A DNA stretch of 64,000 bases from Cryptosporangium aurantiacum (GTDB lineage: Bacteria; Actinomycetota; Actinomycetes; Mycobacteriales; Cryptosporangiaceae). Below are positions 1 through 64,000 of the stretch, piece by piece. Both the position numbers and the translations under genes were made by a program. The notes under the pieces were generated by a model. The model was not told the DNA's origin and made no database searches. It saw only the letters and a program-made list of their open reading frames with translations. Where the stretch lies: NCBI RefSeq assembly GCF_900143005.1, contig NZ_FRCS01000001.1, positions 1,426,001 through 1,490,000 of the forward strand, given 5' to 3'. Positions within the stretch are counted from its first letter, which is position 1. Each line of letters starts with the position of its first letter.

Positions 1-1641
1 ACCGGGCTCCGGGTCGAGGCCGACCTGCGCGGATCGACGTGGGAGGCCGTCTCGACCGACGAACACCGGCAGACGATCGCGGCGGCGATCGGTGCGTCGC
101 TGACCGCGCTCGCCGCCGACCTCGGCCTGCCGATCAGCCCGGAGGTGACGGTCCGGGACACACCGGACCCCGATCCGGACGGCTGGTGCCTCGCCCTGCG
201 CGTGGAGGACCGCCCGGTCCGGTACCGCTGGACGCTGCAGGCACAGGTGGGCACCCTGATCGGCGTCGGCGAACCGGGGTCGGTGGAGCAGCTGGCCGCG
301 GCGGCCGCCGAGCTGTGCCGGGAAGCGGTCGCGGGGCAGGCGTCGGTGCTCCTCACCGCGGTGGGGGCCGCCGAGATCGCTGGTGCGATCCGGGACCGCG
401 GTACGAGCCTCCCGCCGGTCGACGGCGCGTGGCTGGACGGCGTCCTGCGGGGGCTGCTGGATCTCGGTATCGCGGTCGGCGACCCGGACACGATCGCGGC
501 CACGCTGGACGAGCGGGACGACGACGATCCGAGCGCCGCGCTGGAGGCGCTCGTGGCACGGCTGGCCGGGAGCGAGGTGCGGGTCGAGCTGCCCGCCGAC
601 CTCGCCGACGCCCTGCGTACGCCCGACGACGCCTGGGGCGCCCTGGACGGGATCACGTTCGTCGCCGACGCCATGCTGCGGGAGACCGGGCTCGTCGTCC
701 CGCCGCTCGTGGTCCACGGAACCGCGGCCGGGCGGAACGACGCGTTCACGCTGCGGATCAACGACGTCACCTCGACGTTCCCGCTGCTGCCCGCCGACCG
801 GATCGTCACCGACGCCTCCGCCGACCTGGTGACCGCGGCCGTCGAGGGCGCCGACCCGGTGCCCGCCCGGTTCCCGATCACCGGCTCTCCGGGTTGCGAG
901 ACCGCGGCGACGTACGCCGAAGACCTGCTGAACGTCGGCGCGAACACCTGGGATCGGCCCGGGCACGTGGTGCTGACGATCCTCGCGTTACTCCGTCACC
1001 GCGTCGCCTGGTGCGTGCAGCAGGACCGCTTGCAGGCCCAGCTGGACACCCTGGAGGCGATCGTCCCGAAGACCGTGCTCGCCGTGCGCGGTGCGGTCCC
1101 GTCCTGGCGGCTCAGCGCGCTGGTCCGGTCGTTGGTGCTCGGCAGGGTCCCGCTGACGCACTTCCCGTCGCTGCTCCAGCGGTTGCTCGAGCTGCCCTAC
1201 CTGGATCTTCCGGACGCCCGGCTGAACCTCCTCGGCGACCCGGTGACCAGCGTCGGCGCGGCCGCGGTCACCGATCGCGACCGCCGGGTCGAGACGTTCG
1301 TCCGTACCGGGTTGTGCGGGCACAACTTCCAGACCTGGTCCAGCGGCCGGGACCTTCTCCAGGTGTACCTCCTGGCGCCCGCGATCGAGGACCTCGTGCG
1401 CACCGAGCGCGACCACCGGCGGGTGGAGGAGATCCTGGTGCGCGGCGTCGCCACGCAGCTCAGGGCCTTCGTCCACAGCCATCGGACGACGCTCCTGGTC
1501 GCCGACGACGTGCGGCCCGACATCGGCGCCGCGCTGCGTCACGCGCTTCCGCTCGTGACCGTGGCGGGATACGGCGACCTCCCGGCGGACGGGCTGGTGG
1601 CACCGGTGGATCGCCTGGACCTCGAGGGAGCGGACCGATGA
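1..1641 (+). CDS. FHIPEP (FlhA/EscV-like) family protein, 5' truncated
   Basis: The reading frame is open from the first base, so the N-terminus lies outside the window; 546 residues are visible. The last ~200 residues have the layout of the FHIPEP cytoplasmic domain of type III export-gate proteins: an Arg/Leu-rich helical segment (VLGRVPLTHFPSLLQRLLE), an acidic helix-strand segment (LLQVYLLAPAIEDL), and a closing 'TTLLVADDVRPDIGAALR ... VTVAGYGDLP' module. That last module corresponds to the 'PVLLVSPxLR ... VLSYNEIP' end of FlhA. No membrane segment is visible in this part. No other flagellar or type III gene is seen nearby; the only partner is a 4-nt-overlapping zinc-ribbon ORF. The family assignment is by pattern recognition and the function in an actinomycete is unknown. 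Confidence 0.7.
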   Translation, partial: TGLRVEADLRGSTWEAVSTDEHRQTIAAAIGASLTALAADLGLPISPEVTVRDTPDPDPDGWCLALRVEDRPVRYRWTLQAQVGTLIGVGEPGSVEQLAAAAAELCREAVAGQASVLLTAVGAAEIAGAIRDRGTSLPPVDGAWLDGVLRGLLDLGIAVGDPDTIAATLDERDDDDPSAALEALVARLAGSEVRVELPADLADALRTPDDAWGALDGITFVADAMLRETGLVVPPLVVHGTAAGRNDAFTLRINDVTSTFPLLPADRIVTDASADLVTAAVEGADPVPARFPITGSPGCETAATYAEDLLNVGANTWDRPGHVVLTILALLRHRVAWCVQQDRLQAQLDTLEAIVPKTVLAVRGAVPSWRLSALVRSLVLGRVPLTHFPSLLQRLLELPYLDLPDARLNLLGDPVTSVGAAAVTDRDRRVETFVRTGLCGHNFQTWSSGRDLLQVYLLAPAIEDLVRTERDHRRVEEILVRGVATQLRAFVHSHRTTLLVADDVRPDIGAALRHALPLVTVAGYGDLPADGLVAPVDRLDLEGADR

Positions 1642-1877
1642 CCCGACGCTGCACCTGCGGTGGCGCGCTCGCGCAGCACACGATCGAGGTGCCGATCGGG
1701 GGCGTCGCCACGCTGGACGATATCGAGCAGTGGCGGTGCGAAATCTGCGGCCAGAACGCCTACCCGCTGGCGACGCTCCAGCGCGTCGAAGCCGTGTTCC
1801 ACGGCGTCAGCCTGGGCGGCCCACGCGCCGGGCAACTGGTCGTAGATGACGACGAGGGTATGTCGTCGATGCCCTGA
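1638..1877 (+). CDS. Small zinc-ribbon protein
   Basis: This 79-residue protein starts with an ATG that overlaps the stop of the FHIPEP-like gene (ATGA), so the two are translationally coupled. It has a C-x-C near the N-terminus (residues 5 and 7) and a C-x-x-C at about residues 35-38 (CEICGQ), a plausible four-cysteine zinc site like YgiT-type antitoxin N-termini, but no HTH domain follows. The function is unknown; the tight coupling suggests it works with the upstream protein. The acidic C-terminus (VVDDDEG) is unremarkable. Confidence 0.65.
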   Translation: MTRRCTCGGALAQHTIEVPIGGVATLDDIEQWRCEICGQNAYPLATLQRVEAVFHGVSLGGPRAGQLVVDDDEGMSSMP

Positions 1878-2027
1878 CGCGCGAGCCGCTGCCTGCCAGT
1901 GCCCGGGACAACGCCGGGTAAACCTCGATCCGGGCGGGCGGTGCAGTCACATGACACATGGCCGGTCTCCGGCGCCGGGCGTAGGTTCGATTCAGGTCGT
2001 ACCGCGAGTCGAAGGAGCACCTGCCGC

Positions 2028-2876
2028 ATGTCGGAGTCCACAGCCATCCACGCGAGTGCCGCCGGAACGATCGACGTGGGCGGCGATCTGACCGTCAACC
2101 GCCTCGGTTTTGGTGCCATGCGCATCACCGGCGCGGGCATCTGGGGCGACCCGCCGGACCGCGAGGTCGCGAAGGCCGTGCTGCGCCGCGCCGTCGAGCT
2201 CGGCGTCAACTTCGTCGACACCGCGGACTCGTACGGGCCGAACGTCAGCGAGGAGCTGATCGCCGAGGCGCTGTACCCCTACCCGGAGGACCTGGTCATC
2301 GCCACCAAGGGTGGTCTGACCCGCACCGGTCCCGGTGTCTGGCCGCGCAACGGGTCGCCCGAGCACCTGACCAAAGCACTGGACGGCAGCCTCAAGAGGC
2401 TGAAGCTGGAGCAGATCCCGCTCTACCAGTTCCACGCGCCGGACCCGGCCGTGCCGTTCGAGGAGTCCCTCGGCGCGCTGATCGAGGCCAAGGCGCAGGG
2501 CAAGATCCGGCACATCGGCCTCTCGAACGTCGACGAGACGCAGATCGCGATCGCCCAGGGCCTGACCCCGGTCGTGTCGGTGCAGAACCGCTACAACGTC
2601 GACGACCGGACGTCCGAGACGATCGTCGACCTCTCCGAGCAGGAGCAGCTGGTCTTCCTGCCGTGGGCGCCGATCAGCGCGGACAGCCCGGCGATCAAGG
2701 AAGCCGCGGTCAACCACGGCGCCACGCCGCGGCAGATCGTGCTGGCCTGGCTGCTCGCGCGGTCGCCGCAGATCCTCCCGATCCCGGGCACCGGATCGGT
2801 GGCGCACCTGGAGGAGAACATCGGCGCCGCGGGCATCACGCTGACCCCCGCCGAGGTCGCCGCGATCACCGGCTGA
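2028..2876 (+). CDS. Aldo/keto reductase
   Basis: This 282-residue NAD(P)H-dependent oxidoreductase has a TIM barrel. Motifs include the start of the barrel (LGFGAMRITG), the catalytic Asp/Tyr stretch 'FVDTADSYGPN' (D and Y of the AKR tetrad), 'IATKGG' with the Lys, 'LYQFHAPDPAVP' with the His, 'IRHIGLSNV', and 'ILPIPGTGSVAHLEEN' for cofactor binding. The ATG was chosen because GAAGGAG lies 11 nt upstream; the longer frame to 1899 lacks family similarity. The next gene starts at ATGA on its stop, so the two form an operon. It resembles the YdbC/pyridoxal-reductase-like actinobacterial AKRs; the substrate cannot be told. Confidence 0.92.
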   Translation: MSESTAIHASAAGTIDVGGDLTVNRLGFGAMRITGAGIWGDPPDREVAKAVLRRAVELGVNFVDTADSYGPNVSEELIAEALYPYPEDLVIATKGGLTRTGPGVWPRNGSPEHLTKALDGSLKRLKLEQIPLYQFHAPDPAVPFEESLGALIEAKAQGKIRHIGLSNVDETQIAIAQGLTPVVSVQNRYNVDDRTSETIVDLSEQEQLVFLPWAPISADSPAIKEAAVNHGATPRQIVLAWLLARSPQILPIPGTGSVAHLEENIGAAGITLTPAEVAAITG

Positions 2877-3832
2877 TGGGCCTCTCCGGGTTCCCGTTCC
2901 CGTTCCGGGCCGACACGTTCCGGTACGGCACGAACGTGGAGCGGGCCCGGACGCCCGTGCACACGTCCGCCGGGTCGTGGGGCGCGCACGTCGTCGACAT
3001 CGACGACGACTACCGCGCCGACCTCGCGGAGCGGGCCCGGATCCTGGAGCGGGATCCGGGCCGGCTGCGCGTGCTGCCGCACGCGCGCCCGGCCTGCTGG
3101 GACGCGGTGGTGACGGTCCTGCGTGACCTGGCCTCGTGTTATCCGGACGCGATGACGCTGACCAAGGTGGGGGACGCGTTCCGGTGGCGCAACCGGCTGC
3201 TCGGGGTCGACGTGACGTTCCGGGAGGGGGACGACGCTTCGCTGCCCGGCGGCCCGCTGGCGTTCCTCGGTAGCCAGATCCCGGACGACATCGTGCTGCT
3301 CGACCAGCGGGAGGGCGCGCTCTGGGCGGACGCCGCGTGCGTGACGTTCGCGGCCGGGTGGTCGGTGGGGTTCGACGTGGGCATGACGTTCACCGAGATC
3401 CACGGGCCGGTGCCGCGCGTCCACGCCGACGGGGTCGTGTCCCGCGCCGAGCGTTTCCTGATGCGCTTGCAGCCGGGGGAGGAGTACCGGCGGACGAACT
3501 GGTCGATGACCGTCGGCCGGTGCCTCGACACGTCGACCGAGGCGCAACCGTCGTGGGGGCCGGCGCGGGCCGCGGCCGGTGCGCTGTCCGGGGACGAACT
3601 CGCCGAGGTTCTGCACCTGCGGGTCGAGGTGCAGCACCTGATCCGGCTGGGGTACTCCGGCGCGGTGCTGTTCCTGATCCGGACGTATCTGGCCTCGCTC
3701 GCGGAACTGGCCGCGGTCCCGGAATGGCGCCGGCGGTTCGGGCGCGTGCTCGCGGAACTCCCCGAGGACATGGCGTCGTACAAGGGGCTCTCCCCGTTCC
3801 GCGCCGAGGCGTCACGCTGGCTTCTCGGCTAG
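2876..3832 (+). CDS. Heme-dependent oxidative N-demethylase-like protein (DUF3445)
   Basis: This 318-residue protein is translationally coupled to the aldo/keto reductase by an ATG overlapping its stop. It carries the DUF3445 pattern: an N-terminal 'FPFPFRADTFRYGTN' module, 'LLDQREGALWADAACVTFAAGW', 'IHGPVPRVHADG', then 'RRTNWSMTVG' and 'LRVEVQHLIRLGYSGAVLFLIRTYL'. The latter is typical of the family's Arg-rich core ('LRxERQTLxRLPxTGAVLFTIRTY'). Members bind heme and are linked to oxidative N-demethylation of alkylamines. Usual length is about 300 residues, so this one is full. The 3' end overlaps the convergent LacI-type gene by 21 nt. Confidence 0.82.
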   Translation: MGLSGFPFPFRADTFRYGTNVERARTPVHTSAGSWGAHVVDIDDDYRADLAERARILERDPGRLRVLPHARPACWDAVVTVLRDLASCYPDAMTLTKVGDAFRWRNRLLGVDVTFREGDDASLPGGPLAFLGSQIPDDIVLLDQREGALWADAACVTFAAGWSVGFDVGMTFTEIHGPVPRVHADGVVSRAERFLMRLQPGEEYRRTNWSMTVGRCLDTSTEAQPSWGPARAAAGALSGDELAEVLHLRVEVQHLIRLGYSGAVLFLIRTYLASLAELAAVPEWRRRFGRVLAELPEDMASYKGLSPFRAEASRWLLG

Positions 3833-4825
3833 GTGGGCCCCGGTGGTGCCGCGGATGACGAGATGGGGCGGGATGACCAGCTCGCGCGGTGTCACGGTCT
3901 CGCCCTCGATGCGGTCGACCGCCCGGGTGATCGCCAGCGTCGTCATCGCGGCGGTGTCCTGCGCGATCGTCGTCAGGTCCAGGTAGGTCAGCCGCGCCAG
4001 CCGGCTGTCGTCGTAACCGACCACGCTGACGTCGCCGGGGACGCTCAGGCCGGCGCGCCGGAGCGCGTCCAGGACGCCGGTCGCCGCGAGGTCGTTGAAC
4101 ACCGTGATCGCGGTCGGCGGGTCGGTGAGCAGCGGCGCCGTTGCGGTGGCGCCGTCTTCGCCGGTGGGGCCGCCGGGCACCACCCGGATCTCGGCGTCCA
4201 GACCGTGGTGGCGCATCGCGTCGCGGTAGCCGCGGCGGCGCTCCGCGGTGCCCGGTGTGCGTCCGCCGTCGATGTGGACGATCCGCCGGTGGCCGAGCGA
4301 GACCAGGTGGTCGACGGCCTGGTGCAGGCCCTCGCAGTCGGCGTTCCGGACGACGTCCACCGCGCGGTGCCGGACGTCCCGGCCGAGCGCGACCACCGGC
4401 ATCCGGGACGCCAGCGTGGCCAGCTCGGACGTCGGGGACTGCGGGCCCAGGATGAGCAGCGCCTCGCACCGGTCCTGGAGCAGGCCGCCGATCGCGGTCC
4501 GTTCGTCGCGGCGGGGCGTGACCGCGCTGAGCGCCAGCTCGTACCGGAGCTTCTCGGCCGCCTCGTAGAGGCCGGTGACCAGGTCACCGTGGAACGCGTG
4601 CTGGACGCCGAACACGACGCCGAGCAGCCGGCTCCGTCCGCTGCGGAGCAGCCTCGCGCGGCTGTCCGGGTGGTAGCCGAGGCGGTCGGCGACCTCGAGG
4701 ACGCGGCGGCGCGTCGCCTCGCTGGCACCCGGAGCGTCGCGCATGACGATCGACGCCAGCGCGGTCGAGACCCCGGCCTGCGCGGCGACGTCCGCGAGGG
4801 TCGGCCGGCGTTCGCCTGTCCGCAT
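3812..4825 (-). CDS. LacI family transcriptional regulator
   Basis: This 337-residue protein has an N-terminal LacI HTH (TLADVAAQAGVSTALASIV, residues ~9-27), a hinge helix (ARLLRSGRSRLLGVV), and a periplasmic-binding-protein-like effector domain ending in 'VSVVGYDDSRLARLTYLDLTTI'. The start is supported by a TACGCT box exactly 6 nt upstream, suggesting a leaderless message. It lies 33 bp downstream of the MFS gene on the same strand. A 6+2+6 dyad between them could be its operator. It probably controls the transporter or itself; the inducer is unknown. Confidence 0.93.
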   Translation of the reverse strand: MRTGERRPTLADVAAQAGVSTALASIVMRDAPGASEATRRRVLEVADRLGYHPDSRARLLRSGRSRLLGVVFGVQHAFHGDLVTGLYEAAEKLRYELALSAVTPRRDERTAIGGLLQDRCEALLILGPQSPTSELATLASRMPVVALGRDVRHRAVDVVRNADCEGLHQAVDHLVSLGHRRIVHIDGGRTPGTAERRRGYRDAMRHHGLDAEIRVVPGGPTGEDGATATAPLLTDPPTAITVFNDLAATGVLDALRRAGLSVPGDVSVVGYDDSRLARLTYLDLTTIAQDTAAMTTLAITRAVDRIEGETVTPRELVIPPHLVIRGTTGAHLAEKPA

Positions 4826-4831
4826 CCGCGT

Positions 4832-4837
4832 AGCGTA
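4832..4837 (-). promoter_or_regulatory. -10 box for a leaderless LacI transcript
   Basis: TACGCT is followed by 6 nt (ACGCGG) and the ATG. This TANNNT-N6-start layout is the usual geometry of actinobacterial leaderless promoters. No clear -35 box is seen. Confidence 0.5.
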
Positions 4838-4843
4838 CTGAGC

Positions 4844-4857
4844 CCCACGGACGTGGG
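4844..4857. promoter_or_regulatory. Dyad CCCACG-GA-CGTGGG between MFS and LacI genes
   Basis: Perfect 6-bp arms with a 2-nt centre sit in the 33-bp gap, just upstream of the predicted LacI -10 box. The symmetric LacI-family style supports an autoregulatory operator. A short hairpin ending the MFS message is the alternative. Confidence 0.45.
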
Positions 4858-4858
4858 A

Positions 4859-6100
4859 CTACGCCACCGGGGCCGGAACGGCGGTCGGCTCGCTCTTGTC
4901 CGTGGGCCGTCGGGCGTCGAGGCGGAAGCTGAGGACGGCGAGGGTGAGGCCCGCCAGCGCGAGGCCCGCGCCGACCCACGCCGGGGACGTGTACCCGAAG
5001 CCCCACGCGATCACCAGCCCGCCGAGCGCGGCGCCGAGGCTGTTCGCGACGTTCGTCGCCGACTGGTTGATCGCCGCGCCCATCAGCTGCGCCCGCGGCG
5101 CCACCGCGATCAGCCGCGCCTGCAGTGTCGGCGCGTTCACCAGGCACGCCGCCCCGACCGCGAACGCCGTGACGAACAGCCCCACCGGGTACCGCGCGAC
5201 GAGCGCGAACAGCGCCGCGGTCACCACGACGGCACCGAGCCCGAGCAGGATGCTGCGGCGCAGGTTCCGGTCACCGAGCGCGCCACCGACCAGGTTGCCG
5301 ACGGTCATGCCGAGGCCGATCGTCGCGAGCACCCACGGCACCGCCGACGGCGACAGCCCGGCGACGTGCACGGTGATCGGCGCGATGTAGCTGTAGACCG
5401 CGAAGAACCCGGCGAACCCGATCGACGCGACGGCGGCGGCCATCCAGACCTGCGGCGTGCGGAACGCCTCCAGCTCCCGCCGGGGCGAGCCGCCCGGCGC
5501 GGCGGCGATCGGCGGCACGGTGGCCAGCACGGCCAGCAGCGTCAGCACGAACATGCCCGCGATCGCCAGGTACGCCCACCGCCAGCTGGTGGCCTGGCCC
5601 AGACCGGTGATCAGCGGAACGCCGAAGATGTTCGCCGCGGTCAGCCCGGACAGCACCGCCGCGAAACCCTTCGCCTGGCTCCCGGGTCCGATCAGCGCGG
5701 CGGCGACCATGCCCGCCGCGCCGAAGTACGCCCCGTGCGGTAGTGCCGCGACGAAGCGCGCGAGCAGGACCAGCGGGAACGTCGGCGCGACCGCGGACGC
5801 CACGGTGCCGGCCGCGAACAGCGCCAGCAGGCCGAGGACGAGTTTCTTGCGCGCCATCCGCGCGGTGAGGGCGGCGATCACCGGGGCGCCGACGACCACC
5901 CCGAGCGCGTAGGCGGTGATCGTCCACCCGGTGGTGGCGACCGCGTCCGACGTCGAGTGGGCGTATCGGTCGGGGAGCAGGCCCTGCGCCATCTCGGGCA
6001 GCAGGCCCATCGCGACGAACTCGGTCAGGCCGACCGCGAACCCGCCGAGCGCCAGCGACAGGACGGCGGCGTTCCGCCGTCCGCGGGACACAGCTTCCAC
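4859..6100 (-). CDS. MFS transporter (AraJ/DHA1-like exporter)
   Basis: This 413-residue inner-membrane protein has about 12 hydrophobic helices. Family marks are 'GWTITAYALGVVVGAP' in TM2-3, the basic loop 'LTARMARKKLVLGLLALF' after TM3, and 'ALPHGAYFGAAGMVAAALI' in TM4-5, typical of AraJ/YdhP-like sugar or drug exporters (DHA1). The GTG at 6100 is preferred because GGAGGG lies 5 nt upstream of it. An ATG at 6148 in the same frame has no ribosome binding site. It is divergent from an AraC-type gene, with palindromes in the gap, and is followed by a LacI gene. The substrate is unknown. Confidence 0.9.
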   Translation of the reverse strand: MEAVSRGRRNAAVLSLALGGFAVGLTEFVAMGLLPEMAQGLLPDRYAHSTSDAVATTGWTITAYALGVVVGAPVIAALTARMARKKLVLGLLALFAAGTVASAVAPTFPLVLLARFVAALPHGAYFGAAGMVAAALIGPGSQAKGFAAVLSGLTAANIFGVPLITGLGQATSWRWAYLAIAGMFVLTLLAVLATVPPIAAAPGGSPRRELEAFRTPQVWMAAAVASIGFAGFFAVYSYIAPITVHVAGLSPSAVPWVLATIGLGMTVGNLVGGALGDRNLRRSILLGLGAVVVTAALFALVARYPVGLFVTAFAVGAACLVNAPTLQARLIAVAPRAQLMGAAINQSATNVANSLGAALGGLVIAWGFGYTSPAWVGAGLALAGLTLAVLSFRLDARRPTDKSEPTAVPAPVA

Positions 6101-6180
6101 TTCGACCCTCCGGTACGTGTTCGGTCTGCGCACCGGTGCGCGAGTCATCGAGACGCGCTGCTCAGCGTATAGGCCATTGT

Positions 6181-6194
6181 CTAGAACGTTCTAG
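6181..6194. promoter_or_regulatory. Perfect 14-bp palindrome CTAGAACGTTCTAG
   Basis: It lies between the divergent MFS and AraC-type genes and is immediately abutted by two further dyads, so it is a likely operator. It would overlap the -35 region of a leaderless AraC-gene promoter (weak -10 GACAAT 6 nt before the GTG) and lies upstream of the MFS start. Confidence 0.55.
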
Positions 6195-6214
6195 TGAGCT
6201 AACTCACCGGGTGA
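6194..6214. promoter_or_regulatory. Two overlapping dyads GTGAG-N4-CTCAC and TCACC-G-GGTGA
   Basis: The first dyad has perfect 5-bp arms with a CTAA centre. The second overlaps its right arm. Together with the adjacent 14-bp palindrome they fill 34 bp of the divergent promoter, which suggests stacked protein binding sites. Confidence 0.45.
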
Positions 6215-6224
6215 CAATGGGCCG

Positions 6225-7031
6225 GTGATCGTGCAGATCCACTCCGCGTTCGCCGACCCGGGCGAGGGCCGCTGCTCGGCGACCATGAGCGCGGCCGCGC
6301 CGTGGTTGCGCCGGTACGTCGTCGGCTACGGCGGCTACCGGGCTCTCGGCCCCGGCCCGCTGCGCCGCCGGATGTTCCCGATGACGCTGACGACCGTCCT
6401 CCTCGACGCCGACCCGGCGGCCCGCCTGGTGACCGGGCCGCGCGGCACCGGCGGGCTGCACGACGGCCCGGCCTGGCGCGACGGCGTCTCGGTGGGGCTG
6501 ACCCCGGCGGGCGTGCGGACGCTCCTCGGCCCGGAGGCCGGGGTGCTCGCCGACGAGGTGGTGCCGCTGGACGCGGTCGGCGGGCCACGCGCCACGCGGC
6601 TGGCCGACCGGATCGCGGAGCTGCCGGACTGGCCGTCCCGGGTGGCGGCGCTGGACGCGGAGTTCAGCGCCCGGCTGCGCGCCGCGCGTACCGGACCCGC
6701 GCGGATCGTCGACCGGGCCTGGCACCGGCTGCAGGATCCGGCCGGTCGCGCGCCGGTCGGGACGCTCGCCGCCGAGCTCGGCGTCAGCCGCCGTTACCTG
6801 GAGCTGGAGTTCCGGCGCCGGATCGGGCTGTCGCCGAAGACCGTCGCGCGGGTGGCCCGGCTGCAGCGGGCGGTCGGGGCGCTGGCCGGTCCGGACGCGA
6901 CGCTCGGCGCGGCCACCGCGGCCGGGTACGCCGACCAGTCGCACCTGAGCCGGGAGACCCGCGCGCTGCTCGGCGTCACACCGGGGGAGCTGTTCGCATT
7001 CGTCCAAGACACCCTGCGGGCCGCTGGTTAG
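6225..7031 (+). CDS. AraC family transcriptional regulator
   Basis: This 268-residue protein has a C-terminal AraC/XylS DNA-binding domain with two HTHs: 'VGTLAAELGVSRRYLELEFRRRIGLSPKTVARVARLQRAV' (residues ~180-220) and 'ATAAGYADQSHLSRETRALLGVTPGELF' (~225-252). The N-terminal half is a poorly conserved sensor region without recognised motifs. The start is a GTG; nothing longer fits in frame. It is divergent to the MFS exporter, which is its most likely target, and its stop codon contributes the -10 box of the next gene. Confidence 0.9.
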   Translation: MIVQIHSAFADPGEGRCSATMSAAAPWLRRYVVGYGGYRALGPGPLRRRMFPMTLTTVLLDADPAARLVTGPRGTGGLHDGPAWRDGVSVGLTPAGVRTLLGPEAGVLADEVVPLDAVGGPRATRLADRIAELPDWPSRVAALDAEFSARLRAARTGPARIVDRAWHRLQDPAGRAPVGTLAAELGVSRRYLELEFRRRIGLSPKTVARVARLQRAVGALAGPDATLGAATAAGYADQSHLSRETRALLGVTPGELFAFVQDTLRAAG

Positions 7032-7034
7032 CGT
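7029..7034 (+). promoter_or_regulatory. -10 box TAGCGT formed by the AraC-gene stop codon
   Basis: TAG is the stop codon of the upstream gene and TAGCGT is followed by 8 nt and the ATG of the SDR gene. It is one of four such cases in the window. Confidence 0.4.
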
Positions 7035-7042
7035 CCCCGGGC

Positions 7043-7765
7043 ATGACGCTTTCCGGGAAGACTGCGGTGGTGACCGGCGGCTCGCGGGGTATCGGCCGAG
7101 CGATCGTCGAAGAACTCGTCGGACGCGGTGCGCAGGTCGTGTTCTCCTACCAGGCGAACAAGGCCGCGGCCGACGAGCTGGTCGAGGCGCTGGGCGACGC
7201 CGTCCGTGCGGTGCCCGCCGACCAGGCCGACCTGGACACCCTCGACGCGCTGTTCGCGCCGGTCGCGGACGGTTTCGACATCCTGGTGAACAACGCGGCG
7301 ATCAACCCGGGCGCGGCGATCGCGGACCTCACCCCGGTGGAGTTCGACCGCGTGCTCACGGTCAACACCAAGTGGCCGCTGTTCGCGATGCAGCGCGCGG
7401 CGACGCTGCTGCGCGACCAGGGCCGGATCGTGAGCGTCTCGACGCTGAACACCGTCATCCCCGCGCCCGGCCACAGCCTCTACTGCGCGAGCAAGGGTGC
7501 GCTGGAGCAGCTCACCGCGGTCGCCGCGCGGGAACTCGGGCCGCGCGGCATCACGGTCAACACGGTGTCGCCGGGCACGACCGACACCGACCTGTTCCGC
7601 GACACGAACCCGCCCGGAGCAGCCGAGCAGACCGCGGCGTTCACCGCGCTGGGCCGGATCGGGCAGCCGGTCGACGTCGCGCGGGTCGTCGCCTGGCTGG
7701 CCGGCCCCGACGCGGGATGGGTGACCGGCCAGAACATCCGCGCGACGGGCGGTCTGCTCGTCTGA
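7043..7765 (+). CDS. SDR family oxidoreductase
   Basis: This is a 240-residue classical short-chain dehydrogenase/reductase: 'VVTGGSRGIGRAI' (TGxxxGxG cofactor site, residues ~9-20), 'ILVNNAAI' (NNAG-type), active-site Ser in 'VSVSTLN', YxxxK in 'YCASKGA' and 'TVNTVSPGTTDTDL'. It lies 11 nt after the AraC-type gene. 3-Oxoacyl-reductase-like proteins look similar; the substrate is unknown. Confidence 0.9.
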   Translation: MTLSGKTAVVTGGSRGIGRAIVEELVGRGAQVVFSYQANKAAADELVEALGDAVRAVPADQADLDTLDALFAPVADGFDILVNNAAINPGAAIADLTPVEFDRVLTVNTKWPLFAMQRAATLLRDQGRIVSVSTLNTVIPAPGHSLYCASKGALEQLTAVAARELGPRGITVNTVSPGTTDTDLFRDTNPPGAAEQTAAFTALGRIGQPVDVARVVAWLAGPDAGWVTGQNIRATGGLLV

Positions 7766-7772
7766 TGCCTGG

Positions 7773-8270
7773 TCAGCCGCCGTTGAGGCCGGCGATCTTG
7801 CGGTGGTCCCAGGACGCGATCTTGGACGGCGTCAGCTTCACCCAGCCGTGCCGGCCGTCGTGGTACATGTTGCCCTCGCCCTCGAAGTACTTCGCGGCGA
7901 ACAGCCGCTCAGCGGCCTCGAGCTCGGCGATCGACTCCGCGCCGGTGCGCGGCGCCTCGCCGACCTGCTCCAGCGTGCCGCGCAGCTCGACGCCGTGCAG
8001 CTCGAAGAAGTCGTGCCCGGCGTCCACGACGACCGCCACCCGGGGGTCGCGGAGGATGTCGGTCCACCGCTGGCTCTTGACGATCGAGTAGAGCCAGAGC
8101 GACGTCCCGTCCCAGACGAACCAGAGCGGGGACACGTGGGGCGCGCCCGAGGACGTGAGCGTGGCGACCCGGCAGGTGCGGCTCTCGGTGAGGAACGCGT
8201 CCAGTTCCTCCTTCGACAACGCGATCCGACGTCCCCGCTTCTGCGTGTTCAGCACGTTCCCGTCGACCAC
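7773..8270 (-). CDS. Pyridoxamine 5'-phosphate oxidase-like (PPOX class) protein
   Basis: This 165-residue flavin/F420-binding split-barrel protein has 'CRVATLTSSGAPHVSPLWFVWDG' as the first beta-hairpin (residues ~33-55), 'DILRDPRVAVVVDAG' and 'VELRGTLEQVGEAP', then a C-terminal 'RHGWVKLTPSKIASWDHRKI'. These are characteristic of the actinobacterial F420-dependent or heme-binding PPOX class. The GTG start has GAGGAGG upstream. It is convergent with the SDR gene, 7 nt apart. The substrate is unknown. Confidence 0.85.
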   Translation of the reverse strand: MVDGNVLNTQKRGRRIALSKEELDAFLTESRTCRVATLTSSGAPHVSPLWFVWDGTSLWLYSIVKSQRWTDILRDPRVAVVVDAGHDFFELHGVELRGTLEQVGEAPRTGAESIAELEAAERLFAAKYFEGEGNMYHDGRHGWVKLTPSKIASWDHRKIAGLNGG

Positions 8271-8339
8271 AGTGCCTCCTCGATCCGGGTCGCCTTCTGT
8301 TTACCGGACGGCTAGTGCGTACGTCGCCCGACCCGGAAA

Positions 8340-9002
8340 TTAGAGGCCGTAGCACGGGCCGACGCCGCTTCCGAGCCGACGGTCGGGCGCGCCGGTATCC
8401 GGGTCGAGCCGGACGTCGATCGTCGTCCCGTCGCCGCGCTCGACCCGCACGGTCGTCGGGTCGGCCCAGGAGACGTGCGCGAGGCCCTCGTCGGGGTTGT
8501 CGCCGTCGAGGCAGCCGAGCACGTGCTCCCGGCTGTTCAGGCCGTCATGCGAGCGGATCCGCAGCAGCCAGGTCGGTCCCTGGAACTTCGCGGCCGCCGA
8601 CACGGTCAGCGTGAAGCGCTCGTCCGGTGACCGGTACTCCACCGTCCGCCGATCGGCGCTCGGCTCGGCGTCCGCGGAAAGCGGGATGCTCAACCAGACG
8701 CCGCACGCCAGGACCAGCGCGGCGGCTCCGGCCGCCGCGGTGCGGACGAACACGTTCCGCACGCCGAGCACCACCGCCGCGAGCAGGACGACCACCGCGG
8801 TGGCGGCGAGCCAGAACGGGTGCTCGTAGACCCGGTTGACGACCGCGAAGCCACCCGGGTTGAGCGGGAACTCGCCGCCCCAGAAGACCACCGGGAATGC
8901 CTGGAGTGCGGCGATCCAGAGCACCACGGCCAACACCGAGAGTGCGATCACCGGGATCCGTCGAGCCGCTGTCACGCCCCACACTGAACTTGGTCGATGC
9001 AA
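8340..9002 (-). CDS. Membrane protein of unknown function
   Basis: This protein of up to 220 residues is not recognised as a named family. It has three hydrophobic helices in the first ~105 residues (around IPVIALSVLAVVLWIAAL, LAATAVVVLLAAVVLG and AAAGAAALVLACGVWL), then an ~110-residue soluble domain rich in beta strands with two cysteines (residues ~165 and ~217) that may form a disulfide outside the cell. The start is uncertain: TTG at 9002, GTG at 8984 and GTG at 8975 are all possible and none has a good ribosome binding site. Confidence 0.65.
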   Translation of the reverse strand: MHRPSSVWGVTAARRIPVIALSVLAVVLWIAALQAFPVVFWGGEFPLNPGGFAVVNRVYEHPFWLAATAVVVLLAAVVLGVRNVFVRTAAAGAAALVLACGVWLSIPLSADAEPSADRRTVEYRSPDERFTLTVSAAAKFQGPTWLLRIRSHDGLNSREHVLGCLDGDNPDEGLAHVSWADPTTVRVERGDGTTIDVRLDPDTGAPDRRLGSGVGPCYGL

Positions 9003-9091
9003 CTCGGGGGAGCGAGTGTGGCTGAAGTTCGCGCGTGGTGGGTAAGCGACGGTCGCGGGCGCTGCGGCCCGCTACCGACCGGGAGACGCCC

Positions 9092-10603
9092 ATGCACGTT
9101 GCGACCGTCCTCGCCGCCGACGCACCGGACCCCGCCAGCTCCGATGCGCGGCTGATCATCGCCGCGCTCATCGGCGTCGCGGCGATCATCGTCCTGATCA
9201 CCTGGGTCAAGTTGCACCCGTTCGTCGCGCTCACCGTCGGCGCGATCGGGCTGGGGCTGGGCGCCGGGCTACCCGCACTCGACACCGCGGAGAGCTTCAG
9301 CAGCGGCTTCGGCGCCACGATGGCCTCGGTCGGTCTGCTGATCGGCCTCGGCGCGATGTTCGGGAAGTTGCTCGCCGACTCCGGGGGCGCCGACCAGATC
9401 GTCGACACGATCATCGGACGCGCGCGCCCGGCCGCCCTGCCGTGGCTGATGGCGCTGGTCGGCGCGATCATCGGCCTGCCGATGTTCTTCGAGATCGGTG
9501 TGGTGCTACTGATCCCGGTGATCATCCTGGTGGCCCGCCGGTCGGGGCTGCCGCTGTTCCGGATCGCGGTCCCGACGCTGGCCGGCCTCTCGGTGATGCA
9601 CGGCCTGGTGCCGCCGCACCCCGGCCCACTGGTCGCGGTCGACGCGCTGGACGCGAACCTCGGACTGACGCTCGCCCTGGGCATCCTGGTCGCGGTCCCG
9701 ACCGTGATCATCTCCGGTCCGGTCTTCAGCCGGTGGGCGGCGCGCTGGGTCGACGTCCCGGTGCCGGATCTGTTCACCACGGACCAAGACCGCCCCGCCG
9801 ACGGGTCCGCCGGCCGCACGGCGGGACGTGCCGGGCACGACGTCGAGGACGCGGCGGACGCCTCGTCCGGGACGGACGACTACCGCGGGGCCGCCGTCGC
9901 CACCGCGGAACGGCCGATCGTCGAGACGCGGCAGCGGCCGAGCTTCGGCGTCACGCTCGGCTGCATCCTGCTGCCGGTCGTCCTCATGCTGGCCAAGGCC
10001 ATCGCGGACGTCGTCGCGCCGGACGCGGAGACGCCGCTGCACGACGCGATCGACTTCGTCGGGACACCGCTGATCGCGCTGACGATCGCGCTGCTGGTCG
10101 GCATCGTCGCGCTGGGCCGCGGCGGCGGGATGGACCGCGGCGCGATCGCGTCGTCGCTGGGCGACTCGCTGCCGCCGATCGCCGGGATCCTGCTGATCGT
10201 CGGCGCCGGCGGTGGCCTCAAGCAGGTGCTGATCGACACCGGCCTGGCGCAGATCATCGCGGACGCCGTCGAGGGCAGCGCGTTGCCGGTGCTGCTGCTC
10301 GCGTGGATCGTCGCGGTGCTGATCCGGGTCGCGACCGGCTCGGCGACGGTGGCCACGGTCACCGCGTCGGGCATCCTGGCGCCGGTCGCCGCCGATCTGC
10401 CGAACACGCACGTGTCGCTGATGGTGTTGGCGATCGGAGCGGGTTCACTGTTCCTGTCGCACGTCAACGACGCCGGTTTCTGGATGATCAAGGAGTACAT
10501 GGGTACGACGGTCGGCGAGACCTTGAAGACGTGGACCGTGATGGAGTGCCTCATCTCGGTCTGCGGCCTGATCGGTGTCCTGCTGCTGAGCCTGGTGATC
10601 TAA
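9092..10603 (+). CDS. GntP-family gluconate:H+ symporter-type permease
   Basis: This 503-residue polytopic membrane protein has family features 'FSSGFGATMASVGLLIGLGAMFGKLLADSGGA', 'GLPMFFEIGVVLLIPV' and 'HGLVPPHPGPLVAV' in the N-terminal half, then 'GAGGGLKQVLIDTG', 'RVATGSATVATVTASG' and 'LSHVNDAGFWMIKEY' in the C-terminal half. These are hallmark GntP segments. An ~80-residue acidic, Asp/Ala-rich cytoplasmic loop separates the halves and is longer than in E. coli GntP. The start has GGGAGA upstream. It imports gluconate or a related hydroxyacid; no kinase is adjacent. Confidence 0.92.
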   Translation: MHVATVLAADAPDPASSDARLIIAALIGVAAIIVLITWVKLHPFVALTVGAIGLGLGAGLPALDTAESFSSGFGATMASVGLLIGLGAMFGKLLADSGGADQIVDTIIGRARPAALPWLMALVGAIIGLPMFFEIGVVLLIPVIILVARRSGLPLFRIAVPTLAGLSVMHGLVPPHPGPLVAVDALDANLGLTLALGILVAVPTVIISGPVFSRWAARWVDVPVPDLFTTDQDRPADGSAGRTAGRAGHDVEDAADASSGTDDYRGAAVATAERPIVETRQRPSFGVTLGCILLPVVLMLAKAIADVVAPDAETPLHDAIDFVGTPLIALTIALLVGIVALGRGGGMDRGAIASSLGDSLPPIAGILLIVGAGGGLKQVLIDTGLAQIIADAVEGSALPVLLLAWIVAVLIRVATGSATVATVTASGILAPVAADLPNTHVSLMVLAIGAGSLFLSHVNDAGFWMIKEYMGTTVGETLKTWTVMECLISVCGLIGVLLLSLVI

Positions 10604-11512
10604 CTGCAAACCTTCCTGCCGGTCGCCGACTTCGCCGAGAGCGCCGCACTGCTCGACGCTCCGCGGCTGGGCAAACAGCGGGTCGAGACGCTCCAGGTGC
10701 TGCGCGCGCTGGAACTGCCGGACTACGGCTGGGCCAACCACCCGGTGACGACGATGTGGCGCGGCCGCACCGCCGGGCTGGTCGTCTACGGGCTGGCGAT
10801 GGTGCGCGGCTGGCGCGAGCGGGGTTTCGCCGACACGACAGCGACGCAGATCGCCGAGTTCGCCCCGGACGCCGCCGGGCTGACGCAGGCCGAGGCCGCC
10901 GACGCCGGGCTGCTGCCGAGTTGGGTGGGCGACGAGGCGGTGCACCGGTCGCACCGGTCGAACCTGCGTGCGAAGGACCCGGCGTACTACGGCCCGCTGT
11001 TCCCGGACACCCCGGACGGCCTGCCGTACGTCTGGCCACCAGCGGACGACGTACCACCGCCCGTCCCGCCGGACGGGGTCCCGGTGTGGATCGTGCGCCC
11101 GCCGGGCCCGCTCGAGCTCGGCACGGCGCTCGCCCAGGGCGTCGTCGGGCTGGGCACGGATTCTGGCGTTCCGGTCGACGCGACCGGGCTCGACCCGGTC
11201 GAGCTCCGTGGGCTCGCCCGCGAGCTGTCCGGACGTCGTCCGGCGAAGGCCCTGCGGCAACTGTCCGCGTTTCTGGACGACGTGAAGCCGGGTGACCTGC
11301 TCGGCGTGCCGCTGGAGCAGGGAGCCGGGCTGCTGCTCGGGGAGTTCGTCGGCGACTACTTCTTCGTACCGGGCGAGCCGCTTCCGCACCGCCGCCCGGC
11401 GCGGTTCACCCACGTCGTGGCGCGCGCCGCCGCCCGGCCGCCGGCGTCGCTGCAGGATCCCCGGACGCTGTTCCGCGTGGTCCTCGACCCCGCGGAGGCA
11501 CGCCCGATTTAA
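10604..11512 (+). CDS. Pyrimidine-dimer DNA glycosylase-like protein (MSMEG_6728 type) fused to a second domain
   Basis: The frame opens directly after the GntP stop. The family N-terminus 'QTFLPVADFAESAALLD' is coded from a CTG that would serve as start codon. Starting at the next in-frame GTG (10697) would remove 31 conserved residues, including 'RLGKQRVE'. The first ~100 residues match the MSMEG_6728 / endonuclease V-like family ('YGWANHPVTTMWRG', 'YGLAMVRGWRERGFAD'). From about residue 160 a second domain begins with 'VWIVRPPGPLELG' and has 'LSAFLDDVKPGDLLGVPL' and 'LLLGEFVGDYFFVPG'. This resembles the modules found before Mrr-type restriction domains. A role in DNA repair or base recognition is inferred; both the start codon and the second-domain call are tentative. 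Confidence 0.65.
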   Translation: MQTFLPVADFAESAALLDAPRLGKQRVETLQVLRALELPDYGWANHPVTTMWRGRTAGLVVYGLAMVRGWRERGFADTTATQIAEFAPDAAGLTQAEAADAGLLPSWVGDEAVHRSHRSNLRAKDPAYYGPLFPDTPDGLPYVWPPADDVPPPVPPDGVPVWIVRPPGPLELGTALAQGVVGLGTDSGVPVDATGLDPVELRGLARELSGRRPAKALRQLSAFLDDVKPGDLLGVPLEQGAGLLLGEFVGDYFFVPGEPLPHRRPARFTHVVARAAARPPASLQDPRTLFRVVLDPAEARPI

Positions 11513-11515
11513 CAT
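11510..11515 (+). promoter_or_regulatory. -10 box TAACAT formed by the upstream stop codon
   Basis: The TAA stop of the glycosylase-like gene is the start of TAACAT. Six nt (ATTCGA) then precede the GTG start of the next gene. This is leaderless geometry. Confidence 0.5.
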
Positions 11516-11521
11516 ATTCGA

Positions 11522-12058
11522 GTGAAATGTCGGTTCGTCGCGTTTCTGCTCGGCACGGGACTTGCGGTCCCGAGTGCGCCCCATCCGTACGTCGACGGCC
11601 CGGCGGGTTGTGTCTTCCCGGACCCGGTGCGAGCCGTCGGATGCGTGACCGCGCCGACCGACTGGTTGGTGGGCCAGGTACGGCACCGGCTCGGCGAGGT
11701 TCCGGGGGCGTGCTGGGACGCCCACGCGTGGAACCCGCGCAGCGACCACCCGCACGGCCGGGCCTGCGACTACACGATCGGACAGATCGGCGTGTTCCCG
11801 ACCGAGACCCAGGTGGCGCGCGGCTGGCGGCTGGCCCGGTGGCTGCGGACGCACGCCCGCGCGCTGCACGTCCACTACGTGATCTTCCACGGCCGGATCT
11901 GGTCCTGGGAGCACGACGCCGAGGGCTGGCGCCGCTACGACGGCGGTGGCGCGTACGACCCGGCGGACGTCACCGGCGGCCACTTCGACCACGTCCACGT
12001 CTCCACGGTGGACAAGCCACCCGCGGTGCTCTTCCCGGCCGCCGCCGCGCGGGCCTAG
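11522..12058 (+). CDS. Secreted M15-like peptidase-fold protein
   Basis: This 178-residue protein has a short N-terminal signal sequence (MKCRFVAFLLGTGLAVPSAP). The body carries the VanY/M15 zinc pattern: 'SDHPHGRACDYTIG' (S-x-H-x-x-G-x-A-x-D, residues ~80-93) and 'HFDHVHVS' near the C-terminus, plus a conserved 'VHYVIFHGRIWS' strand. Such proteins cleave or bind D-Ala-D-Ala-type peptides in the cell wall. The GTG start is supported by the TAACAT box six nt upstream. Two cysteines near the N-terminus may be disulfide bonded. Confidence 0.78.
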   Translation: MKCRFVAFLLGTGLAVPSAPHPYVDGPAGCVFPDPVRAVGCVTAPTDWLVGQVRHRLGEVPGACWDAHAWNPRSDHPHGRACDYTIGQIGVFPTETQVARGWRLARWLRTHARALHVHYVIFHGRIWSWEHDAEGWRRYDGGGAYDPADVTGGHFDHVHVSTVDKPPAVLFPAAAARA

Positions 12059-12061
12059 ATT
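12056..12061 (+). promoter_or_regulatory. -10 box TAGATT formed by the upstream stop codon
   Basis: The TAG stop of the M15-like gene starts the hexamer TAGATT. Six nt (CGGGGC) separate it from the ATG of the MBL gene, matching leaderless promoter spacing. Confidence 0.5.
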
Positions 12062-12067
12062 CGGGGC

Positions 12068-13126
12068 ATGTGCGTTGAGCCCGGGGATGCCGCCGCGCGC
12101 GAGGCCGCCGCTCCGCGTCCGGCCGAAGGACCGGCCGTCGACCCGATCACGGTGCCCCCGGTGGACGAGGTCGCGGTCACCACGCTGATCGACAACACGT
12201 TCGACGCGCTGCTGGGCTCGCGGGACGGCGTCGAACGGCCGCCGCTGGGCATCGGTTCGGTCGAAGCACCGCTGTTCGAGGGCGGCCGGACCAGCGCCGG
12301 CCTCCGCGCCGAACACGGGTTCTCGGCGCTGGTGACCGTGCGGCGCGGCGACACGACGTCGACGCTGCTGTTCGACACCGGCTCCTCGCCGGACGGCATG
12401 GCGACGAACGTCGAACGGCTCGGGATCGACGTCGGCGACCTGCACGGCGTCGTCCTGAGCCACGGTCACTTCGACCACTCGGGTGGGTTCAGTGGGCTCG
12501 CCCGGCTGCGCGGACGACGCGGGCTGCCGCTCACCGTGCACCCGAACGTCTGGAGCCGTCGGCGGATCGCCCCACCCGGGGCGAACCCGGTCGAACTGCC
12601 GACGCTGTCGGCCGGTGCGCTGCGCCGGGAAGGCTTCGACGTGATCGAGCGGCGGGAGCCGTCGCTGCTGGTCGACGGCGCGATCCTGATCACCGGCGAG
12701 GTCGACCGGGTCACCGAGTTCGAGCGGGGCATGCCGCCGCCGCACCAGGCCTGGGACGGCTCGGCCTGGCGCCACGACCCGACGGTCATCGACGACCAGG
12801 CGCTGGTGGTCAACGTCCGGGGGCGGGGCCTGGTTCTCGTCACCGGGTGCGGTCACGCGGGCATCGTCAACATCGCGCGGCACGCCATGCGGCTCACCGG
12901 CATCGATCGGGTGGACGCGCTGATCGGCGGTTTCCACCTGAGCGGCGCGGCGTTCGAGCCGATCATTCCGCCGACGGTCGAGGCGCTCACCGCGCTCGCA
13001 CCCTCGCTGCTCGTCCCCGGTCACTGCACGGGGTGGCGCGCTCAGCAGGCCCTCGCCGGCACGCTGCCGGACGCGTGGGTGCAGAGCAGTTCCGGGACGA
13101 CGTACCGGCTGCGGTCCGCCGCCTGA
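12068..13126 (+). CDS. MBL-fold metallo-hydrolase (MptE/MJ0936-like subfamily)
   Basis: This 352-residue protein has an intact metallo-beta-lactamase metal site: 'LSHGHFDHSGG' (HxHxDH, residues ~135-145), 'VTGCGHAGIVN' (third His) and 'LIGGFHLSGA' followed by 'LVPGHCTGW'. The 'TGCGHAGIVNI' variant is typical of the MBL group related to the archaeal ribofuranosyl-aminobenzene 5'-phosphate synthase-like proteins. The ~45-residue N-terminus is Ala/Pro rich and probably disordered. The substrate is unknown. A TAGATT box six nt upstream supports the start. Confidence 0.88.
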   Translation: MCVEPGDAAAREAAAPRPAEGPAVDPITVPPVDEVAVTTLIDNTFDALLGSRDGVERPPLGIGSVEAPLFEGGRTSAGLRAEHGFSALVTVRRGDTTSTLLFDTGSSPDGMATNVERLGIDVGDLHGVVLSHGHFDHSGGFSGLARLRGRRGLPLTVHPNVWSRRRIAPPGANPVELPTLSAGALRREGFDVIERREPSLLVDGAILITGEVDRVTEFERGMPPPHQAWDGSAWRHDPTVIDDQALVVNVRGRGLVLVTGCGHAGIVNIARHAMRLTGIDRVDALIGGFHLSGAAFEPIIPPTVEALTALAPSLLVPGHCTGWRAQQALAGTLPDAWVQSSSGTTYRLRSAA

Positions 13127-13220
13127 ACCTTAAGAGCTTCCAGGATTCGAACCGACTGGTCTGGACCGGCCGTACCTCGCTATCGAAAGCGTTAGCGATC
13201 GTGGGCCGAAGGGTTGTGTC

Positions 13221-13892
13221 GTGCGGAATCGGAAGTCGAGTTGGCGGCGGACTGCTGCGATCGGGGCGGGCATGGCGCTGGTGTTCGGGGGCGCCACCGC
13301 GGTGAGTATCGGGGTGAGCTCGGCGGGCGAGAGCCCTGCCGTGCAGAGCGCGGCACCCCGCGAGGATTGCGGCGGGCTGGACACCGCGCTGCGCAACAAC
13401 CTGAACTTCATCGCTGACCAGCAGCGGAACCCGGACGCGCTGTCGGAGGCGCGGATCGCGAACCGGCAGGCGGTCGTCGACCTGATCCAGCAGCGCCGCG
13501 CGGTCGCGGGCTGCACGGAGGACGTCGTCGCCGATCCGGTGGCCGGCGAGACCGCCGCGCCCGCCCCGCCGGCCACGGCCCCGACGACAGCCCCGCCCAC
13601 CACGGCCGCACCCGCGGCCCCGGCGGAAGGCACCGGCGACGGCGAGGTCGTCTGCGCGGGCAGCACCGTGACGCTCTCCGGCGAGGAGGGCGGCGCTCCG
13701 GCCGCGTCGAGCGGTGACTTCCCGGTCGGCACCCGGTTGCGCGTCACGAACCTCGACAACAACAAGTCGATCACCGTCGAGGTCACCGGGCCGTCCGGGA
13801 GCTGCGTGCTGCTCAACAACGCGGCGTTCGAGCAGGTCCGGGAGCCCGGCAAGTTCCTCATCCGCCGTGCCGTGATCGAGCGGGTGGGCTGA
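13221..13892 (+). CDS. Secreted or anchored protein with RlpA/DPBB-like C-terminal domain
   Basis: This 223-residue protein has a basic start and a hydrophobic segment (IGAGMALVFGGATAVSIGV, residues ~14-32), giving a signal peptide or membrane anchor. A helical region with two Cys (DCGGL, AGCTE) follows, then a ~45-residue Ala/Pro/Thr linker and a C-terminal ~85-residue domain. That domain ('ASSGDFPVGTRLRVTNLDNNKS ... VEVTGPSGSCVLLNNAAFEQV') looks like a double-psi beta-barrel of the RlpA/expansin type. It probably acts in the envelope. The GTG start follows AAGGG. It overlaps the convergent next gene by 35 nt. Confidence 0.72.
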   Translation: MRNRKSSWRRTAAIGAGMALVFGGATAVSIGVSSAGESPAVQSAAPREDCGGLDTALRNNLNFIADQQRNPDALSEARIANRQAVVDLIQQRRAVAGCTEDVVADPVAGETAAPAPPATAPTTAPPTTAAPAAPAEGTGDGEVVCAGSTVTLSGEEGGAPAASSGDFPVGTRLRVTNLDNNKSITVEVTGPSGSCVLLNNAAFEQVREPGKFLIRRAVIERVG

Positions 13893-14490
13893 GCTCCACG
13901 GTCGTCGTGACCCGCACCAGCGACGGGGCGCGCGGCGTCGACCCGAAGCCGAACCGCACCGGTGGTTCGACCGGGGCGAGCGTGCCGAGGTCGGCCCCGT
14001 CGAGGTGCGCGGTCACGGCGACGATCGGGTGCAGGTCACGGGCGCCGTACCACTCGTGGCGCCCGTTGCCCGCGCTGCCGTGGGTCCGGACGCCCGGCAG
14101 CGCCACCCGGGCGAGCACGTCGACCAGGCGCACCCAGGCCGGCGCACCGGCCAGCCGAGACGGCACCGCCCGCAGCAGTAGTCCGAGCGGGCTACGCGTC
14201 CCGGTCGAGAACGCGTACTCCAGCCCGCCCGCGGTGACGGTCCAGCGGGCGGCGGTCCGCCGGACGTCCACCGGTACCACCCGCACCGCGTCGAACCGGT
14301 ACGTCGCCGCGACGAACTCGGCCAGCTCGGACGACGTCGCCAGCAGCGTGCGATGACCGGCGGCGTCCTCGACCATCACGTCGCTGACCGGCCCGAAGGG
14401 TGAGGCCGGCCAGTGGCCCAGCACCAACCGGGTCCCGCTGGTCGTCCCCACGCCCGCGATCCACCCGTCGAAACGCAGCCGTTCCCCCAT
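13858..14490 (-). CDS. Conserved actinobacterial protein of unknown function
   Basis: This 210-residue protein has no recognised domain, signal peptide or membrane segment. It looks like a beta-rich soluble protein: the first half ('GTRLVLGHWPASPFGPVSDVMVEDAAGHRTLLA') resembles proteins where a ligand and property are read out, and the middle has 'WYGARDLHPI' with Trp/Tyr/His conserved in character. Codon use matches neighbouring genes, so it is likely real. It is convergent with the DPBB gene and divergent from the nucleoside hydrolase. Confidence 0.7.
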   Translation of the reverse strand: MGERLRFDGWIAGVGTTSGTRLVLGHWPASPFGPVSDVMVEDAAGHRTLLATSSELAEFVAATYRFDAVRVVPVDVRRTAARWTVTAGGLEYAFSTGTRSPLGLLLRAVPSRLAGAPAWVRLVDVLARVALPGVRTHGSAGNGRHEWYGARDLHPIVAVTAHLDGADLGTLAPVEPPVRFGFGSTPRAPSLVRVTTTVELSPPARSRHGG

Positions 14491-14578
14491 GGGCCCAGCC
14501 TCCTGCCCCGCGACGTCGTCCGCATCTCGGGATGCCTACGATCCGACACGCACGAATCCGCCACCACTAGGGGAGCAC

Positions 14579-15532
14579 ATGGGCCGCCCGGTCTACCTGG
14601 ACTGCGACACCGGCATCGACGACTCGCTCGCGATCGCCTACCTGATGGCCCACCCGGATGTCGACCTGGTCGGCGTCGGCACCAGTTTCGGCAACATCGA
14701 CGCGCACCGCGCCGCGCGCAACACGCTCGACCTGCTGGCGCTCGGCGGTCACGACCACGTCCCGGTGGCGATCGGGGCGGAGAAGCCGCTGTCCGGTGCC
14801 TGGAACGGCGGCCCGGCCCACATCCACGGCGCGAACGGCGTCGGCGACGTCGAGCTGCCGCGGGCCGGCCGTGAGCCGCAGACCGACGAGTCGGCCGCCG
14901 ACCTGCTCGTGCGGATGGCGCACGAACACGAGGGTGAGCTCCGCGTCCTCGCGATCGGGCCACTGACGAACCTGGCGCGAGCGCTGGACGTCGAGACCGC
15001 GCTGCCCTACCTCGTCGAGAGCGTCGTCGTGATGGGTGGCGCGGCCCGGGTGCCCGGCAACGTCACGCCGGTGGCCGAGGCCAACATCTTCAACGACCCG
15101 GACGCCGCCGACCGCGTGCTGTCCGCCGACTGGCCGCTCACGCTCATCCCGCTGGACGTGACGATGGAGCACCTGATCGAGGAGTCCGACCGGGCGACGC
15201 TGCTCGCCGCCGACGAACCGCTGCCCCGGGCGCTCGGCCAGATGCTCGACGTCTACTACGAGTTCTACGTCGCCACGTACGGCCGTCGCTGCGCGCCGCT
15301 TCACGATCCGCTCGCCGCGGCGGTCGCCGCCGTCGGGGCCACCCCCGTGATGGCCCCGACGGTGCAGGTCGTCGTCGACGCGACCGATGGACCCGGCCGT
15401 GGCCAGACCATCTGTGACCTGCGTGGCGAGCGCGTGGGCTACCCGGTACAGCCCACGGCCCGCGTTCGGCTGGTGCTGACGCTCGACGCCCCGTTCGGCC
15501 CCCACCTCATCGAGCGACTCACCAGCGCTTGA
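14579..15532 (+). CDS. Inosine/uridine-preferring nucleoside hydrolase
   Basis: This 317-residue protein hydrolyses ribonucleosides to base and ribose using a Ca2+ bound by an Asp cluster. The N-terminal 'YLDCDTGIDDSLAIAYL' is the DxDxxxDD motif (residues ~6-13), 'VVMGGAARVPGNVTPVAEANIFNDPDAA' contains the second conserved motif, and 'HDPLAAAVAV'-type sequence (LHDPLAAAVAA) supplies the last Ca2+ ligand. GGGGAG lies 4 nt upstream of the ATG. It is a complete, monocistronic gene. It belongs to purine or pyrimidine salvage; base preference is unknown. Confidence 0.93.
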   Translation: MGRPVYLDCDTGIDDSLAIAYLMAHPDVDLVGVGTSFGNIDAHRAARNTLDLLALGGHDHVPVAIGAEKPLSGAWNGGPAHIHGANGVGDVELPRAGREPQTDESAADLLVRMAHEHEGELRVLAIGPLTNLARALDVETALPYLVESVVVMGGAARVPGNVTPVAEANIFNDPDAADRVLSADWPLTLIPLDVTMEHLIEESDRATLLAADEPLPRALGQMLDVYYEFYVATYGRRCAPLHDPLAAAVAAVGATPVMAPTVQVVVDATDGPGRGQTICDLRGERVGYPVQPTARVRLVLTLDAPFGPHLIERLTSA

Positions 15533-15551
15533 TCCGGTATCTCGCGGCCGA

Positions 15552-15577
15552 CCTCGACCAGACACGCCTGGTCGAGG
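15552..15577. terminator. Hairpin (10-bp stem, 6-nt loop) between convergent genes
   Basis: CCTCGACCAG and CTGGTCGAGG form a perfect stem around ACACGC, shortly after the nucleoside hydrolase stop and before the convergent monooxygenase end. There is no T-run, as is common for actinobacterial terminators. Confidence 0.55.
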
Positions 15578-15703
15578 CCGGCCCGGCCGGAAGACAGCGC
15601 ACCCCTCCAACACTGTTCCGGCCAATTCGACCCGGTCCACTTGTCACTACCTGTTCCCGCGGGGTCGAGCCTGCCGTGACCGGCGCGGCTGCGCATGACG
15701 TGA

Positions 15704-17272
15704 TCACGGGATTCCGTGCCCGCTCACCCGGTCGAGCACGGCGTTCCAGTCGGCGGGCGCGGTGTCCGCGCGCCAGGCGATGTGCTGATCCGGGCGGACG
15801 AGCACCAGGCTCCGATCCCAGCTGGCCCGCACCGACCGGTCGGAGACGACGAGGTGCGCCATCGGGATCCCACGCTGCCGCGCGGCGAGCACCAGCGGCC
15901 GCCCCGCCTCGTCGTCGGTGAGGTCGACCAGCGTGAATTGCGGGCCGAGCCGGTCGAACAGCTGGGTGCCGTCGTCCAGCCGCACGGCCGGCGCCCTCCC
16001 GCCCACGGCCTCCTTGTCCTCCTGCCAGATCACGGTCGAGGTGGCGTACCGGCTGCCGAGCGCCAGACCGAGCGCGTCGTCGGTCGGCTCGACCTCCTGG
16101 CGGAGCACGCCGGCCAGGTACTCGCGGGACGCGCCGGCCGCGGCCAGCCGCCCGAAGCGCCGTCGCGTCTCCAGCCGGCGGGCCACCAGCTCCCGGTCGA
16201 TCAGCGCCCGCGGACGCCGCTCGTCCTCGTAGCTGTCGAGCAGGCCGGGCCCGCCCCAGCCGTTGACCACCGCGGCGAGCTTCCAGCCCAGGTCGACGGC
16301 GTCCCCGATGCTGGTCGCCGCGTTGTCGCCCGCCGGGTAGAACCGGTGCGCCGACTCGCCGACCAGGAACGCCCGTCCGAGCCGGTAGCGGCGAGCCACC
16401 GCCAGCGCGTCGTCCCACTGGGTCACGTCCAGGACCTCGACGGTCTCCAGCCGGCTACCCAGCTGCTGGCGCAGCAGCGCGACCGGATCGGCGGCGACCG
16501 GGTCACCGGGTGACATCCGCAGGTGCCCGACCCAGCGGTCGCCGTCCGGCCGGTACTCCAGCGTCAGGCTGCCGACGATGATCGTCGCCGGGTGGCGCTC
16601 TCCGAACCGGCGGCTCAGCTCCGGGCTGCGGAAGTACACGGAGCAGTGCTGGACCGGAGCGCTCAGCTCCGCCATCGGGACGTCGAGACACTGGCGGACC
16701 GTGCTCTGCGCGCCGTCGCACCCGGCCAGGTAGCGCGCCTCGATCGTGGTTCTGCCGGTGGCACCGGCGCTGCGGTCCAGCGCGGTGGCGACGATCCGGT
16801 CGGCCTCGATCCGCACGCCGGTGAACGTCCACCCCAGCCGCAGGTCGATCAGCGGGTGCTGCTCGACCGCGGTCCGCAGCTCGGCGGCGAGGCGCACCCC
16901 GGACACCCGCTGGGGCAGCTCCACCGGCGCGCTGCCGTCCTTCACGTCCGCGTAGCGTCCGCGCAGCTCGTCGAGGGACGGCACGGACGAGACCAGCACC
17001 GGTGGCTGGTCGAGACCCTGACTCCACTCCACCTCGTCGGGGACGTCGGGTCTCAGGCCCTGCGCCCGGATCGCGGCCGACAACCGCAGCCGGCGCAGCA
17101 GTTCCATGCTGCGGCCGTCCAGATAGTCCACGTCGGCGGACTGCGGTGGTGTGGCCGCGCGGTCCAGCACGATGCTCGGTACGCCGTGATGCGCCAGTTC
17201 CAGTGCGAGGATCGAGCCGACCGCGCCCGCTCCTACGACCAGCACCTGGGCTTCCGGCGCTGATGTGGCCAT
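15704..17272 (-). CDS. FAD-dependent aromatic monooxygenase (PheA/TfdB type)
   Basis: This 522-residue class A flavoprotein hydroxylase has the GxGxxG site 'VLVVGAGAVGSILALELAHHG' split over residues ~9-29, the 'YLAGCDGAQSTVRQCL' DG motif, and the FAD-binding 'AFLVGESAHRFYPAGDNAA'. The GD motif reads GE here (GESAH for the usual GDAAH). The ~140-residue thioredoxin-like C-terminal part ('GTQLFDRLGPQFTLVDL') is that of phenol-hydroxylase-type enzymes. The ATG at 17272 is preferred to one at 17320 because GGAGG lies 4 nt upstream. It lies on the same strand downstream of the LuxR regulator and is probably a tailoring enzyme of the aminohydroxybenzoate cluster. Confidence 0.88.
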   Translation of the reverse strand: MATSAPEAQVLVVGAGAVGSILALELAHHGVPSIVLDRAATPPQSADVDYLDGRSMELLRRLRLSAAIRAQGLRPDVPDEVEWSQGLDQPPVLVSSVPSLDELRGRYADVKDGSAPVELPQRVSGVRLAAELRTAVEQHPLIDLRLGWTFTGVRIEADRIVATALDRSAGATGRTTIEARYLAGCDGAQSTVRQCLDVPMAELSAPVQHCSVYFRSPELSRRFGERHPATIIVGSLTLEYRPDGDRWVGHLRMSPGDPVAADPVALLRQQLGSRLETVEVLDVTQWDDALAVARRYRLGRAFLVGESAHRFYPAGDNAATSIGDAVDLGWKLAAVVNGWGGPGLLDSYEDERRPRALIDRELVARRLETRRRFGRLAAAGASREYLAGVLRQEVEPTDDALGLALGSRYATSTVIWQEDKEAVGGRAPAVRLDDGTQLFDRLGPQFTLVDLTDDEAGRPLVLAARQRGIPMAHLVVSDRSVRASWDRSLVLVRPDQHIAWRADTAPADWNAVLDRVSGHGIP

Positions 17273-17356
17273 CGGACCTCCCCGTCGATCCCCCGTCGAT
17301 GCCCGTGGCAGCACCGCCACGTGACGTCATGCTGAAGCGGGGCGACGACCGCCGCC

Positions 17357-17374
17357 ATCACGTCTTTCCGTGAT
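17357..17374. promoter_or_regulatory. Dyad ATCACG-N6-CGTGAT upstream of the monooxygenase
   Basis: Perfect 6-bp arms sit in the 109-bp gap between the LuxR-type gene stop and the monooxygenase start. It may be an operator or a read-through attenuating hairpin. Confidence 0.35.
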
Positions 17375-17381
17375 TGCTGTG

Positions 17382-20156
17382 TCAGCCCGGGTTGTTCGCC
17401 GCGCGGTTCACCTGCGCGGCGAGCGCGACACGGCCCTGGATCTCCAGCTTCGCGAAGATCTTGCGGAGGTGGCTGTCGACGGTGTGCGGTGACAGATGGA
17501 GCCGCTGCGCGACCTGGTGATTGGTCAGCCCTTCGGCGACCAGGAGCGCGACCCGGCGCTCGGCGGGGGAGAGCCGGTCGAGCGGTGATTCCGGTGCGCG
17601 GCCGGGGGTGGCCGGTCCACCCAGCGCCTCCTCCAGGCGACGCCGCGCGCGGTGCGCGCCGCCCGCGGTGGCCAGCGCGTGGGCTTCCCGGCGCCACTCC
17701 CGGGCCTGCCGCGCGTCGCCGGTGAGCGCGGCGGCGTCCTCCAGCGCGGTGGCCAGCACGAGGTGGCGCGGCGTCCGGCGGTAGTGGCCGATCGCGGCGC
17801 GCAGAGTCGTCAGGTCGCGGCGGAGCAGGCCGTCGGTATGGGCAGCGGCGCCGGCCAGCGCGGGCAGGCCGGGGTTGCGCCGGGCCAGGCCGTCGGCGGC
17901 GCGGACGACGACCTTCGCGCGGGCGGAGTCGCCCCCGTCCAGGGCGATCCGGAGCAGCGTCGTCGCGTTGCCGGGGTCCTGCCCGATCAGCATCGGCCGG
18001 GTCGGCAGCGCGTCGAAGATCCCGGTCAGCCGCCGCAGCGCCGGCTCCGCGCCCGCGGTGGCGTGCGCGAACACCCCCTCGGCCCAGTCGACGTCCTCGG
18101 GGGCCGCGGTGATCCCGGTGTCCATCAACTCGTGCATCCGCCGCAGGTAGTCCGCGGCCGCGGTCAGCTCGTCGCGGACGACGGCCAGCCGGGTCAGCAT
18201 CGCGAGCAGCGGGACCGCCAGCTGGTGCGAGCCCAGCTGCGCGGCGACCGCGACCCCCGCGTCGGCCTCGGCGGCCGCCTCGTCGAGCTGGCCGCGTGCG
18301 GTCAGCAGCGCCGCGCCGTAGTAGTGCCAGAGCGGCGCCGACCAGCCGGTACCCAGCTGGACGGACTCCTGCCTGCCCCGTTCGAGCGCGCGGGCCGCGT
18401 CGTCGAAGCGGTCGAGCCCGGTGTAGGCGCTGGCCAGCCAGATCCGGGGGTGGCGCTGGAGCGCCTCGCCGCCGATCCGGTCGGCGGTCTCGGTGGCCTC
18501 CATCGCGTGCCCGTACGCCTCGTTCAGGTCGCCGACGGCCTGCGCGACCAGGCTGCGGGCCGTGCGTCCGAACACCGAGGCGCCGTACTCGCCGCAGGCG
18601 CGCCCGATCGCGTCGGCCAGCTCACCGGACCGGTCGGCGCCGTCCAGATCGTCGCTGTAGAACAGCGCGTGGGCGCGGATCGCGTACAGGCGCGCGGCCA
18701 GCGCGTCCGAGCCGGTGGCGTGCGCCAGGCCCTGCTCGGCGTAGTCGACCGCGGTCTGGTTCTTCCCAGCGTGCTTGAACGCCTCGGCGAGCCCGAGCAG
18801 CAGCAGCGCCTCGGTCTCCCGGTCCAGCCCGGCGCGCAGCGCGGTCCGGCCCAGCGCGTGCGCCTCGGGCAGCCGTCCGGCGGCAGCCAGCAGGCGGACG
18901 GCCTCGGCGACCAGCGGGTTGCGTCCGCTCCCGTGCTCACCGAGGACGGCGAGCGCGCGCAGGATCAGGTCGGCGGCGGTGCTCGGTGCGACGTCGGCGA
19001 CGTCTCTGGCGGCGGTGTGCAGCAGCTCGACCGCTTCCCGGTTGCCGTCCGCCCCGCCCTGGACGAGATGCCCGGCGACCTCCATCGGCGGCCGGCCGTC
19101 GGCGCGCGCGATCGCGGCGGCCTCCCGGTGCAGCACGACCGCGATCGACTCGCCGATCGTGTTGTACACCGCGGCGCGGATGCGCTCGTGGACGAACGTG
19201 AGCGCGCGCCCCTCGTCGACCAGGATCGCCGCCACGGTGGCCTGCTCGACCAGCGGCACCACATCGGCGGCCCGCACACCGACCAGCCGGGCGACCTCGT
19301 CGACGCCGAACGGGCGGTCGAACACCGACGCGGCCTGCACCATCCGCCGGGCCTCCACCGGCAGCTGGTCGAGGACCTGGCGGATCATCGCGACAAAACT
19401 CGACGGCAGCGCGGTGCCGACGACCGAGGCGACGCCGTCGGTGACCACCACTTGGTCGGTCACCCGCAGCGACGTCATCAGCTGCGCTACCGGCAGCGGG
19501 ATGCCGCCGAGGCTGCCGGCGAGCGCCGTGACCGTGCTGTCGACCTCGGCACCGAGTACCTGCGCGCAGAGCTCACCCACCGCGGCGTCGGTGAGGCCGC
19601 CGAGCGGCAGTTCCTCCGCGCCCTCCCGGATCAGCCAGTCCAGGACCTGCTGTCCGGGCGTGTCCGCCGGCTGCGGACGCCGGGCGAACAGCCACCGCAC
19701 GGCCGACGACGTCAGCGCGGGCACCAGCTGCCGGATCGCGAGCGCGCTGACCTCGTCCGTCCAGTGTGCGTCGTCGATCGCGACGACCAGCGGCTGCTCG
19801 GCGGCCCGCGCTTCGAGCGTCGCGCGCAGCCGCTCCAGCGTTCCGTACGTGTGGCCGGACTCGTCCGGTAGCCAGGCGAAGGCGTCGGTCGGCGGGTCGC
19901 ACTCCCGTAACGCGGACGCCAGCGTGATCAGCGGTACCGCGCGGTCCAGCTCGAACGCGCGCCGGGGTGCGACGGTCATCGACCGGTCGCGGGCGATCCG
20001 GACCGCGGCGCGCAGCAGGTGGGACTTGCCGATCCCCGGCGGTCCGCTCAGGACGAGACACCCGCCGGCGCCGTTCGCGGTATCGGTGAGGGCGCGCCGG
20101 ATCAGGTCGAGCTCGCGGTCGCGGCCGACCGGGGGGAACGGGCGCACAGAGATCAC
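17382..20156 (-). CDS. LuxR family regulator with AAA/STAND ATPase domain (LAL type)
   Basis: This ~924-residue protein has an N-terminal ATPase with Walker A 'SGPPGIGKSHLL' and Walker B-like 'LVVAIDDAHWTDE', a long helical TPR-like middle, and a C-terminal LuxR HTH 'LSPAERRVALLVAEGLTNHQVAQRL ... SPHTVDSHLRKIFAKL'. Such large LuxR (LAL) proteins are typical pathway-specific activators. The GTG at 20156 just before 'RPFPPVGRDREL' is chosen. A TTG at 20261 overlapping the upstream stop would add 35 residues without family character. It is the likely activator binding the paired CTAC/GTAG dyads of this cluster. Confidence 0.9.
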   Translation of the reverse strand: MISVRPFPPVGRDRELDLIRRALTDTANGAGGCLVLSGPPGIGKSHLLRAAVRIARDRSMTVAPRRAFELDRAVPLITLASALRECDPPTDAFAWLPDESGHTYGTLERLRATLEARAAEQPLVVAIDDAHWTDEVSALAIRQLVPALTSSAVRWLFARRPQPADTPGQQVLDWLIREGAEELPLGGLTDAAVGELCAQVLGAEVDSTVTALAGSLGGIPLPVAQLMTSLRVTDQVVVTDGVASVVGTALPSSFVAMIRQVLDQLPVEARRMVQAASVFDRPFGVDEVARLVGVRAADVVPLVEQATVAAILVDEGRALTFVHERIRAAVYNTIGESIAVVLHREAAAIARADGRPPMEVAGHLVQGGADGNREAVELLHTAARDVADVAPSTAADLILRALAVLGEHGSGRNPLVAEAVRLLAAAGRLPEAHALGRTALRAGLDRETEALLLLGLAEAFKHAGKNQTAVDYAEQGLAHATGSDALAARLYAIRAHALFYSDDLDGADRSGELADAIGRACGEYGASVFGRTARSLVAQAVGDLNEAYGHAMEATETADRIGGEALQRHPRIWLASAYTGLDRFDDAARALERGRQESVQLGTGWSAPLWHYYGAALLTARGQLDEAAAEADAGVAVAAQLGSHQLAVPLLAMLTRLAVVRDELTAAADYLRRMHELMDTGITAAPEDVDWAEGVFAHATAGAEPALRRLTGIFDALPTRPMLIGQDPGNATTLLRIALDGGDSARAKVVVRAADGLARRNPGLPALAGAAAHTDGLLRRDLTTLRAAIGHYRRTPRHLVLATALEDAAALTGDARQAREWRREAHALATAGGAHRARRRLEEALGGPATPGRAPESPLDRLSPAERRVALLVAEGLTNHQVAQRLHLSPHTVDSHLRKIFAKLEIQGRVALAAQVNRAANNPG

Positions 20157-20257
20157 CGAGGGGTTCGTCGTCCGGGTTCGCGGACGAATTGTTGTGGACG
20201 CCGTGGAGCGAACTGAACAGCCGTTCGGCCAGCTCGCGCCCGACAACTGGCGTCGAC

Positions 20258-22228
20258 TCAATCGCCGACGGATGAGAGATTACCGGCCGGACGTCCGCTT
20301 GTTGCCCGTACCAACTCCTCGACGAGGGCCGGGCCGTGTTCGGTGAGGACCGATTCGACGTGGAACTGCACCGACCGCATCCTGGGCGCGACCAGTGCGT
20401 GGACGGCGCCGCTCACGGGGTCACGGAGCACGTGCACCGGCCGGCCGGTGACCGGGCAGCGCCGGGCGTCGACGTCACTCACCGCGACGAACGTGTTGTA
20501 GAAGCCGACTCGCTCGGGCCTGCCGTACCAGTCGAGCCACCGCTGCACGCCCTGCGCGGGCTGCGGTAGCCGCCGGATCTCCAGTCCGAGGGTGGCAGCC
20601 AGCACCTGGTGACCCAGGCAGACCGCGAGCAGGGGACGCCGGGCGGCCAGCAGCGTCCGGGTGATCGTGTGCAGGCGTGCGATCCGGGGCGTTCCGGTGT
20701 CGCGCGGATCGCCGGGCCCCGGTCCGACCAGCACCGGGTCGTCCGGCCCGAACCCGTCGAACAGGACGTCGTCCGGCGCGGTGGCCGGGCGGATCCGCAC
20801 GTCGGCACCGAGCGAGCCGGCCACGGCCGCGAGCATCGCGGTGAAGTCGTCGCCCGCGTCGACGAGAAGAAGGCGCAGGCCCGCCGCTCCCCGACCGGCC
20901 CGACCGCTGCCCAGGCCGCGCCAGTATTCGGAGAGCCCGGCGTTCCGCGCCGCCAGCGCCGCCCGGATCCCTGGGTCCGCGAGGCGCGCGAGGCGCGCGG
21001 GGCGCGCCGGGCTCTCCGGGGCGGCGGCCGGGGCCGGGGCGGCGGCCGGGGCAGGGGTCGGGTCGTGCGGGGCCGGGCCTGTCGGGCCGTGGCCGAACGC
21101 GGTGGCGAGGGCCGTGGCCTTCGCCCGGGTCTCGGCGGCCTCGGCGGCCGGATCGGAGTGCCGGACGAGCGTCGCGCCGACGCCGATCGTCACCTCGCCG
21201 TCCGCGCGGACGTCCGCGGTCCGGATCAACAGCGCCGAGTCCAGGACGCGCCGCCCGGCGCGGCGTCCGAACAGCGCCAGCGCCCCGCCGTAGTACCCCC
21301 GGCCGGACCCCTCGTGGTCCGCGATCACCTCACAGGCGGCCGCCAGCGGGCTGCCGGTCACCGTCGGCGCGGGCAGCGTCTCGCGCAGCACCTCCCGCAC
21401 GTCGCGGGTGGTCGGTCCCTCGATCGCGTACTCGGTGTGCGTGACCCGGGACATCGTGCGCAGCCACGGACCGCGCAGCCGGGGCGGCGGCGCGCAGATC
21501 CGGGACATCGTCTTGAGTTCCTCGTCGACGACCATGAACAGTTCTTCGGTCTCTTTACGATCGGCGAGAAACGCGTGTAATTCCCGCTCGTCCGGGCGCC
21601 CGGCGGAATGGCGGTACGTCCCGCTGATCGGGCTCATCGTCGCGATTCCGTCCGCGCATCGCACCTGACATTCCGGCGTCGCGCCGATCAGCGTCCGGCC
21701 GTTCCAGTGCACGAGAAACGTCCAGTACGCGCCCTGCTCGGCGTGGAGCAACCGCCGGAAAACCGCGACGGCCACGTGCGGTGACCAGTCCGGGATCCGG
21801 GTCCGGAACGCGCGCCGCAGCACAAAATTCGACCCGATCCCGCGTCCGACACACTCCGCGACGACGCGCCGGACGGCGTCCTCGTACTCGGCGTCGGACA
21901 GGTCGAACCCGCCGGGCTCCGGTGCGGCCGGCCGCGCGTCCCACGCGTCCAGCGCGTCGACCGGCAGCGTCGCGGACGCGCGGACGGTGAGCGCGACCAG
22001 CGGTTCCCCGTCGTCGACGGCCCGCAGTCCGCGTTCGGTGACCTGGCGGAACGGCACCACGGCCAACACGTCCGGCCCGACGTCGGGGAGGGGGATATCG
22101 GCGAGACGCGAGACGACCGTCGCCTCGCCGGTGATCAGCTCCAACCGGGCGGATCCGCTCAGCCGGAGCAGCGCGAAGGCCTCGCCGGTCCGGAGAACGC
22201 GCGCCAGATCGAGGGAATTGTTCGTCAT
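20258..22228 (-). CDS. phzE: PhzE-like 2-amino-2-deoxyisochorismate synthase (chorismate synthase-type/GATase fusion)
   Basis: This 656-residue two-domain enzyme has an N-terminal anthranilate/isochorismate synthase-type domain (residues ~1-390): 'SPISGTYRHSAGRPDERELHAFL', 'EEL' and 'TVTGSPLAAACEVI', 'SGRGYYGGALALFG'. A ~50-residue Ala/Pro/Arg linker leads to a class I glutamine amidotransferase with 'GPGPGDPRDTG', nucleophile Cys in 'LAVCLGHQVLA', and 'SVQFHVES'. The fused order and length match PhzE, which makes ADIC from chorismate and glutamine, rather than the shorter TrpE. PhzD-like and EntA-like genes in the divergent operon support this. The start has GAGAG upstream. Confidence 0.88.
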   Translation of the reverse strand: MTNNSLDLARVLRTGEAFALLRLSGSARLELITGEATVVSRLADIPLPDVGPDVLAVVPFRQVTERGLRAVDDGEPLVALTVRASATLPVDALDAWDARPAAPEPGGFDLSDAEYEDAVRRVVAECVGRGIGSNFVLRRAFRTRIPDWSPHVAVAVFRRLLHAEQGAYWTFLVHWNGRTLIGATPECQVRCADGIATMSPISGTYRHSAGRPDERELHAFLADRKETEELFMVVDEELKTMSRICAPPPRLRGPWLRTMSRVTHTEYAIEGPTTRDVREVLRETLPAPTVTGSPLAAACEVIADHEGSGRGYYGGALALFGRRAGRRVLDSALLIRTADVRADGEVTIGVGATLVRHSDPAAEAAETRAKATALATAFGHGPTGPAPHDPTPAPAAAPAPAAAPESPARPARLARLADPGIRAALAARNAGLSEYWRGLGSGRAGRGAAGLRLLLVDAGDDFTAMLAAVAGSLGADVRIRPATAPDDVLFDGFGPDDPVLVGPGPGDPRDTGTPRIARLHTITRTLLAARRPLLAVCLGHQVLAATLGLEIRRLPQPAQGVQRWLDWYGRPERVGFYNTFVAVSDVDARRCPVTGRPVHVLRDPVSGAVHALVAPRMRSVQFHVESVLTEHGPALVEELVRATSGRPAGNLSSVGD

Positions 22229-22292
22229 CGATTTTCTCTCGGGTTGGTGAAATCCGTTTCGGACGGTGCCGGTTCGTGCCCGCCGATGGCAA

Positions 22293-22308
22293 CTACTCGA
22301 TCGGGTAG
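22293..22308. promoter_or_regulatory. LuxR-type dyad, site A (CTACTCGATCGGGTAG)
   Basis: A 16-bp near-palindrome in the divergent promoter between phzE-like and griI-like genes. It shares 12 of 16 positions with site B, centred 18 bp away on the same face. Confidence 0.6.
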
Positions 22309-22310
22309 CC

Positions 22311-22326
22311 CTACTCGCAGGAGTAG
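22311..22326. promoter_or_regulatory. LuxR-type dyad, site B (CTACTCGCAGGAGTAG)
   Basis: A near-palindrome with perfect 6-bp arms. It would abut a poor -35 (TGGGGT) upstream of a TAGCGT -10 box at 22350-22355, the position expected for an activator at the griI-like promoter. Confidence 0.6.
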
Positions 22327-22349
22327 TGGGGTCGGCGTCCGAATCGGAT

Positions 22350-22355
22350 TAGCGT
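22350..22355 (+). promoter_or_regulatory. Candidate -10 box (TAGCGT) of the aminohydroxybenzoate operon
   Basis: It lies 24 nt downstream of dyad B and 38 nt upstream of the first gene, which has its own GAGGAG ribosome binding site. The -35 is poor, consistent with activator dependence. Confidence 0.4.
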
Positions 22356-22392
22356 CCGGAGTAACACCTCATGAGATCCGAGGAGAAATACC

Positions 22393-23169
22393 GTGTCTTT
22401 TGCGCGTCGGATTCGACTGCAGCATTTATATCGCCGCGACTCCGCCGGCCTGGTGATCGTTCCGCTCGATCACCCGATCAGCGTGGGTCCGGCTGCCCAC
22501 AGCGGACGCCTGGACCGGCTGGTCGGGGAGATCGCCGACAACGGTGCGGACGCCGTCGTGCTGCACAAGGGCGCGGTGCGTCAGATCCGCCCGCGCTGGT
22601 TCCGGTCGATGTCCCTGCTCGTGCACCTGAGCGCCAGCACCGGGCTGGCCGGTGATCCGGACGCCAAGTACCTGGTGTGCGGCGTCGAGGAAGCGCTGCG
22701 CCTCGGCGCGCACGGGGTGAGCGTCCACGTGAACGTCGGGTCGGTCACCGAGGCGCGGCAGATCGCCGACCTCGCGGCGGTCGCCGAGGCGTGCGACCGG
22801 TGGGGCGTCCCGTTGCTGGCGATGGTGTACGTCCGTGGACCGGCGGTCGTCGACGGCCGGGCGCCGGACGTCGTCGCGCACGCGGTGACGGTCGCCGCGG
22901 AGCTGGGCGCCGACCTGGTGAAGACCGCGCTGCCGGACTCCGCCACCGAGGTCGCGGCGATCGTCGCGTCCTGCCCGGTGCCGGTGGTGGCGGCCGGGGG
23001 AGCGACGGCCGACCCGGAGGACACGTTCCGCCACCTGCTCACCGCGGTGCACGGCGGCGCGGGCGGTGTTGCGGCCGGGCGTCTGGTGTTCACCGCGGAC
23101 GACCCGGGCGAGCGGGTCCGGCGGCTCACCGCGCTCGTCCACGACCGCGCCGCGGCGGTGACCCGATGA
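22393..23169 (+). CDS. griI: GriI/ADH-synthase-like class I aldolase
   Basis: This 258-residue protein is of the DeoC/FbaB aldolase superfamily. 'LVIVPLDHPISVGP' matches the phosphate-proximal 'VPMDHGVSxGP' of archaeal ADH synthase and GriI. 'ADLVKTALPD' holds the Schiff-base Lys (~residue 177), and 'PVVAAGGATADPEDTF' and 'GAGGVAAGRLVF' form the phosphate site. GriI-type enzymes condense dihydroxyacetone phosphate with aspartate semialdehyde into the C7 precursor of 3-amino-4-hydroxybenzoate; the archaeal counterpart feeds aromatic amino acids. The adjacent GriH-like gene and cluster context favour the GriI role. The GTG has GAGGAG upstream. First gene of a seven-gene operon. Confidence 0.85.
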   Translation: MSFARRIRLQHLYRRDSAGLVIVPLDHPISVGPAAHSGRLDRLVGEIADNGADAVVLHKGAVRQIRPRWFRSMSLLVHLSASTGLAGDPDAKYLVCGVEEALRLGAHGVSVHVNVGSVTEARQIADLAAVAEACDRWGVPLLAMVYVRGPAVVDGRAPDVVAHAVTVAAELGADLVKTALPDSATEVAAIVASCPVPVVAAGGATADPEDTFRHLLTAVHGGAGGVAAGRLVFTADDPGERVRRLTALVHDRAAAVTR

Positions 23170-24281
23170 CGGGCCGGCGCACGCAGTGCTGGCTGGATCT
23201 GCGGAACCTCGGCGAGGTCACCGACGTCGTCCGGGAAGAGGCGCTGCACGCCGGGTTCAACGCGTTCCTCGCCGCCGACCCGGCCGACCTCGGCGCGCTA
23301 CCGCCGACGGTCACGCGCGTTCTCGTCCCCAAAGGACCGGACCTGCCCCACGACGTCGGGACAGCCGACCTGGTCGTGGTCGACCCGGCCGTGCACGGCA
23401 CGGCCGGCCGTCTCGCGGCCGCCTACCCCGGCACCCGGTTGGGGACCTACCTCGAGGTCACCGACGCCGACACGCTCGCCGCCGCCTGCGAGAGCGCCCG
23501 CCGCGACCCGTGCACGGTGCTCCGGTTCCGTGACCCGACGAACATCCCGCTGGAGATCGTGCTGGCGGCCGCCGCCAACGCCGACGGTCTCATCGTCACG
23601 GTGATCGGCGACGCGGTCGAGGGCGCGGTCCACGCCGACGTGCTCGAACACGGGCCGGGCGGTGTGCTGCTGGAGGCCGCGCAGCCGGGTGAGGCGACCC
23701 GGCTCGCGGCCGCGGTCCGGCACCGCTCGCCGGATCTGGAGCTGTCCACGTTCACGGTCACCGGCATCACCCACGCGGGCGCCGGTGAGCGGGCCTGCGT
23801 CGACACGTGCACGTACCTGCACCAGGACGAAGGCATCCTGGTCGGCTCCCGGGCCAGGGCGCTGGTGCTCTGCGTCAGCGAGACCCACCCGCTGCCGTAC
23901 ATGCCGACCCGTCCGTTCCGGGTCAACGCGGGCGCGGTGATGTCGTACACGCTGGCCGACGCCGAGCACACCCGGTACCTGAGCGAGCTCCGGGCGGGCA
24001 GCACGGTGCTCGCGGTCGGGGCCGACGGCCGGACCCGCCGCGTTCCGGTCGGCCGGGTGAAGATCGAGACCCGGCCGCTGCTCTCGATCGACGCGGTCGC
24101 GGAGTCCGGGGAAGCGGTCAACCTGATCGTCCAGGACGACTGGCACGTGCGGGTCCTCGGGCCGGGCGCGGCCGTGCTGAACTCCACCGCGCTCCGCCCC
24201 GGCGACACGCTGCTCGGCTACTTGCCCGAACGGGCGCGGCACGTCGGGTACCCGATCGACGAACTGTGTCACGAGCAGTGA
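23166..24281 (+). CDS. griH: GriH/3-dehydroquinate synthase II-like enzyme
   Basis: This 371-residue protein starts on the ATGA of the aldolase gene. It has the whole DHQS-II pattern: a divergent N-terminal half, then 'GERACVDTCTYLHQDEGILVGSRARALVL', 'RPFRVNAGAVMSYTL', 'TRYLSELRAGSTVLAV' and 'GRVKIETRPLLSID' (residues ~215-330), ending 'RARHVGYPIDE'. GriH converts the GriI product to 3-amino-4-hydroxybenzoate with Mn2+; archaeal homologues make dehydroquinate. The pairing and order griI-griH in one operon, together with a second aromatic route, argue for secondary metabolism. Confidence 0.85.
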   Translation: MTGRRTQCWLDLRNLGEVTDVVREEALHAGFNAFLAADPADLGALPPTVTRVLVPKGPDLPHDVGTADLVVVDPAVHGTAGRLAAAYPGTRLGTYLEVTDADTLAAACESARRDPCTVLRFRDPTNIPLEIVLAAAANADGLIVTVIGDAVEGAVHADVLEHGPGGVLLEAAQPGEATRLAAAVRHRSPDLELSTFTVTGITHAGAGERACVDTCTYLHQDEGILVGSRARALVLCVSETHPLPYMPTRPFRVNAGAVMSYTLADAEHTRYLSELRAGSTVLAVGADGRTRRVPVGRVKIETRPLLSIDAVAESGEAVNLIVQDDWHVRVLGPGAAVLNSTALRPGDTLLGYLPERARHVGYPIDELCHEQ

Positions 24282-25030
24282 AACCGGCGCCCGCCCCGAA
24301 TGTCGTCGACTTCCACGCGCGGCTGGCGCCGGGGTTGCTCACGACGATGGACGCGTGCGGCATCACCCGCGCGGCGGTCTCCGCGGGCGGCCTGGTCGAC
24401 CTCGACACGCTGTCCGACCGGCTGGTGGAGGCGCACCGCGGTGACGAGCCCGCCGACAACGCGGCCGTTCTCCGCAGTGCCCAGGCGTCCGGCGGGCGGC
24501 TGCTGCCGTTCTTCTTCGCCGACCCGCGGTGCGACGTCGAGGCCTACGCGAAGGCCGCCCCGGACTTCCGCGGCCTGGAGATCTCACCCGCGGTGCACGG
24601 CGTCCGCCTCGACGATCCGGGCGTGACCGCGCTCGTCGCGACCGCGGCCGAACACCACCACCCGGTCTACCTGGTCTGCCTCGGCCGGCCCGGCACCCGC
24701 GCGGCCGACCTCGTCGCGCTCGCCACCGCGTTCCCGACCGTCGACTTCGTGTTCGGGCACTGCGGCTTCACCGGCCTGGATGCCCGCGGCCTCGCCACGA
24801 TCGCGCCGCAGCCGAACATCGCCGCCGAGACGTCCGGCTGTTTCACCGCGGTCGCCCGGCTGGCGCTGGCCAGGCTCGGCCCGGCCCGGGTGCTGTTCGG
24901 CACCGAGTACCCCCTGCAAGACCCCCGGGTGGAGCTGGCCAAGCTCGCCGCCCTCGACCTCGAACCGCCCGTCCTCCGCGCGATGACGTCGGAGAACGCG
25001 CTCCGTCTGCTCGGAGAGGAAAACCGATGA
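24278..25030 (+). CDS. Amidohydrolase-fold protein lacking canonical metal ligands
   Basis: This 250-residue protein starts at a GTG overlapping the previous stop. The TIM-barrel order of the amidohydrolase-2 family is clear: 'VVDFHARLAP' at the N-terminus, 'FRGLEISPAVHGV', 'FVFGHCGFTGLD', 'VLFGTEYPLQDP' and the closing 'NALRLLGEE'. However, the HxH motif is HxR (H13, R15), the strand-5 His position reads 'VYLVCLGRPG', and the usual final Asp in 'FGTDYP' is Glu. A classical binuclear metal centre is therefore unlikely. In benzoxazole pathways an amidohydrolase-fold protein closes the ring, and its position next to an AMP ligase suggests that role here. Confidence 0.8.
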   Translation: MKPAPAPNVVDFHARLAPGLLTTMDACGITRAAVSAGGLVDLDTLSDRLVEAHRGDEPADNAAVLRSAQASGGRLLPFFFADPRCDVEAYAKAAPDFRGLEISPAVHGVRLDDPGVTALVATAAEHHHPVYLVCLGRPGTRAADLVALATAFPTVDFVFGHCGFTGLDARGLATIAPQPNIAAETSGCFTAVARLALARLGPARVLFGTEYPLQDPRVELAKLAALDLEPPVLRAMTSENALRLLGEENR

Positions 25031-26295
25031 AGCTGCCCGAGATCGGGGACTGGTCCTCGTTCGAGGAACTGGCCCGGCTCCAGGACGCCCGGCTGGACGC
25101 GGTGCTCGCGGCCGCCGCCCGGTCGCCGTTCTACCAGCGCCGGGGCGTCCCGGCCGACCTCACCCACGCGGAACCGACCACCACCGCCGACCTGCGCGAC
25201 GCCTATCCGTTCGGGATGCTCGCGGTCGACCGCGCCGAGCTGGCCACGTACCACGAGTCCAGCGGAAGCAGCGGAGCCCCGACCGCGTCGTACTACACCG
25301 CCGCGGACTGGGAGGACCTCGCCGGGCGGTTCGCACGCAAGTGGACCGGCATCCGCGAGTCGGACACGTTCCTGGTCCGGACGCCGTACGCGCTGATGAT
25401 CACCGGGCACCTCGCGCACGCGGCGGCCCGTCGCGCGGGGGCGACCGTCGTCCCGGCCGACAACCGCTCGTCGGCGATGCCGTACGGGCGGCTGATCCGC
25501 GTGCTGCACGACCTCGACGTGACCGTCACCTGGTCGCTGCCGACCGAGACACTGCTCTGGGTCGCCGCCGCGCGGCTGGCCGGGTACGAACCGGGCCGCG
25601 ACTTCCCGGCGCTGCGCGCGCTGTTCGTGGCCGGCGAGCCGCTCAGCCCCGCGCGCCGGGCTCGGATCGGCGCGCTCTGGGGCGTCCCGGTCGTCGAGGA
25701 GTACGGCGCGACCGAGGCCGGGAGCCTGGCCGGTGTGTGCCCGCACGGCCGCCTGCACCTGTGGGCCGACCGGGTGCTGGTCGAGGTCCGCGACCCGGCC
25801 ACCGGACAGGTCAAACCGGACGGACGAGGGCGCCTCGTCGTCACGCCGCTCTACCGGGACGCGATGCCGCTGCTCCGCTACGAGCTGGAGGACGAGGTCG
25901 AGGTCACCTACCGGGCCTGCGCCTGCGGCTGGTGGCTGCCGGACGTCTGGGTGCTGGGCCGGTCGGCGCACGTCGGGCACGCGGTCACCCAGGTCGACCT
26001 GGAGGAGCAGGTGTTCTCGCTGCCCGCCGAGTTCGGCGTGCTGTTCTGGCGCGCCCGGATCGACGGGGCCCGGCTGGAGATCCAGATCGAGGTCAATGCG
26101 CGGCACCGTGCGGCGGCGACTCGAGCGCTGGCGGCCGCGGTCACCGACGCGTACGCGCTGGACGTGACCGTGGACGCGGTGCCGCCGGGCCGCCTGGTGC
26201 CGGTGGAGCTGCTGACCGCCGCGCCGGACGTACTGAAACCGCGGATGCTGTTCGGCCCGGGCGAGCCCTGGGACGCCGCACATCGGTACTACTGA
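25027..26295 (+). CDS. AMP-forming ligase (phenylacetate-CoA ligase-like, ANL superfamily)
   Basis: This 422-residue protein is coupled by ATGA to the amidohydrolase-like gene. It shows the PaaK layout: 'YHESSGSSGAPTASYYT' (P-loop, residues ~78-94), 'LFVAGEPLSPARRARIG', 'VPVVEEYGATEAGSL' (YGxTE) and 'PLLRYELEDEVEV' (adenylation Asp), with a compact C-terminal domain. 'ACACGWWLPDVWVLGRSAHV' resembles the Cys-containing stretch of PaaK. It probably activates an aminohydroxybenzoate carboxylate as acyl-AMP, for transfer to the amine of a second unit or to CoA. No carrier-protein gene is seen. Confidence 0.87.
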   Translation: MKLPEIGDWSSFEELARLQDARLDAVLAAAARSPFYQRRGVPADLTHAEPTTTADLRDAYPFGMLAVDRAELATYHESSGSSGAPTASYYTAADWEDLAGRFARKWTGIRESDTFLVRTPYALMITGHLAHAAARRAGATVVPADNRSSAMPYGRLIRVLHDLDVTVTWSLPTETLLWVAAARLAGYEPGRDFPALRALFVAGEPLSPARRARIGALWGVPVVEEYGATEAGSLAGVCPHGRLHLWADRVLVEVRDPATGQVKPDGRGRLVVTPLYRDAMPLLRYELEDEVEVTYRACACGWWLPDVWVLGRSAHVGHAVTQVDLEEQVFSLPAEFGVLFWRARIDGARLEIQIEVNARHRAAATRALAAAVTDAYALDVTVDAVPPGRLVPVELLTAAPDVLKPRMLFGPGEPWDAAHRYY

Positions 26296-26297
26296 CG

Positions 26298-27424
26298 ATG
26301 GGCATCCGGATCGCCGTGGTGGGCGGAGGCATCGGGGGGCTCACCACCGCACGAGCACTGAACACCGTAGGGCTGCCCTGCGTCGTCCTCGAACGAGCCG
26401 GCGTCCCCCGGGAGACCGGCTACGGCATCCAGCTGGGCCCGGACGGCGCCCGGCTGCTGCCGAACCTCGGCGTCCACCTCGACGGCACCGCGGTCCGGCC
26501 GGTCACCAGGGAGCTGCGGCGCTGGAGCGACAACACGCTGCTGAGCCGCGAAACGCTGCCCGCGCCGTACTTCACGCTGCCCCGTTCCGAGCTGCACCGC
26601 CTCCTGTCCGCCGACGTCCCGGTGCGGCACGGGACGCCGTGTGCCGGGGTCACCGAGACACCGGACGGCGTCACGCTGGAGCTGGCGGACGGCGGCACGC
26701 TCACCGCGGACCTGGTGATCGGGGCCGACGGCCTGCACTCGGTGGTCCGGGCGGCGGTCGGCGCGGACGAGGTGCGGTGCTCGGGGTCGTCCGCCTTTCG
26801 TGCGGTGGTTCGCCGGGATGCGCCGCCGCGGGTGGTCGTCTGGCTGGGGCCCGGTCAGCACTGCGTCGCGTACCCGATCGCGCCCGGCTTGCTCAACGTC
26901 GTGGCGACGGTCGGCGTCCCGGGCGGTCCCCGTCCGTTGCCGGCCGACCCACTTCCCGCCTACCACGACTGGCATCCGGACGTTCGGCAGCTGCTCGCCG
27001 CAGGTCGGACGCCGTCCGCACACGGACTGTTCGACCGGCCGCCGCTGGCCCGGTGGCACACTCGCCGGATCGTGCTGGTCGGCGACGCCGCGCACCCGAT
27101 GCTGCCGTACCGGGCGCAGGGGGCTTCGCTGGCGATCGAGGACGCGACAACGCTCGCCGCGTGCCTCGCGTCCGGCCCGCTCGAGGACGCGACGGACCTG
27201 GCCCGCGCGCTGGCCCGGTACGACGCGCTGCGGCGGCCCCGGGTCGCCGCGGTCGCCGACGCGGTGCGGGCGGCGGCACGCGACCACGACCTCCCGGACG
27301 GCCCGGATCAACAGAACCGAGACCGCCGCCTAGCCGAGGAGCCCGCCGCAGTCCCGATCAACCCCGCGCCACCGCCCGAAGCCGCACCACCGCCCGGGGC
27401 CGCGCCGCGGGTGGGGGCCGACCG

Positions 27425-27428
<4 letters not shown>
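26298..27428 (+). CDS. FAD-dependent monooxygenase (salicylate-hydroxylase-like)
   Basis: This 376-residue class A flavoprotein follows the ligase gene by 2 nt. It has the dinucleotide site 'IAVVGGGIGGLTTARAL' (residues ~4-20), 'DLVIGADGLHSVVRAAVG' (DG motif) and 'RIVLVGDAAHPMLPYRAQGASLAIEDATTLA' split over the FAD pyrophosphate and ribityl site, as in salicylate and 3-hydroxybenzoate hydroxylases. The last ~40 residues are Pro/Ala rich and look disordered. It is probably a ring hydroxylase or decarboxylating hydroxylase acting on one of the aminohydroxybenzoates. Confidence 0.88.
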
Positions 27429-28228
<800 letters not shown>

Positions 28229-28245
28229 CCACGAGGAGTTCCCCG

Positions 28246-28878
28246 GTGCCGATCCCGTCCATCGCCTCCTACGCCATGCCGACCGCCGCCGAGCTGACCG
28301 TCGGCCCGGCGGCCTGGCGTCCGGACCCCGCGCGAGCCGCGCTGCTGGTCCACGACATGCAGGGCTACTTCCTGGACTTCTTCCCACCGGACCGCTCGCC
28401 CACCACCGAGCTGCTGACCAACGTCGCGCGGCTGAAGGCCGCGGCGGCGGCGTGCGGCATGCCGGTGATCCACACCGCGCAGCCGGGCCGGATGACGCGG
28501 TCCGCGCGCGGGCTACTGCACGACCTGTGGGGTCCGGGTATGACCGACGAGCCGCGGGCGCGGGACATCGTGCCCGCGGTGGCGCCGCAGCCCGGCGACG
28601 CGGTGCTCGTCAAGCACCGCTACAGCGCGTTCCACCGCACGACGCTCGCCGCGGACCTCGCCGCGGCGGGGCGCGACCAGCTCGTGGTGTGCGGGGTGTT
28701 CGCGCACATCGGTTGCCTGCTCACCGCCGCCGACGCGTACGCGCACGACGTCGAGCCGTTCCTGGTGGCTGACGCGGTCGCAGACTTCAGCGCCGAGGAA
28801 CACCGGATGGCGCTCCGGTACGCGGCCCGCCGCTGCGCGGCCACCCCGACGACCGACCAGGTGCTCGCGGAGCTCTGA
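28246..28878 (+). CDS. phzD: PhzD-like isochorismatase-family hydrolase
   Basis: This 210-residue alpha/beta hydrolase starts at GTG with GAGGAG upstream. The start '[15 protein letters not shown]', catalytic Asp in '[14 protein letters not shown]', Lys in '[12 protein letters not shown]' and '[19 protein letters not shown]' match PhzD closely. PhzD hydrolyses the vinyl ether of ADIC, giving pyruvate and trans-2,3-dihydro-3-hydroxyanthranilate. There is no ArCP domain as in EntB. It ends the operon and fits with the PhzE-like gene transcribed divergently. Confidence 0.9.
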
Positions 28879-28902
28879 CCCGCCCGACCCGCGATCGCCG
28901 GC

Positions 28903-29028
28903 TCAGTCGGACGGCTCGCTCTCCGCGCTGTCGAACGGCAGTCCCGATCCGGTCAGCTCGACCCGGATCGAGTACGGTCCGGGCTCGGTCGGGAGCGCCG
29001 GTAGGCGCCCGGTCCGCGGTCCGTGGGG
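28903..29028 (-). pseudogene. Remnant of a decayed gene downstream of the LuxR gene
   Basis: In the same frame directly after the LuxR stop, a 41-codon open stretch reads 'PHGPRTGRLPALPTEPGP' then '[18 protein letters not shown]', ending in its own TGA. This looks like the beta-strand tail of a soluble protein (the G-x-Y-x-x-R-V pattern) rather than random sequence. There is no start codon or ribosome binding site, so it is probably the 3' end of a lost gene. Confidence 0.35.
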
Positions 29029-30315
29029 TCAGGCGGTGACCGGGTCGTCGCCGGGGTCCGCGCCGGGTTCGGCGAGATCACGAGCGAGCCGGGCGAGCTC
29101 GATCCGCGACGTGAGCTCCAGCTTCCGGAAAATCTGCCGGAGGTGGTAGTTGACCGTGTGCGGCGAGCGGCCGATCCGGTGCGCGATCTGCTGGTTGGTC
29201 AGTGCGCAGCCGACCAGCTCCGCGATCTGCCGCTCCTGCTCGGTGAGCCCGTCCCACTCCTCGCCGGCCGCGGGCCGGGTGGGCTCGGCACCCCGCACCC
29301 GCCGGGTGAACCGCTCCTTCGGCGCTGTTCGAGGGCGACCGGCCGGCGCCCCGGGTTCCCGGCGGAGCGCGGTGCGCTCGTCGCGGAGCGCGACCCGGAC
29401 CGACCGGGGGAGCGACCCCTCGACCGTGGCCCGCACCAGCTCGTGGCGGAACACGAGGTCCTCGTCTGCGCCCACGACCAGCCCGCACGCGATCGCCTCG
29501 TCCACCGCGGGCACGAGCGCGGCCGCGTTGCGGTGAAGCAGCCTCGCCAGTTCGCGGAGCCCGAAGCGCGGCCCGATCGTGGCCGCGACCTGCACCAGGT
29601 GGCGCGCGGACGGCGAGAGCGCGGCCAGCGTCGCGTCCAATCGAACCCGGGTGCGGGCAGGCAGGCGGACCGCCACCACACCGGCGCGGCCGCCGTCGAC
29701 CCGCAGCAGCGACTCCTCGCGCAGCCCCGCCACGAGGTCCTCGACTGCCTGCGGGTTCCCGGCGGCGACCGCGCTCAGCGTGCGCAGGTCGGCATCCGGC
29801 ACACCACCGGCCAGCGCGGTCAGCAACGTCGCCACCGCGGGCGGCGGCAGCGGGTCGAGCACCACCCGGTGCGGGCCGTCCTGCGCGATCTGGTCCGGCT
29901 CCGTCCACGTCGCGCCGGACCGCCGGACCAGCACGACCAGCACCGGAACGGTCCGCGCGATCGCCTCCAGCTCCGGCCACACCAGCGCGTGGATCCACTG
30001 CGGACGCTCACAGGTCAGCAGCCGCGGCACGGTGCCACCGGGTGACCCGTCCGCGGTCCGGTCGGCCGCGACGATCCGCCACATGCCGCTGCCGTCGATC
30101 CAATCGGCCTCGCGCACCGTGGCCGCCCCACGGCGGCGGGCCGCGGTGACGAACTCCTGCAGCAGGCGGCTCGTCCCGCTCCCGCGGGCCCCCTCCACCA
30201 CCGCCAGCGTCAGACGGCCCGCCGCCGTCCGGTCCAGAAGCTCCTGTAGTCTTCGCAGCTCGCGCTCTCTGCCCACGAGCGCCCGAGACACGGGGTGCCG
30301 CCGATCCCCCTGCAC
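29029..30315 (-). CDS. LuxR family regulator with degenerate ATPase domain
   Basis: This 428-residue protein is a short version of the LAL type. The N-terminal NTPase-like region has 'VEGARGSGTSRLLQEF', where the Walker A Lys is Thr, so ATP binding is doubtful. 'LVVLVRRSGATW' stands where a Walker B would be. The C-terminus carries the LuxR HTH 'LTEQERQIAELVGCALTNQQIAHRI ... SPHTVNYHLRQIFRKL' (residues ~345-405). The GTG start is the earliest in frame. It flanks the aminohydroxybenzoate operon on its right and may be its second regulator. Confidence 0.87.
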   Translation of the reverse strand: MQGDRRHPVSRALVGRERELRRLQELLDRTAAGRLTLAVVEGARGSGTSRLLQEFVTAARRRGAATVREADWIDGSGMWRIVAADRTADGSPGGTVPRLLTCERPQWIHALVWPELEAIARTVPVLVVLVRRSGATWTEPDQIAQDGPHRVVLDPLPPPAVATLLTALAGGVPDADLRTLSAVAAGNPQAVEDLVAGLREESLLRVDGGRAGVVAVRLPARTRVRLDATLAALSPSARHLVQVAATIGPRFGLRELARLLHRNAAALVPAVDEAIACGLVVGADEDLVFRHELVRATVEGSLPRSVRVALRDERTALRREPGAPAGRPRTAPKERFTRRVRGAEPTRPAAGEEWDGLTEQERQIAELVGCALTNQQIAHRIGRSPHTVNYHLRQIFRKLELTSRIELARLARDLAEPGADPGDDPVTA

Positions 30316-30490
30316 GAGTAGTTCCCCCTCTTTCGCAAGACGCCGCTTGGGGCAAGTCTGCGGCCGATCGGCGGCTCGGGCACTGGCCGGGCATCAGTGG
30401 ACAGCACGGTGCGCTCGGTCTACCATGCGCGCCCCGCGGAAGCCGCCGGATACCGTCATCGGTGTCGGGATCCGGAGGAGAGGCACAACG

Positions 30491-30775
30491 ATGGCAGACG
30501 CGAAGCCACGGGTCGAGGTCGAGTACTGCATCCGGTGCCGTTGGCTGCCCCGGGCGGCGTGGCTGGCCCAGGAGTTGCTCACGACGTTCGAGAATGATCT
30601 CGGTGCGGTCGCCCTGGTGCCGGGGACCGACGGCGTCTTCACCGTGCGGGTGGACGACGCGGTGATCTGGAACCGCAAGGACGACGGCTTCCCCGAGCCG
30701 ACCGCGGTCAAGCGGAGGATCCGGGACATCGTCGCCCCGGGCCGCAGCCTCGGCCACAGCGACGCGCCCGCGTAA
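30491..30775 (+). CDS. SelW/SelT/Rdx-family thioredoxin-fold protein
   Basis: This 94-residue protein has the family's CxxC near the N-terminus ('VEYCIRCRWLPRA', C13 and C16), then the helix 'WLAQELLTTF' and the strand-rich 'GVFTVRVDDAVIWNRKDDGFPEPTAVKRRIRDIV', typical of the Rdx family where Sec is replaced by Cys. A strong GGAGGAG precedes the ATG. The family is a putative redox regulator; its partner is unknown. It stands alone. Confidence 0.9.
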   Translation: MADAKPRVEVEYCIRCRWLPRAAWLAQELLTTFENDLGAVALVPGTDGVFTVRVDDAVIWNRKDDGFPEPTAVKRRIRDIVAPGRSLGHSDAPA

Positions 30776-30797
30776 CGACGTCGTGGCACGCCGATCT

Positions 30798-30826
30798 ACC
30801 GGGCCTCCCAGGGGTAGAGGCCCGGT
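30798..30826. terminator. Bidirectional hairpin (10-bp stem)
   Basis: ACCGGGCCTC and GAGGCCCGGT pair perfectly around a 9-nt loop in the gap between the convergent SelW-like and HNH genes. Confidence 0.6.
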
Positions 30827-30841
30827 GGATGGGTGGGACGG

Positions 30842-32041
30842 TCAGAACGGCGGCGGGTCGCCGAGGTCGTCGAGGTTGACCGGTGCGCGCCCGCCGGCGC
30901 ACGCTCCGACGAGCTGGGCCTCGGACTGGGACCGGCCCGCGGACTGCGCCGCGGACTGGGGCGCGGACTGGGGCGCGGGCCGCGCGGTGAGGGGAGTCGA
31001 CCAGTCAGCTGCCGGGATGCCGGGATCGGGCCCGCTGTCGTATGCGGGTGGATCGACGGTGTAGGTGTGGCCGGCGGGGCTGGTCCAGGTGCAGGATCCG
31101 GTGGCCGGGTCGTGGTGCAGGGCCCAGCCGGCTTCGTCCTTGGCGCGGTGATGGCGTCGGCACAAGGGGACCATGTTTTCGGCGCTGGTGGGGCCGCCGT
31201 CGATGCGGCGGATGTTGTGGTCGAGGTCGCAGCGGTAGGACGGCTGGGAGCAGCCGGGGAACATACAGGTGGGGTAGATGGCGCGCACCAGGTCGGCCAG
31301 CTCAGCGGACGGTCGGTAGGTGCTGCGGCCGAGGTCGGTGACAACGCCGTGGTTATCGGTGAGCCACTTCTCCCAGCGGCTGTCGGCGGCGAGCCTCCGG
31401 ACGATGGAGGCCGGTACGGGGCCGTAACCGGTGAGGTCGCCGGGCTGGTTGTCGGCACCGAGCACGGTGGACAGAGGCGCGACGAGCGCGACACGGGGCG
31501 GGGTGGCCCGCTGCCCGGCCAGGACCGCTCGGGCCAGCGCCGCCCGCGCGTCGTCCGGCGCAGCGTCAGCCCCGGCAGCCGTGCAAGTCCCGGCGGCCGT
31601 GCGGGACCCGGCCGTGCGGGACCCGGCGGCATTGCGGGCCCCGTCCGCCTCGGCGGCCGTGCAGGACCCGGCGCCTTCGGCGGCCACGTCCGCTGCGCGG
31701 GCTCCGTCGGCCTCGCGGGCTCCGTCGGCCTCGCGGGCTCCGTCGGCCTCGCGGGATCCGGCGGCGGCGATCTCCTCGCGGCCCCAGTCCTCGTCGTCCG
31801 GCCCGATCCGCGATCCGGCGATCTGCAACACCGCGGCGTTGAGCAGGGAGTCGATCCACGACTGGGCCTTCTGCACGAGTTGAGCGAAGACGACCTGCTC
31901 GGTGGAGTCCGGGAGTATCTCCCGCACACCGGCGTCGTCGGTCGTCCGTCGCGTCACGGGCCCCACCTGAGCCAGCGCCGCGATCAGCTCCGGCCCGGCG
32001 GGCATCACGGCGAGCTGCGTCAAGTCTCCGGGGTCGCTCAT
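30842..32041 (-). CDS. HNH endonuclease (13E12 repeat / DUF222-associated type)
   Basis: This ~399-residue protein has a C-terminal HNH nuclease: paired cysteines in 'CMFPGCSQPSYRCDLDHNIRRIDGG' separated from 'ENMVPLCRRHHRAKDEAGW', the arrangement of actinobacterial 13E12-family proteins. The N-terminal DUF222-like helical domain is short and is broken by an Ala/Glu-rich insert. That insert is coded partly by an 18-bp tandem repeat. The ATG at 32041 is chosen; a TTG 30 nt upstream is the alternative. Such proteins occur in many copies in these genomes; function (intron-like mobility or DNA processing) is not established. Confidence 0.85.
   Translation of the reverse strand: MSDPGDLTQLAVMPAGPELIAALAQVGPVTRRTTDDAGVREILPDSTEQVVFAQLVQKAQSWIDSLLNAAVLQIAGSRIGPDDEDWGREEIAAAGSREADGAREADGAREADGARAADVAAEGAGSCTAAEADGARNAAGSRTAGSRTAAGTCTAAGADAAPDDARAALARAVLAGQRATPPRVALVAPLSTVLGADNQPGDLTGYGPVPASIVRRLAADSRWEKWLTDNHGVVTDLGRSTYRPSAELADLVRAIYPTCMFPGCSQPSYRCDLDHNIRRIDGGPTSAENMVPLCRRHHRAKDEAGWALHHDPATGSCTWTSPAGHTYTVDPPAYDSGPDPGIPAADWSTPLTARPAPQSAPQSAAQSAGRSQSEAQLVGACAGGRAPVNLDDLGDPPPF
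31701..31754. repeat. Three tandem 18-bp units
   Basis: GCTCCGTCGGCCTCGCGG occurs three times without interruption inside the HNH gene, coding for a repeated Ala-Arg-Glu-Ala-Asp-Gly. Copy number may vary by slippage. Confidence 0.9.
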
Positions 32042-32108
32042 GCCAATGACTATCGCACCCACGTACGACAAAATTGGAGCGGGCTCCGGTGTCAGACGCG
32101 GGCCGTTC

Positions 32109-32114
32109 TACGCT
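32109..32114 (+). promoter_or_regulatory. -10 box TACGCT before the GH16-like gene
   Basis: TACGCT is followed by GCTCTC and the GTG chosen as start. This leaderless spacing decides the start against upstream ATGs. Confidence 0.5.
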
Positions 32115-32120
32115 GCTCTC

Positions 32121-32855
32121 GTGGACGACTTCGACGGCGCGGAGCTGAACACCGACGTCTGGCTACCCCATTACCTGCCTGCCTGGAGTTCGCGGGCGGC
32201 GACCCGAGCGTCGTACACGGTCGCCGCGTCGTCTCTGCGGCTGACAGTCCCACCCGAACACGGGCTCTGGTGCGCCGACGACCACACGCCGCCGATGCGG
32301 GTCTCGGGGATCCAGTCCGGGAATTGGTCCGGGCCGCTCGGCGGAACCCGGGGCCAGCAGCCGTACCGCAACGGCACCACCGTCCGGGAGGAGCAGCCGG
32401 AGTTCCGCGGCTGGCTGCCCACCGGCGGCCGCCTCGAGATGCGCGCCCGGATGGTGCTGGGGCCGACGTCGATGGCGGCCTGGTGGCTGGTCGGGTTCGA
32501 GGACGTGCCGGAGCAGTGCGCCGAGATCTGCGTCGCCGAGGTTTTCGGGAGTGCGGTGGTGCCGGGGGAATCGGCGGAGGTGGGGATGGGCCTGCACGCG
32601 TTCCGCGACCCGGCGGTGGCGGAGGACTTCTCGGCGCCCCGCCTGCCGATCGACGTCGCCGAGTTCCACACGTACGCGGTCGACTGGACCCGGTCCCGGG
32701 TGGCGTTCTACGTGGACGGCGAGTTCGTCCGCGAGTGCCCGCGCCCACCCTGGTACCCGATGCAGCACATGCTCGCGGTCTTCGACTTCCCGGACGCCGC
32801 GGCGCTTCCGGCCCCGCCACCCGAACTCGTCGTCGACTACCTCCGCGCGGTTTGA
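32121..32855 (+). CDS. Glycoside hydrolase family 16-like protein
   Basis: This 244-residue protein begins with 'VDDFDGAELNTDVWLPHYLPAWSSRA', the GH16-type concanavalin-like opening strand. It has 'GRLEMRARMVLG' and the beta-strand 'AEFHTYAVDWTRSRVAFYVDGEFVRE', which is typical of laminarinase and lichenase-like folds. The usual catalytic ExDxxE stretch is replaced by 'PEQCAEICVAEVFG' (E-x-C-V-A-E), so catalysis is uncertain. There is no signal peptide, so it is predicted cytoplasmic, unlike most GH16 enzymes. Longer in-frame starts at 32040 and 32046 lie within the divergent gene's start and lack a promoter. Confidence 0.75.
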   Translation: MDDFDGAELNTDVWLPHYLPAWSSRAATRASYTVAASSLRLTVPPEHGLWCADDHTPPMRVSGIQSGNWSGPLGGTRGQQPYRNGTTVREEQPEFRGWLPTGGRLEMRARMVLGPTSMAAWWLVGFEDVPEQCAEICVAEVFGSAVVPGESAEVGMGLHAFRDPAVAEDFSAPRLPIDVAEFHTYAVDWTRSRVAFYVDGEFVRECPRPPWYPMQHMLAVFDFPDAAALPAPPPELVVDYLRAV

Positions 32856-32880
32856 CGCGAACCCGGGCTCTCACGCGCCC

Positions 32881-33948
32881 TTAGACCCCGCTTCCGCGTC
32901 CCTCGGCGGGCCGGCCCGAGGCCGGTGACGCCTGCGCCCCACGGCGAGCCGGCCGCAGGACCGTGATGCCCGGGGTCACGCCCACCTCCCGCAGCGCCGA
33001 CGGCCCCGCGGACAGCGGCAGCTCACGCGTCACCAGGCGATCCAGGGGCAGCGCCAGGTTCAGCAGCCGCGGGTAGTCGTGGGCGGCCATGCCGTGGCTG
33101 CCCAGCACCTGCAGCTCGTACGCGATCACCCGGTCCATCGGGACGACCGGCCGACCGGCGGCCGGCGGCAACAACCCGACCTGAACGTGGCGGCCGCGGC
33201 GGCGCAGGCACCGGATCGACGCCTCGCAGGCGGCCGGGTGCCCGACGGCGTCGAGCGAGACGTGTGCGCCGCCGTCGGTGAGCTCGACGAGCGTGTCGGA
33301 GTCCGCGGGATCGAGGACGTGTTCCGCGCCGAACGCGATGGCCAGCGGCCTGGCGTCCGCCGAAGGATCAGTAGCGATCACTCGTGCACCTGCGGCCACC
33401 GCGATCGCGACGGCCGACAGGCCGACGCCGCCGCACCCGTGCACGGCGACGAACTCCCCGGCGCGGACGCGAGCGACGTCGGTGACCGCGCGGAACGCCG
33501 TCGCGACGCGGCAGCCCAGCGCCGCGGCCCCGACCGGGTCACCGGTCACCCGGACGAGGTTGACGTCGGCGTGGTCGAGCGCCACGTACTCGGCGAACGA
33601 ACCCCAGCCGGTGAAGCCCGGCTGGGTCTGCTCGCGGCACACCTGCTGGTTCCCGGTCGCGCACTCCGGGCAGGTCCCGCACGCGGTGACGAACGGCGTG
33701 GTGACGACGTCGCCCGGCCGCCAACGCCGCACGTCCGCACCGACCGCCACGACCGTGCCCGACAGCTCGTGCCCCGGGACGTGCGGCAGCCTGACGTCCG
33801 GATCGTGCCCCTGCCAGCCGTGCCAGTCGCTCCGGCAGACGCCGGTCGCGTCGACCGCGACCACCACGCCGTGCGGCGCCGGGCTCGGGTCGGGTACGTC
33901 GGTGACGCTCAGCGGGCCGCCGAACTGGTCGAAGACGACCGCTTTCAT
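32881..33948 (-). CDS. Zinc-dependent alcohol dehydrogenase
   Basis: This 355-residue MDR-family enzyme has the catalytic zinc ligands in '[10 protein letters not shown]' and 'PGHELSG', structural zinc cysteines '[15 protein letters not shown]', and the NAD(P)-site '[22 protein letters not shown]'. The start is the ATG of '[13 protein letters not shown]'. The frame runs further upstream but without family similarity. The C-terminal ~30 residues are basic and low-complexity. It resembles alcohol dehydrogenases of the 'alcohol dehydrogenase GroES-like' group acting on small alcohols or aldehydes. It is divergent to the next small gene. Confidence 0.92.
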
Positions 33949-34086
33949 GCCGGGAACGGCTCCTTGTCGGGTGCGACCCAGCCGTACATCGCCGCCGACG
34001 TCGAGCCGGGACACGGATGGGACCGCAAGCTTACCCAACGGTCCGGCGGGGAATGCCCGCTGTGACAGCCTGGAGAAGGAGGGCCC

Positions 34087-34374
34087 GTGGACACGCCCGA
34101 CCAGCACATCCTGTACGCGCTGCGACAGGAAATCTCGGAGCACCAGCTGAGCATGAACGCCGCCGGTCTGGACCTCGGCGTGGGCGTGGCCCTCATCGAC
34201 ACCAGCCGGGCCCAGTGGCAGGAAGACCCGGATCAGATCGTCAGCTTCACCGCCGTGCAGCTCGCGCAGGCGATCGCGGCGGCCAAGCACCAGGGCATGG
34301 AAGAGGCGTTCCAGCTCGCGCAGAACGTCATCGCCCCACCCGCGGCCGACGCCCAGCCGAGGGCCTACAGCTAA
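34087..34374 (+). CDS. Small protein of unknown function
   Basis: This 95-residue protein is mostly helical and acidic, with no Cys, signal peptide or membrane segment ('[20 protein letters not shown]' is a clear amphipathic helix). It is not recognised. The GTG start is preceded by AAGGAGGG. It stands between the alcohol dehydrogenase and ABC genes, followed by a hairpin. Confidence 0.7.
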
Positions 34375-34397
34375 CGGCGCAGCCGCATTTCGAGTCG

Positions 34398-34424
34398 CCT
34401 AGCCGACCGGACAGTACGGCTAGG
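34398..34424. terminator. Hairpin CCTAGCCG-N11-CGGCTAGG
   Basis: A perfect 8-bp stem lies 24 nt after the stop of the small gene and 58 nt before the ABC ATPase. It is a terminator or, less likely, an operator. Confidence 0.45.
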
Positions 34425-34481
34425 TGTCTCGGCTGTCTATCGTCTCCGCTGGTCAGGCCAACGGCGGAAGGACAGTGTGGA

Positions 34482-35246
34482 ATGTCGGGCGCGCTCGTCG
34501 CCGAAGGGTTGCACTACCGCTACTCCCGGCGAGGGCCCGACGTCCTTCGCGGGCTGGACTGGGCGGTGGCTCCGGCGACCCGCACCGTACTGCTCGGCCC
34601 GGAGAAGTCCGGCAAGTCGACGCTGCTGCGCCTGCTGGCGCACGTCGACCGGCCTCGCAGCGGCCGGGTCTACCTCACCGAGGGCGGTGACGCGCGCCGC
34701 ATCGTCGGCTGGCTCCCGCAGAAGCCACCCTGGCTCTCCGGCCTGACCGTGCGCGACCAGGTCGCGTACGTCGGCTGGCTGAAAGGGCTGAGCAAGTCGG
34801 ACGCGGCCGCGCGCGCCACCGACTGCCTGGGCCACGTGGGCCTCGCGGACGCGGCCGGCCAGCTCACGCAGGGACTGAAGCCGTGGCAGCGCTCCCGGCT
34901 CGCGCTCGCCGAGGGACTGGTGCACGACGCGCGGTTCCTCATCCTCGACGAACCGACCGCGGAGCTGGAACCACCCGACCGCGCGAAGTTCTGGAACGTG
35001 GTCCGGCGGCTGTCCAGGGACCTCGCGGTGGTCGTCTCCACCAGCGACACCCGGGAGGCCGCGGTCGAGGGCATCGACCGCGTCGCGGTCCTGTCCGGCG
35101 GTGCCTTCCGGTTCGCCGGGGCGCGGGACGCGTTTCTCCAGCTCGCCCCTGCGGCGGCTCCCATTCCCCGCAACCGCAAGTTGGACGCTACTGAGCGCGC
35201 CGCCTGGGCCGCCTACTGGTCGCTGCTGGGCGAGGAGGCCCGCTGA
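34482..35246 (+). CDS. ABC transporter ATP-binding protein (degenerate signature)
   Basis: This 254-residue protein has an intact Walker A ('LLGPEKSGKSTLLRLL') and Walker B ('FLILDEPTAELEPPD') and a Q-loop ('GWLPQKPPWL'). The signature motif reads 'LTQGLKPWQRSRLALAEGL', where LSGGQ is lost, and the switch His position reads 'VVSTSDTRE'. GGAAGG lies upstream of the ATG. It overlaps the next membrane protein by ATGA; the two probably form an exporter or, given the degenerate sites, a regulatory ABC pair. Confidence 0.82.
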   Translation: MSGALVAEGLHYRYSRRGPDVLRGLDWAVAPATRTVLLGPEKSGKSTLLRLLAHVDRPRSGRVYLTEGGDARRIVGWLPQKPPWLSGLTVRDQVAYVGWLKGLSKSDAAARATDCLGHVGLADAAGQLTQGLKPWQRSRLALAEGLVHDARFLILDEPTAELEPPDRAKFWNVVRRLSRDLAVVVSTSDTREAAVEGIDRVAVLSGGAFRFAGARDAFLQLAPAAAPIPRNRKLDATERAAWAAYWSLLGEEAR

Positions 35247-36526
35247 TGCCGCCGAAGCTCGCTGCCCGCTCGGCCAGCCTCCTGGGGCTCGCCCTGCTCT
35301 TCGCCTGCGCGGTTCCGTTCGCGTTCATGTTCTACGCGCCGGAGGAGCTCGACTACGGCGTCTCGCTCACCGCCGAGATCGCGCAGAGCGTCTATCTCGG
35401 AACGGCGCTGAGCATCGCCGCAGCCGTCCGCGCGATCGGACTCCGCAACGGCGGCGTGTTCGCGCGCGGCAGCGTCCGCCCGCCGCTCGTGATCCTGCTG
35501 AACGCGATCTGGCCGCTGTTCGCGTTCGGCCTCGTCGCGCACCTGCTCGTGGTGCTGGTCGGCGGAGCGTTCGCCGGCTTCCGGATCGCGCTCGGCATCC
35601 TCGGTGTGAGCCTGGTCGTCCTGATGGCCCAGATCCTGTTCGGAGCGTGGGTCGGTCTGGTCCTGGCGCCGATGCGCGCGCTGATCGTCCTGCTCGTCGT
35701 ACCACTGGCGTGGATGCTGGTCCCCGGCTGGGCGAAGATGCCGCTGGTCAACCAGCTCAACGGGCAGTTCGCCGGCTGCTGCACGGGTGCCGAGACGTAC
35801 TCCCGGACCGCCGCGTGGGGATCGCTGCTGGTCGGCGTCGGGGTGCTGGCCGCGATTCTGGTCGCGATCGCGCTCCTCGGCGCGACGCGGACCGTCGGTA
35901 CTGACGGCGTGTTCTCCGGCGAGGCCCGGCGCCGGTCCGCGGCGGTCGCGATCGCGGTGCCGGTCGTAGTCGCGGTGGCCGCGCTCGTGATCCCGCCGGA
36001 CACGACCGGCTGGGCCGCGACCGCGAAGCGCGCGGACGACACCCGGTGCTTCGACGGTACGCCGGAGATCTGCCTCCGCCCCGAGCACGTCGACGACCTC
36101 CCGGAAGTGCGGGCCGCGCTCCGTGAGCTCGAATATCGGTGGGGGCTCTACGGCGTGCCGTTACCGAAGACGGTCAGCGAGGCCGGAGGCGTGGGGCGCG
36201 TCCGCTTCCAGTACGGCCCGGACCACACCCGGGACATCGTCAAGGCCACGATCGCGCTCAACTCCGTGCCGAGCGCCGAGAGCTGCTACCAGAAGCCGCT
36301 GCCGCCGGTCCACGACCGCCCGCTGGTGGCTGCCGTCGACCACCTCACGGTCTGGCTGACGGCACTCACCGGAGGGCTCACGACGGATGAAGTTCGGGAA
36401 TGGGTGAGCGACCCGGCCAACATGCAGGAGGCGTGGGACGTCAGGAATCTCACCAACGACGCGCAGGCCGCCTGGTATCGCGAGCAGGTCGCGGTGATCG
36501 AGTCCTGCGGCGGCCGGGACGCTTAG
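35246..36526 (+). CDS. Membrane protein, probable ABC permease partner
   Basis: This 426-residue protein is coupled by ATGA to the ATPase gene. It has about six hydrophobic helices in the first ~250 residues (around LLGLALLFACAVPFAFMF, LVILLNAIWPLFAFGLV, LLVVLVGGAFAGFRIALGI, ALIVLLVVPLAWML, LLVGVGVLAAILVAIALLG and AVAIAVPVVVAVAALVI). A ~170-residue soluble C-terminal domain with Cys residues follows ('DDTRCFDGTPEICLRP', 'SAESCYQKPLPP'). It is not a recognised permease family by sequence; pairing with an ABC ATPase is the basis of the call. Confidence 0.75.
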   Translation: MPPKLAARSASLLGLALLFACAVPFAFMFYAPEELDYGVSLTAEIAQSVYLGTALSIAAAVRAIGLRNGGVFARGSVRPPLVILLNAIWPLFAFGLVAHLLVVLVGGAFAGFRIALGILGVSLVVLMAQILFGAWVGLVLAPMRALIVLLVVPLAWMLVPGWAKMPLVNQLNGQFAGCCTGAETYSRTAAWGSLLVGVGVLAAILVAIALLGATRTVGTDGVFSGEARRRSAAVAIAVPVVVAVAALVIPPDTTGWAATAKRADDTRCFDGTPEICLRPEHVDDLPEVRAALRELEYRWGLYGVPLPKTVSEAGGVGRVRFQYGPDHTRDIVKATIALNSVPSAESCYQKPLPPVHDRPLVAAVDHLTVWLTALTGGLTTDEVREWVSDPANMQEAWDVRNLTNDAQAAWYREQVAVIESCGGRDA

Positions 36527-36529
36527 AAT
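36524..36529 (+). promoter_or_regulatory. -10 box TAGAAT formed by the upstream stop codon
   Basis: The TAG stop of the membrane gene begins TAGAAT, close to consensus TATAAT. Six nt then lead to the GTG start of the next gene. Confidence 0.5.
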
Positions 36530-36535
36530 TGGGCC

Positions 36536-36814
36536 GTGGACGAGCCGGCGAACAACAGCGCGTGGCGGGACAGGTTCGGCGACACCTGGGTACGCAGCGA
36601 CGAGGCCGCCAAGCAGCGTGCGGAGACCCTCGGCACGCTCGAGGAGTTCCGCTGGTGGGCACTGTGCGACGGGCCCGCGTGGGACGACCAGATGCGAGGC
36701 AGCGTCGGTGTTGCCTCGCCCTGGTCGTCGGTGGAGATGCACGGGCCGCTCGAACCCGGTGACAGCGACCTCGTGCAGAAGGTGCTCGACGCGCTGAACC
36801 GGGAGCTGCGCTAG
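36536..36814 (+). CDS. Small protein of unknown function
   Basis: This 92-residue acidic, Trp-rich protein ('FRWWALCDGPAWDDQM') has no recognised domain and no membrane segment. The GTG start is supported by the leaderless -10 box made from the previous stop. It is convergent with the PilZ gene, whose stop codon starts on the next base. Confidence 0.65.
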   Translation: MDEPANNSAWRDRFGDTWVRSDEAAKQRAETLGTLEEFRWWALCDGPAWDDQMRGSVGVASPWSSVEMHGPLEPGDSDLVQKVLDALNRELR

Positions 36815-37447
36815 TTACTCCAGCGGGGGCAGCTCCGCGGCGTCGCGGGCGAGTTTGGCCAGGTGCAGCCAGTCGCTGGGCTGGAGGTACTCGAACTCGC
36901 CCCGGAGCCGGTCGGAGCGGACGTCGACCACGCGCAGCGTCGCGGCCACCGGCTGCGGGCCGAACGGGTCGATCTCCAGGAACACGTCCCGGACGCCCGG
37001 CGGCAGCCGCAGGCCGTCAGACTCGACGGTGAGGTTGGCCGACAGGCCGCCGGGGGAGATGTCGATCGTCGTACCGTTGAAGCGGACCGGGCGGTTGGAG
37101 CTCGGTGCCCCCGCGCCGGCCAGCGCGGGCAGCGAGACCGTGGTGCCGCGGATCGGGACGGCGAGCGGCATCCGGTGGGCGTCGCGGCGCTGCCAGGCGG
37201 GCGGGATCTTCGCCATCTTGAGCGTGACGACGCCCTGCTCGGCGTCGAGCGCCGCGATCGTGCGCATGACGCCGAACGGCGTGGGGATGCTGATCATGCC
37301 GCGCTGCGGCGGGACGTCGGAGCCCATGACCAGCACGGGGATCTCTCCCTGGTCGCCCAGCTCGGCCGGAGCGAGGCTCAGTAATTCGACGGCCTGGGCC
37401 GGACCGGTCAGGATCATCTGAGTGCCGGCGGGGAGGGGGATGGTCAT
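36815..37447 (-). CDS. PilZ-domain-like protein
   Basis: This 210-residue protein has an N-terminal YcgR-like beta-barrel (residues ~1-100) and a C-terminal PilZ-type region. The boundary carries 'AWQRRDAHRMPLAVPIRG' (the RxxxR c-di-GMP motif, here RRDAHR) and later 'GTTIDISPGGLSANL' (D/N-x-S-x-x-G). These are the two PilZ signature motifs, so c-di-GMP binding is likely. The ATG has GGAG upstream. An ORF extension to 37747 would run over the tRNA promoter and is rejected. Confidence 0.8.
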   Translation of the reverse strand: MTIPLPAGTQMILTGPAQAVELLSLAPAELGDQGEIPVLVMGSDVPPQRGMISIPTPFGVMRTIAALDAEQGVVTLKMAKIPPAWQRRDAHRMPLAVPIRGTTVSLPALAGAGAPSSNRPVRFNGTTIDISPGGLSANLTVESDGLRLPPGVRDVFLEIDPFGPQPVAATLRVVDVRSDRLRGEFEYLQPSDWLHLAKLARDAAELPPLE

Positions 37448-37688
37448 CGCGGGGCTCCCGGGACGTCGCGCAGAGGGGACATGGTCCACTGTTCGACGGG
37501 TTCCGTGCTTCGGCCACGCTTTGGTGGATTTCGCAACCGTCCCGCACCCGGTGGTGCGAGTGGGGTGCAACGTGGTGTTGTGAGGGTTGTGGGGCTCACC
37601 ACCCTCAGGGACCGTGACTGAGCGGTCGAGCGGGTGCGGTAGGGTTACTGCGTCAACGCGGGCGCCGCTGGGCGTGGTGCGGGGGCAT

Positions 37689-37762
37689 CGGGCTGTAGCG
37701 CAGCTTGGTAGCGCACCTGACTGGGGGTCAGGGGGTCGCAGGTTCAAATCCTGTCAGCCCGA
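37689..37762 (+). tRNA. tRNA-Pro (anticodon GGG)
   Basis: A full cloverleaf is visible: acceptor CGGGCTG/CAGCCCG, D-arm with AGCGCAGCTTGGTAGCGC, anticodon stem CCTGA/TCAGG with loop CTGGGGG (anticodon GGG), T-arm with GGTTCAAATCC, and discriminator A. CCA is not encoded. It is followed by a hairpin and a gene-poor stretch. Confidence 0.97.
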
Positions 37763-37781
37763 CAGTGTTTCAGCAGGTAAA

Positions 37782-37817
37782 GGCCGGTTTTCTCTGTTGA
37801 GAAGGCCGGCCATTTTG
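37782..37817 (+). terminator. Rho-independent terminator after tRNA-Pro
   Basis: GGCCGG and CCGGCC arms, with an inner TCTC/GAGA pair, form a stem-loop followed by ATTTTG. This is one of few hairpins in the window with a T-run. Confidence 0.65.
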
Positions 37818-38360
37818 CTACTCGACCGGCATTTGACCGTGGACGGCGAACCCGTGACCGGCATCGGGCGGCATGAGTTGTGAGCGAGGGTTGCCTGCCC
37901 TAGCGGCCAAGGCTGCTCCGGCGAACCTGTGCCGACGGCGTGGACCGCTTGGCTTCAGTCGTGAACTGGCGCGCTCGAAGGCGAGTTTCGACAGCGCTTG
38001 GTTGGCCTGGCCTCGCGAAAGATCGATGAGATCCAGCAGCGTTCAGCGTGTCGGAGCAGTGCTCCACCGTTGTCCGGCGGGCCGCTTGTCGGTCACTGAC
38101 GGTCACCGGATGCGAGGCCCGAAGACCCAACAGCGGCATGAGCGGAAGTTTCGATCGTTTCGGATGTGTCGACAGGTTGCGCGCTTAAGCGGGACCTCCG
38201 GCGACGCTGAGCGGGGGTCCGGCATGCACGGCCGCCGTCGGGAACTTGATTAAGGCGGAACCAGCGGCGCGGAGATTGCCTTCGAAGCACCCGAGCGCGT
38301 TGAGCGGGGCCCTCGAAACAGGAGGCGGCAATCGCGTGCTGCCCTGCAGTTAGGCCCGGA
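37818..38360. other. Gene-poor stretch (~540 bp) downstream of tRNA-Pro
   Basis: No convincing gene is seen on either strand. Open frames here have poor codon bias for this genome and no recognisable protein. The base composition appears less GC-rich than the flanks. It may be degraded mobile DNA next to the tRNA, but no integrase or tRNA-end repeat was recognised. Confidence 0.4.
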
Positions 38361-39098
38361 TCAGAGCGGCAGGATGTCTTCAGCGAGCCGACGCCGGATC
38401 TTCCACTCGTCCTGCGTCCCGGTCCGCCGCGGAAATCCGCCGTCCCGGAAAACATAGTTCAAATATTCTACGAATGGGCTGGTCATCTCACCGACGAACA
38501 GACCGTCGGCACAGCCATCGGGCACGATGACACCGTATGGCGGCCCGCCGCTCCGATTGGCCTTGTGCGTTCCGTCCGGGCTGAGCGGGACGACGAAGAG
38601 ACGGTCGTCGCCCCCTTCCTGCCACATCTCTAGCTCACTGGCGTAGTAGCTGCTCATCGGCGGTTCCGCGGGATAGCGCGAACCTTCCAACTCCAGCACG
38701 AGCGGGTCCGCCTCGGCGGCGTTGGGCCACTCCGGGTGGCTTCCGACGAGCCAGACGTCACCGACGAAACGCGCCCAGGAGCGCAGCGTCAGCGGCACCT
38801 CGCCGAAACGCTGATCGAGCCAATCGACGAGCTCGGTCACGCGGGCGGTCGGCGGGTAGTGCGGCGTCAACGGTGTGCGGTCGTCGTCGTTTGTGTGGAA
38901 GCGGTAACCGTCAGTCGTGAGCCGTTCGACGATGACTTCGACGTTCTGCCGGGCACGGCGGGCCATCTCATCGCAGACCTGCTGCGCTTCGTCTTCCAGT
39001 TCCGGGTCCCGCCGGATGGCGTTTCCCTGCTGGCGCATCTCGTGCCAGACCGGCGCACGGTCACCGGCGAGGTAGCGGCTCAGCCAACGCTGCGACAT
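38361..39098 (-). CDS. Protein of unknown function, immunity-patch gene
   Basis: This 245-residue soluble protein is not recognised with certainty. It starts 'MSQRWLSRYLAGDRAPVW', with 'ARRARQNVEVIVERLTTDGYRF' (a helix pair) then 'LVDWLDQRFGEVPLTLRSWARFVGDVWLVGSHP'. This arrangement is common to actinobacterial proteins that neighbour polymorphic-toxin immunity genes. The C-terminal half has 'DDRLFVVPLSPDGTHKANRSGG'. There is no membrane segment or Cys pair. The ATG at 39098 is preferred over an in-frame extension to 39164, which lacks family character. Confidence 0.65.
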   Translation of the reverse strand: MSQRWLSRYLAGDRAPVWHEMRQQGNAIRRDPELEDEAQQVCDEMARRARQNVEVIVERLTTDGYRFHTNDDDRTPLTPHYPPTARVTELVDWLDQRFGEVPLTLRSWARFVGDVWLVGSHPEWPNAAEADPLVLELEGSRYPAEPPMSSYYASELEMWQEGGDDRLFVVPLSPDGTHKANRSGGPPYGVIVPDGCADGLFVGEMTSPFVEYLNYVFRDGGFPRRTGTQDEWKIRRRLAEDILPL

Positions 39099-39198
39099 GC
39101 GGCGATCATGCCCGTCCGACAACCGCTTCCGAGCACCGGGCTGCGGTGAGCTGCCCTGCATCAACCAGACGCGGCACGAGAGTGCTTACGGTGACCGG

Positions 39199-39633
39199 TC
39201 AGTCGGACTGCGATGCGCCGGAACCTCGGTAGGTGCCGGACTCGTCCGCGGCGTCGGCGAATTCGTCGAAGCCGAGGTTGCCGATACCGAGGTTCGCCGA
39301 GATGTCGAGGAACCATCGAGGAGCTACGCGGAACGTGCGACCGGGCTCGTCGAAGAGGTCGAGGGCTAGGAGTGGGTGCTCGTCGTCGGTCATGGTGAGC
39401 GCGTCCGCGAGGAACACGTAGGTCAGCTGGTGATCCGGATCAGCGGCGGTGTCGGTATCGATCAGAGCTTGGATGGTCACGTCAGCGAACGAGGGATCGC
39501 TGGCGTAGGACGCGCCGTCGGTTCCCACTGTTTGTCTGAGCTCGTTCCAGGCTCGATCGTCGGTGAAGTCGGTCCGCAGGATCAGCGAGGTCAGGTCATC
39601 AGGCTGAGGCAGTGACGGCACCCCGCGGAGCAT
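39199..39633 (-). CDS. DUF6924-like protein (immunity-type)
   Basis: This 144-residue acidic protein matches the DUF6924 pattern: 'LILRTDFTDDRAWNELRQTV' (residues ~16-35), 'VFLADALTMTDDEHPLLALDLFDEPGRTFRV' and 'NLGFDEFADAADESGTYRG'. The function of the family is not known; members sit among toxin-immunity and contact-dependent loci. Its start lies two nt after the stop of a decapitated upstream reading frame (TGAGATG), suggesting former coupling. Confidence 0.75.
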   Translation of the reverse strand: MLRGVPSLPQPDDLTSLILRTDFTDDRAWNELRQTVGTDGASYASDPSFADVTIQALIDTDTAADPDHQLTYVFLADALTMTDDEHPLLALDLFDEPGRTFRVAPRWFLDISANLGIGNLGFDEFADAADESGTYRGSGASQSD

Positions 39634-39634
39634 C

Positions 39635-39739
39635 TCAGTTGACGGGGAAGGAGTCGACGGTGGGGAAGGTCCCGCCGTCGAGGAGCGACGAAATCTCCAG
39701 ATGCGGCATATCCGGAAATGCCTCGTGCTGGCGCGCGGA
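39635..39739 (-). pseudogene. 3' remnant of a gene once coupled to the DUF6924 gene
   Basis: 34 codons, bounded upstream by an in-frame TAG, read 'SARQHEAFPDMPHLEISS' followed by 'LLDGGTFPTVDSFPVN' and TGA. The TGA lies 1 nt before the next ATG. The start and body of the gene are missing. It is the tail of a lost protein, perhaps a toxin or PAAR-type partner. Confidence 0.4.
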
Positions 39740-39771
39740 CTATGGGGTTGCCGATGCTGACGTTGGGACTG

Positions 39772-40206
39772 CTACTTGGCGACCTGGTCATCAACGAGGA
39801 TCCGTTCGACGAAGGAGAACAGGTCGGGGTCTGAGACTCTGTCCAGGGCTCCGGAATGGCTCATCGTGTCGACAAAGCCGACCCGGCCATCGCCGAGCAA
39901 CACCCAATAGTTGCCGCAGCCGTCCCCGGCAACCGGGAGCCAGCCGAGGGCGGCCCACTCTGGGAAGAGCTCCAACACGCTCGGAAGGTCCAGGTAGGTG
40001 TTGTCGGGACGTTGCCCGTAGATACCACCTGGTCCCAGGGCACCGCCGTTGCAGATGGTGAGCAGCGCACCCAGTTCCTCGGGCAGTTTCCGCCCAAGCC
40101 GCTCCTCGAGTCGCGCCAACTGCGCCGGCGAGGCTCCTTCAAGTACTTCCTCAGGTGCTCGGACGGCACCGAAGATCAACTCGGTGACTCGCCCGAGGCT
40201 CTCCAT
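39772..40206 (-). CDS. SMI1/KNR4 (SUKH) family protein
   Basis: This 144-residue protein has the SUKH core: 'ASPAQLARLEERLGRKLPEELGALLTICNGG' (residues ~26-56) and 'ELFPEWAALGWLPVAGDGCGNYWVLLGDGRVGFVDTM'. In bacteria this family mostly gives immunity to polymorphic toxins; no toxin gene is recognised nearby. The stop is close to 39772 and the start ATG is at 40206. Confidence 0.85.
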   Translation of the reverse strand: MESLGRVTELIFGAVRAPEEVLEGASPAQLARLEERLGRKLPEELGALLTICNGGALGPGGIYGQRPDNTYLDLPSVLELFPEWAALGWLPVAGDGCGNYWVLLGDGRVGFVDTMSHSGALDRVSDPDLFSFVERILVDDQVAK

Positions 40207-40291
40207 GTGGAGACCCTAAGCCGGGTGGCCATCGTCCGCACCAAGCGCGGCACGAGCGTGCGTTCGGGTCGGCGTCTGCGACGGTGTTCGG

Positions 40292-40582
40292 GTGATATTT
40301 GAACAGGCGCCCACCCGCGCCGAGGTCGACGCGTGGTTCACCGGCGTGCTCGATGGCTCGCGATCTCGCGACGCAGCGGATCAGTGGGCAGCCACATGGC
40401 TTCACTCGCCGACCTCGATCGACGATGAGGTGATGTGGTCGGCGATCGGCCTGCTTTGCGGAATCGACCTCCAGTCCGGGCCGGATGGGTCGCTGCTCCA
40501 CGACGACGATCAGGTGCGCCAGTGGCAATCGGAGTTCCGTCGCCGCTGCGCGGCGTCGCCCCACGGCCGAAAACTGACCTGA
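40292..40582 (+). CDS. Small protein of unknown function
   Basis: This 96-residue protein, mostly alpha-helical ('TRAEVDAWFTGVLDGSRSRD', 'DDEVMWSAIGLLCGIDLQSG'), resembles actinobacterial small immunity-type proteins with 'RDAADQWAATW'. The GTG start is followed by the rare ATA codon. It is divergent to the SUKH gene and followed by the HEAT-repeat gene. Confidence 0.65.
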   Translation: MIFEQAPTRAEVDAWFTGVLDGSRSRDAADQWAATWLHSPTSIDDEVMWSAIGLLCGIDLQSGPDGSLLHDDDQVRQWQSEFRRRCAASPHGRKLT

Positions 40583-40628
40583 CAGGTCAGCCCCTCGGCG
40601 GCAAATGAGGATGTCGCAGCGTGCTGTC

Positions 40629-40634
40629 TATAGT
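40629..40634 (+). promoter_or_regulatory. -10 box TATAGT of the HEAT-repeat gene
   Basis: TATAGT is followed by 7 nt and the GTG chosen as start. It is one base from the consensus TATAAT and fits a leaderless message. Confidence 0.55.
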
Positions 40635-40641
40635 CATCGCC

Positions 40642-42630
40642 GTGCTCAAGGGACTCGACGCGGTGGCTTGGGACGCGTTAAGTCACGCGTACGGCAGTGC
40701 GGAGGACGTGCCGGGGATGTTGCGGCGCGCCGCCGCGGCCGACGCCGAGGAGGCTGCGGCGGCCGTCGAAGAACTGAACGGCAGCGTCTTTCACCAAGGT
40801 TCGGTCTATTCCGCGACGGTGGCCGCGGTGCCGTTCCTGGTGCGGCTCGCCGGGGAGGCGCTGCACGACCGGGCCGGACTGCTCTGGATGGTCGGGATGC
40901 TCGCCGACGACCGGCACGCCTATGGCTCGGAATTCGTGCGGGTTCGGGACGCTGTTTCGGCGCAGCGCGCTGCGCTGGTCTCCTTACTGGCCGATTCGGA
41001 TCCGACCGTGCGGGAGGCGGCGGCCTACGCGGCCGCGAAGTCCGGTGCTGACGCCGACGTGTTGTTCCCGCGCTGGACCGCCGAGGCTCATCCGTCGGTT
41101 CGGGCGTCCCTCGCCTTGGCTCTCGGCGAGGCCGGCCTGGCCATGGCCGAACCAGCGGCACGAGGCGAGCCGGCGGTGCGAGTGGCGGCGGCGCTCGCGC
41201 TGATGCGTTCGGGGGCCGAGAGCCTGCCGAGCATCGACGCGCTGGTCACTGCGGTGGAGGTGGGTGCCTCCGTCCATTACTGCTGGGCTGGGGATGGCGA
41301 CTGGCTCAGCGAGGTCGTCGGAGCACTGCCCACCCCGGCGGTGGTCGACGTCCTCGGCCGGCTACTGCGGTCGGACGAACCGAAGGCCAGGAATGTCGCT
41401 CTCTGGACGCTGAACGAGCGGTGCGACGCGCAACGCTCCGCGCCGGCCGCGCTGGTTCCCCTGCTAGCGCCGCTCGTCCGCGACACCGCCTCCACGACGC
41501 GCGAACAGGCTGTCGGGGCGTTGCGTCGAGCGGGAGCGGCAGCCGGGATGTTCGCCGATGACTTGGCCGCGGCGGCCGCTGGATACCCTGACACTCACGC
41601 GGCGTCCAGCGCGGTGCTGACGTTGCAGCGGCTCGGTGATCCGCGCTGGGTCGCTCCTGTATGCGCGGCGCTCCAGCGAGACCATCGGCCTCGCTTCCTG
41701 CCGCGGCTGATCGTCCGATGTACGCCAGAGGTCCGCGCGTCCGTCCAGGATCAGCTGGCGAAGCACCCTGTTACTGCAAACGGTCTCGCCGCCGCGATCG
41801 CATTGTGGAGCACGGAGGCCGAGCCGCTCGTACCCGAGCTGGTCGCCGCCCTGCCGCAGGCCGGGTTACCGGTCGCTGACGCCCTGCTGACACTCGGCCA
41901 CGACGAGGTCGCGGTCGCGGTGCCGCACTGGCGGGAGCTCGCGGCCGAGAAGGCGGATCTGCGCGCTGCCATCGCCGTCTACCGGCTGACCGGGGACGCC
42001 GGTGCACTGCACGCCGCTCTGCGTGCACGTCTGGTCCCCGGAGTCAGCGCGGCTCGGCGCCCGGTGCCGAGCTTCGACGGTTTGGGCGACGCCCTGACCC
42101 CGCTGCTGCCGGCGGCCAGCGTCCACCTCACCGGGGAGGCCGCACGAACGTATCCCCAGCGGGAACTGCAGATGCTCGCCGCACGGGTGGTCGCCGCGGT
42201 GTCCGGGCCCGAAGACGTCCTACCGACCGTCGAAGCAGTGCTGATCGCTGGGGACACCCCGGCGAGAGAAGCGGCCGACCTGATCGGCGAGTGGTCGACG
42301 CCCGACCGGCGGGGGCGCCTGGAGCCGTTGCTCCGTGACCGCCTGAGCGACCGGTGGAGCCGGCTGGCTGCGGCGCGAGCACTTGCACGATTCGGCGTCC
42401 CGACGGCAGAGCTGGCAGGTCCGCTGGCCCAGGGAGTCACCGACTACGCGGGCCGGTATGCGCTCGACATGATCGTCGAACTTCGGGCGGTCGAAACGAT
42501 CCCCGCACTGGAAAGACTGCTCCGCGGCGAGGAACGAGTCGCCCTAGCAGGCGATGCCGACGATGTCGTATGGGCCGATGAGCTCTTTCGCGAACGTGTG
42601 CAGAAAGCGATCGACGAGCTCACCACGTAG
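40642..42630 (+). CDS. HEAT-repeat protein
   Basis: This 662-residue helical repeat protein opens with 'LKGLDAVAWDALSHAYGSAEDVPGMLR', the start found in actinobacterial HEAT-repeat immunity-type proteins. It then has many ~35-40-residue HEAT units ('DPTVREAAAYAAAKSG', 'SVRASLALALGEAG'). The repeats run to the C-terminus. It is probably a cytoplasmic scaffold or immunity factor; no enzyme motif is seen. The GTG at 40642 is preferred over 40621 because the TATAGT box lies just upstream of it. Confidence 0.8.
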   Translation: MLKGLDAVAWDALSHAYGSAEDVPGMLRRAAAADAEEAAAAVEELNGSVFHQGSVYSATVAAVPFLVRLAGEALHDRAGLLWMVGMLADDRHAYGSEFVRVRDAVSAQRAALVSLLADSDPTVREAAAYAAAKSGADADVLFPRWTAEAHPSVRASLALALGEAGLAMAEPAARGEPAVRVAAALALMRSGAESLPSIDALVTAVEVGASVHYCWAGDGDWLSEVVGALPTPAVVDVLGRLLRSDEPKARNVALWTLNERCDAQRSAPAALVPLLAPLVRDTASTTREQAVGALRRAGAAAGMFADDLAAAAAGYPDTHAASSAVLTLQRLGDPRWVAPVCAALQRDHRPRFLPRLIVRCTPEVRASVQDQLAKHPVTANGLAAAIALWSTEAEPLVPELVAALPQAGLPVADALLTLGHDEVAVAVPHWRELAAEKADLRAAIAVYRLTGDAGALHAALRARLVPGVSAARRPVPSFDGLGDALTPLLPAASVHLTGEAARTYPQRELQMLAARVVAAVSGPEDVLPTVEAVLIAGDTPAREAADLIGEWSTPDRRGRLEPLLRDRLSDRWSRLAAARALARFGVPTAELAGPLAQGVTDYAGRYALDMIVELRAVETIPALERLLRGEERVALAGDADDVVWADELFRERVQKAIDELTT

Positions 42631-42775
42631 ACAGATGCCGCCGGGAAGACCTCCGCGTCACAGAGCGACGACGCTCCCACATGGCGACCGCGTGCCCTAA
42701 CCAGGCGATAGCCCATGGCGGCAGAAGAGTGAATCGCTGGGAACGCGCTGCGCGAATTCTCAAAGGGCGCTGAAC

Positions 42776-43231
42776 TCATTCCGCTGAGTCGGTCGTGCGG
42801 CCCTGAACTCGCGCTAGCCACTCGTCGAGGCCGGCCAATGCCTCACGGGTGTACCTACCGCAGCGAGGGCAGGACGGATCGCCGCCGTCGGGACCTACTG
42901 GCCATTGGTAGACCACGGCGGCGCCTGTTTCGCTTTCCAAGCGGATTGCGAGGACACGGCCCTGTTCATCCCAGGGCGTGCCGACCCCGATGCGGGGAAC
43001 CTCCGGTTCAGGCGCGCGGGACGAGGCTTGTTCCTCCCAGAGGTCCTGCCAAGTCTGGAGTTCGTCGGCGAGCTCGGATGAGATGCCTAGCGCGTCCGGG
43101 GTAGTCATGCCACGGCCCCAGACGGGGAAGGCGCAGTAGTCGGGAAAGAGGTCGAGCCGTCGAACCCCCGGTGGTGGTGGTCCCTGGGGGCACCACTTGG
43201 CATGCTGGCGGAAGCCGGAGTCATCGTCCAT
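42776..43231 (-). CDS. Protein of unknown function with CxxC
   Basis: This 151-residue protein begins 'MDDDSGFRQHAKWCPQG', then has 'WQDLWEEQASSRAPEPEVPRI' and, near the C-terminus, 'PSCPRCGRYTREALAGLDEWL'. Three cysteines could bind zinc but no named domain is recognised. It resembles immunity-type cytosolic proteins of about this length. A frame extension to 43276 is not supported. Confidence 0.6.
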   Translation of the reverse strand: MDDDSGFRQHAKWCPQGPPPPGVRRLDLFPDYCAFPVWGRGMTTPDALGISSELADELQTWQDLWEEQASSRAPEPEVPRIGVGTPWDEQGRVLAIRLESETGAAVVYQWPVGPDGGDPSCPRCGRYTREALAGLDEWLARVQGRTTDSAE

Positions 43232-43360
43232 CACCCGCCATCGTGCCACCGGCGAGACGCACGACCGCGGCACCACCCTCCCTCGGCGGCAGTTCCGGGT
43301 GTTTGCGATGCGTGGCCGATCCCAGTTGCCAGGTCGTGTTTAGGTGTTGCCATCGGCCGT

Positions 43361-43366
43361 TAGTGT
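43361..43366 (+). promoter_or_regulatory. -10 box TAGTGT before a small gene
   Basis: TAGTGT is followed by 8 nt and a GTG. The downstream bases (CATCGCC) also follow the -10 box of the HEAT gene. Confidence 0.4.
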
Positions 43367-43374
43367 CATCGCCC

Positions 43375-43767
43375 GTGAAGGTCTGGCCGGAGCGCCCCAG
43401 CATGGCGGACGTCGAGTCGGTAGTGCGCGGCTATGTTGGCCTGGTGCGGGCCGGCCGGGTGGACGACGCCGTCCAACTCGTTGATCACTCTTCCGCCCGG
43501 CACGTCCTCGCGTCACTGTGGCGCGCCGTCGCTGAGGCTGTTACGGATCCGGACGACCCACTTCACTGTCTGCGAGGTGGCTGGGAGCATGATCTGTCCT
43601 GGCTGGGCGAGTTCGACATCGCGGAGCGCGTCCGTTGGAGCGAGACGGGTAGTCACCTCTGCGCAGATGTCACCTACCGGGGCGTGCTCACCGAACTTGA
43701 GCTGTCCTTCTGGGTCAAACCTGCCGCGTCCGGCTGGATCGTCGCGGGACCGGCCACCTTGTGGTAG
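43375..43767 (+). CDS. Small protein of unknown function
   Basis: This 130-residue protein opens 'MADVESVVRGYVGLVRAGRVDDAVQL' after a short lead and contains 'TYRGVLTELELSFWVKPAASGWIVAGPATLW', a beta-rich end. It has the size and shape of NTF2/SnoaL-like or immunity folds but no clear call can be made. The GTG start is supported by a TAGTGT box. Confidence 0.6.
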   Translation: MKVWPERPSMADVESVVRGYVGLVRAGRVDDAVQLVDHSSARHVLASLWRAVAEAVTDPDDPLHCLRGGWEHDLSWLGEFDIAERVRWSETGSHLCADVTYRGVLTELELSFWVKPAASGWIVAGPATLW

Positions 43768-44039
43768 CGCAACGAATCTCTCAGCCTGGTACGTGAGCGC
43801 ATGTTGCGTCGCCCTGATCGTTGCGTTCGGGCATCCGCTCGTCGGCAAGAGCGGACGTCGGCGCACCGGTGCAGTCGGCTACGCCGAGTAGCCCCTGGGT
43901 CGGCTTACACCCCTCAGCCGTCCGCAGGAGGCGGTAGTCGAGAGTGGCGACCATCCCGGTGCCGAGTAGGACGGCGAGGCCGGTGGGTGCGGCTGAGGAA
44001 CGCAACCGGCGGGGCGGCCGGGAACGACGCTATCGAACC

Positions 44040-44336
44040 GTGCGGGGGACGCCGTTGTCCGACCAGGGCGACGACGGTGCGCTGCTCGCGCAGGCGTTGG
44101 CCAGCACTCTGCGGGAACGCGCTGCCCGGCGTGCGCCCCGTGGTCCCGGAGTGACCGTCGACGGCGAACTCTGGGTGGCGCCCCAGGTGTGGCAGGAGGT
44201 ACGCAGACGGCTCGTCGAACTCGCCGAGGAACTCCACCGTGCCGCGCAGCCACCCCATGCAGCGGACACCGTCGCCCTGGGGGTCACGGTTATGGCGTTT
44301 CCGCTGCTGGACGCCCGCCCGCTCCCGAAGCCGTGA
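44040..44336 (+). CDS. Truncated ArsR/HTH-like protein (uncertain)
   Basis: This 98-residue reading frame starts at a GTG. 'LLAQALASTLRERAARRAPRGPG' stands where a first HTH would be, and 'LWVAPQVWQEVRRRLVELAEELHR' and 'GVTVMAFPLLDARPLP' look like the C-terminal dimerisation part of an ArsR-like regulator. The DNA-binding helix is not visible, so it may be degraded. A longer frame from 43944 lacks family character. It is weakly supported. Confidence 0.35.
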   Translation: MRGTPLSDQGDDGALLAQALASTLRERAARRAPRGPGVTVDGELWVAPQVWQEVRRRLVELAEELHRAAQPPHAADTVALGVTVMAFPLLDARPLPKP

Positions 44337-44342
44337 ATGAAG

Positions 44343-44900
44343 TCAGGTGGCTGCATGGCCGTTCGGCGGGTCCGGGCGTTGGACGGTGTAGAGGACGAAC
44401 GGTGCTTCGGGTTGGATCTGGTGGTGTCCTTCGACGAGGCCGGGACGCAGGATCTGGCCGGTGTAGTGCATACCAAGGCGTCGCATGACGGCTTGTGAAC
44501 GCTGGTTGTGGCGCTCGGTGAAGGCGATTACGTCCGGTGCGTCGAGGTGGTCGAAGGCGAGGGCCAACCCGGCTCGGCCGATCTCGGTGGCGTAGCCCTG
44601 TCCCTGGAATGGTCGGCGGATGGCCCAGCCGATCTCCAGCCGCCGCGCACCGGCGACGTCTGTGTAAGAGAGCCCGCCGCGGCCGACGAGTTCGCCGGTG
44701 TCCTGTTGGTAGGCGAGCCACTTCCCGGCCCTGTCCTCAGACCAGCCCTGTCCCCAGGTTCGGGCAGCGTCGGCGGCCGTCTGCCGGCTCCAGGTGCCGC
44801 CGTACCAGGTGGCGATGTGGTCGTCCTGGTGCAGCAGCCACAGCTCGTGCGCGTGCCGGGGACTGATGGGCTCCAGTCGCAGCCGCGGGGTGAGTCGCAT
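44343..44900 (-). CDS. GNAT family N-acetyltransferase (RimJ/RimL-like)
   Basis: This 185-residue protein starts 'MRLTPRLRLEPISPRH' and has the acetyl-CoA site 'EIGWAIRRPFQGQGYATEIGRAGLALAF' (Q/RxxGxG/A) and 'DVIAFTERHNQRSQAVMRRLGM', typical of RimJ/RimL-type acetyltransferases. The frame is open for 77 codons upstream and codes a hydrophobic segment, so a longer, membrane-linked form from a TTG at 45134 cannot be excluded. GGCGGG lies before the chosen ATG. Confidence 0.85.
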   Translation of the reverse strand: MRLTPRLRLEPISPRHAHELWLLHQDDHIATWYGGTWSRQTAADAARTWGQGWSEDRAGKWLAYQQDTGELVGRGGLSYTDVAGARRLEIGWAIRRPFQGQGYATEIGRAGLALAFDHLDAPDVIAFTERHNQRSQAVMRRLGMHYTGQILRPGLVEGHHQIQPEAPFVLYTVQRPDPPNGHAAT

Positions 44901-45317
44901 CCCGCCGGACAGTAGATGCACGTCCGGGCGGCGGCAAGCCCATTCACCACCGAGACCGCCACCGACGCTCCTCGCCAAGGCACACCGAAGGCCGTAACGC
45001 AACCACTCGACCGCGGTCAAGCTCGCAAGCATCAACATTAGCGGCCAAGGAATGCGGCCAGGACTCACGAACAATGCGGTCACGAGGACGAACAGAACCA
45101 ACCGCTCATTGCGCGCCCGCACCCTGGACCGCAATCCGATGGACAGGCGTTCACAGCTCGCTCGACAGGATTCCGTTCTTCGTGGGCGTCTTCCCTGGGG
45201 TGGTCGGCATGACCAGACTGCTCGTGACCGGCGCGGACGTCACGGCGCACGAGATGGCCGTCGACGCGGGGTGCTCCGAGTACTGAGTCCCGCCTGGGCA
45301 CCCACCAGCCGAGGGCT

Positions 45318-46010
45318 TCACCTCAGCGAGGCGGCGGCCTTCTGGGCGGCTTCGAGCACGCTGCGACCGATCCGTTCGACGTTCGCCCCCTCGTCGACGT
45401 AGACGACGGCGAGCGCGCCGCGTGCCTCGCCGTCCGGGCCGAGTACAGGCGCGGCGACCGACCGGAGCCCACGGATCACCTCGCCGTGCGAGGTGGCCCA
45501 GCCGGTCTCCCGGGCCAGACGGAGCTCGTCCCGGTCGGCCGGGGACGGCGCGTCGGGCATCAGCAGCGCGAGGCCGGGCGCACCCCGGGTGACCGGGTGA
45601 CGGGTGCCGGGCCGGTACGCGACGTGCGCGGCGGTGTCCTGGGGTTCGACGCTGGCCACGGTCACTGCCTCGTCTCCGGCGCGGACCACGAGGAACGCGG
45701 TCATGCCCCACTTGGCCGCGAGCGTGTTGAGCTGGGGCAACACCGCGGTCTGCAGGTCGCTCCGGACACCGCGTGCCAACCCGGCCAGTCCGAGTCCGAG
45801 CCGGTAGCGTCCGGCGGGGTCACGTTCGACCAATTGGTGATCTTCGAGCGTGCGCAGCAGCCGGTAGCTGATCGAGCGGTGGACGCCGAGCATCGCGCCG
45901 ATCTCGGTGATCGATACCGGGCCGCCCACCGCGGCGAGGTGCTCGAGGATGCGCACCCCACGGTCGAGAGTCTGCGACTGCGGTGCACCGGCGCCGTCGT
46001 CAGCCGCCAT
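45318..46010 (-). CDS. IclR family transcriptional regulator
   Basis: This 230-residue protein has an N-terminal winged HTH ('TLDRGVRILEHLAAVGGPVSITEIGAMLGVHRSISYRLLRTLEDHQLV', residues ~14-60) and an IclR effector domain ending in 'VAAPVLGPDGEARGALAVVYVDE'. It is divergent to the aldehyde dehydrogenase and near the homogentisate operon, so it is the probable repressor or activator of aromatic catabolism here. The effector is probably an aromatic acid. It may bind the CTCGATAA dyad at 54359. Confidence 0.92.
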   Translation of the reverse strand: MAADDGAGAPQSQTLDRGVRILEHLAAVGGPVSITEIGAMLGVHRSISYRLLRTLEDHQLVERDPAGRYRLGLGLAGLARGVRSDLQTAVLPQLNTLAAKWGMTAFLVVRAGDEAVTVASVEPQDTAAHVAYRPGTRHPVTRGAPGLALLMPDAPSPADRDELRLARETGWATSHGEVIRGLRSVAAPVLGPDGEARGALAVVYVDEGANVERIGRSVLEAAQKAAASLR

Positions 46011-46202
46011 CGTCGTCCTTTCACCGGTCGAAGAGTCCTGGCCTGATACCGGGACGTTCCAGCCTACGGTGACCGGTCGCCGCGTCCAGCTGGGCCCGAT
46101 GCACGAATCGGCGGACGCCCGTGCACGGGATGGCTGCGACCCGCTCGCTCGACGGGCTCCACTGATGAGCAGCGAAGACGCTGAACGACAAAGGAGAGCA
46201 CG

Positions 46203-47639
46203 GTGTCAGTGCAGACCCGGACCCACATGCTCATCGGCGGCGAATGGATCGAACCCGGCGGCCGCAGCACGTTCCCGACCTACGATCCGGCGACCGGAAA
46301 GGTGATCGCCGAGCTGATCGAGGCCACTCCGGCCGACGTTGACGCGGCGGTCCGGGCTGCGACCGGAGCGTTCGGGGCGTGGGCCGACCTGGTCCCGGCG
46401 GAGCGCGCCCGGCTTCTGCTGCGGGTCGCCGATCTGGTCGAACAGCACGCCGACGAGTTGGCCCGGCTGGAGACGACCGACCAGGGGCAGCCGCTGGCGA
46501 TCAGCGGCGGCTTCTCGATCCCGATGGTGGTCAACCAGTTCCGGTACCACGCCGGGTGGGCGACGAAGCTGACCGGCATCACGGTGGACGTGTCGGTGCC
46601 GGACGTGGACTACCGCACGCGGCGGGAGCCGCTCGGTGTCTGTGGGCTGATCACGCCGTGGAACTTCCCGATCATGCTGCTGGCGTTCAAGCTCGCACCC
46701 GCGCTGGCGACCGGCAACACGGTCGTGATCAAGCCGGCCGAGCAGACGTCGCTGTCCACGCTCCGGCTGGCGGAGTTGTGCCTGGAGGCCGGCATCCCGG
46801 CCGGAGTCGTCAACGTCGTCACCGGCGGCGTGGGTAAGGCGCTCGTCGACCACCCGGGCGTCGCGAAGATCAGCTTCACCGGATCGACCGAGGTCGGCCG
46901 GGAGATCGGCGCCAGCACCGGCCGGGCGCTCAAGCGCGTCTCGCTGGAGCTGGGCGGCAAGGCCCCGAGCGTGGTCGCCGCCGACGCGGACATCGACGCC
47001 GCGGTGGCGGGGAACTTGATGGGCGGTCTGCTCAACTCCGGTCAGGTCTGCGCGGCCTACACCCGCTTCTACGTGGCCCGGCCCCGGGCGGACGAGTTCG
47101 TCGACAAGCTCGCTGCGGGTGCTTCGTCGCAGGTGCTCGGGCACGGCCTGGCGGAGACCACTCAGCTCGGGCCGCTGGTCTCCGAGGAGCAGGTCGCGCT
47201 GGTCGACGGTTACGTGCGGCTCGGGGAGCAGGAGGGCGCGACGCTGGTCACCGGGGGATCCCGGGCCGAGGGTGACGGCTACTTCTACCGGCCGACCGTG
47301 TTCACCGACGTGGCCGACTCGATGCGGATCGCGCGTGAGGAGATCTTCGGCCCGGTGCTCTCGGTGATCCCGTATGAGGACGACGACGAGCTGGAGCTGA
47401 TCGCGCGCGCGAACGACACCGACTACGGCCTGGCCGCGGTGATCTGGTCGGGTGAGGTGAAGGTCGCCAACCGGCTGGCCCGCCGGATCCGGGCCGGTTC
47501 GGTCTACATCAACATGCCACCGCTGCTGGACGCCGCCGCGGCCTGGGGCGGCTTCAAGGCCTCCGGACTGGGCCGCGAGAACGGCTGGGACGCGATCGAG
47601 GCGTTCACCGAGGTCAAGAGCATCTGGACCGCACTGTAA
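46203..47639 (+). CDS. NAD(P)-dependent aldehyde dehydrogenase
   Basis: This 478-residue enzyme has the active site Cys in 'NSGQVCAAYTRFY' (~C282), general base Glu in 'SLELGGKAPSVV' (~E249), NAD-binding 'ITPWNFPIMLLAFK' and 'KISFTGSTEVGREI'. Starts at GTG after AAGGAG. It oxidises an aldehyde to an acid; phenylacetaldehyde or a succinate-semialdehyde-type substrate fits the aromatic neighbourhood. It is divergent from the IclR gene and its 3' end overlaps the convergent AraC-type gene by 26 nt. Confidence 0.93.
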   Translation: MSVQTRTHMLIGGEWIEPGGRSTFPTYDPATGKVIAELIEATPADVDAAVRAATGAFGAWADLVPAERARLLLRVADLVEQHADELARLETTDQGQPLAISGGFSIPMVVNQFRYHAGWATKLTGITVDVSVPDVDYRTRREPLGVCGLITPWNFPIMLLAFKLAPALATGNTVVIKPAEQTSLSTLRLAELCLEAGIPAGVVNVVTGGVGKALVDHPGVAKISFTGSTEVGREIGASTGRALKRVSLELGGKAPSVVAADADIDAAVAGNLMGGLLNSGQVCAAYTRFYVARPRADEFVDKLAAGASSQVLGHGLAETTQLGPLVSEEQVALVDGYVRLGEQEGATLVTGGSRAEGDGYFYRPTVFTDVADSMRIAREEIFGPVLSVIPYEDDDELELIARANDTDYGLAAVIWSGEVKVANRLARRIRAGSVYINMPPLLDAAAAWGGFKASGLGRENGWDAIEAFTEVKSIWTAL

Positions 47640-48588
47640 CGAGACGGCCGTCGTCGAGCTCGACGCCGGCGCGGCGGAGCTCCGCGGGGGAGTCGCCGAA
47701 GACGGCACGGAACTGGCGGGCCAGATGAGTCACGTCGACCAAGCCCCAACGCGCGGCGATCGCGGCGGTGCTGCGTCCGGCCAACGCGGGATCGAGCAAA
47801 TCGCGGCGGACGCGTTCGAGGCGCTGGCGCCGGATCCACGCGGCGGCGGTGAAACCCTCCTGCGCGCACGCCTTGTGAACCTGCCGCACCGAGACGTTCA
47901 AACACGTCGCGATCGACTCCACGCACAGACCGGGGTCGCCGAGGTTGGCCAGCGCGTGGGCGCGGATCCGATCGGCGAGGGTCACCCGTTCGACACCGGC
48001 AGCAGGGGAGAGACCCGCGTACACCGCGAGCATCATCGACGTCAGCGCGTCAGCCAAATGCAGCGCGGCGGGCTCCGCCTCGGAGCAGCGGGTCAGCTCC
48101 TCCACCAGCAGCGTCAGCGCCCGCCCCGCGCCGGAGCCGGCCGGGACCGGGAGAGCGGTGCGCTCGCTGATCGGCCGCGCATGCGGGCCGAGACGGTCGC
48201 GGGGTACCGCGACGATGACGGCTTCCCACGCCGGGTCGTCGCTGTGCAGCCGGTACGGGCGCGTGGTCTCGTAGGCGACGAGGTGCCCGGCGGGGACCAC
48301 GCAGCGCCGTCCGTCCTGCTCCAGGTGGCTGGAGCCGTGGCGCTGCCAGGCGAGCTTGATGAACTCCGGATCACCGGAGCTCAGCAAGCGACCGGCCCGG
48401 GTCACCGCCGTCGGGCTGGTCCGCAGCTGGGCGATGATCAGCCCGTCGGCGCGGACACTCCGGAGCGAACCGGAGAACGCCGTGCCCTCGGCCGGCCGGA
48501 TGTGCACCGGGGCGCAGGCCGACGAGATCGCGTCTCGGAATCGCGCGAGCGACTCCTCGTCCGCGAACGGCTGCCGGGTAGAGGTCAT
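47614..48588 (-). CDS. AraC family transcriptional regulator
   Basis: This 324-residue protein has an N-terminal AraC_binding_2-like domain ('GRRCVVPAGHLVAYETTRPYRL', residues ~93-114) and a C-terminal double HTH: 'CVESIATCLNVSVRQVHKACAQEGFTAAAWIRRQRLERV' and 'IAARWGLVDVTHLARQFRAVFGDSPAELRR'. It is the last gene of the homogentisate operon, overlapping fumarylacetoacetase by ATGA. Regulator-last placement would give feedback from operon output. Confidence 0.92.
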   Translation of the reverse strand: MTSTRQPFADEESLARFRDAISSACAPVHIRPAEGTAFSGSLRSVRADGLIIAQLRTSPTAVTRAGRLLSSGDPEFIKLAWQRHGSSHLEQDGRRCVVPAGHLVAYETTRPYRLHSDDPAWEAVIVAVPRDRLGPHARPISERTALPVPAGSGAGRALTLLVEELTRCSEAEPAALHLADALTSMMLAVYAGLSPAAGVERVTLADRIRAHALANLGDPGLCVESIATCLNVSVRQVHKACAQEGFTAAAWIRRQRLERVRRDLLDPALAGRSTAAIAARWGLVDVTHLARQFRAVFGDSPAELRRAGVELDDGRLVTVRSRCS

Positions 48589-49769
48589 CGGGCGGGCTCG
48601 ACTCGACCGAGCACCTCACCGAACGAGAGGCGGCTCCCGTCCGGCCCGGGCGCGGTCGCGGTGATCGACACGACGTCGCCGTCCTCGAGGAACGTCCGGG
48701 TGGCGCCGTCGGGGAGCGTCAGCGGCTCGGCGCCGCCCCAGGACAGTTCGATCAGCGAGCCGCGCTGGTCGCGCTCCGGTCCGCTGACCGTGCCGGACGC
48801 GTACAGGTCGCCGGTGCGGAGGTTCGCGCCGTTGATCGTCAGGTGCGCGAGCTGCTGCGCGGCCGTCCAGTAGAGCAGGCCGAACGGAGGGCTACTCACC
48901 AGGGAGCCGTTGAGCCTGACCTCCAGCGTGAGGTCGAGGCTCCAGCGTGCTTTGGTGTCGTCCAGATAGGGCAGCAGGTCGGTGTCGCGGTCGGGCGGGT
49001 CGATCCGGGCGGCGTCCAGTGCGGCGAGCGGCACGACCCAGGGTGAGACCGAGGTGAGGAACGACTTGCCGAGGAACGGGCCGAGCGGGACGTACTCCCA
49101 AGCCTGCAGGTCGCGGGCGGACCAGTCGTTGACGAGGCAGACGCCGAAGACGTGCTCGGCGAAGTCGCTCACCGGCACCGGCACGCCTAGGGACGACGGG
49201 GTGCCGACGACGAAGCCGACCTCGGCCTCGATGTCCAGCCGTGCGGACGGCCCGAAGACCGGTACTCCGTCCGCGAGGCGCTGGCCCGACGGTCGCACGA
49301 CCGGCGTGCCCGACACCTGCACGGTGCCGGCCCGGCCGTGGTAGCCGATCGGCAGGTGTTTCCAGTTCGGGGTCAGCGGCGGCGAGCCCGGGCGGAACAT
49401 CCGGCCCAGGTTCTCGGCATGGTGCTGGGAGCTGTAGAAATCGACGTAGTCGGCGACCTCGATCGGCAGGTGCATCGTCACCGCGGGCCGCGGAACGAGA
49501 TGCGGCTCGACCGCGCTCCGGTGCGCCGGGTCGGTGAGCCACTCGGTCAGCCGCCGCCGCAGCCGGGCCCACTCCGCCGAGCCCCGGGCCAGGAACGCGT
49601 TGAGGGATCCGGTCGCGTGGACCGCCTCTCCGGTCGCGCCGGCCAGGTCGAGGACGAAGTCCCCGATCGCGACGCCGGTGCGGGGGGCGGTGCCGTCCGT
49701 CGAGAACACGCCGTAGGGCAGGTTGGCCACCCCGAATCCGGTGTCCGGGGGTAGGTCGAGCCACGTCAT
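48585..49769 (-). CDS. fahA: Fumarylacetoacetase
   Basis: This 394-residue enzyme is the last step of homogentisate breakdown (to fumarate and acetoacetate). It shows all catalytic elements: 'DFYSSQHHAENLGRMFRPG' (Asp and catalytic His), 'DIEAEVGFVVG' (metal Glu pair), 'VNDWSARDLQAWEYVPLGPF' (Asp, Arg, Gln), and 'LGKSFLTS' (Lys). A small N-terminal beta-domain precedes it. It overlaps both neighbours by 4 nt. Confidence 0.96.
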   Translation of the reverse strand: MTWLDLPPDTGFGVANLPYGVFSTDGTAPRTGVAIGDFVLDLAGATGEAVHATGSLNAFLARGSAEWARLRRRLTEWLTDPAHRSAVEPHLVPRPAVTMHLPIEVADYVDFYSSQHHAENLGRMFRPGSPPLTPNWKHLPIGYHGRAGTVQVSGTPVVRPSGQRLADGVPVFGPSARLDIEAEVGFVVGTPSSLGVPVPVSDFAEHVFGVCLVNDWSARDLQAWEYVPLGPFLGKSFLTSVSPWVVPLAALDAARIDPPDRDTDLLPYLDDTKARWSLDLTLEVRLNGSLVSSPPFGLLYWTAAQQLAHLTINGANLRTGDLYASGTVSGPERDQRGSLIELSWGGAEPLTLPDGATRTFLEDGDVVSITATAPGPDGSRLSFGEVLGRVEPAR

Positions 49770-50641
49770 GAGGTGCTCCGATGCGGTGCGGGAAGCAGGC
49801 CGAGTGCCACCAGGTCGTGCACAGGTTCGAGGACGCTACAGGTGCCGAACGAGGTGAACAGCGTGCGCACCCGTGCGGCGCGCTGCGGTGACCAGGACCG
49901 TACGGCCGCGGTCACCGTGTCCGGGTTCGTCTCGGCTAGCCAGGCCTCTGCGACGACCCCGCCGTCGAGCAGTGCGGCCGTGGCCAGCAGCAGGTTGAGG
50001 AAGCCGTGATGGGTGAAGCCGGTCGCCGGGTCGGTGTGCCGGACGGCGTGGTGCAGGCCGGCGGTGCATTTGAACGCCACCCCGCGGGCAACGCACGCGC
50101 GCAGCGTTCCGGCGAGCTCCGCCGGTGACGGGAACGCCTCGGCGACCAGGCCGCCGGTGCGCAGCTTCGCGCGGTACCGGGTCTCGGCGAGCACGTTCAG
50201 GACGGCGTCGCGCGCGCCCGACCGGGGTAGTTCGACGGTGACCGGAACGGCGTCCGGCGCCTCGGCGTCCAGCACGGTGATCGCCTGCCGGACGTCGTCC
50301 GCAATAGGTATTTCAATCGCCGCGAGCGCGAGGCCGGGGTGGGCCCGCACCCTCGCGAGCGCGGCCGGCAGGTCGCCGGGCGCGGCGATGACCGAGACGC
50401 CGAACGGCGCCTCGGCGTCTCCGAGGTGCGCGGTGAGCTCGTCGAGCCGGGCCGCCGGGACGACGAACGGGCCGACGAGGTCGCCGAGACGGGCACGGAG
50501 GGCCTGGTGCGCCGGGACCGCGGCTGCCATCGGCGCGTCCCCGGGCGGGAACAGCGCGGCGTCGTCGAACAGGCCGCGCCAGAGTTCGGCGGGGGCGGAC
50601 GCTTCGGCGGTGGCCGCCCCGGTCGGATCAGGGGTCGTCAT
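49766..50641 (-). CDS. Conserved protein of unknown function in homogentisate operon
   Basis: This 291-residue protein is not recognised. It opens after ~15 low-complexity residues with 'PAELWRGLFDDAALFPPGDAPMAAAVPAHQALRA', has TIM-barrel-like stretches ('ALAAIEIPIADDVRQAITVLDAEA', 'VAFKCTAGLHHAVRHTDPATGFTHHGFLNLLLA') and ends 'TLFTSFGTCSVLEPVHDLVALGLL'. The conserved 'KCTAGLHHA' Lys/His could be catalytic. In actinobacteria it is often found beside homogentisate dioxygenase and fumarylacetoacetase. The maleylacetoacetate isomerase of the pathway is not otherwise present here, so that role is a possibility only. Confidence 0.75.
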   Translation of the reverse strand: MTTPDPTGAATAEASAPAELWRGLFDDAALFPPGDAPMAAAVPAHQALRARLGDLVGPFVVPAARLDELTAHLGDAEAPFGVSVIAAPGDLPAALARVRAHPGLALAAIEIPIADDVRQAITVLDAEAPDAVPVTVELPRSGARDAVLNVLAETRYRAKLRTGGLVAEAFPSPAELAGTLRACVARGVAFKCTAGLHHAVRHTDPATGFTHHGFLNLLLATAALLDGGVVAEAWLAETNPDTVTAAVRSWSPQRAARVRTLFTSFGTCSVLEPVHDLVALGLLPAPHRSTS

Positions 50642-51813
50642 GCGACCGGCCCCCGGCCGGACCAGGACCACGCATACCGGCCGTCGTCCGCGGCCAGGCC
50701 CGCCTCGCCCAGGTCCAGCGGTCGGAATGTGTCCACCATGACCGCGGTCTCGTCGAAGAAGTCGACGCCCAGCGACCGCTCCACCGCACCGGGCTGCGGC
50801 CCGTGCGAGTGCCCGCCGGGGTGGAGCGAAATCGAGCCGACCCCGATACCCGACCCCTTGCGGGCCTCGTAGTCGCCGTCGACGTAGAACATGACTTCGT
50901 CGGAGTCGACGTTGGAGTGGTAGTACGGCACCGGTACGGCGAGGGGGTGGTAATCGACCTTGCGCGGCACGAAGTTGCAGATGACGAAGTTGGTGCCTTC
51001 GAAGACCTGGTGGACCGGCGGCGGCTGGTGGATGCGGCCGGTGATCGGTTCGAAGTCGGCGATGTTGAATGCGTACGGATAGAGGCAGCCGTCCCAGCCG
51101 ACGACGTCGAACGGGTGCTCGGGCAGCACGTGGATGGTTCCGCCGCCGCGGTGCTTCACGTACACCTCGACGTCGGTCCCGTCGGCCAGGAGCGGCTCCG
51201 CGGGCCCACGCAGATCACGCTCGCAGTACGGCGCGTGCTCCAGGAACTGCCCGTACCGCGAGAGGTACCGCTTGGGTGGTGCGATGTGCGAGGACGCTTC
51301 GATCGCGTAGGTGCGCAGGGGTTCGTCGCCGGTCGGGGCCCAGCGGTGGGTGGTGGTGCGGGGGAGGATCACGTAGTCCCCGGCGCCGACGTCGAGCGAA
51401 CCGAAGACGGTCTCGACGACCGCGGTGCCGCGCTCGACGTAGACGCACTCGTCGCCGGTCGCGTTGCGGTAGTAGGGGGAGGGCGCCTCCGAGACCGCAT
51501 AGGAGATCCGCACGTCGGCGTTGCCCAGCACCAGCCGTCGACCGGTCACCGCATCGGCGTCCTGGAACTTCAGCTCGTGCAGCTTCAGGTGGCGGGGGAC
51601 CAGCGGCGCGTTCGGCGTCAGCGTCTGGTCGGGCAGCTCCCACGGGCGGGCGTCGACGATCGCGGACGGGATGCCGCGGTGGTAGAGCAGCGAGGAGTCG
51701 GACGAGAAGCCTTCCTCGCCGACGAGTTCCTCGGAGTAGAGGCCGCCGTCGGGGCGGCGGTGCTGGGTGTGGCGCTTCGGCGGGATGCTGCCCGCCTGCC
51801 GGTAGAAGCTCAT
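50638..51813 (-). CDS. hmgA: Homogentisate 1,2-dioxygenase
   Basis: This 391-residue non-heme iron enzyme opens the homogentisate ring to maleylacetoacetate. It has the cupin body 'DYVILPRTTTHRWAPTG' (residues ~150-166), 'HQVFEGTNFVICNFVPRKVDYHPLAVPVPYYHSNVDSDEVMFYVDGDYEARKG' split around the iron site, and the His-rich 'LHPGGHSHGPQPG'. Length fits the actinobacterial type. It starts by ATGA on the stop of the FAD monooxygenase and overlaps the next gene likewise. Confidence 0.95.
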   Translation of the reverse strand: MSFYRQAGSIPPKRHTQHRRPDGGLYSEELVGEEGFSSDSSLLYHRGIPSAIVDARPWELPDQTLTPNAPLVPRHLKLHELKFQDADAVTGRRLVLGNADVRISYAVSEAPSPYYRNATGDECVYVERGTAVVETVFGSLDVGAGDYVILPRTTTHRWAPTGDEPLRTYAIEASSHIAPPKRYLSRYGQFLEHAPYCERDLRGPAEPLLADGTDVEVYVKHRGGGTIHVLPEHPFDVVGWDGCLYPYAFNIADFEPITGRIHQPPPVHQVFEGTNFVICNFVPRKVDYHPLAVPVPYYHSNVDSDEVMFYVDGDYEARKGSGIGVGSISLHPGGHSHGPQPGAVERSLGVDFFDETAVMVDTFRPLDLGEAGLAADDGRYAWSWSGRGPVA

Positions 51814-53378
51814 GCGTAGGCCTCCTCGTGAGCGAGTAGCCGGCCGAGTGCGGTGTTCAGTTCGGCTGCGGTGGTGACCACGGCGGCGATGTGCGCGTCG
51901 GGGCGGACGATCCAGATCTCGTCGGGCCGGGCCCCGAGCGCCTCGCGGAGCGTCGGCCCGGCGTCGAGATCGTCGAGGCGGTGAACGGTGACCGGGGGGT
52001 CTGCCGTGGGGAGCGGCGCGGCGGAGCCGACGAGCACCGTGATGCCTTCGCGGGCCAGCTGTCGCAGGCGGGTGATTTCGGGCCGGCCGGCGACGGTGAT
52101 CGGGCAGTCCGGCACGAGGACACCCGGCGCGGGCACGGGCACGTCGCCGCGTGCGGGCCGGCCGGGGAAGGGACGACGGGCGTCCGGTGTGGTCAGCGGT
52201 GAGTCGACGTACCAGAACGGCTCGGCCAGCCGCCCGGAATCCACCCGCGCTCGGGCCTCGGGGTCGGCAGCGGCGCGTTCGAGCAGGTCCCGCCGGTGCG
52301 CGACCTCGGCCGGTGTTCCGGGGACGAGGAAGCGCATCGTGGCGCCGGTGATCTCCAGGTTCTCCCGCGCCGCTGCGTGTCGCTCGTCGTGATAGGACTC
52401 CAGCAGCTCCTCCGGCGCCCAGCCGCGCAGGACGTAGGCCAGCTTCCAGGCCGCGTTCTCGGCGTCCAGCACACCGGAGTTCAGGCCGCGGGCGCCGAAC
52501 GGCGAGTACAGGTGCGCGCCGTCGCCGGCGATCAGCACGCGACCGACCCGCATCCGATTCACGACGCGCGAGTGGAAGCGGTAGACCGACTTCCAGACGA
52601 TCTCGTAGGGGCGGTCGCCGATCACCTGCCGGATCCGCCGGTCCAGGCCCCCGGAGGTCTCTTCGGCGGTGAGGTCGAAGTCCGGCGGGACCTGCCAGTC
52701 GATCCGGTAGGTGGAGTCCGGGCATGGGTGGATGAGTACCTGCCGACCGGGGTTCCACTCCGGGTCGAAGTAGAACCGGCGCTCGGTCTCCCAGCCGGTC
52801 AGCGTCGTGCGGATGTCGCAGATCAGGAACGAGTCGTCGAACGACTCGCCGTCGAACGTCAGCCCGAGCATCTTCCTGACGTCGTCCCCGCGCGCGCCCG
52901 GACAAACAACTGCATAACTGCCTTTGTGGACGCCATGCGCAGTGCGGATCTCCACGCCGGTGGAGTCCTGGTCGACACCCGTGACGCGATGGCCCCACCG
53001 CACGTCGATCAGTGGCTGCGCGGCGATCGCGGCGTCCAGCGCTTCCTCGGTCTCCCCTTGCGAGATGTTGACGAACGGCGGGAACGGGGAGCGGCCCCGG
53101 TCGGCGAACCGGACGCTGAACAGCTCGCGGTCGCGGTGGAACGTGCGTGCGGTGGTCCAGGTGACCCCGCGGCGGGCAATCTGGGCACCCACGCCGACGG
53201 CGTCCCAGACATCGAGCACGTCGCGCTGCTGGCAGATCGCCTTGCTACCGACCAGGTCCCGCTCCGACCGGCCGTCGAACAGGACGACCGGCAGACCCCA
53301 GCGGGCCAGCAGCAGCGCGGTGGTCTGCCCGACCGGCCCGGCACCGAGGACCAGCACCGGCCGTGAATCCAGCGTCAT
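51810..53378 (-). CDS. FAD-dependent aromatic monooxygenase (MhpA-like)
   Basis: This 522-residue class A hydroxylase has 'VLVLGAGPVGQTTALLLARWG' (GxGxxG), 'YAVVCPGARGDDVRKMLG' (DG-type position with 'PGARGDD') and 'RVLIAGDGAHLYSPFGARGLNSGVLDAENAAWKLAYVLRG' in pieces, with a thioredoxin-like C-terminal domain ('DEIWIVRPDAHIAAVV'). Relatives hydroxylate 3-hydroxyphenylpropionate or 3-hydroxyphenylacetate. Producing homogentisate from 3-hydroxyphenylacetate would link it to the dioxygenase; no 4-hydroxyphenylpyruvate dioxygenase gene is present. Confidence 0.9.
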   Translation of the reverse strand: MTLDSRPVLVLGAGPVGQTTALLLARWGLPVVLFDGRSERDLVGSKAICQQRDVLDVWDAVGVGAQIARRGVTWTTARTFHRDRELFSVRFADRGRSPFPPFVNISQGETEEALDAAIAAQPLIDVRWGHRVTGVDQDSTGVEIRTAHGVHKGSYAVVCPGARGDDVRKMLGLTFDGESFDDSFLICDIRTTLTGWETERRFYFDPEWNPGRQVLIHPCPDSTYRIDWQVPPDFDLTAEETSGGLDRRIRQVIGDRPYEIVWKSVYRFHSRVVNRMRVGRVLIAGDGAHLYSPFGARGLNSGVLDAENAAWKLAYVLRGWAPEELLESYHDERHAAARENLEITGATMRFLVPGTPAEVAHRRDLLERAAADPEARARVDSGRLAEPFWYVDSPLTTPDARRPFPGRPARGDVPVPAPGVLVPDCPITVAGRPEITRLRQLAREGITVLVGSAAPLPTADPPVTVHRLDDLDAGPTLREALGARPDEIWIVRPDAHIAAVVTTAAELNTALGRLLAHEEAYA

Positions 53379-54337
53379 GACTGCAGCTCGTCCCAGACCT
53401 GTCGATCCCGCTCGGCGGTCCAGATCACCGGGCGCTCGACGCCGTCGAACTCGTCCCAGAGTCGCTGGACGTCGAACGGCAGGCAGTGCTCGAAGATCGG
53501 CCACTTGCCGAACTTCGGCTCCAGGGCAGCGTGGGTGGCGGCGAAGGCCTGTTTGAGGCCGCCCCCGGAACGATGGGCCTCGCCGACCGTGCGCTGCATC
53601 GTGAGCAGGAAGTCGCGGGTCTGTTCGACTGCGGCGACCACCTGGTTCCGGCCGCGGGCGATCGCACCCCGCCCGCCGATGAGCTGCTGCGCGTTCAGGG
53701 CTTTGACGCGGTCGAGCGTGCCTGCGGCCCAGTCGAAGTGGAACGCGTCGCCGGTGTAGAGCGCGGCCTGGGACTCGACGAGGTCACCGGCGAACAGGAT
53801 CTCCTGCTTCGGTAACCAGGCGACGATGTCACCCTCGGTGTGGCCGCGACCGAGGAATCGCAGTTCCAGGTCTCCGCGGTCGCCGCCCAGGTCGATCGTC
53901 AGGCTGTCGGTAAACGTCAGCGTCGGCCAGGTGAGGCCGGGGATTGACTCGGGCTCTTCGAAGAGCCGCGGCATCCGGCCGTACTCGCTCTCCCAGTCCT
54001 GCTGGCCGCGTTCGGCGATCAGGGTTTTCGTCTGCGCCGAGCTGACGATGACCTCGGCGTCGAACGCGCTGGCGCCCAGGACGCGCACGGCGTGGTAGTG
54101 GCTCAGTACCAGGTAGCGCACCGGCTTGTCGGTGTGCTCGCGCAGCTTCGCCAGCCACCGCCGGGCCGCGACCGGCGTCGCGAGCGCTTCGAAGCAGACC
54201 AGGAAATCCTCGCCCTCGACCGCACCGAGGTTGGGGTCGCCCTCGGCGGTGAGCGCGTAGACGCCGTCGGCGAGCACTTCCAGGGTCTGCTCTTTGACGC
54301 CGAGGTCGGCGGAGGACGCGAAGGGCTTCGTCGCCAT
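53375..54337 (-). CDS. MBL-fold protein with altered metal motif
   Basis: This 320-residue protein is the first gene of the homogentisate operon, with GGAG upstream. The MBL frame is clear: 'EVLADGVYALTAEGDPNLGAVEGEDFLVCFEALA', 'RFLGRGHTEGDIVAWLPKQEILFAGDLVES'. The first metal motif reads 'LSHYHAVRVLGASAF' where HxHxDH is expected, so two ligands are gone while the later His and Asp remain. It may bind a single metal. Its role in aromatic breakdown is unknown. Confidence 0.85.
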   Translation of the reverse strand: MATKPFASSADLGVKEQTLEVLADGVYALTAEGDPNLGAVEGEDFLVCFEALATPVAARRWLAKLREHTDKPVRYLVLSHYHAVRVLGASAFDAEVIVSSAQTKTLIAERGQQDWESEYGRMPRLFEEPESIPGLTWPTLTFTDSLTIDLGGDRGDLELRFLGRGHTEGDIVAWLPKQEILFAGDLVESQAALYTGDAFHFDWAAGTLDRVKALNAQQLIGGRGAIARGRNQVVAAVEQTRDFLLTMQRTVGEAHRSGGGLKQAFAATHAALEPKFGKWPIFEHCLPFDVQRLWDEFDGVERPVIWTAERDRQVWDELQS

Positions 54338-54358
54338 GTGCGGAGCTCCTCAATCGTG

Positions 54359-54391
54359 CTCGATAATAGAACATATGATCCTTTTATCGAG
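54359..54391. promoter_or_regulatory. Dyad CTCGATAA-N17-TTATCGAG in the homogentisate promoter
   Basis: Perfect 8-bp arms straddle the promoter upstream of the MBL gene. TTGACT (-35) overlaps the right arm and TTCTAT lies 18 nt further. It is likely the operator of an IclR- or TetR-type regulator. Confidence 0.6.
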
Positions 54392-54496
54392 TCAACGATA
54401 CGAGCCGGTCATCGTGTGGACAAGAGGTCGTGCACGACGGTGGCCGGGGGATTCAGGCCGGCGCTAGCGAGCACTTGCCGCGCGGCTGTCCGCCGG

Positions 54497-55222
54497 TCAT
54501 GCTCGCGGCGTTGCCGAGTGCGGTAGGAGCCCCCGGTCGCCGGAGGTAAGCGCTGCGGCCACCGTCCGTGCGATCGCGGCGAAGGCGATGGCGTGGCCCA
54601 GGGCGTTGCCGTGGATGAGGTCGCTGGAGTAGATCGCCGGATCGCTGCCGCGCGGGTGGTGGTGGGTGTCCACGTGGATCCCGCCGACGGAGGCGGTGAG
54701 CGCGACCGTGATGTCGTCCAGCTCATCCATGCGGTGGGTCATGAGGTCGGTCAGCTTCGGTGGCATCAATCCGGACCGGGGCAGGTCGAACAGGCCCACG
54801 GTGACGATGAACGCGCCGGCCGAGGCGAGCGGCCGGATGAGTCCTTCGAGGTCTCGCCGCAGTTGGTCGGGGTCGTAGTTCCGGCCGAGCGCGTCATTGC
54901 CGCCGGCGACGACCATCGCGACGTCGGGGCCGAAATCGAGGGCAGTGGGCAGCTGGGTGGTCGTGATCTCGTTGACGGTCAGCTCCCGGATTCCGAGGTT
55001 GCGGTAGGCGAAACCGGGGCGGGTGGCCGCCAGCGCCTCGGCGAACCGATCGGCGAAGGACAGGTCGCGGTACCCGGGCAATGGCTCGCGGACGCCGGCC
55101 GCGACGCTGTCGCCGACCACCACGAGCCGCCGCCAGGGAGCCGGTCGAAGTAGCTCCGCGGCTTCGCTCGCGTCGATGCAGTCCGGTTCGGTCGCTTCGA
55201 GGTGCGTTTCGAGGGAAGTCAT
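54497..55222 (-). CDS. SGNH/GDSL-type hydrolase
   Basis: This 241-residue protein has the four SGNH blocks: 'RLVVVGDSVAAGV' (catalytic Ser), 'RNLGIRELTVNEI' (Gly block), 'VAMVVAGGNDALGR' (Asn) and 'DLIHGNALGHAIAFAAIA' (Asp/His). There is no signal peptide, so it is cytosolic. It is an esterase or lipase-type hydrolase of unknown substrate. The ATG has GGAG upstream. It is divergent to the TetR regulator, which is its probable controller. Confidence 0.9.
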   Translation of the reverse strand: MTSLETHLEATEPDCIDASEAAELLRPAPWRRLVVVGDSVAAGVREPLPGYRDLSFADRFAEALAATRPGFAYRNLGIRELTVNEITTTQLPTALDFGPDVAMVVAGGNDALGRNYDPDQLRRDLEGLIRPLASAGAFIVTVGLFDLPRSGLMPPKLTDLMTHRMDELDDITVALTASVGGIHVDTHHHPRGSDPAIYSSDLIHGNALGHAIAFAAIARTVAAALTSGDRGLLPHSATPRA

Positions 55223-55348
55223 GACGGATCTCCTGCCGTGGTCACGGGCTGCACCGCACCGCCGAGTTGCCGGGCGGCGATGTTCAGTTACGCCGACGCC
55301 GAATTTAGAGACCGATCGTTCGGACGTCAATGGCGTACGGTCGTGCGG

Positions 55349-55354
55349 TAAAGT
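55349..55354 (+). promoter_or_regulatory. -10 box TAAAGT for a leaderless TetR transcript
   Basis: TAAAGT is followed by GCTCGC and the ATG: exact TANNNT-N6-start spacing. The dyad CCGA-N4-TCGG upstream could be an operator. Confidence 0.5.
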
Positions 55355-55360
55355 GCTCGC

Positions 55361-55963
55361 ATGACCGGACGACGAAGCGCGGTGGACGCGCTGGAGACCC
55401 GCGCCGCCATCCTCCGGACGGCGGCCGACGTCGCCTCCGTCGAGGGTCTGGAAGGGCTTTCGATCGGTCGGCTGGCGACCGAGCTGTCGATGAGCAAGTC
55501 CGGTGTGCTCGGTCAGTTCGGCAGCAAGGAGGAGCTCCAACTGGAGACCGTGCGGCTGGTGCTGGCCAACTTTCGAGCCCGGGTTTGGGAACCCGCGCAG
55601 CATCTGGAGCACGGCTTGCCGCGGCTACTGGGAATCTGCGACGCCTGGACGCGCTACGCGATGGACCCCGGATACCCCGGCGGGTGTTGCGTGGCGACCT
55701 TCACCTTCGAATTCGACGGGCGACCCGGCCGCGTGCGCGACGAACTCGCCCGTGGTCTCCGGCAGTGGCGCTCGACGCTGGTCGGCGAGATCACTGCGGC
55801 CATCGAGGCCGGAGACCTGTCGGCAGCCCTCGAACCGAGTCAGGCGGCGTTCAGCCTGGACGCGATCGCATCCGGGGTGGGCCCGGCCCGGATGCTGCAC
55901 GGCGACGTCGACGCCGGAACCTGGGCGGTCCGGGCAATGCGCACGGTGCTCCGAGCGCCCTGA
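55361..55963 (+). CDS. TetR family transcriptional regulator
   Basis: This 200-residue protein has an N-terminal HTH ('RAAILRTAADVASVEGLEGLSIGRLATELSMSKSGVLGQFGSKEELQLETV', residues ~14-65) and a TetR_C domain of the type found in repressors of efflux or hydrolase genes ('GCCVATFTFEFDGRPGRVRDELA'). The start has a TAAAGT box six nt upstream. It is divergent to the SGNH hydrolase gene. Confidence 0.92.
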   Translation: MTGRRSAVDALETRAAILRTAADVASVEGLEGLSIGRLATELSMSKSGVLGQFGSKEELQLETVRLVLANFRARVWEPAQHLEHGLPRLLGICDAWTRYAMDPGYPGGCCVATFTFEFDGRPGRVRDELARGLRQWRSTLVGEITAAIEAGDLSAALEPSQAAFSLDAIASGVGPARMLHGDVDAGTWAVRAMRTVLRAP

Positions 55964-56036
55964 AACGGCGGCAGGTCGTCGATCTCGGCCGTCGAGTATC
56001 CGACCCCGAAGTCCAGGGTGGCGTCGCGTCAGCCGC

Positions 56037-58817
56037 TCATGGACCCGTGGTCCTTCGCGCTCGCCGGAACGACCAGGCTTTGCGAGGTGGACGAGCCACC
56101 GGCTCCGGCGGTGGATCCGGTGCCGGGAGGCCGTTCTGCACCAGGTCGTCGAAGTGCCGTTGTGCGGCGTCCGGATCATGGCGCACGTCGCGGATGAGCC
56201 GCTGGACAGCACCGACTCCATCGCGCTGGTAGAGCGCCTCGACCGTCTCTGCACCTCGATAGGGCCACGACGGGTACTCGCCGAAGACCACGTAGCGCCG
56301 CCACTCCTCGAAGGCGTCGGGGTCCTCGCGCTGGTAGTGCCCCTGTATCCAGGTAGCGATCGCTTCGTTCAGGTTGGCGGCGGTCGTCCATTCATCGTTG
56401 CGGAGACCCGTGGCCGCACGTCCTTGCTCATCAACGCCGAGAGCGAGGATCCCGTGGGCATGTTCGTGCGCGAGCGTCGAGGACAGCATGACGACGACGT
56501 TCTCGCTCACCTCGGCCTCCGGAACGCCGTCAGCCCGGACGCTGTCCGCCAACAGATCGAACGTGTTCACGCTCAGCAAGACGACCGGGATTTCCGGATG
56601 CGGGAGAAACGAACGGACCGACTTACCCGGCGCGAGCCCGTCATCGCGGTACCGGAAAACGCCGAGCGTCGGCGCGCCGGTCCTGATGAGCCGGGAGATC
56701 CGGGGGACGGGAGGCTTCGCGCGGATCAGGCGTAGTACCTGGTCGCGGGCGGCGCGCAACTCCTCCGGATAGTCGGCACCCAACTGCCGCCGCTCGTCCG
56801 GCGAACAGGAGCGTAGATATTCGGCTACCTGCTGCGAGATAAGCGCCAAGTAGCGCGAGGCGTAGGCGGGAAAGTTGTCGAGACGGAGCTCTTCGAGTGC
56901 CTTGTTGGTGGGCAGCTCTCGCAAAGTCTCGCGCTGCCTCGCGCCGGCGAGATGGGTTCGAACATCGCCCTCGAACCAGTCTTCGGCGTGAATCAGTGTG
57001 TGCGCGTACCGGGTCCGATGGAACCTCAGGAGAACCCTGCCGATCCGGTCCACTATCTGTTCGGTGGCTTCCGGCAGATCGACCTCGGAGCCCTCGTCCC
57101 GCGCGAGGTCCGGCCGTGGACGCGCGTCAGGCTCGGTCTCTCTGCGTACGCCGTGAACCGTTGCGGCGTCGACCAAGCACGTCACCGGCGGGTAGTAGCG
57201 CAGTTCGGTCAGACTCTCGAGGAACGGGACGATGCCGCGCAAGGCTGACTCGGCACGCGATGCCGTGATCGCCGCTGCGGTGTCGGTGACGAACGACAAC
57301 ACCGGGACCCGCAGTTGGAGGCGGCTCGGGCTGGGTTTCTCCGCGTGGGTCCGTGACTCGCCGTCGGGGAGCAGGCCCAGGTCGGCGGGATCGAATTTGC
57401 GGAAATGCAGGTGGTTCAACTCCGGTGGGACGGCAGGACAAGTATCGGCCCAGAAGACGGGCTTGATGAAGCTGGCTCCGCGTTTCGCCGACGCGGTGGC
57501 GAGTGCGTGCTGCCACTCCGCTGCGACGTTCGGGGAGCCCGCAGATTCGTCCGACCAGAAAAGCTGGAACGCATCCGAATCGTCGATCTGTTCCCGTAAG
57601 AACGGCTCCCAGACGACGCCCGGCGGCATGTCAAGGTCGACGAACAGCTCGATGCCGAGCGCGCGGTAGGCAGCCCAGAATCGCTCCACGATCCGGTTGT
57701 CCTCGCGCGCGTACGACGCGAACACCTTGCTGACCATTCGGACGGTGCGGGTCTCCCATGCCGCCTGACTTTCCCCGACCTGAATCGACACCGGGATGCG
57801 CGCGGCCACGAGCCTCATACCGTCCTGCTCGACCGATACCTCGACCGTGCCCTCGCGGACGCCGGCCGTGCTATCTGCGAGCAGAGTGAACTCGCGGTGT
57901 TCCAGCGCGTTCTCCCATACCACCAACTGCGGCGTACTCGGGTAGCACTGAATGCCGTCGATGACCGGCTCGATCCAGATCCGGCTCCGTCTCTTCACCC
58001 TCAGCGCGACGTCGTCGCCGTGCGCGGTTCGGGTCAGCGGCGATCGGGTCCGGAGCGTCGCGACTTCGGCTTCCAACTGCGCGCGCATTGAGGGCTGATG
58101 TACGAAGACGTGCAGCTCGGCGGCTCCTCCCCTCGGCAACCGGCCGGGAAAGGCCGCGGTGAATTCCACCGGCTCCTTGCCCGCGGCTTCGGCGTGGACC
58201 TCGTTTCGCCGTGCCGCGGCACGGGCTCTGGCCGCTTTCAGGCGTGGGCCGGCCAGCATCGCGTTGGTCACGCCGGCCGTGGCTTCCGCCAATTCCTCGG
58301 TGCCGTAGACCGGCTGGCATCCCCCGGTCGCGACCGCGTTGGCCAATGCCCTGGCCTGGTCCGTTGGGTCGATGAGGATCATCATCACCTGGATGCCCGT
58401 AGCGGTGCATCGCTCGGCGGCGCTCCGGGCCTTCGTAACGTCGGAGAGCCCGTCGGTCACCAGCAGCACGCTCTTGACCGGCGGAGCCGAGGCAGTGCTC
58501 GCGAAATGGTGACGCACCCGATCGAGTGCGGCCGCGATATCGGTCCCATCGGTCGGCCGTAACGCGGCCAGCGCGTCGCTGATACGAGCGGAGTCGCCGA
58601 CTACACCGCTGGTCAAGAGCCTGGCTGAGCTGGTGAAGCCGAACAGTGCGATCGGCGTTTCGTTGGGAATCCACTCGAGAGTGGCCATGAGGTTCTCCAC
58701 GGCCGCCGCGAGCTTGCTCTGCTGGTGGGAGTGGCGATCTCGCGGCGCCGCGTCCTTCGCCGAAGCAACGAAGCCCTCACCCATCGAGCTCGAGTGGTCG
58801 AGCAGAACGGTCCACAT
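56037..58817 (-). CDS. vWA-TIR-HExxH metalloprotease fusion protein
   Basis: This 926-residue protein has four parts. Residues ~1-190 form a von Willebrand A domain with MIDAS 'LLDHSSSMG' (DxSxS) and 'LLVTDGLSD'. Residues ~195-360 are beta-rich ('VEFTAAFPGRLPRGGAAELHV'). About 363-500 is a TIR/SEFIR-like domain ('VFASYAREDNRIVERFWAAYRALGIELF', 'ESAGSPNVAAEWQHAL' with a Glu in the usual place). The C-terminal ~350 residues are a metalloprotease-like domain with H784-E-H-A-H788 and a later 'NLNEAIA' Glu, a gluzincin arrangement. It probably senses and cleaves in a conflict or signalling pathway. It is divergent from a kinase gene. The open frame has no start upstream of the chosen ATG. Confidence 0.85.
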   Translation of the reverse strand: MWTVLLDHSSSMGEGFVASAKDAAPRDRHSHQQSKLAAAVENLMATLEWIPNETPIALFGFTSSARLLTSGVVGDSARISDALAALRPTDGTDIAAALDRVRHHFASTASAPPVKSVLLVTDGLSDVTKARSAAERCTATGIQVMMILIDPTDQARALANAVATGGCQPVYGTEELAEATAGVTNAMLAGPRLKAARARAAARRNEVHAEAAGKEPVEFTAAFPGRLPRGGAAELHVFVHQPSMRAQLEAEVATLRTRSPLTRTAHGDDVALRVKRRSRIWIEPVIDGIQCYPSTPQLVVWENALEHREFTLLADSTAGVREGTVEVSVEQDGMRLVAARIPVSIQVGESQAAWETRTVRMVSKVFASYAREDNRIVERFWAAYRALGIELFVDLDMPPGVVWEPFLREQIDDSDAFQLFWSDESAGSPNVAAEWQHALATASAKRGASFIKPVFWADTCPAVPPELNHLHFRKFDPADLGLLPDGESRTHAEKPSPSRLQLRVPVLSFVTDTAAAITASRAESALRGIVPFLESLTELRYYPPVTCLVDAATVHGVRRETEPDARPRPDLARDEGSEVDLPEATEQIVDRIGRVLLRFHRTRYAHTLIHAEDWFEGDVRTHLAGARQRETLRELPTNKALEELRLDNFPAYASRYLALISQQVAEYLRSCSPDERRQLGADYPEELRAARDQVLRLIRAKPPVPRISRLIRTGAPTLGVFRYRDDGLAPGKSVRSFLPHPEIPVVLLSVNTFDLLADSVRADGVPEAEVSENVVVMLSSTLAHEHAHGILALGVDEQGRAATGLRNDEWTTAANLNEAIATWIQGHYQREDPDAFEEWRRYVVFGEYPSWPYRGAETVEALYQRDGVGAVQRLIRDVRHDPDAAQRHFDDLVQNGLPAPDPPPEPVARPPRKAWSFRRARRTTGP

Positions 58818-59042
58818 ACCCCTACCACCGTCCTCGCCGATAGCAGTGAGTAACCATTTCGCGCGCGCCCGGTCCGGCGCGTCAGCCGAATGGTGTTAGG
58901 CGAGGGCCTCTACAGCCAGCTCCCTCGGAACGGGCCAGTGGTACCTCGGCCGAGCGGTGGATAAGAGAATGGTGGGGGAGTAGCACAATCGTGGTGCGCC
59001 GTCGTCCGGCGGTGCTGCCGATGCGCGACTGGGGTCGGGGCC

Positions 59043-60809
59043 TTGATCGTCGAGCGTGCGCAGGTCGCCGACGCGCTGCCGCAGTACGAGCTCGGCACGC
59101 TGATCGGTTCGGGCGCACACGGGCTGGTCTTCACGGCCCGCCACCGCCGGTTGGGTACGACCTGCGCGATCAAGGTGCTCGTTGCCACTGACTCGGAGCG
59201 AGCCGTGTCGGCGCGCCGGTTCAAGACCGAAGCCGAGGTCATGACGACCCTCGACCACCCGCACGTCGTCCGGGTGCAGGAGTACGCCGAGGGCCGGACG
59301 ATCTGGCTTCTGGTCATGGAGTACCTCAGCGCTGGCAGCCTGATCGGCCGGATGCGCAAACCGATCGCACCAGCAGCCGCGTGCGCCGTAGCGCTCGCGG
59401 TCGCCGACGCACTGGCCGCGGCGCATGCCCGTGGGGTCGTCCACCGCGACATCAAGCCGGCGAACCTCCTGTTCACCGCGGACGGGCTGGTGAAGATCAG
59501 CGATTTCGGGATCGCGAAGCTGTTCACCGGTCCGGACGCATCGGCCAGCGTCGAACTCGTCGGAACGCCGCGGTACATCTCCCCGGAGCAGATCACCGGT
59601 GGGCGAGTGAGTCCGGCAACCGATCTGTACGCGCTTGGTGTCTGCTTCTACGAGTTGCTTGACCTCGGACCGGACTGGATCGCCCACTCCGAGGTGCCGT
59701 TGCGCGTCGACCACGCGGTGTTCGACGTGCGGCGAACCGGCGAGCCGGAAGGACGACCACAGTTCCGCCGCCGTACGTTGCTCGCCGGGGCAGGCGGTGG
59801 TCTCGTCGGATTGACGCTCGCTGTCGCCGGTCTCACAGCGGCCGTGCGTCCCGGCCGAACCTCACCCATGGAGACACCGTCGGTCGACCGCGGTCGGCCC
59901 GCGGTCGCTCCGATCGGCTCGACACCGGCCGTCCCCGTGTTCGGGCCCGTGCTCAGCCCGGACGGAGGCAGTGTGGCCTGGATCGACAACGCGCGGATCT
60001 CGGTCTGGACGCCGGTCGGCGGGCGTGAGGCCAAGCCGCGCACCTTCGGCGACGACGAGCAGGGCTTCTCCTCCGCGGCCTTCGATCCGCGCGGCTGGCT
60101 GCTGGCCACCGGCGGCAACGAGACCGTCGTCATCTGGGACGCCACGACCGGACATCAATATCCGAGGCCGCTGGCCGGTGGTCCGCACAACACGTCGGTA
60201 GTGGCGTTCGGACGCAACGGGCTGGTGGTCGCGGCCAGTGGAGTGGACACCACGGTCGTGCGGATGTGGGACCTGCCCACCAGCGAATTGGCGGAAGCTC
60301 CGTTCGTCAGCGGCCGCGGTCAGATCTCGGCCCTCGCGTTCAACCCCCGCGCCGACCAGCTGGCCGCGGCGAGCGACGGCGTCCGGCTCTGGCCGCTCGG
60401 TGCTTCCCGCGGCGGGCGAGAGGCGATCCACCTGCCGGTACCCGGGGTGGTCGGGCAATTGCGTTTCAGCCCGGACGGGTCGCTACTGGCCGCGGTCACC
60501 GACGAGGGCCAAATCTTTCTCTTCGACGTGTCGTTGACGCCGATTCAGACGGCACCGGTTCGGCGGATCGAAGCGTCCCAGGGCTCGGGCGCCAGCATGA
60601 GCGTCGGCTTTGGAAAGGACTCGGCCACGATGATCACGTTCGACGGCCGAGTGCTTCAGTGGTGGGATCGGATGACCGGCGCGGAAGCGGGCCCGCCCGC
60701 CGACCTTCACCTCGCCGATGAGGTCAGGACGTCGGTCTTCAGTCAGGACGGAACCCGACTGGCGGCCGCCATCTCGGACGGGCAGGTCAAAGCGTGGGAA
60801 CTCACCTGA
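59043..60809 (+). CDS. Ser/Thr protein kinase (C-lobe deleted) fused to WD40 propeller
   Basis: This 588-residue protein starts at a TTG. The kinase N-lobe and catalytic loop are intact: 'GSGAHGLVF' (Gly loop, ~22), 'TCAIKVL' (Lys), 'VVHRDIKPANLL' (HRD), 'ISDFGIAKL' (DFG), 'GTPRYISPEQI'. After 'DLYALGVCFYELL' at ~residue 205 the usual last ~70 residues of the C-lobe are absent, and an unrelated basic stretch leads into a membrane helix (LLAGAGGGLVGLTLAVAGL). The C-terminal ~290 residues form WD40 blades ('GWLLATGGNETVVIWD', 'DGVRLW', 'DGQVKAWELT'). It is probably membrane bound and senses with the propeller. Activity of the shortened kinase is doubtful. Confidence 0.85.
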   Translation: MIVERAQVADALPQYELGTLIGSGAHGLVFTARHRRLGTTCAIKVLVATDSERAVSARRFKTEAEVMTTLDHPHVVRVQEYAEGRTIWLLVMEYLSAGSLIGRMRKPIAPAAACAVALAVADALAAAHARGVVHRDIKPANLLFTADGLVKISDFGIAKLFTGPDASASVELVGTPRYISPEQITGGRVSPATDLYALGVCFYELLDLGPDWIAHSEVPLRVDHAVFDVRRTGEPEGRPQFRRRTLLAGAGGGLVGLTLAVAGLTAAVRPGRTSPMETPSVDRGRPAVAPIGSTPAVPVFGPVLSPDGGSVAWIDNARISVWTPVGGREAKPRTFGDDEQGFSSAAFDPRGWLLATGGNETVVIWDATTGHQYPRPLAGGPHNTSVVAFGRNGLVVAASGVDTTVVRMWDLPTSELAEAPFVSGRGQISALAFNPRADQLAAASDGVRLWPLGASRGGREAIHLPVPGVVGQLRFSPDGSLLAAVTDEGQIFLFDVSLTPIQTAPVRRIEASQGSGASMSVGFGKDSATMITFDGRVLQWWDRMTGAEAGPPADLHLADEVRTSVFSQDGTRLAAAISDGQVKAWELT

Positions 60810-60851
60810 CTGTGCCACGGGCTTCCTGTCACGGTGTGCAACTCATGGGCG

Positions 60852-60857
60852 TATAGT
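60852..60857 (+). promoter_or_regulatory. Candidate -10 box TATAGT upstream of the alpha/beta hydrolase
   Basis: Close to consensus, in the 172-bp gap after the kinase gene. The -35 is weak. The gene has its own AGGAGG ribosome binding site. Confidence 0.4.
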
Positions 60858-60981
60858 CCGTCAATGAGAGACGCGGCGTCGGCGACTAGGCGCCAGGGGC
60901 CATTTCGCCATCGCGGGGGACGTCAACGTTGACGGCTTGGCGGAGTCTGGTGTGCATGCCGACTGTGTCAGGAGGAACGGG

Positions 60982-61884
60982 GTGCACGACCGGGACCAGG
61001 CGGTGCGTGAGGTAAAAACCCCAGACGGCCGTATTCTCACCGTTTCCGTCGTGGGTCCCGAGCACGGCTGGCCGGTATTCCTTCTGCACGGAACACCCGG
61101 CAGCCGCACCGGCCCGCAACCCCGCGCTACCGTGCTGTACCGGCGTGGAGTGCGGCTGATCTCTTACGACCGGCCGGGCTACGGTGGTTCCACCCGCTAT
61201 CCGGATCGGCGCATCGTCCACGCCGCCGCGGACGTCGCCGCTATCGCCGACGACCTGCGCATCAGCCGCTTTTCGGTGGTCGGGAGATCGGGCGGTGGTC
61301 CACACGCCCTCGCGTGTGCGGTAATGCTTCCGCATCGGATCCATCGCGTGGCGACGCTGTGCAGCATGGCCCCGAACTATGCGGATATCGACTGGTACTC
61401 TGGGATGACCGAGGAAAACGTCGCAGAGTTCTCGAAGGCGAGTGATGCCGACGAGTCCGCGCTGAATGGTCGGCTGCTCTGGAGAGCGCTGCGGACAGCT
61501 GCTGATCCCCGCAGCCTTCTCGATCATCTGCTGCCACAAATGGTGACCGCCGATCAGATGGTGCTCAGCGACGCACCCATTCAAGTGTTGCTGGTCGACG
61601 CTTATGGCGAAGCGGTACGTAGCGGGCCGTTCGGCTGGATCGACGACGTGTTGGCCCTACGCGGCGATTGGGGTTTCCGGGTCGAGGACATCACCGTTCC
61701 GGTGCGCGTCTGGCACGGGGCGGACGACAACTTCTCGCCGGTTTCCCACGCGCGCTGGTTGGCTTCCCATATTCCGGGCGCCCTATTCGATCTGCATCCC
61801 GAACAGGCGCACTTCAGCGCGATCGAGGTGCTGCCCGACATGCTGACGTGGTTGTCCACGATGCCGGCGAACGCTCTGCGCTGA
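60982..61884 (+). CDS. Alpha/beta-fold hydrolase
   Basis: This 300-residue protein has 'VFLLHGTPGSR' (oxyanion HGxP), nucleophile Ser in 'VVGRSGGGPHALACA' (GxSxG-type, ~residue 103), Asp in 'WHGADDNFSP' and His in 'PEQAHFSAIEVLP'. The GTG at 60982 follows AGGAGG at a proper distance; the frame extends to 60937 without support. It is a general esterase/epoxide-hydrolase-like enzyme. It lies between the kinase-WD40 gene and the convergent TPR gene. Confidence 0.9.
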   Translation: MHDRDQAVREVKTPDGRILTVSVVGPEHGWPVFLLHGTPGSRTGPQPRATVLYRRGVRLISYDRPGYGGSTRYPDRRIVHAAADVAAIADDLRISRFSVVGRSGGGPHALACAVMLPHRIHRVATLCSMAPNYADIDWYSGMTEENVAEFSKASDADESALNGRLLWRALRTAADPRSLLDHLLPQMVTADQMVLSDAPIQVLLVDAYGEAVRSGPFGWIDDVLALRGDWGFRVEDITVPVRVWHGADDNFSPVSHARWLASHIPGALFDLHPEQAHFSAIEVLPDMLTWLSTMPANALR

Positions 61885-61920
61885 TCGCCGGTTCGCGCCC
61901 GGCCGGGCGCGAACCGGCGA
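61885..61920. terminator. 36-nt perfect palindrome between convergent genes
   Basis: An uninterrupted 18-bp inverted repeat starts one base after the hydrolase stop and ends three bases before the stop of the convergent TPR gene. It is a strong bidirectional terminator without a T-run. Confidence 0.75.
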
Positions 61921-61923
61921 CGG

Positions 61924-64000
61924 TCAGAACGGCAGCGGGTCGATGAGCCGGGTGACGAGCCGCTCCTGCTCGATCGTGAGAACGGTCGGGTGGGTCCGGC
62001 CGACCCGCTCGGACAGCCGCCGGACCGCCTTCTCGACGATGTCCGGGCCGGCGCTGCCCGCCCGCACCTCGATCAGTGCCCGGTTGGCCGCACCGGAGAG
62101 CGTGTCGGGGTGCCGTTCGCCGAGGAACCGGGCGGAGCGGTCGACGGCACTCGCGAAGAGCGTCAGTGCCCGGTCGAACGCGTCGATCTCGGCCAGGGCG
62201 ATACCGAGGTTCATCTCGGCCGCCAGCGTGTAGGGGTGGTCCTGGCCGAGCGCGAGCGAGAAGTCGCGAGCCACCTCGTCCGCCAGCTCCCGTGCCCTGG
62301 ACCGATCGCCGGCGTCATGGGCGGCCGCGACCTGGTTGTTCAGGCAGATCAGCGTGTACGGATGCTGCGGGCCGAAGCTGCGCTGGTACGCGTCGTAGAC
62401 CGCGCGGAGCTCCGATCCGGCGATGTCGTTGCCGAGCCGGAGCAGCACGACCGCTCGGCTCAGTCGGCACGACAGCGTGTCCGGGGCGTAGGGAAACTTG
62501 TCGCTGAGCCGGTCGTAGGCATCGTGGAGGAGTTCCTCGGCCTCCTCGAGGTGGCCGGCGGTCCGCAGCGACACGGCAAGGTTGACCCGGGCGTTGAGGG
62601 TGTCGCGGGCTTCGGCGGAGAGCTCCTCGGCGAAGACGTCGGCGACAACGCGCAGACGGCGCACCGACTGTTCGTACTCGCCGCCCTCACGGAGGTCACG
62701 GCCGATGTGACCGGCGGAGTACAGGGTGCTCGGGTGGCGTTCGCCCAATGTGCCCCGCCGACCCTCGTAGGCCTTGACGTCCAGCTCCAGTGCCTGCCGG
62801 TAGTCGCCGATCAGCCGGTACGACGTGGCGAGGTTGTTCAGGGCGGCCAACGTCCGCGCGTGCCCCTCGCCGAACAGGTCCTGCCAGGCCGCGTATGTAC
62901 GCTGGTCCCGCTTCAGCGCTTCCTGGTAGTGGCCCAGCCCTCGCAGGTCGCCCGCGGCGCTGCCGGCCGTGATCAACGTCAGCGGATGGTCGTCGCCCAG
63001 CAGGTCCTGCTGTTCCCGGAGCACCTCTTCGTCCAGCGTGCGGGACTCCTCGAAGTCACCCAGACTCCGCAACAGGTTGGCCATGTTGAAGCGCAGGTGC
63101 AGCAGCTGGCCGCGCAGCGTCTGCCGGACGTCGTCAACGACGTGGTCGGCGGCCATCCGGTCCAGCCGGGCGACCCAGACGGCTTCGGTCTGGCGTGCCC
63201 GCTCCAACCCGCGCTGGTAGTCCCCGCCCACCCACAGGTAGCGGACCCGCTCGATGAGCAGCTGCCGGACCACCGGATCGTCGCACTCGACCGCCTTTGA
63301 CCGTTCCAGGTGCGGCCAGAGCGTCCGGAAGCGAGGCCAGGTGCCGGGATCGTCGATCTCACCCGGCGGTCGAGACCGGGCCAGGACGAGGTGCACGTGG
63401 TGCCGCGCCTCCTCGAGCTCCTCGTCCGACATCCGGGAACGGACCACGTACTGCACCAGGCGGTGTACGGAGAGGCGGCCTTCCGAGACCTCGCCCCCGG
63501 GGCCCTCCGAGCGCGGCTCCACCCGAGCCAGGGCGAGACGGGCGATCTCCTGGACCATCCGCCCGCGCAGCAGACGCTCGGTGAGGCTCGGGTCGTAGGG
63601 CGTGAGCGCCTGCGCCATCTCCTCGCCGTAGATCAGATCGAGCGCGACCGACGTGTCCATCACCGAGCAGAGCTGGAGAAGCCGGTATGCGGCGACCGAT
63701 CGCTCGTGCAGCCGGTTGAGCGAGACGTCCCAGAGTGCCTGGACCGGCTGCGTCTGAGTCTGGTCGCTCGGAGTGCCCGCCTGATCCGGCAGCGGGATCA
63801 TGGCCGGTCCGCGGGCCTCGATCTCCTGCACCAGGGACTCGACCGGGAACCGGCTCTCGGCGAGGAACGCGGCAGCGGCGGCGACCGCGATCGGCAGGTC
63901 GCCGAGCAACTCGGCGAGCTGGTTCGCCTCGGCGCTCGTGATCGTCGGTGTCCGGCTGCGGAAATGCTCCACGCTCTCGCGTCGATCGAACACGTCGATC
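61924..64000 (-). CDS. NB-ARC/TPR regulatory protein (FxsT-like), N-terminus beyond window
   Basis: The frame stays open past the right edge, so only the C-terminal ~690 residues are seen. It begins in the winged-helix half of an NB-ARC (STAND) protein ('LAELLGDLPIAVAAAAAFLAES', 'LWDVSLNRLHERSVAAYRLLQLCSVMDTS') and continues with about ten TPR units of the type 'YQEALKRDQRTYAAW ... HARTLAALNNLATSYRLIGDYRQALEL'. The tail 'IEQERLVTRLIDPLPF' recalls FxsT of the FxSxx-COOH RiPP system. It probably senses or scaffolds. No FxSxx peptide is visible inside the window. Confidence 0.85.
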   Translation of the reverse strand, partial: IDVFDRRESVEHFRSRTPTITSAEANQLAELLGDLPIAVAAAAAFLAESRFPVESLVQEIEARGPAMIPLPDQAGTPSDQTQTQPVQALWDVSLNRLHERSVAAYRLLQLCSVMDTSVALDLIYGEEMAQALTPYDPSLTERLLRGRMVQEIARLALARVEPRSEGPGGEVSEGRLSVHRLVQYVVRSRMSDEELEEARHHVHLVLARSRPPGEIDDPGTWPRFRTLWPHLERSKAVECDDPVVRQLLIERVRYLWVGGDYQRGLERARQTEAVWVARLDRMAADHVVDDVRQTLRGQLLHLRFNMANLLRSLGDFEESRTLDEEVLREQQDLLGDDHPLTLITAGSAAGDLRGLGHYQEALKRDQRTYAAWQDLFGEGHARTLAALNNLATSYRLIGDYRQALELDVKAYEGRRGTLGERHPSTLYSAGHIGRDLREGGEYEQSVRRLRVVADVFAEELSAEARDTLNARVNLAVSLRTAGHLEEAEELLHDAYDRLSDKFPYAPDTLSCRLSRAVVLLRLGNDIAGSELRAVYDAYQRSFGPQHPYTLICLNNQVAAAHDAGDRSRARELADEVARDFSLALGQDHPYTLAAEMNLGIALAEIDAFDRALTLFASAVDRSARFLGERHPDTLSGAANRALIEVRAGSAGPDIVEKAVRRLSERVGRTHPTVLTIEQERLVTRLIDPLPF

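What the first reader, a model, noticed from the sequence alone, without database searches (positions are those of the whole stretch)
15704..30315. Biosynthetic cluster predicted to make two different aminohydroxybenzoates and join them
One seven-gene operon plus a divergent gene encodes GriI/GriH-like enzymes (3-amino-4-hydroxybenzoate from DHAP and aspartate semialdehyde) and PhzE/PhzD/EntA-like enzymes (3-hydroxyanthranilate from chorismate). It also encodes an AMP-forming ligase, an amidohydrolase-fold protein and two FAD hydroxylases. There is no NRPS, PKS or carrier protein. Ligase plus amidohydrolase is the known gene signature of benzoxazole pathways (nataxazole, A33853, closoxazole types). 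Having both monomer routes in one operon would predict a mixed benzoxazole or amide.
Basis: partly seen in the sequence, partly recalled or inferred. Interest (0 to 1): 0.85.

Follow-up and report, generated by a model that had tools for sequence, protein, structure and literature searches.

The report
Mixed aminohydroxybenzoate dimer gene cluster
This is a compact actinomycete gene cluster, shared with a number of related bacteria, that appears to build two different small aromatic acids and join them, probably into a benzoxazole; it is unusual because its predicted ring-closing enzyme lacks part of the usual metal-binding site.

Summary
Observation confirmed: 15704-30315 holds a seven-gene operon (GriI, GriH, amidohydrolase, ligase, FAD hydroxylase, EntA-like, PhzD) divergent from PhzE, a LuxR regulator and a second FAD hydroxylase. 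The ligase is of the NatL2/AjiA1 benzoxazole type and keeps NatL2's reported substrate-site residues. I count 29 loci with GriI, GriH, this amidohydrolase and ligase; 16 also carry the complete 3-hydroxyanthranilate (3-HAA) set nearby, so the pairing is conserved. Six lack it locally, three of them in genomes where no PhzD or EntA was found at the cut-offs used, so the core does not strictly need it. GriI/GriH as shikimate enzymes is disfavoured.

The amidohydrolase is not NatAM-like: it is a short PF04909 protein, and in 27 of 29 loci HxH is HxR and the beta-5 His is gone. A 3-HAA-only control cluster with a related ligase has a true NatAM instead. Best reading: a cross-coupled ester closed to a benzoxazole by a metal-site-altered amidohydrolase. 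No product was tested and the ClxD/PfxB amidohydrolases of closoxazole could not be compared. New variant of a known kind.

The parts
15704..17320 (-). FAD-dependent aromatic hydroxylase (PF01494 + PF21274)
   Evidence: orthologues in many related loci
17382..20261 (-). large LuxR-type (LAL) regulator: AAA_16 + GerE; true start uncertain
20258..22228 (-). PhzE-type 2-amino-2-deoxyisochorismate synthase (chorismate-binding + glutamine amidotransferase)
   Evidence: PDB 3r74 495.7 bits, next best 86.4 bits
22229..22392 (.). intergenic region between the two divergent operons (by position; promoters not tested)
   Evidence: sequence
22393..23169 (+). GriI-type aldolase: aspartate semialdehyde + DHAP route to 3-amino-4-hydroxybenzoate
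   Evidence: BagB_FevI 308.4 bits, cut-off 500; MJ0400 204.5 bits; Asp, Tyr and Lys motifs located, their catalytic role recalled
23166..24281 (+). GriH-type 3,4-AHBA synthase (DHQS II family PF01959)
   Evidence: PF01959 seen on the longer ORF 22677-24281; (BagC_FevH 474.3 bits, cut-off 750)
24278..25030 (+). 250-aa PF04909 amidohydrolase; HxH is HxR, beta-5 His is Val, beta-8 Asp is Glu; proposed ring-closing enzyme
25027..26295 (+). NatL2/AjiA1-type AMP ligase, proposed ester-forming cross-coupler
26298..27428 (+). FAD hydroxylase, salicylate / 3-hydroxybenzoate hydroxylase type; homologues sit next to GriI/GriH in other PF01959 loci
   Evidence: absent from closest relative L085
27425..28228 (+). 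EntA-like SDR: proposed dihydro-3-hydroxyanthranilate dehydrogenase
   Evidence: (TIGR04316 340.7 bits, cut-off 300)
28246..28878 (+). PhzD-type isochorismatase
   Evidence: PhzD 233.3 bits, EntB-type 2fq1 197 bits
29029..30315 (-). LuxR-type regulator at the end of the cluster

Best explanation
The cluster makes 3-amino-4-hydroxybenzoate (GriI, GriH) and 3-hydroxyanthranilate (PhzE, PhzD, EntA-like). The NatL2-type ligase adenylates one acid, most likely 3-HAA, and passes it to the phenol of the other, most likely 3,4-AHBA, giving an unstable mixed ester. The PF04909 amidohydrolase then drives attack of the ortho-amine and loss of water to a benzoxazole, predicted 2-(2-amino-3-hydroxyphenyl)benzoxazole-5-carboxylic acid ([M+H]+ 271.0713) before tailoring. 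The FAD hydroxylase of the + strand operon acts most likely on the 3,4-AHBA side. Shown here: gene content, its conservation, ligase active-site conservation, loss of metal ligands in the amidohydrolase. Inferred: which acid is donor, that the ring is closed, and that Arg15 or another residue stands in for zinc.
For: Ligase matches AjiA1 504.9 bits and NatL2 491.1 bits, the ClxA chain 161.5, and keeps NatL2's Glu235, Thr239, Thr128, Thr135, Arg156, Trp178, the Zn ligands Cys248/His254/Cys308/Cys310 and the cross-dimer Lys418 (roles from PMC7204872). ClxA, a 3,4-AHBA enzyme, differs at Thr128, Thr135, Arg156, Trp178 and Glu235 but keeps Thr239 and the four Zn-ligand residues (PMC12519233). PhzE, PhzD and EntA-like enzymes fit the ADIC-DHHA-3-HAA route. 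16 of 29 core loci hold the complete 3-HAA set in the neighbourhood and 23 of 29 hold at least PhzE. Aspartokinase lies in at least 11 of 29 loci, directly upstream of GriI in 8, supporting aspartate semialdehyde as GriI substrate. Salicylate-type FAD homologues sit beside GriI/GriH in 3 of 6 other PF01959 loci that show no ligase or amidohydrolase in the roughly 4 kb held. The amidohydrolase shows purifying selection, dN/dS 0.36, 0.45, 0.20 and 0.28 in four pairs that share loci.
Against: Six of 29 loci lack the 3-HAA set locally (L041, L043, L045, L049, L052, L095), and three of their genomes (G397, G399, G403) show no PhzD at E 1e-30 and no EntA at E 1e-50 (150 of 187-192 candidates scored), yet L041, L043, L045 and L049 keep Glu235; kynureninase, another possible 3-HAA source, is in 16 of 17 genomes. 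Ala212 to Gly, which I first took as a sign of a 3,4-AHBA acceptor, also occurs in the 3-HAA-only ligase of L093. Loss of two metal-ligand His argues against a NatAM-like zinc mechanism. The window and L085 have Thr where NatL2 has Lys62. Three Phytohabitans loci have PhzE and PhzD with a PhzF-family gene and no local EntA. L051 has a second AMP-binding protein near the core. No ClxD or PfxB sequence could be compared.
Confidence: 0.45

Rival explanations
1. The core makes a 3,4-AHBA homodimer benzoxazole (closoxazole-like), and 3-HAA is added as a third unit or goes into a separate product.
For: The four core genes occur without the 3-HAA set in 6 of 29 loci; closoxazole clusters have the same four functions (PMC12118335).
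Against: The ligase is NatL2-like, not ClxA-like; no second AMP ligase was seen among the window proteins scanned, though L051 has one.
Confidence: 0.25
2. The joined product stays an ester or rearranges to an amide, as in bagremycin/ferroverdin-type chemistry, and the metal-site-altered amidohydrolase does another step (for example decarboxylation) or is a scaffold.
For: Best NCBIfam match of the ligase is the BagE_FevW bagremycin/ferroverdin synthetase model, 529.6 bits, below its cut-off of 800 (ester chemistry of BagE recalled); the amidohydrolase lacks canonical metal ligands; after 3cjp the top structure matches are mostly hydroxybenzoate decarboxylases and related amidohydrolases; NatL2-type esters rearrange to amides on their own (PMC7204872).
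Against: Amidohydrolase and ligase genes are adjacent in every one of the 29 loci; hydroxybenzoate decarboxylases of this family also need a metal (recalled).
Confidence: 0.22
3. GriI/GriH serve an archaeal-type shikimate pathway and the locus is not about 3,4-AHBA.
For: Names of the broad subfamily models whose cut-offs are passed (PRK07226.1 274.4 against 241; PRK02290.1-3 494.2 against 375).
Against: Two PF01761 hits in the genome; PF01959 in 6 of 148 class genomes; neighbours are a ligase, an amidohydrolase and, in at least 11 of 29 loci, an aspartokinase.
Confidence: 0.03
4. Mixed aminophenoxazinone formed by oxidative coupling of the two o-aminophenols.
For: Both monomers are o-aminophenols.
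Against: No phenoxazinone synthase or tyrosinase-like protein among those scanned; does not explain ligase and amidohydrolase.
Confidence: 0.05

Closest known systems
Nataxazole / AJI9561 / A33853 / microechmycin benzoxazole pathways (3-HAA homodimer)
   Same: NatL2/AjiA1-type ligase with conserved donor and acceptor residues; 3-HAA made from chorismate by three dedicated genes
   Different: no NatAM-type amidohydrolase (PF01979 type, 494 aa in L093); instead a 250-aa PF04909 protein; adds a complete 3,4-AHBA route
Closoxazole pathways of Clostridium cavendishii and Pyxidicoccus fallax (3,4-AHBA)
   Same: same four functions: aldolase, 3,4-AHBA synthase, AMP ligase, amidohydrolase with little similarity to NatAM
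   Different: ligase is NatL2-like, not ClxA-like; no second ligase seen in the window; extra 3-HAA set and FAD hydroxylases; ClxD/PfxB sequences not available for comparison
Bagremycin/ferroverdin and grixazone-type 3,4-AHBA pathways
   Same: GriI/GriH pair close to the BagB/BagC models; best NCBIfam model of the ligase is BagE/FevW
   Different: scores below those models' curated cut-offs; amidohydrolase and 3-HAA genes added (gene content of the known clusters recalled)

Membership tests
3,4-AHBA route (GriI/GriH type) | adjacent aldolase and DHQS-II homologues in a genome that has canonical DHQ synthase elsewhere | tested here: met
3,4-AHBA route (GriI/GriH type) | curated BagB_FevI and BagC_FevH cut-offs | tested here: not met
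   308.4 against 500 and 474.3 against 750; these are narrow 'exception' models
3,4-AHBA route (GriI/GriH type) | makes 3,4-AHBA from aspartate semialdehyde and DHAP | not testable with these tools
   needs enzyme assay; aspartokinase in at least 11 of 29 loci is indirect support
3-HAA from chorismate (PhzE/PhzD/EntA type) | ADIC synthase, PhzD-type isochorismatase and dehydrogenase together | tested here: met
NatL2/NatAM benzoxazole pathway | NatL2-type ligase with Glu235, Arg156, Zn site and Lys418 | tested here: met
   Lys62 is Thr in the window
NatL2/NatAM benzoxazole pathway | NatAM-type amidohydrolase with three His and one Asp at zinc | tested here: not met
   contrast L093 protein, 603.6 bits to NatAM 6SJ0
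Closoxazole pathway | ClxA-type ligase residues | tested here: not met
Closoxazole pathway | amidohydrolase homologous to ClxD/PfxB | not tested
   no ClxD or PfxB sequence reachable; the paper gives only low similarity to NatAM
Any benzoxazole pathway | benzoxazole product | not testable with these tools
   needs expression and NMR

The most novel reading that the evidence does not exclude
An actinomycete cluster family that cross-couples two isomeric aminohydroxybenzoates from unrelated primary pathways and closes the oxazole ring with an amidohydrolase that has given up the canonical zinc site, using Arg15 (in place of the second metal His) and partners such as Glu101 to stabilise the oxyanion: a metal-independent benzoxazole synthase.
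Probability: 0.25. Interest if true: 0.75.

Novelty: new variant of a known kind. Interest (0 to 1): 0.6.

Why it matters
It offers a defined set of 29 natural clusters in which the ligase, the ring-closing enzyme and the monomer genes vary, so it can show how benzoxazole enzymes choose between isomeric monomers. If the amidohydrolase closes the ring without the usual metal site, it would extend what this superfamily is known to do and add a tool for making mixed benzoxazoles.

Tried and rejected
Archaeal-type shikimate use of GriI/GriH: disfavoured. Ala212 to Gly as an acceptor marker: rejected after the 3-HAA-only control L093 showed it too. Glu235 as a clean marker for the 3-HAA set: rejected, it stays in L041, L043, L045 and L049; Asp appears in L051, L052 and L095, of which L051 does have the 3-HAA set about 16-19 kb from GriI. 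Plasmid collection for close relatives: no ligase match at E 1e-30, and only one weak amidohydrolase match for each of two queries. No paper on a mixed 3-HAA/3,4-AHBA cluster turned up in the searches; I saw their listings and opened five papers in part. The library lacks most subscription journals, and the 2022 closoxazole paper is not held.

Weak points of method: the ORF callers are simple codon-position GC scripts and missed genes; presence was therefore taken from tblastn, except that aspartokinase and PhzF in part of the loci rest on the clustering. Most loci were searched within 10 kb of the amidohydrolase; wider stretches were fetched only for L035, L051, L087, L094 and L095. L040, L044 and L048 end at contig ends. 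L048 is not in the trees. One amidohydrolase hit, L024, of the 27 given to the alignment gave no row. Kynurenine 3-monooxygenase was not searched. NatL2 residue 68 is Gln in my numbering while the paper names Arg68; unresolved.
Full report
What is there. On the + strand seven genes run head to tail with 4-base overlaps or gaps of 2-17 bases: GriI-type aldolase, GriH-type synthase, a 250-aa amidohydrolase, an AMP ligase, an FAD hydroxylase, an EntA-like dehydrogenase and a PhzD-type isochorismatase. On the - strand a PhzE-type synthase, a large LuxR regulator and a second FAD hydroxylase run away from it; a further LuxR gene closes the cluster. The ten flanking proteins scanned look unrelated. 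The window lies on one contig of a 9.58 Mb genome in 44 contigs.

The 3,4-AHBA half. GriI scores 308.4 bits against the bagremycin/ferroverdin aldolase model (cut-off 500), 274.4 against a broad ADH-synthase subfamily (cut-off 241, passed) and 247.4 against the ADH-synthase equivalog (cut-off 299.45, not passed). GriH scores 494.2 against a broad DHQS-II subfamily (cut-off 375, passed), 474.3 against the BagC/FevH 3,4-AHBA synthase model (cut-off 750) and at most 220.7 against DHQS-II equivalogs. The genome has two hits to the canonical DHQ synthase family PF01761. PF01959 occurs in 6 of 148 genomes of the class, the window's own among them, and of 14 control genomes only in three archaea. At least 11 of 29 related loci carry an aspartokinase (L035, L037, L039, L044, L046, L051, L052, L087, L091, L092, L094), directly upstream of GriI in eight of them (L035, L044, L046, L051, L087, L091, L092, L094), which fits aspartate semialdehyde as substrate; none was seen among the window proteins scanned. 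A shikimate role is therefore unlikely, though no tree with archaeal sequences was built.

The 3-HAA half. PhzE matches phenazine PhzE (3r74) with 495.7 bits, next best 86.4; the isochorismatase is nearer PhzD (233.3 bits) than EntB-type 2fq1 (197 bits); the dehydrogenase passes the DhbA cut-off (340.7 against 300). Three dedicated genes making 3-HAA are described for A33853 and microechmycin (PMC9864271, part 1 of 4 read); that they are of PhzE, PhzD and EntA type is recalled.

Conservation. One scan of genome contigs with the amidohydrolase gave 17 loci, 14 in named organisms such as Phytohabitans, Actinoplanes relatives, Catenuloplanes, Streptomyces and Actinosynnema, and three in metagenome-assembled genomes. 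Among 394 class genomes 87 had some match, but only the window and two others (53% and 47% identity) stood clear of the rest at 36% or less (regions). The ligase matched 12 of 397 order genomes at E 1e-80 (regions). After dropping L088 (duplicate of L042) and L093 (no GriI, GriH or this amidohydrolase) there are 29 core loci. Complete PhzE, PhzD and EntA in the neighbourhood: 16 (window, L035/L054, L036, L042, L046, L047, L050, L051/L059 at about 16-19 kb from GriI, L053, L085, L086, L087/L100, L089, L091, L092, L094/L097). Contig ends before it can be told: 3 (L040, L044, L048; all show PhzE, the first two also EntA). PhzE and EntA but no PhzD: 1 (L090; a PhzD homologue lies about 430 kb away). 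PhzE and PhzD with a PhzF-family gene and no local EntA: 3 (L037-L039; PF02567 tested on L037 only). None locally: 6 (L041, L043, L045, L049, L052, L095). In the tree of amidohydrolase plus ligase, the 22 rows scored full or none need at least four changes; of the eight core lineages at the unresolved base seven hold a full locus and the eighth is a contig-cut one. Loss from a two-pathway ancestor is thus the simpler story. G397, G399 and G403 (L041, L043, L049) have no PhzD at E 1e-30 and no EntA at E 1e-50; L052's genome has no PhzE beyond TrpE-like matches. 16 of 17 genomes have kynureninase, so another 3-HAA source is possible. Of the three Phytohabitans genomes, G395 shows no EntA at E 1e-50 and G394 and G396 show one elsewhere.

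The ligase. It matches AjiA1 and NatL2 with 504.9 and 491.1 bits; the ClxA chain scores 161.5. In NatL2, Glu235 holds the 3-hydroxyl of the donor 3-HAA, and Thr128, Thr135, Trp178, Ala211, Ala212 and Arg156 form the acceptor pocket (PMC7204872, parts 1-3 of 4 read). All but Ala212, which is Gly, are kept in the window. In ClxA, a 3,4-AHBA enzyme, Glu235 is Tyr218, Thr243 is Asn226 and Thr135 is Pro120 (PMC12519233, parts 1-2 of 3 read); Thr243 is Ser in the window. This favours 3-HAA as donor, but Glu235 is also kept in L041, L043, L045 and L049, which lack the 3-HAA set, and is Asp in L051, L052 and L095. Gly at 212 is not informative, since L093 has it too. The window and its sister L085 have Thr at Lys62.

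The amidohydrolase. It is a PF04909 protein. PDB phmmer finds a match to 3cjp (E 1.7e-4), a chance-level one to a carboxyvanillate decarboxylase, and no NatAM. An AlphaFold2 model (mean pLDDT 91.9) is nearest by Foldseek to 3cjp and then to hydroxybenzoate decarboxylases and their kin; NatAM is not among the 50 rows shown. Aligned with 26 class-level relatives, the window protein has Arg15 for the second His of HxH, Val133 for the beta-5 His, Glu101 for the beta-4 Lys and Glu210 for the beta-8 Asp, keeping His13, His161 and Glu184 (the role of each position in ACMSD-type enzymes is recalled). The HxR form is in 27 of 29 loci, none of which has the beta-5 His; only L051 and L052 keep both. A model of the L052 protein (mean pLDDT 92.0) has similar best matches. 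Seven of the 26 distant relatives also lack HxH, so loss alone is not unique. dN/dS of 0.36, 0.45, 0.20 and 0.28 in four pairs says the gene is not decaying. As a contrast, L093 has PhzE, PhzD, EntA and a related ligase with no GriI/GriH found in 20 kb, and carries a true NatAM (603.6 bits to 6SJ0) and an O-methyltransferase, which resembles a microechmycin-type cluster. So this one control, and the published 3-HAA clusters, use NatAM, while the loci with 3,4-AHBA genes use the other protein.

Hydroxylases. Homologues of the salicylate-type FAD enzyme lie beside GriI/GriH in 3 of 6 other PF01959 loci (L063, L066, L069), which show neither the ligase nor the amidohydrolase in the roughly 4 kb held. 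It is also present in loci without the 3-HAA set, such as L041, L043 and L049. A 3,4-AHBA-side substrate is therefore likely. It is missing between ligase and EntA in L085, the closest relative, so it is accessory.

Mechanism and known work. NatL2 makes an unstable ester that NatAM closes with zinc (PMC7204872), and PfxB of the closoxazole pathway also acts on an ester, whereas ClxD was reported to take an amide (PMC12118335, introduction and results read). By analogy the mixed ester here would be closed by the PF04909 protein; how it does so without the full metal site is open. Whether ClxD and PfxB have the same change could not be tested, and the answer would decide how new this is. Mycemycin clusters also contain an amidohydrolase and join two aryl units but draw on the kynurenine route (PMC5867642, part 1 of 4 read). 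No paper describing a cluster with both monomer routes turned up.

Verdict. The mixed dimer is the leading reading, near even odds. The altered amidohydrolase is the most surprising part and was not in the finding.

Noticed in passing
L037:13849-14655, and members of the same ORF cluster in L038 and L039: Three Phytohabitans clusters have a PhzF-family gene (PF02567, tested on L037) next to PhzD and no local EntA, suggesting a different fate of dihydro-3-hydroxyanthranilate.
   Followed up: partly
L093 (G661): A microechmycin-like 3-HAA-only cluster with NatAM orthologue, NatL2-type ligase and O-methyltransferase.
   Followed up: partly
L037:640-1248 and eight other loci: A conserved family of about 200 aa near the second FAD hydroxylase with no Pfam match (scanned for L037 only); no member was called in the window region compared (8-40 kb).
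   Followed up: no
L055, L056, L057, L058: PhzE homologues elsewhere in four genomes lacking the local 3-HAA set, with no match to window PhzD or EntA in the 19 kb fetched around each.
   Followed up: partly
G000:C8:290356-290694 (L062): A second DHQ-synthase-family gene in the window's genome, perhaps a cyclitol synthase.
   Followed up: no
window 25027-26295: Thr replaces NatL2 Lys62 in the window and L085; every other related ligase aligned there has Lys.
   Followed up: no
L071 (Klebsiella michiganensis plasmid): A GriI/GriH-like pair with an adenylate-forming enzyme and an MFS gene, outside actinomycetes.
   Followed up: no
L051:17458-18504: A second AMP-binding protein close to the core in Streptomyces sp. 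NRRL F-5135, possibly a ClxC-like third-unit ligase.
   Followed up: no
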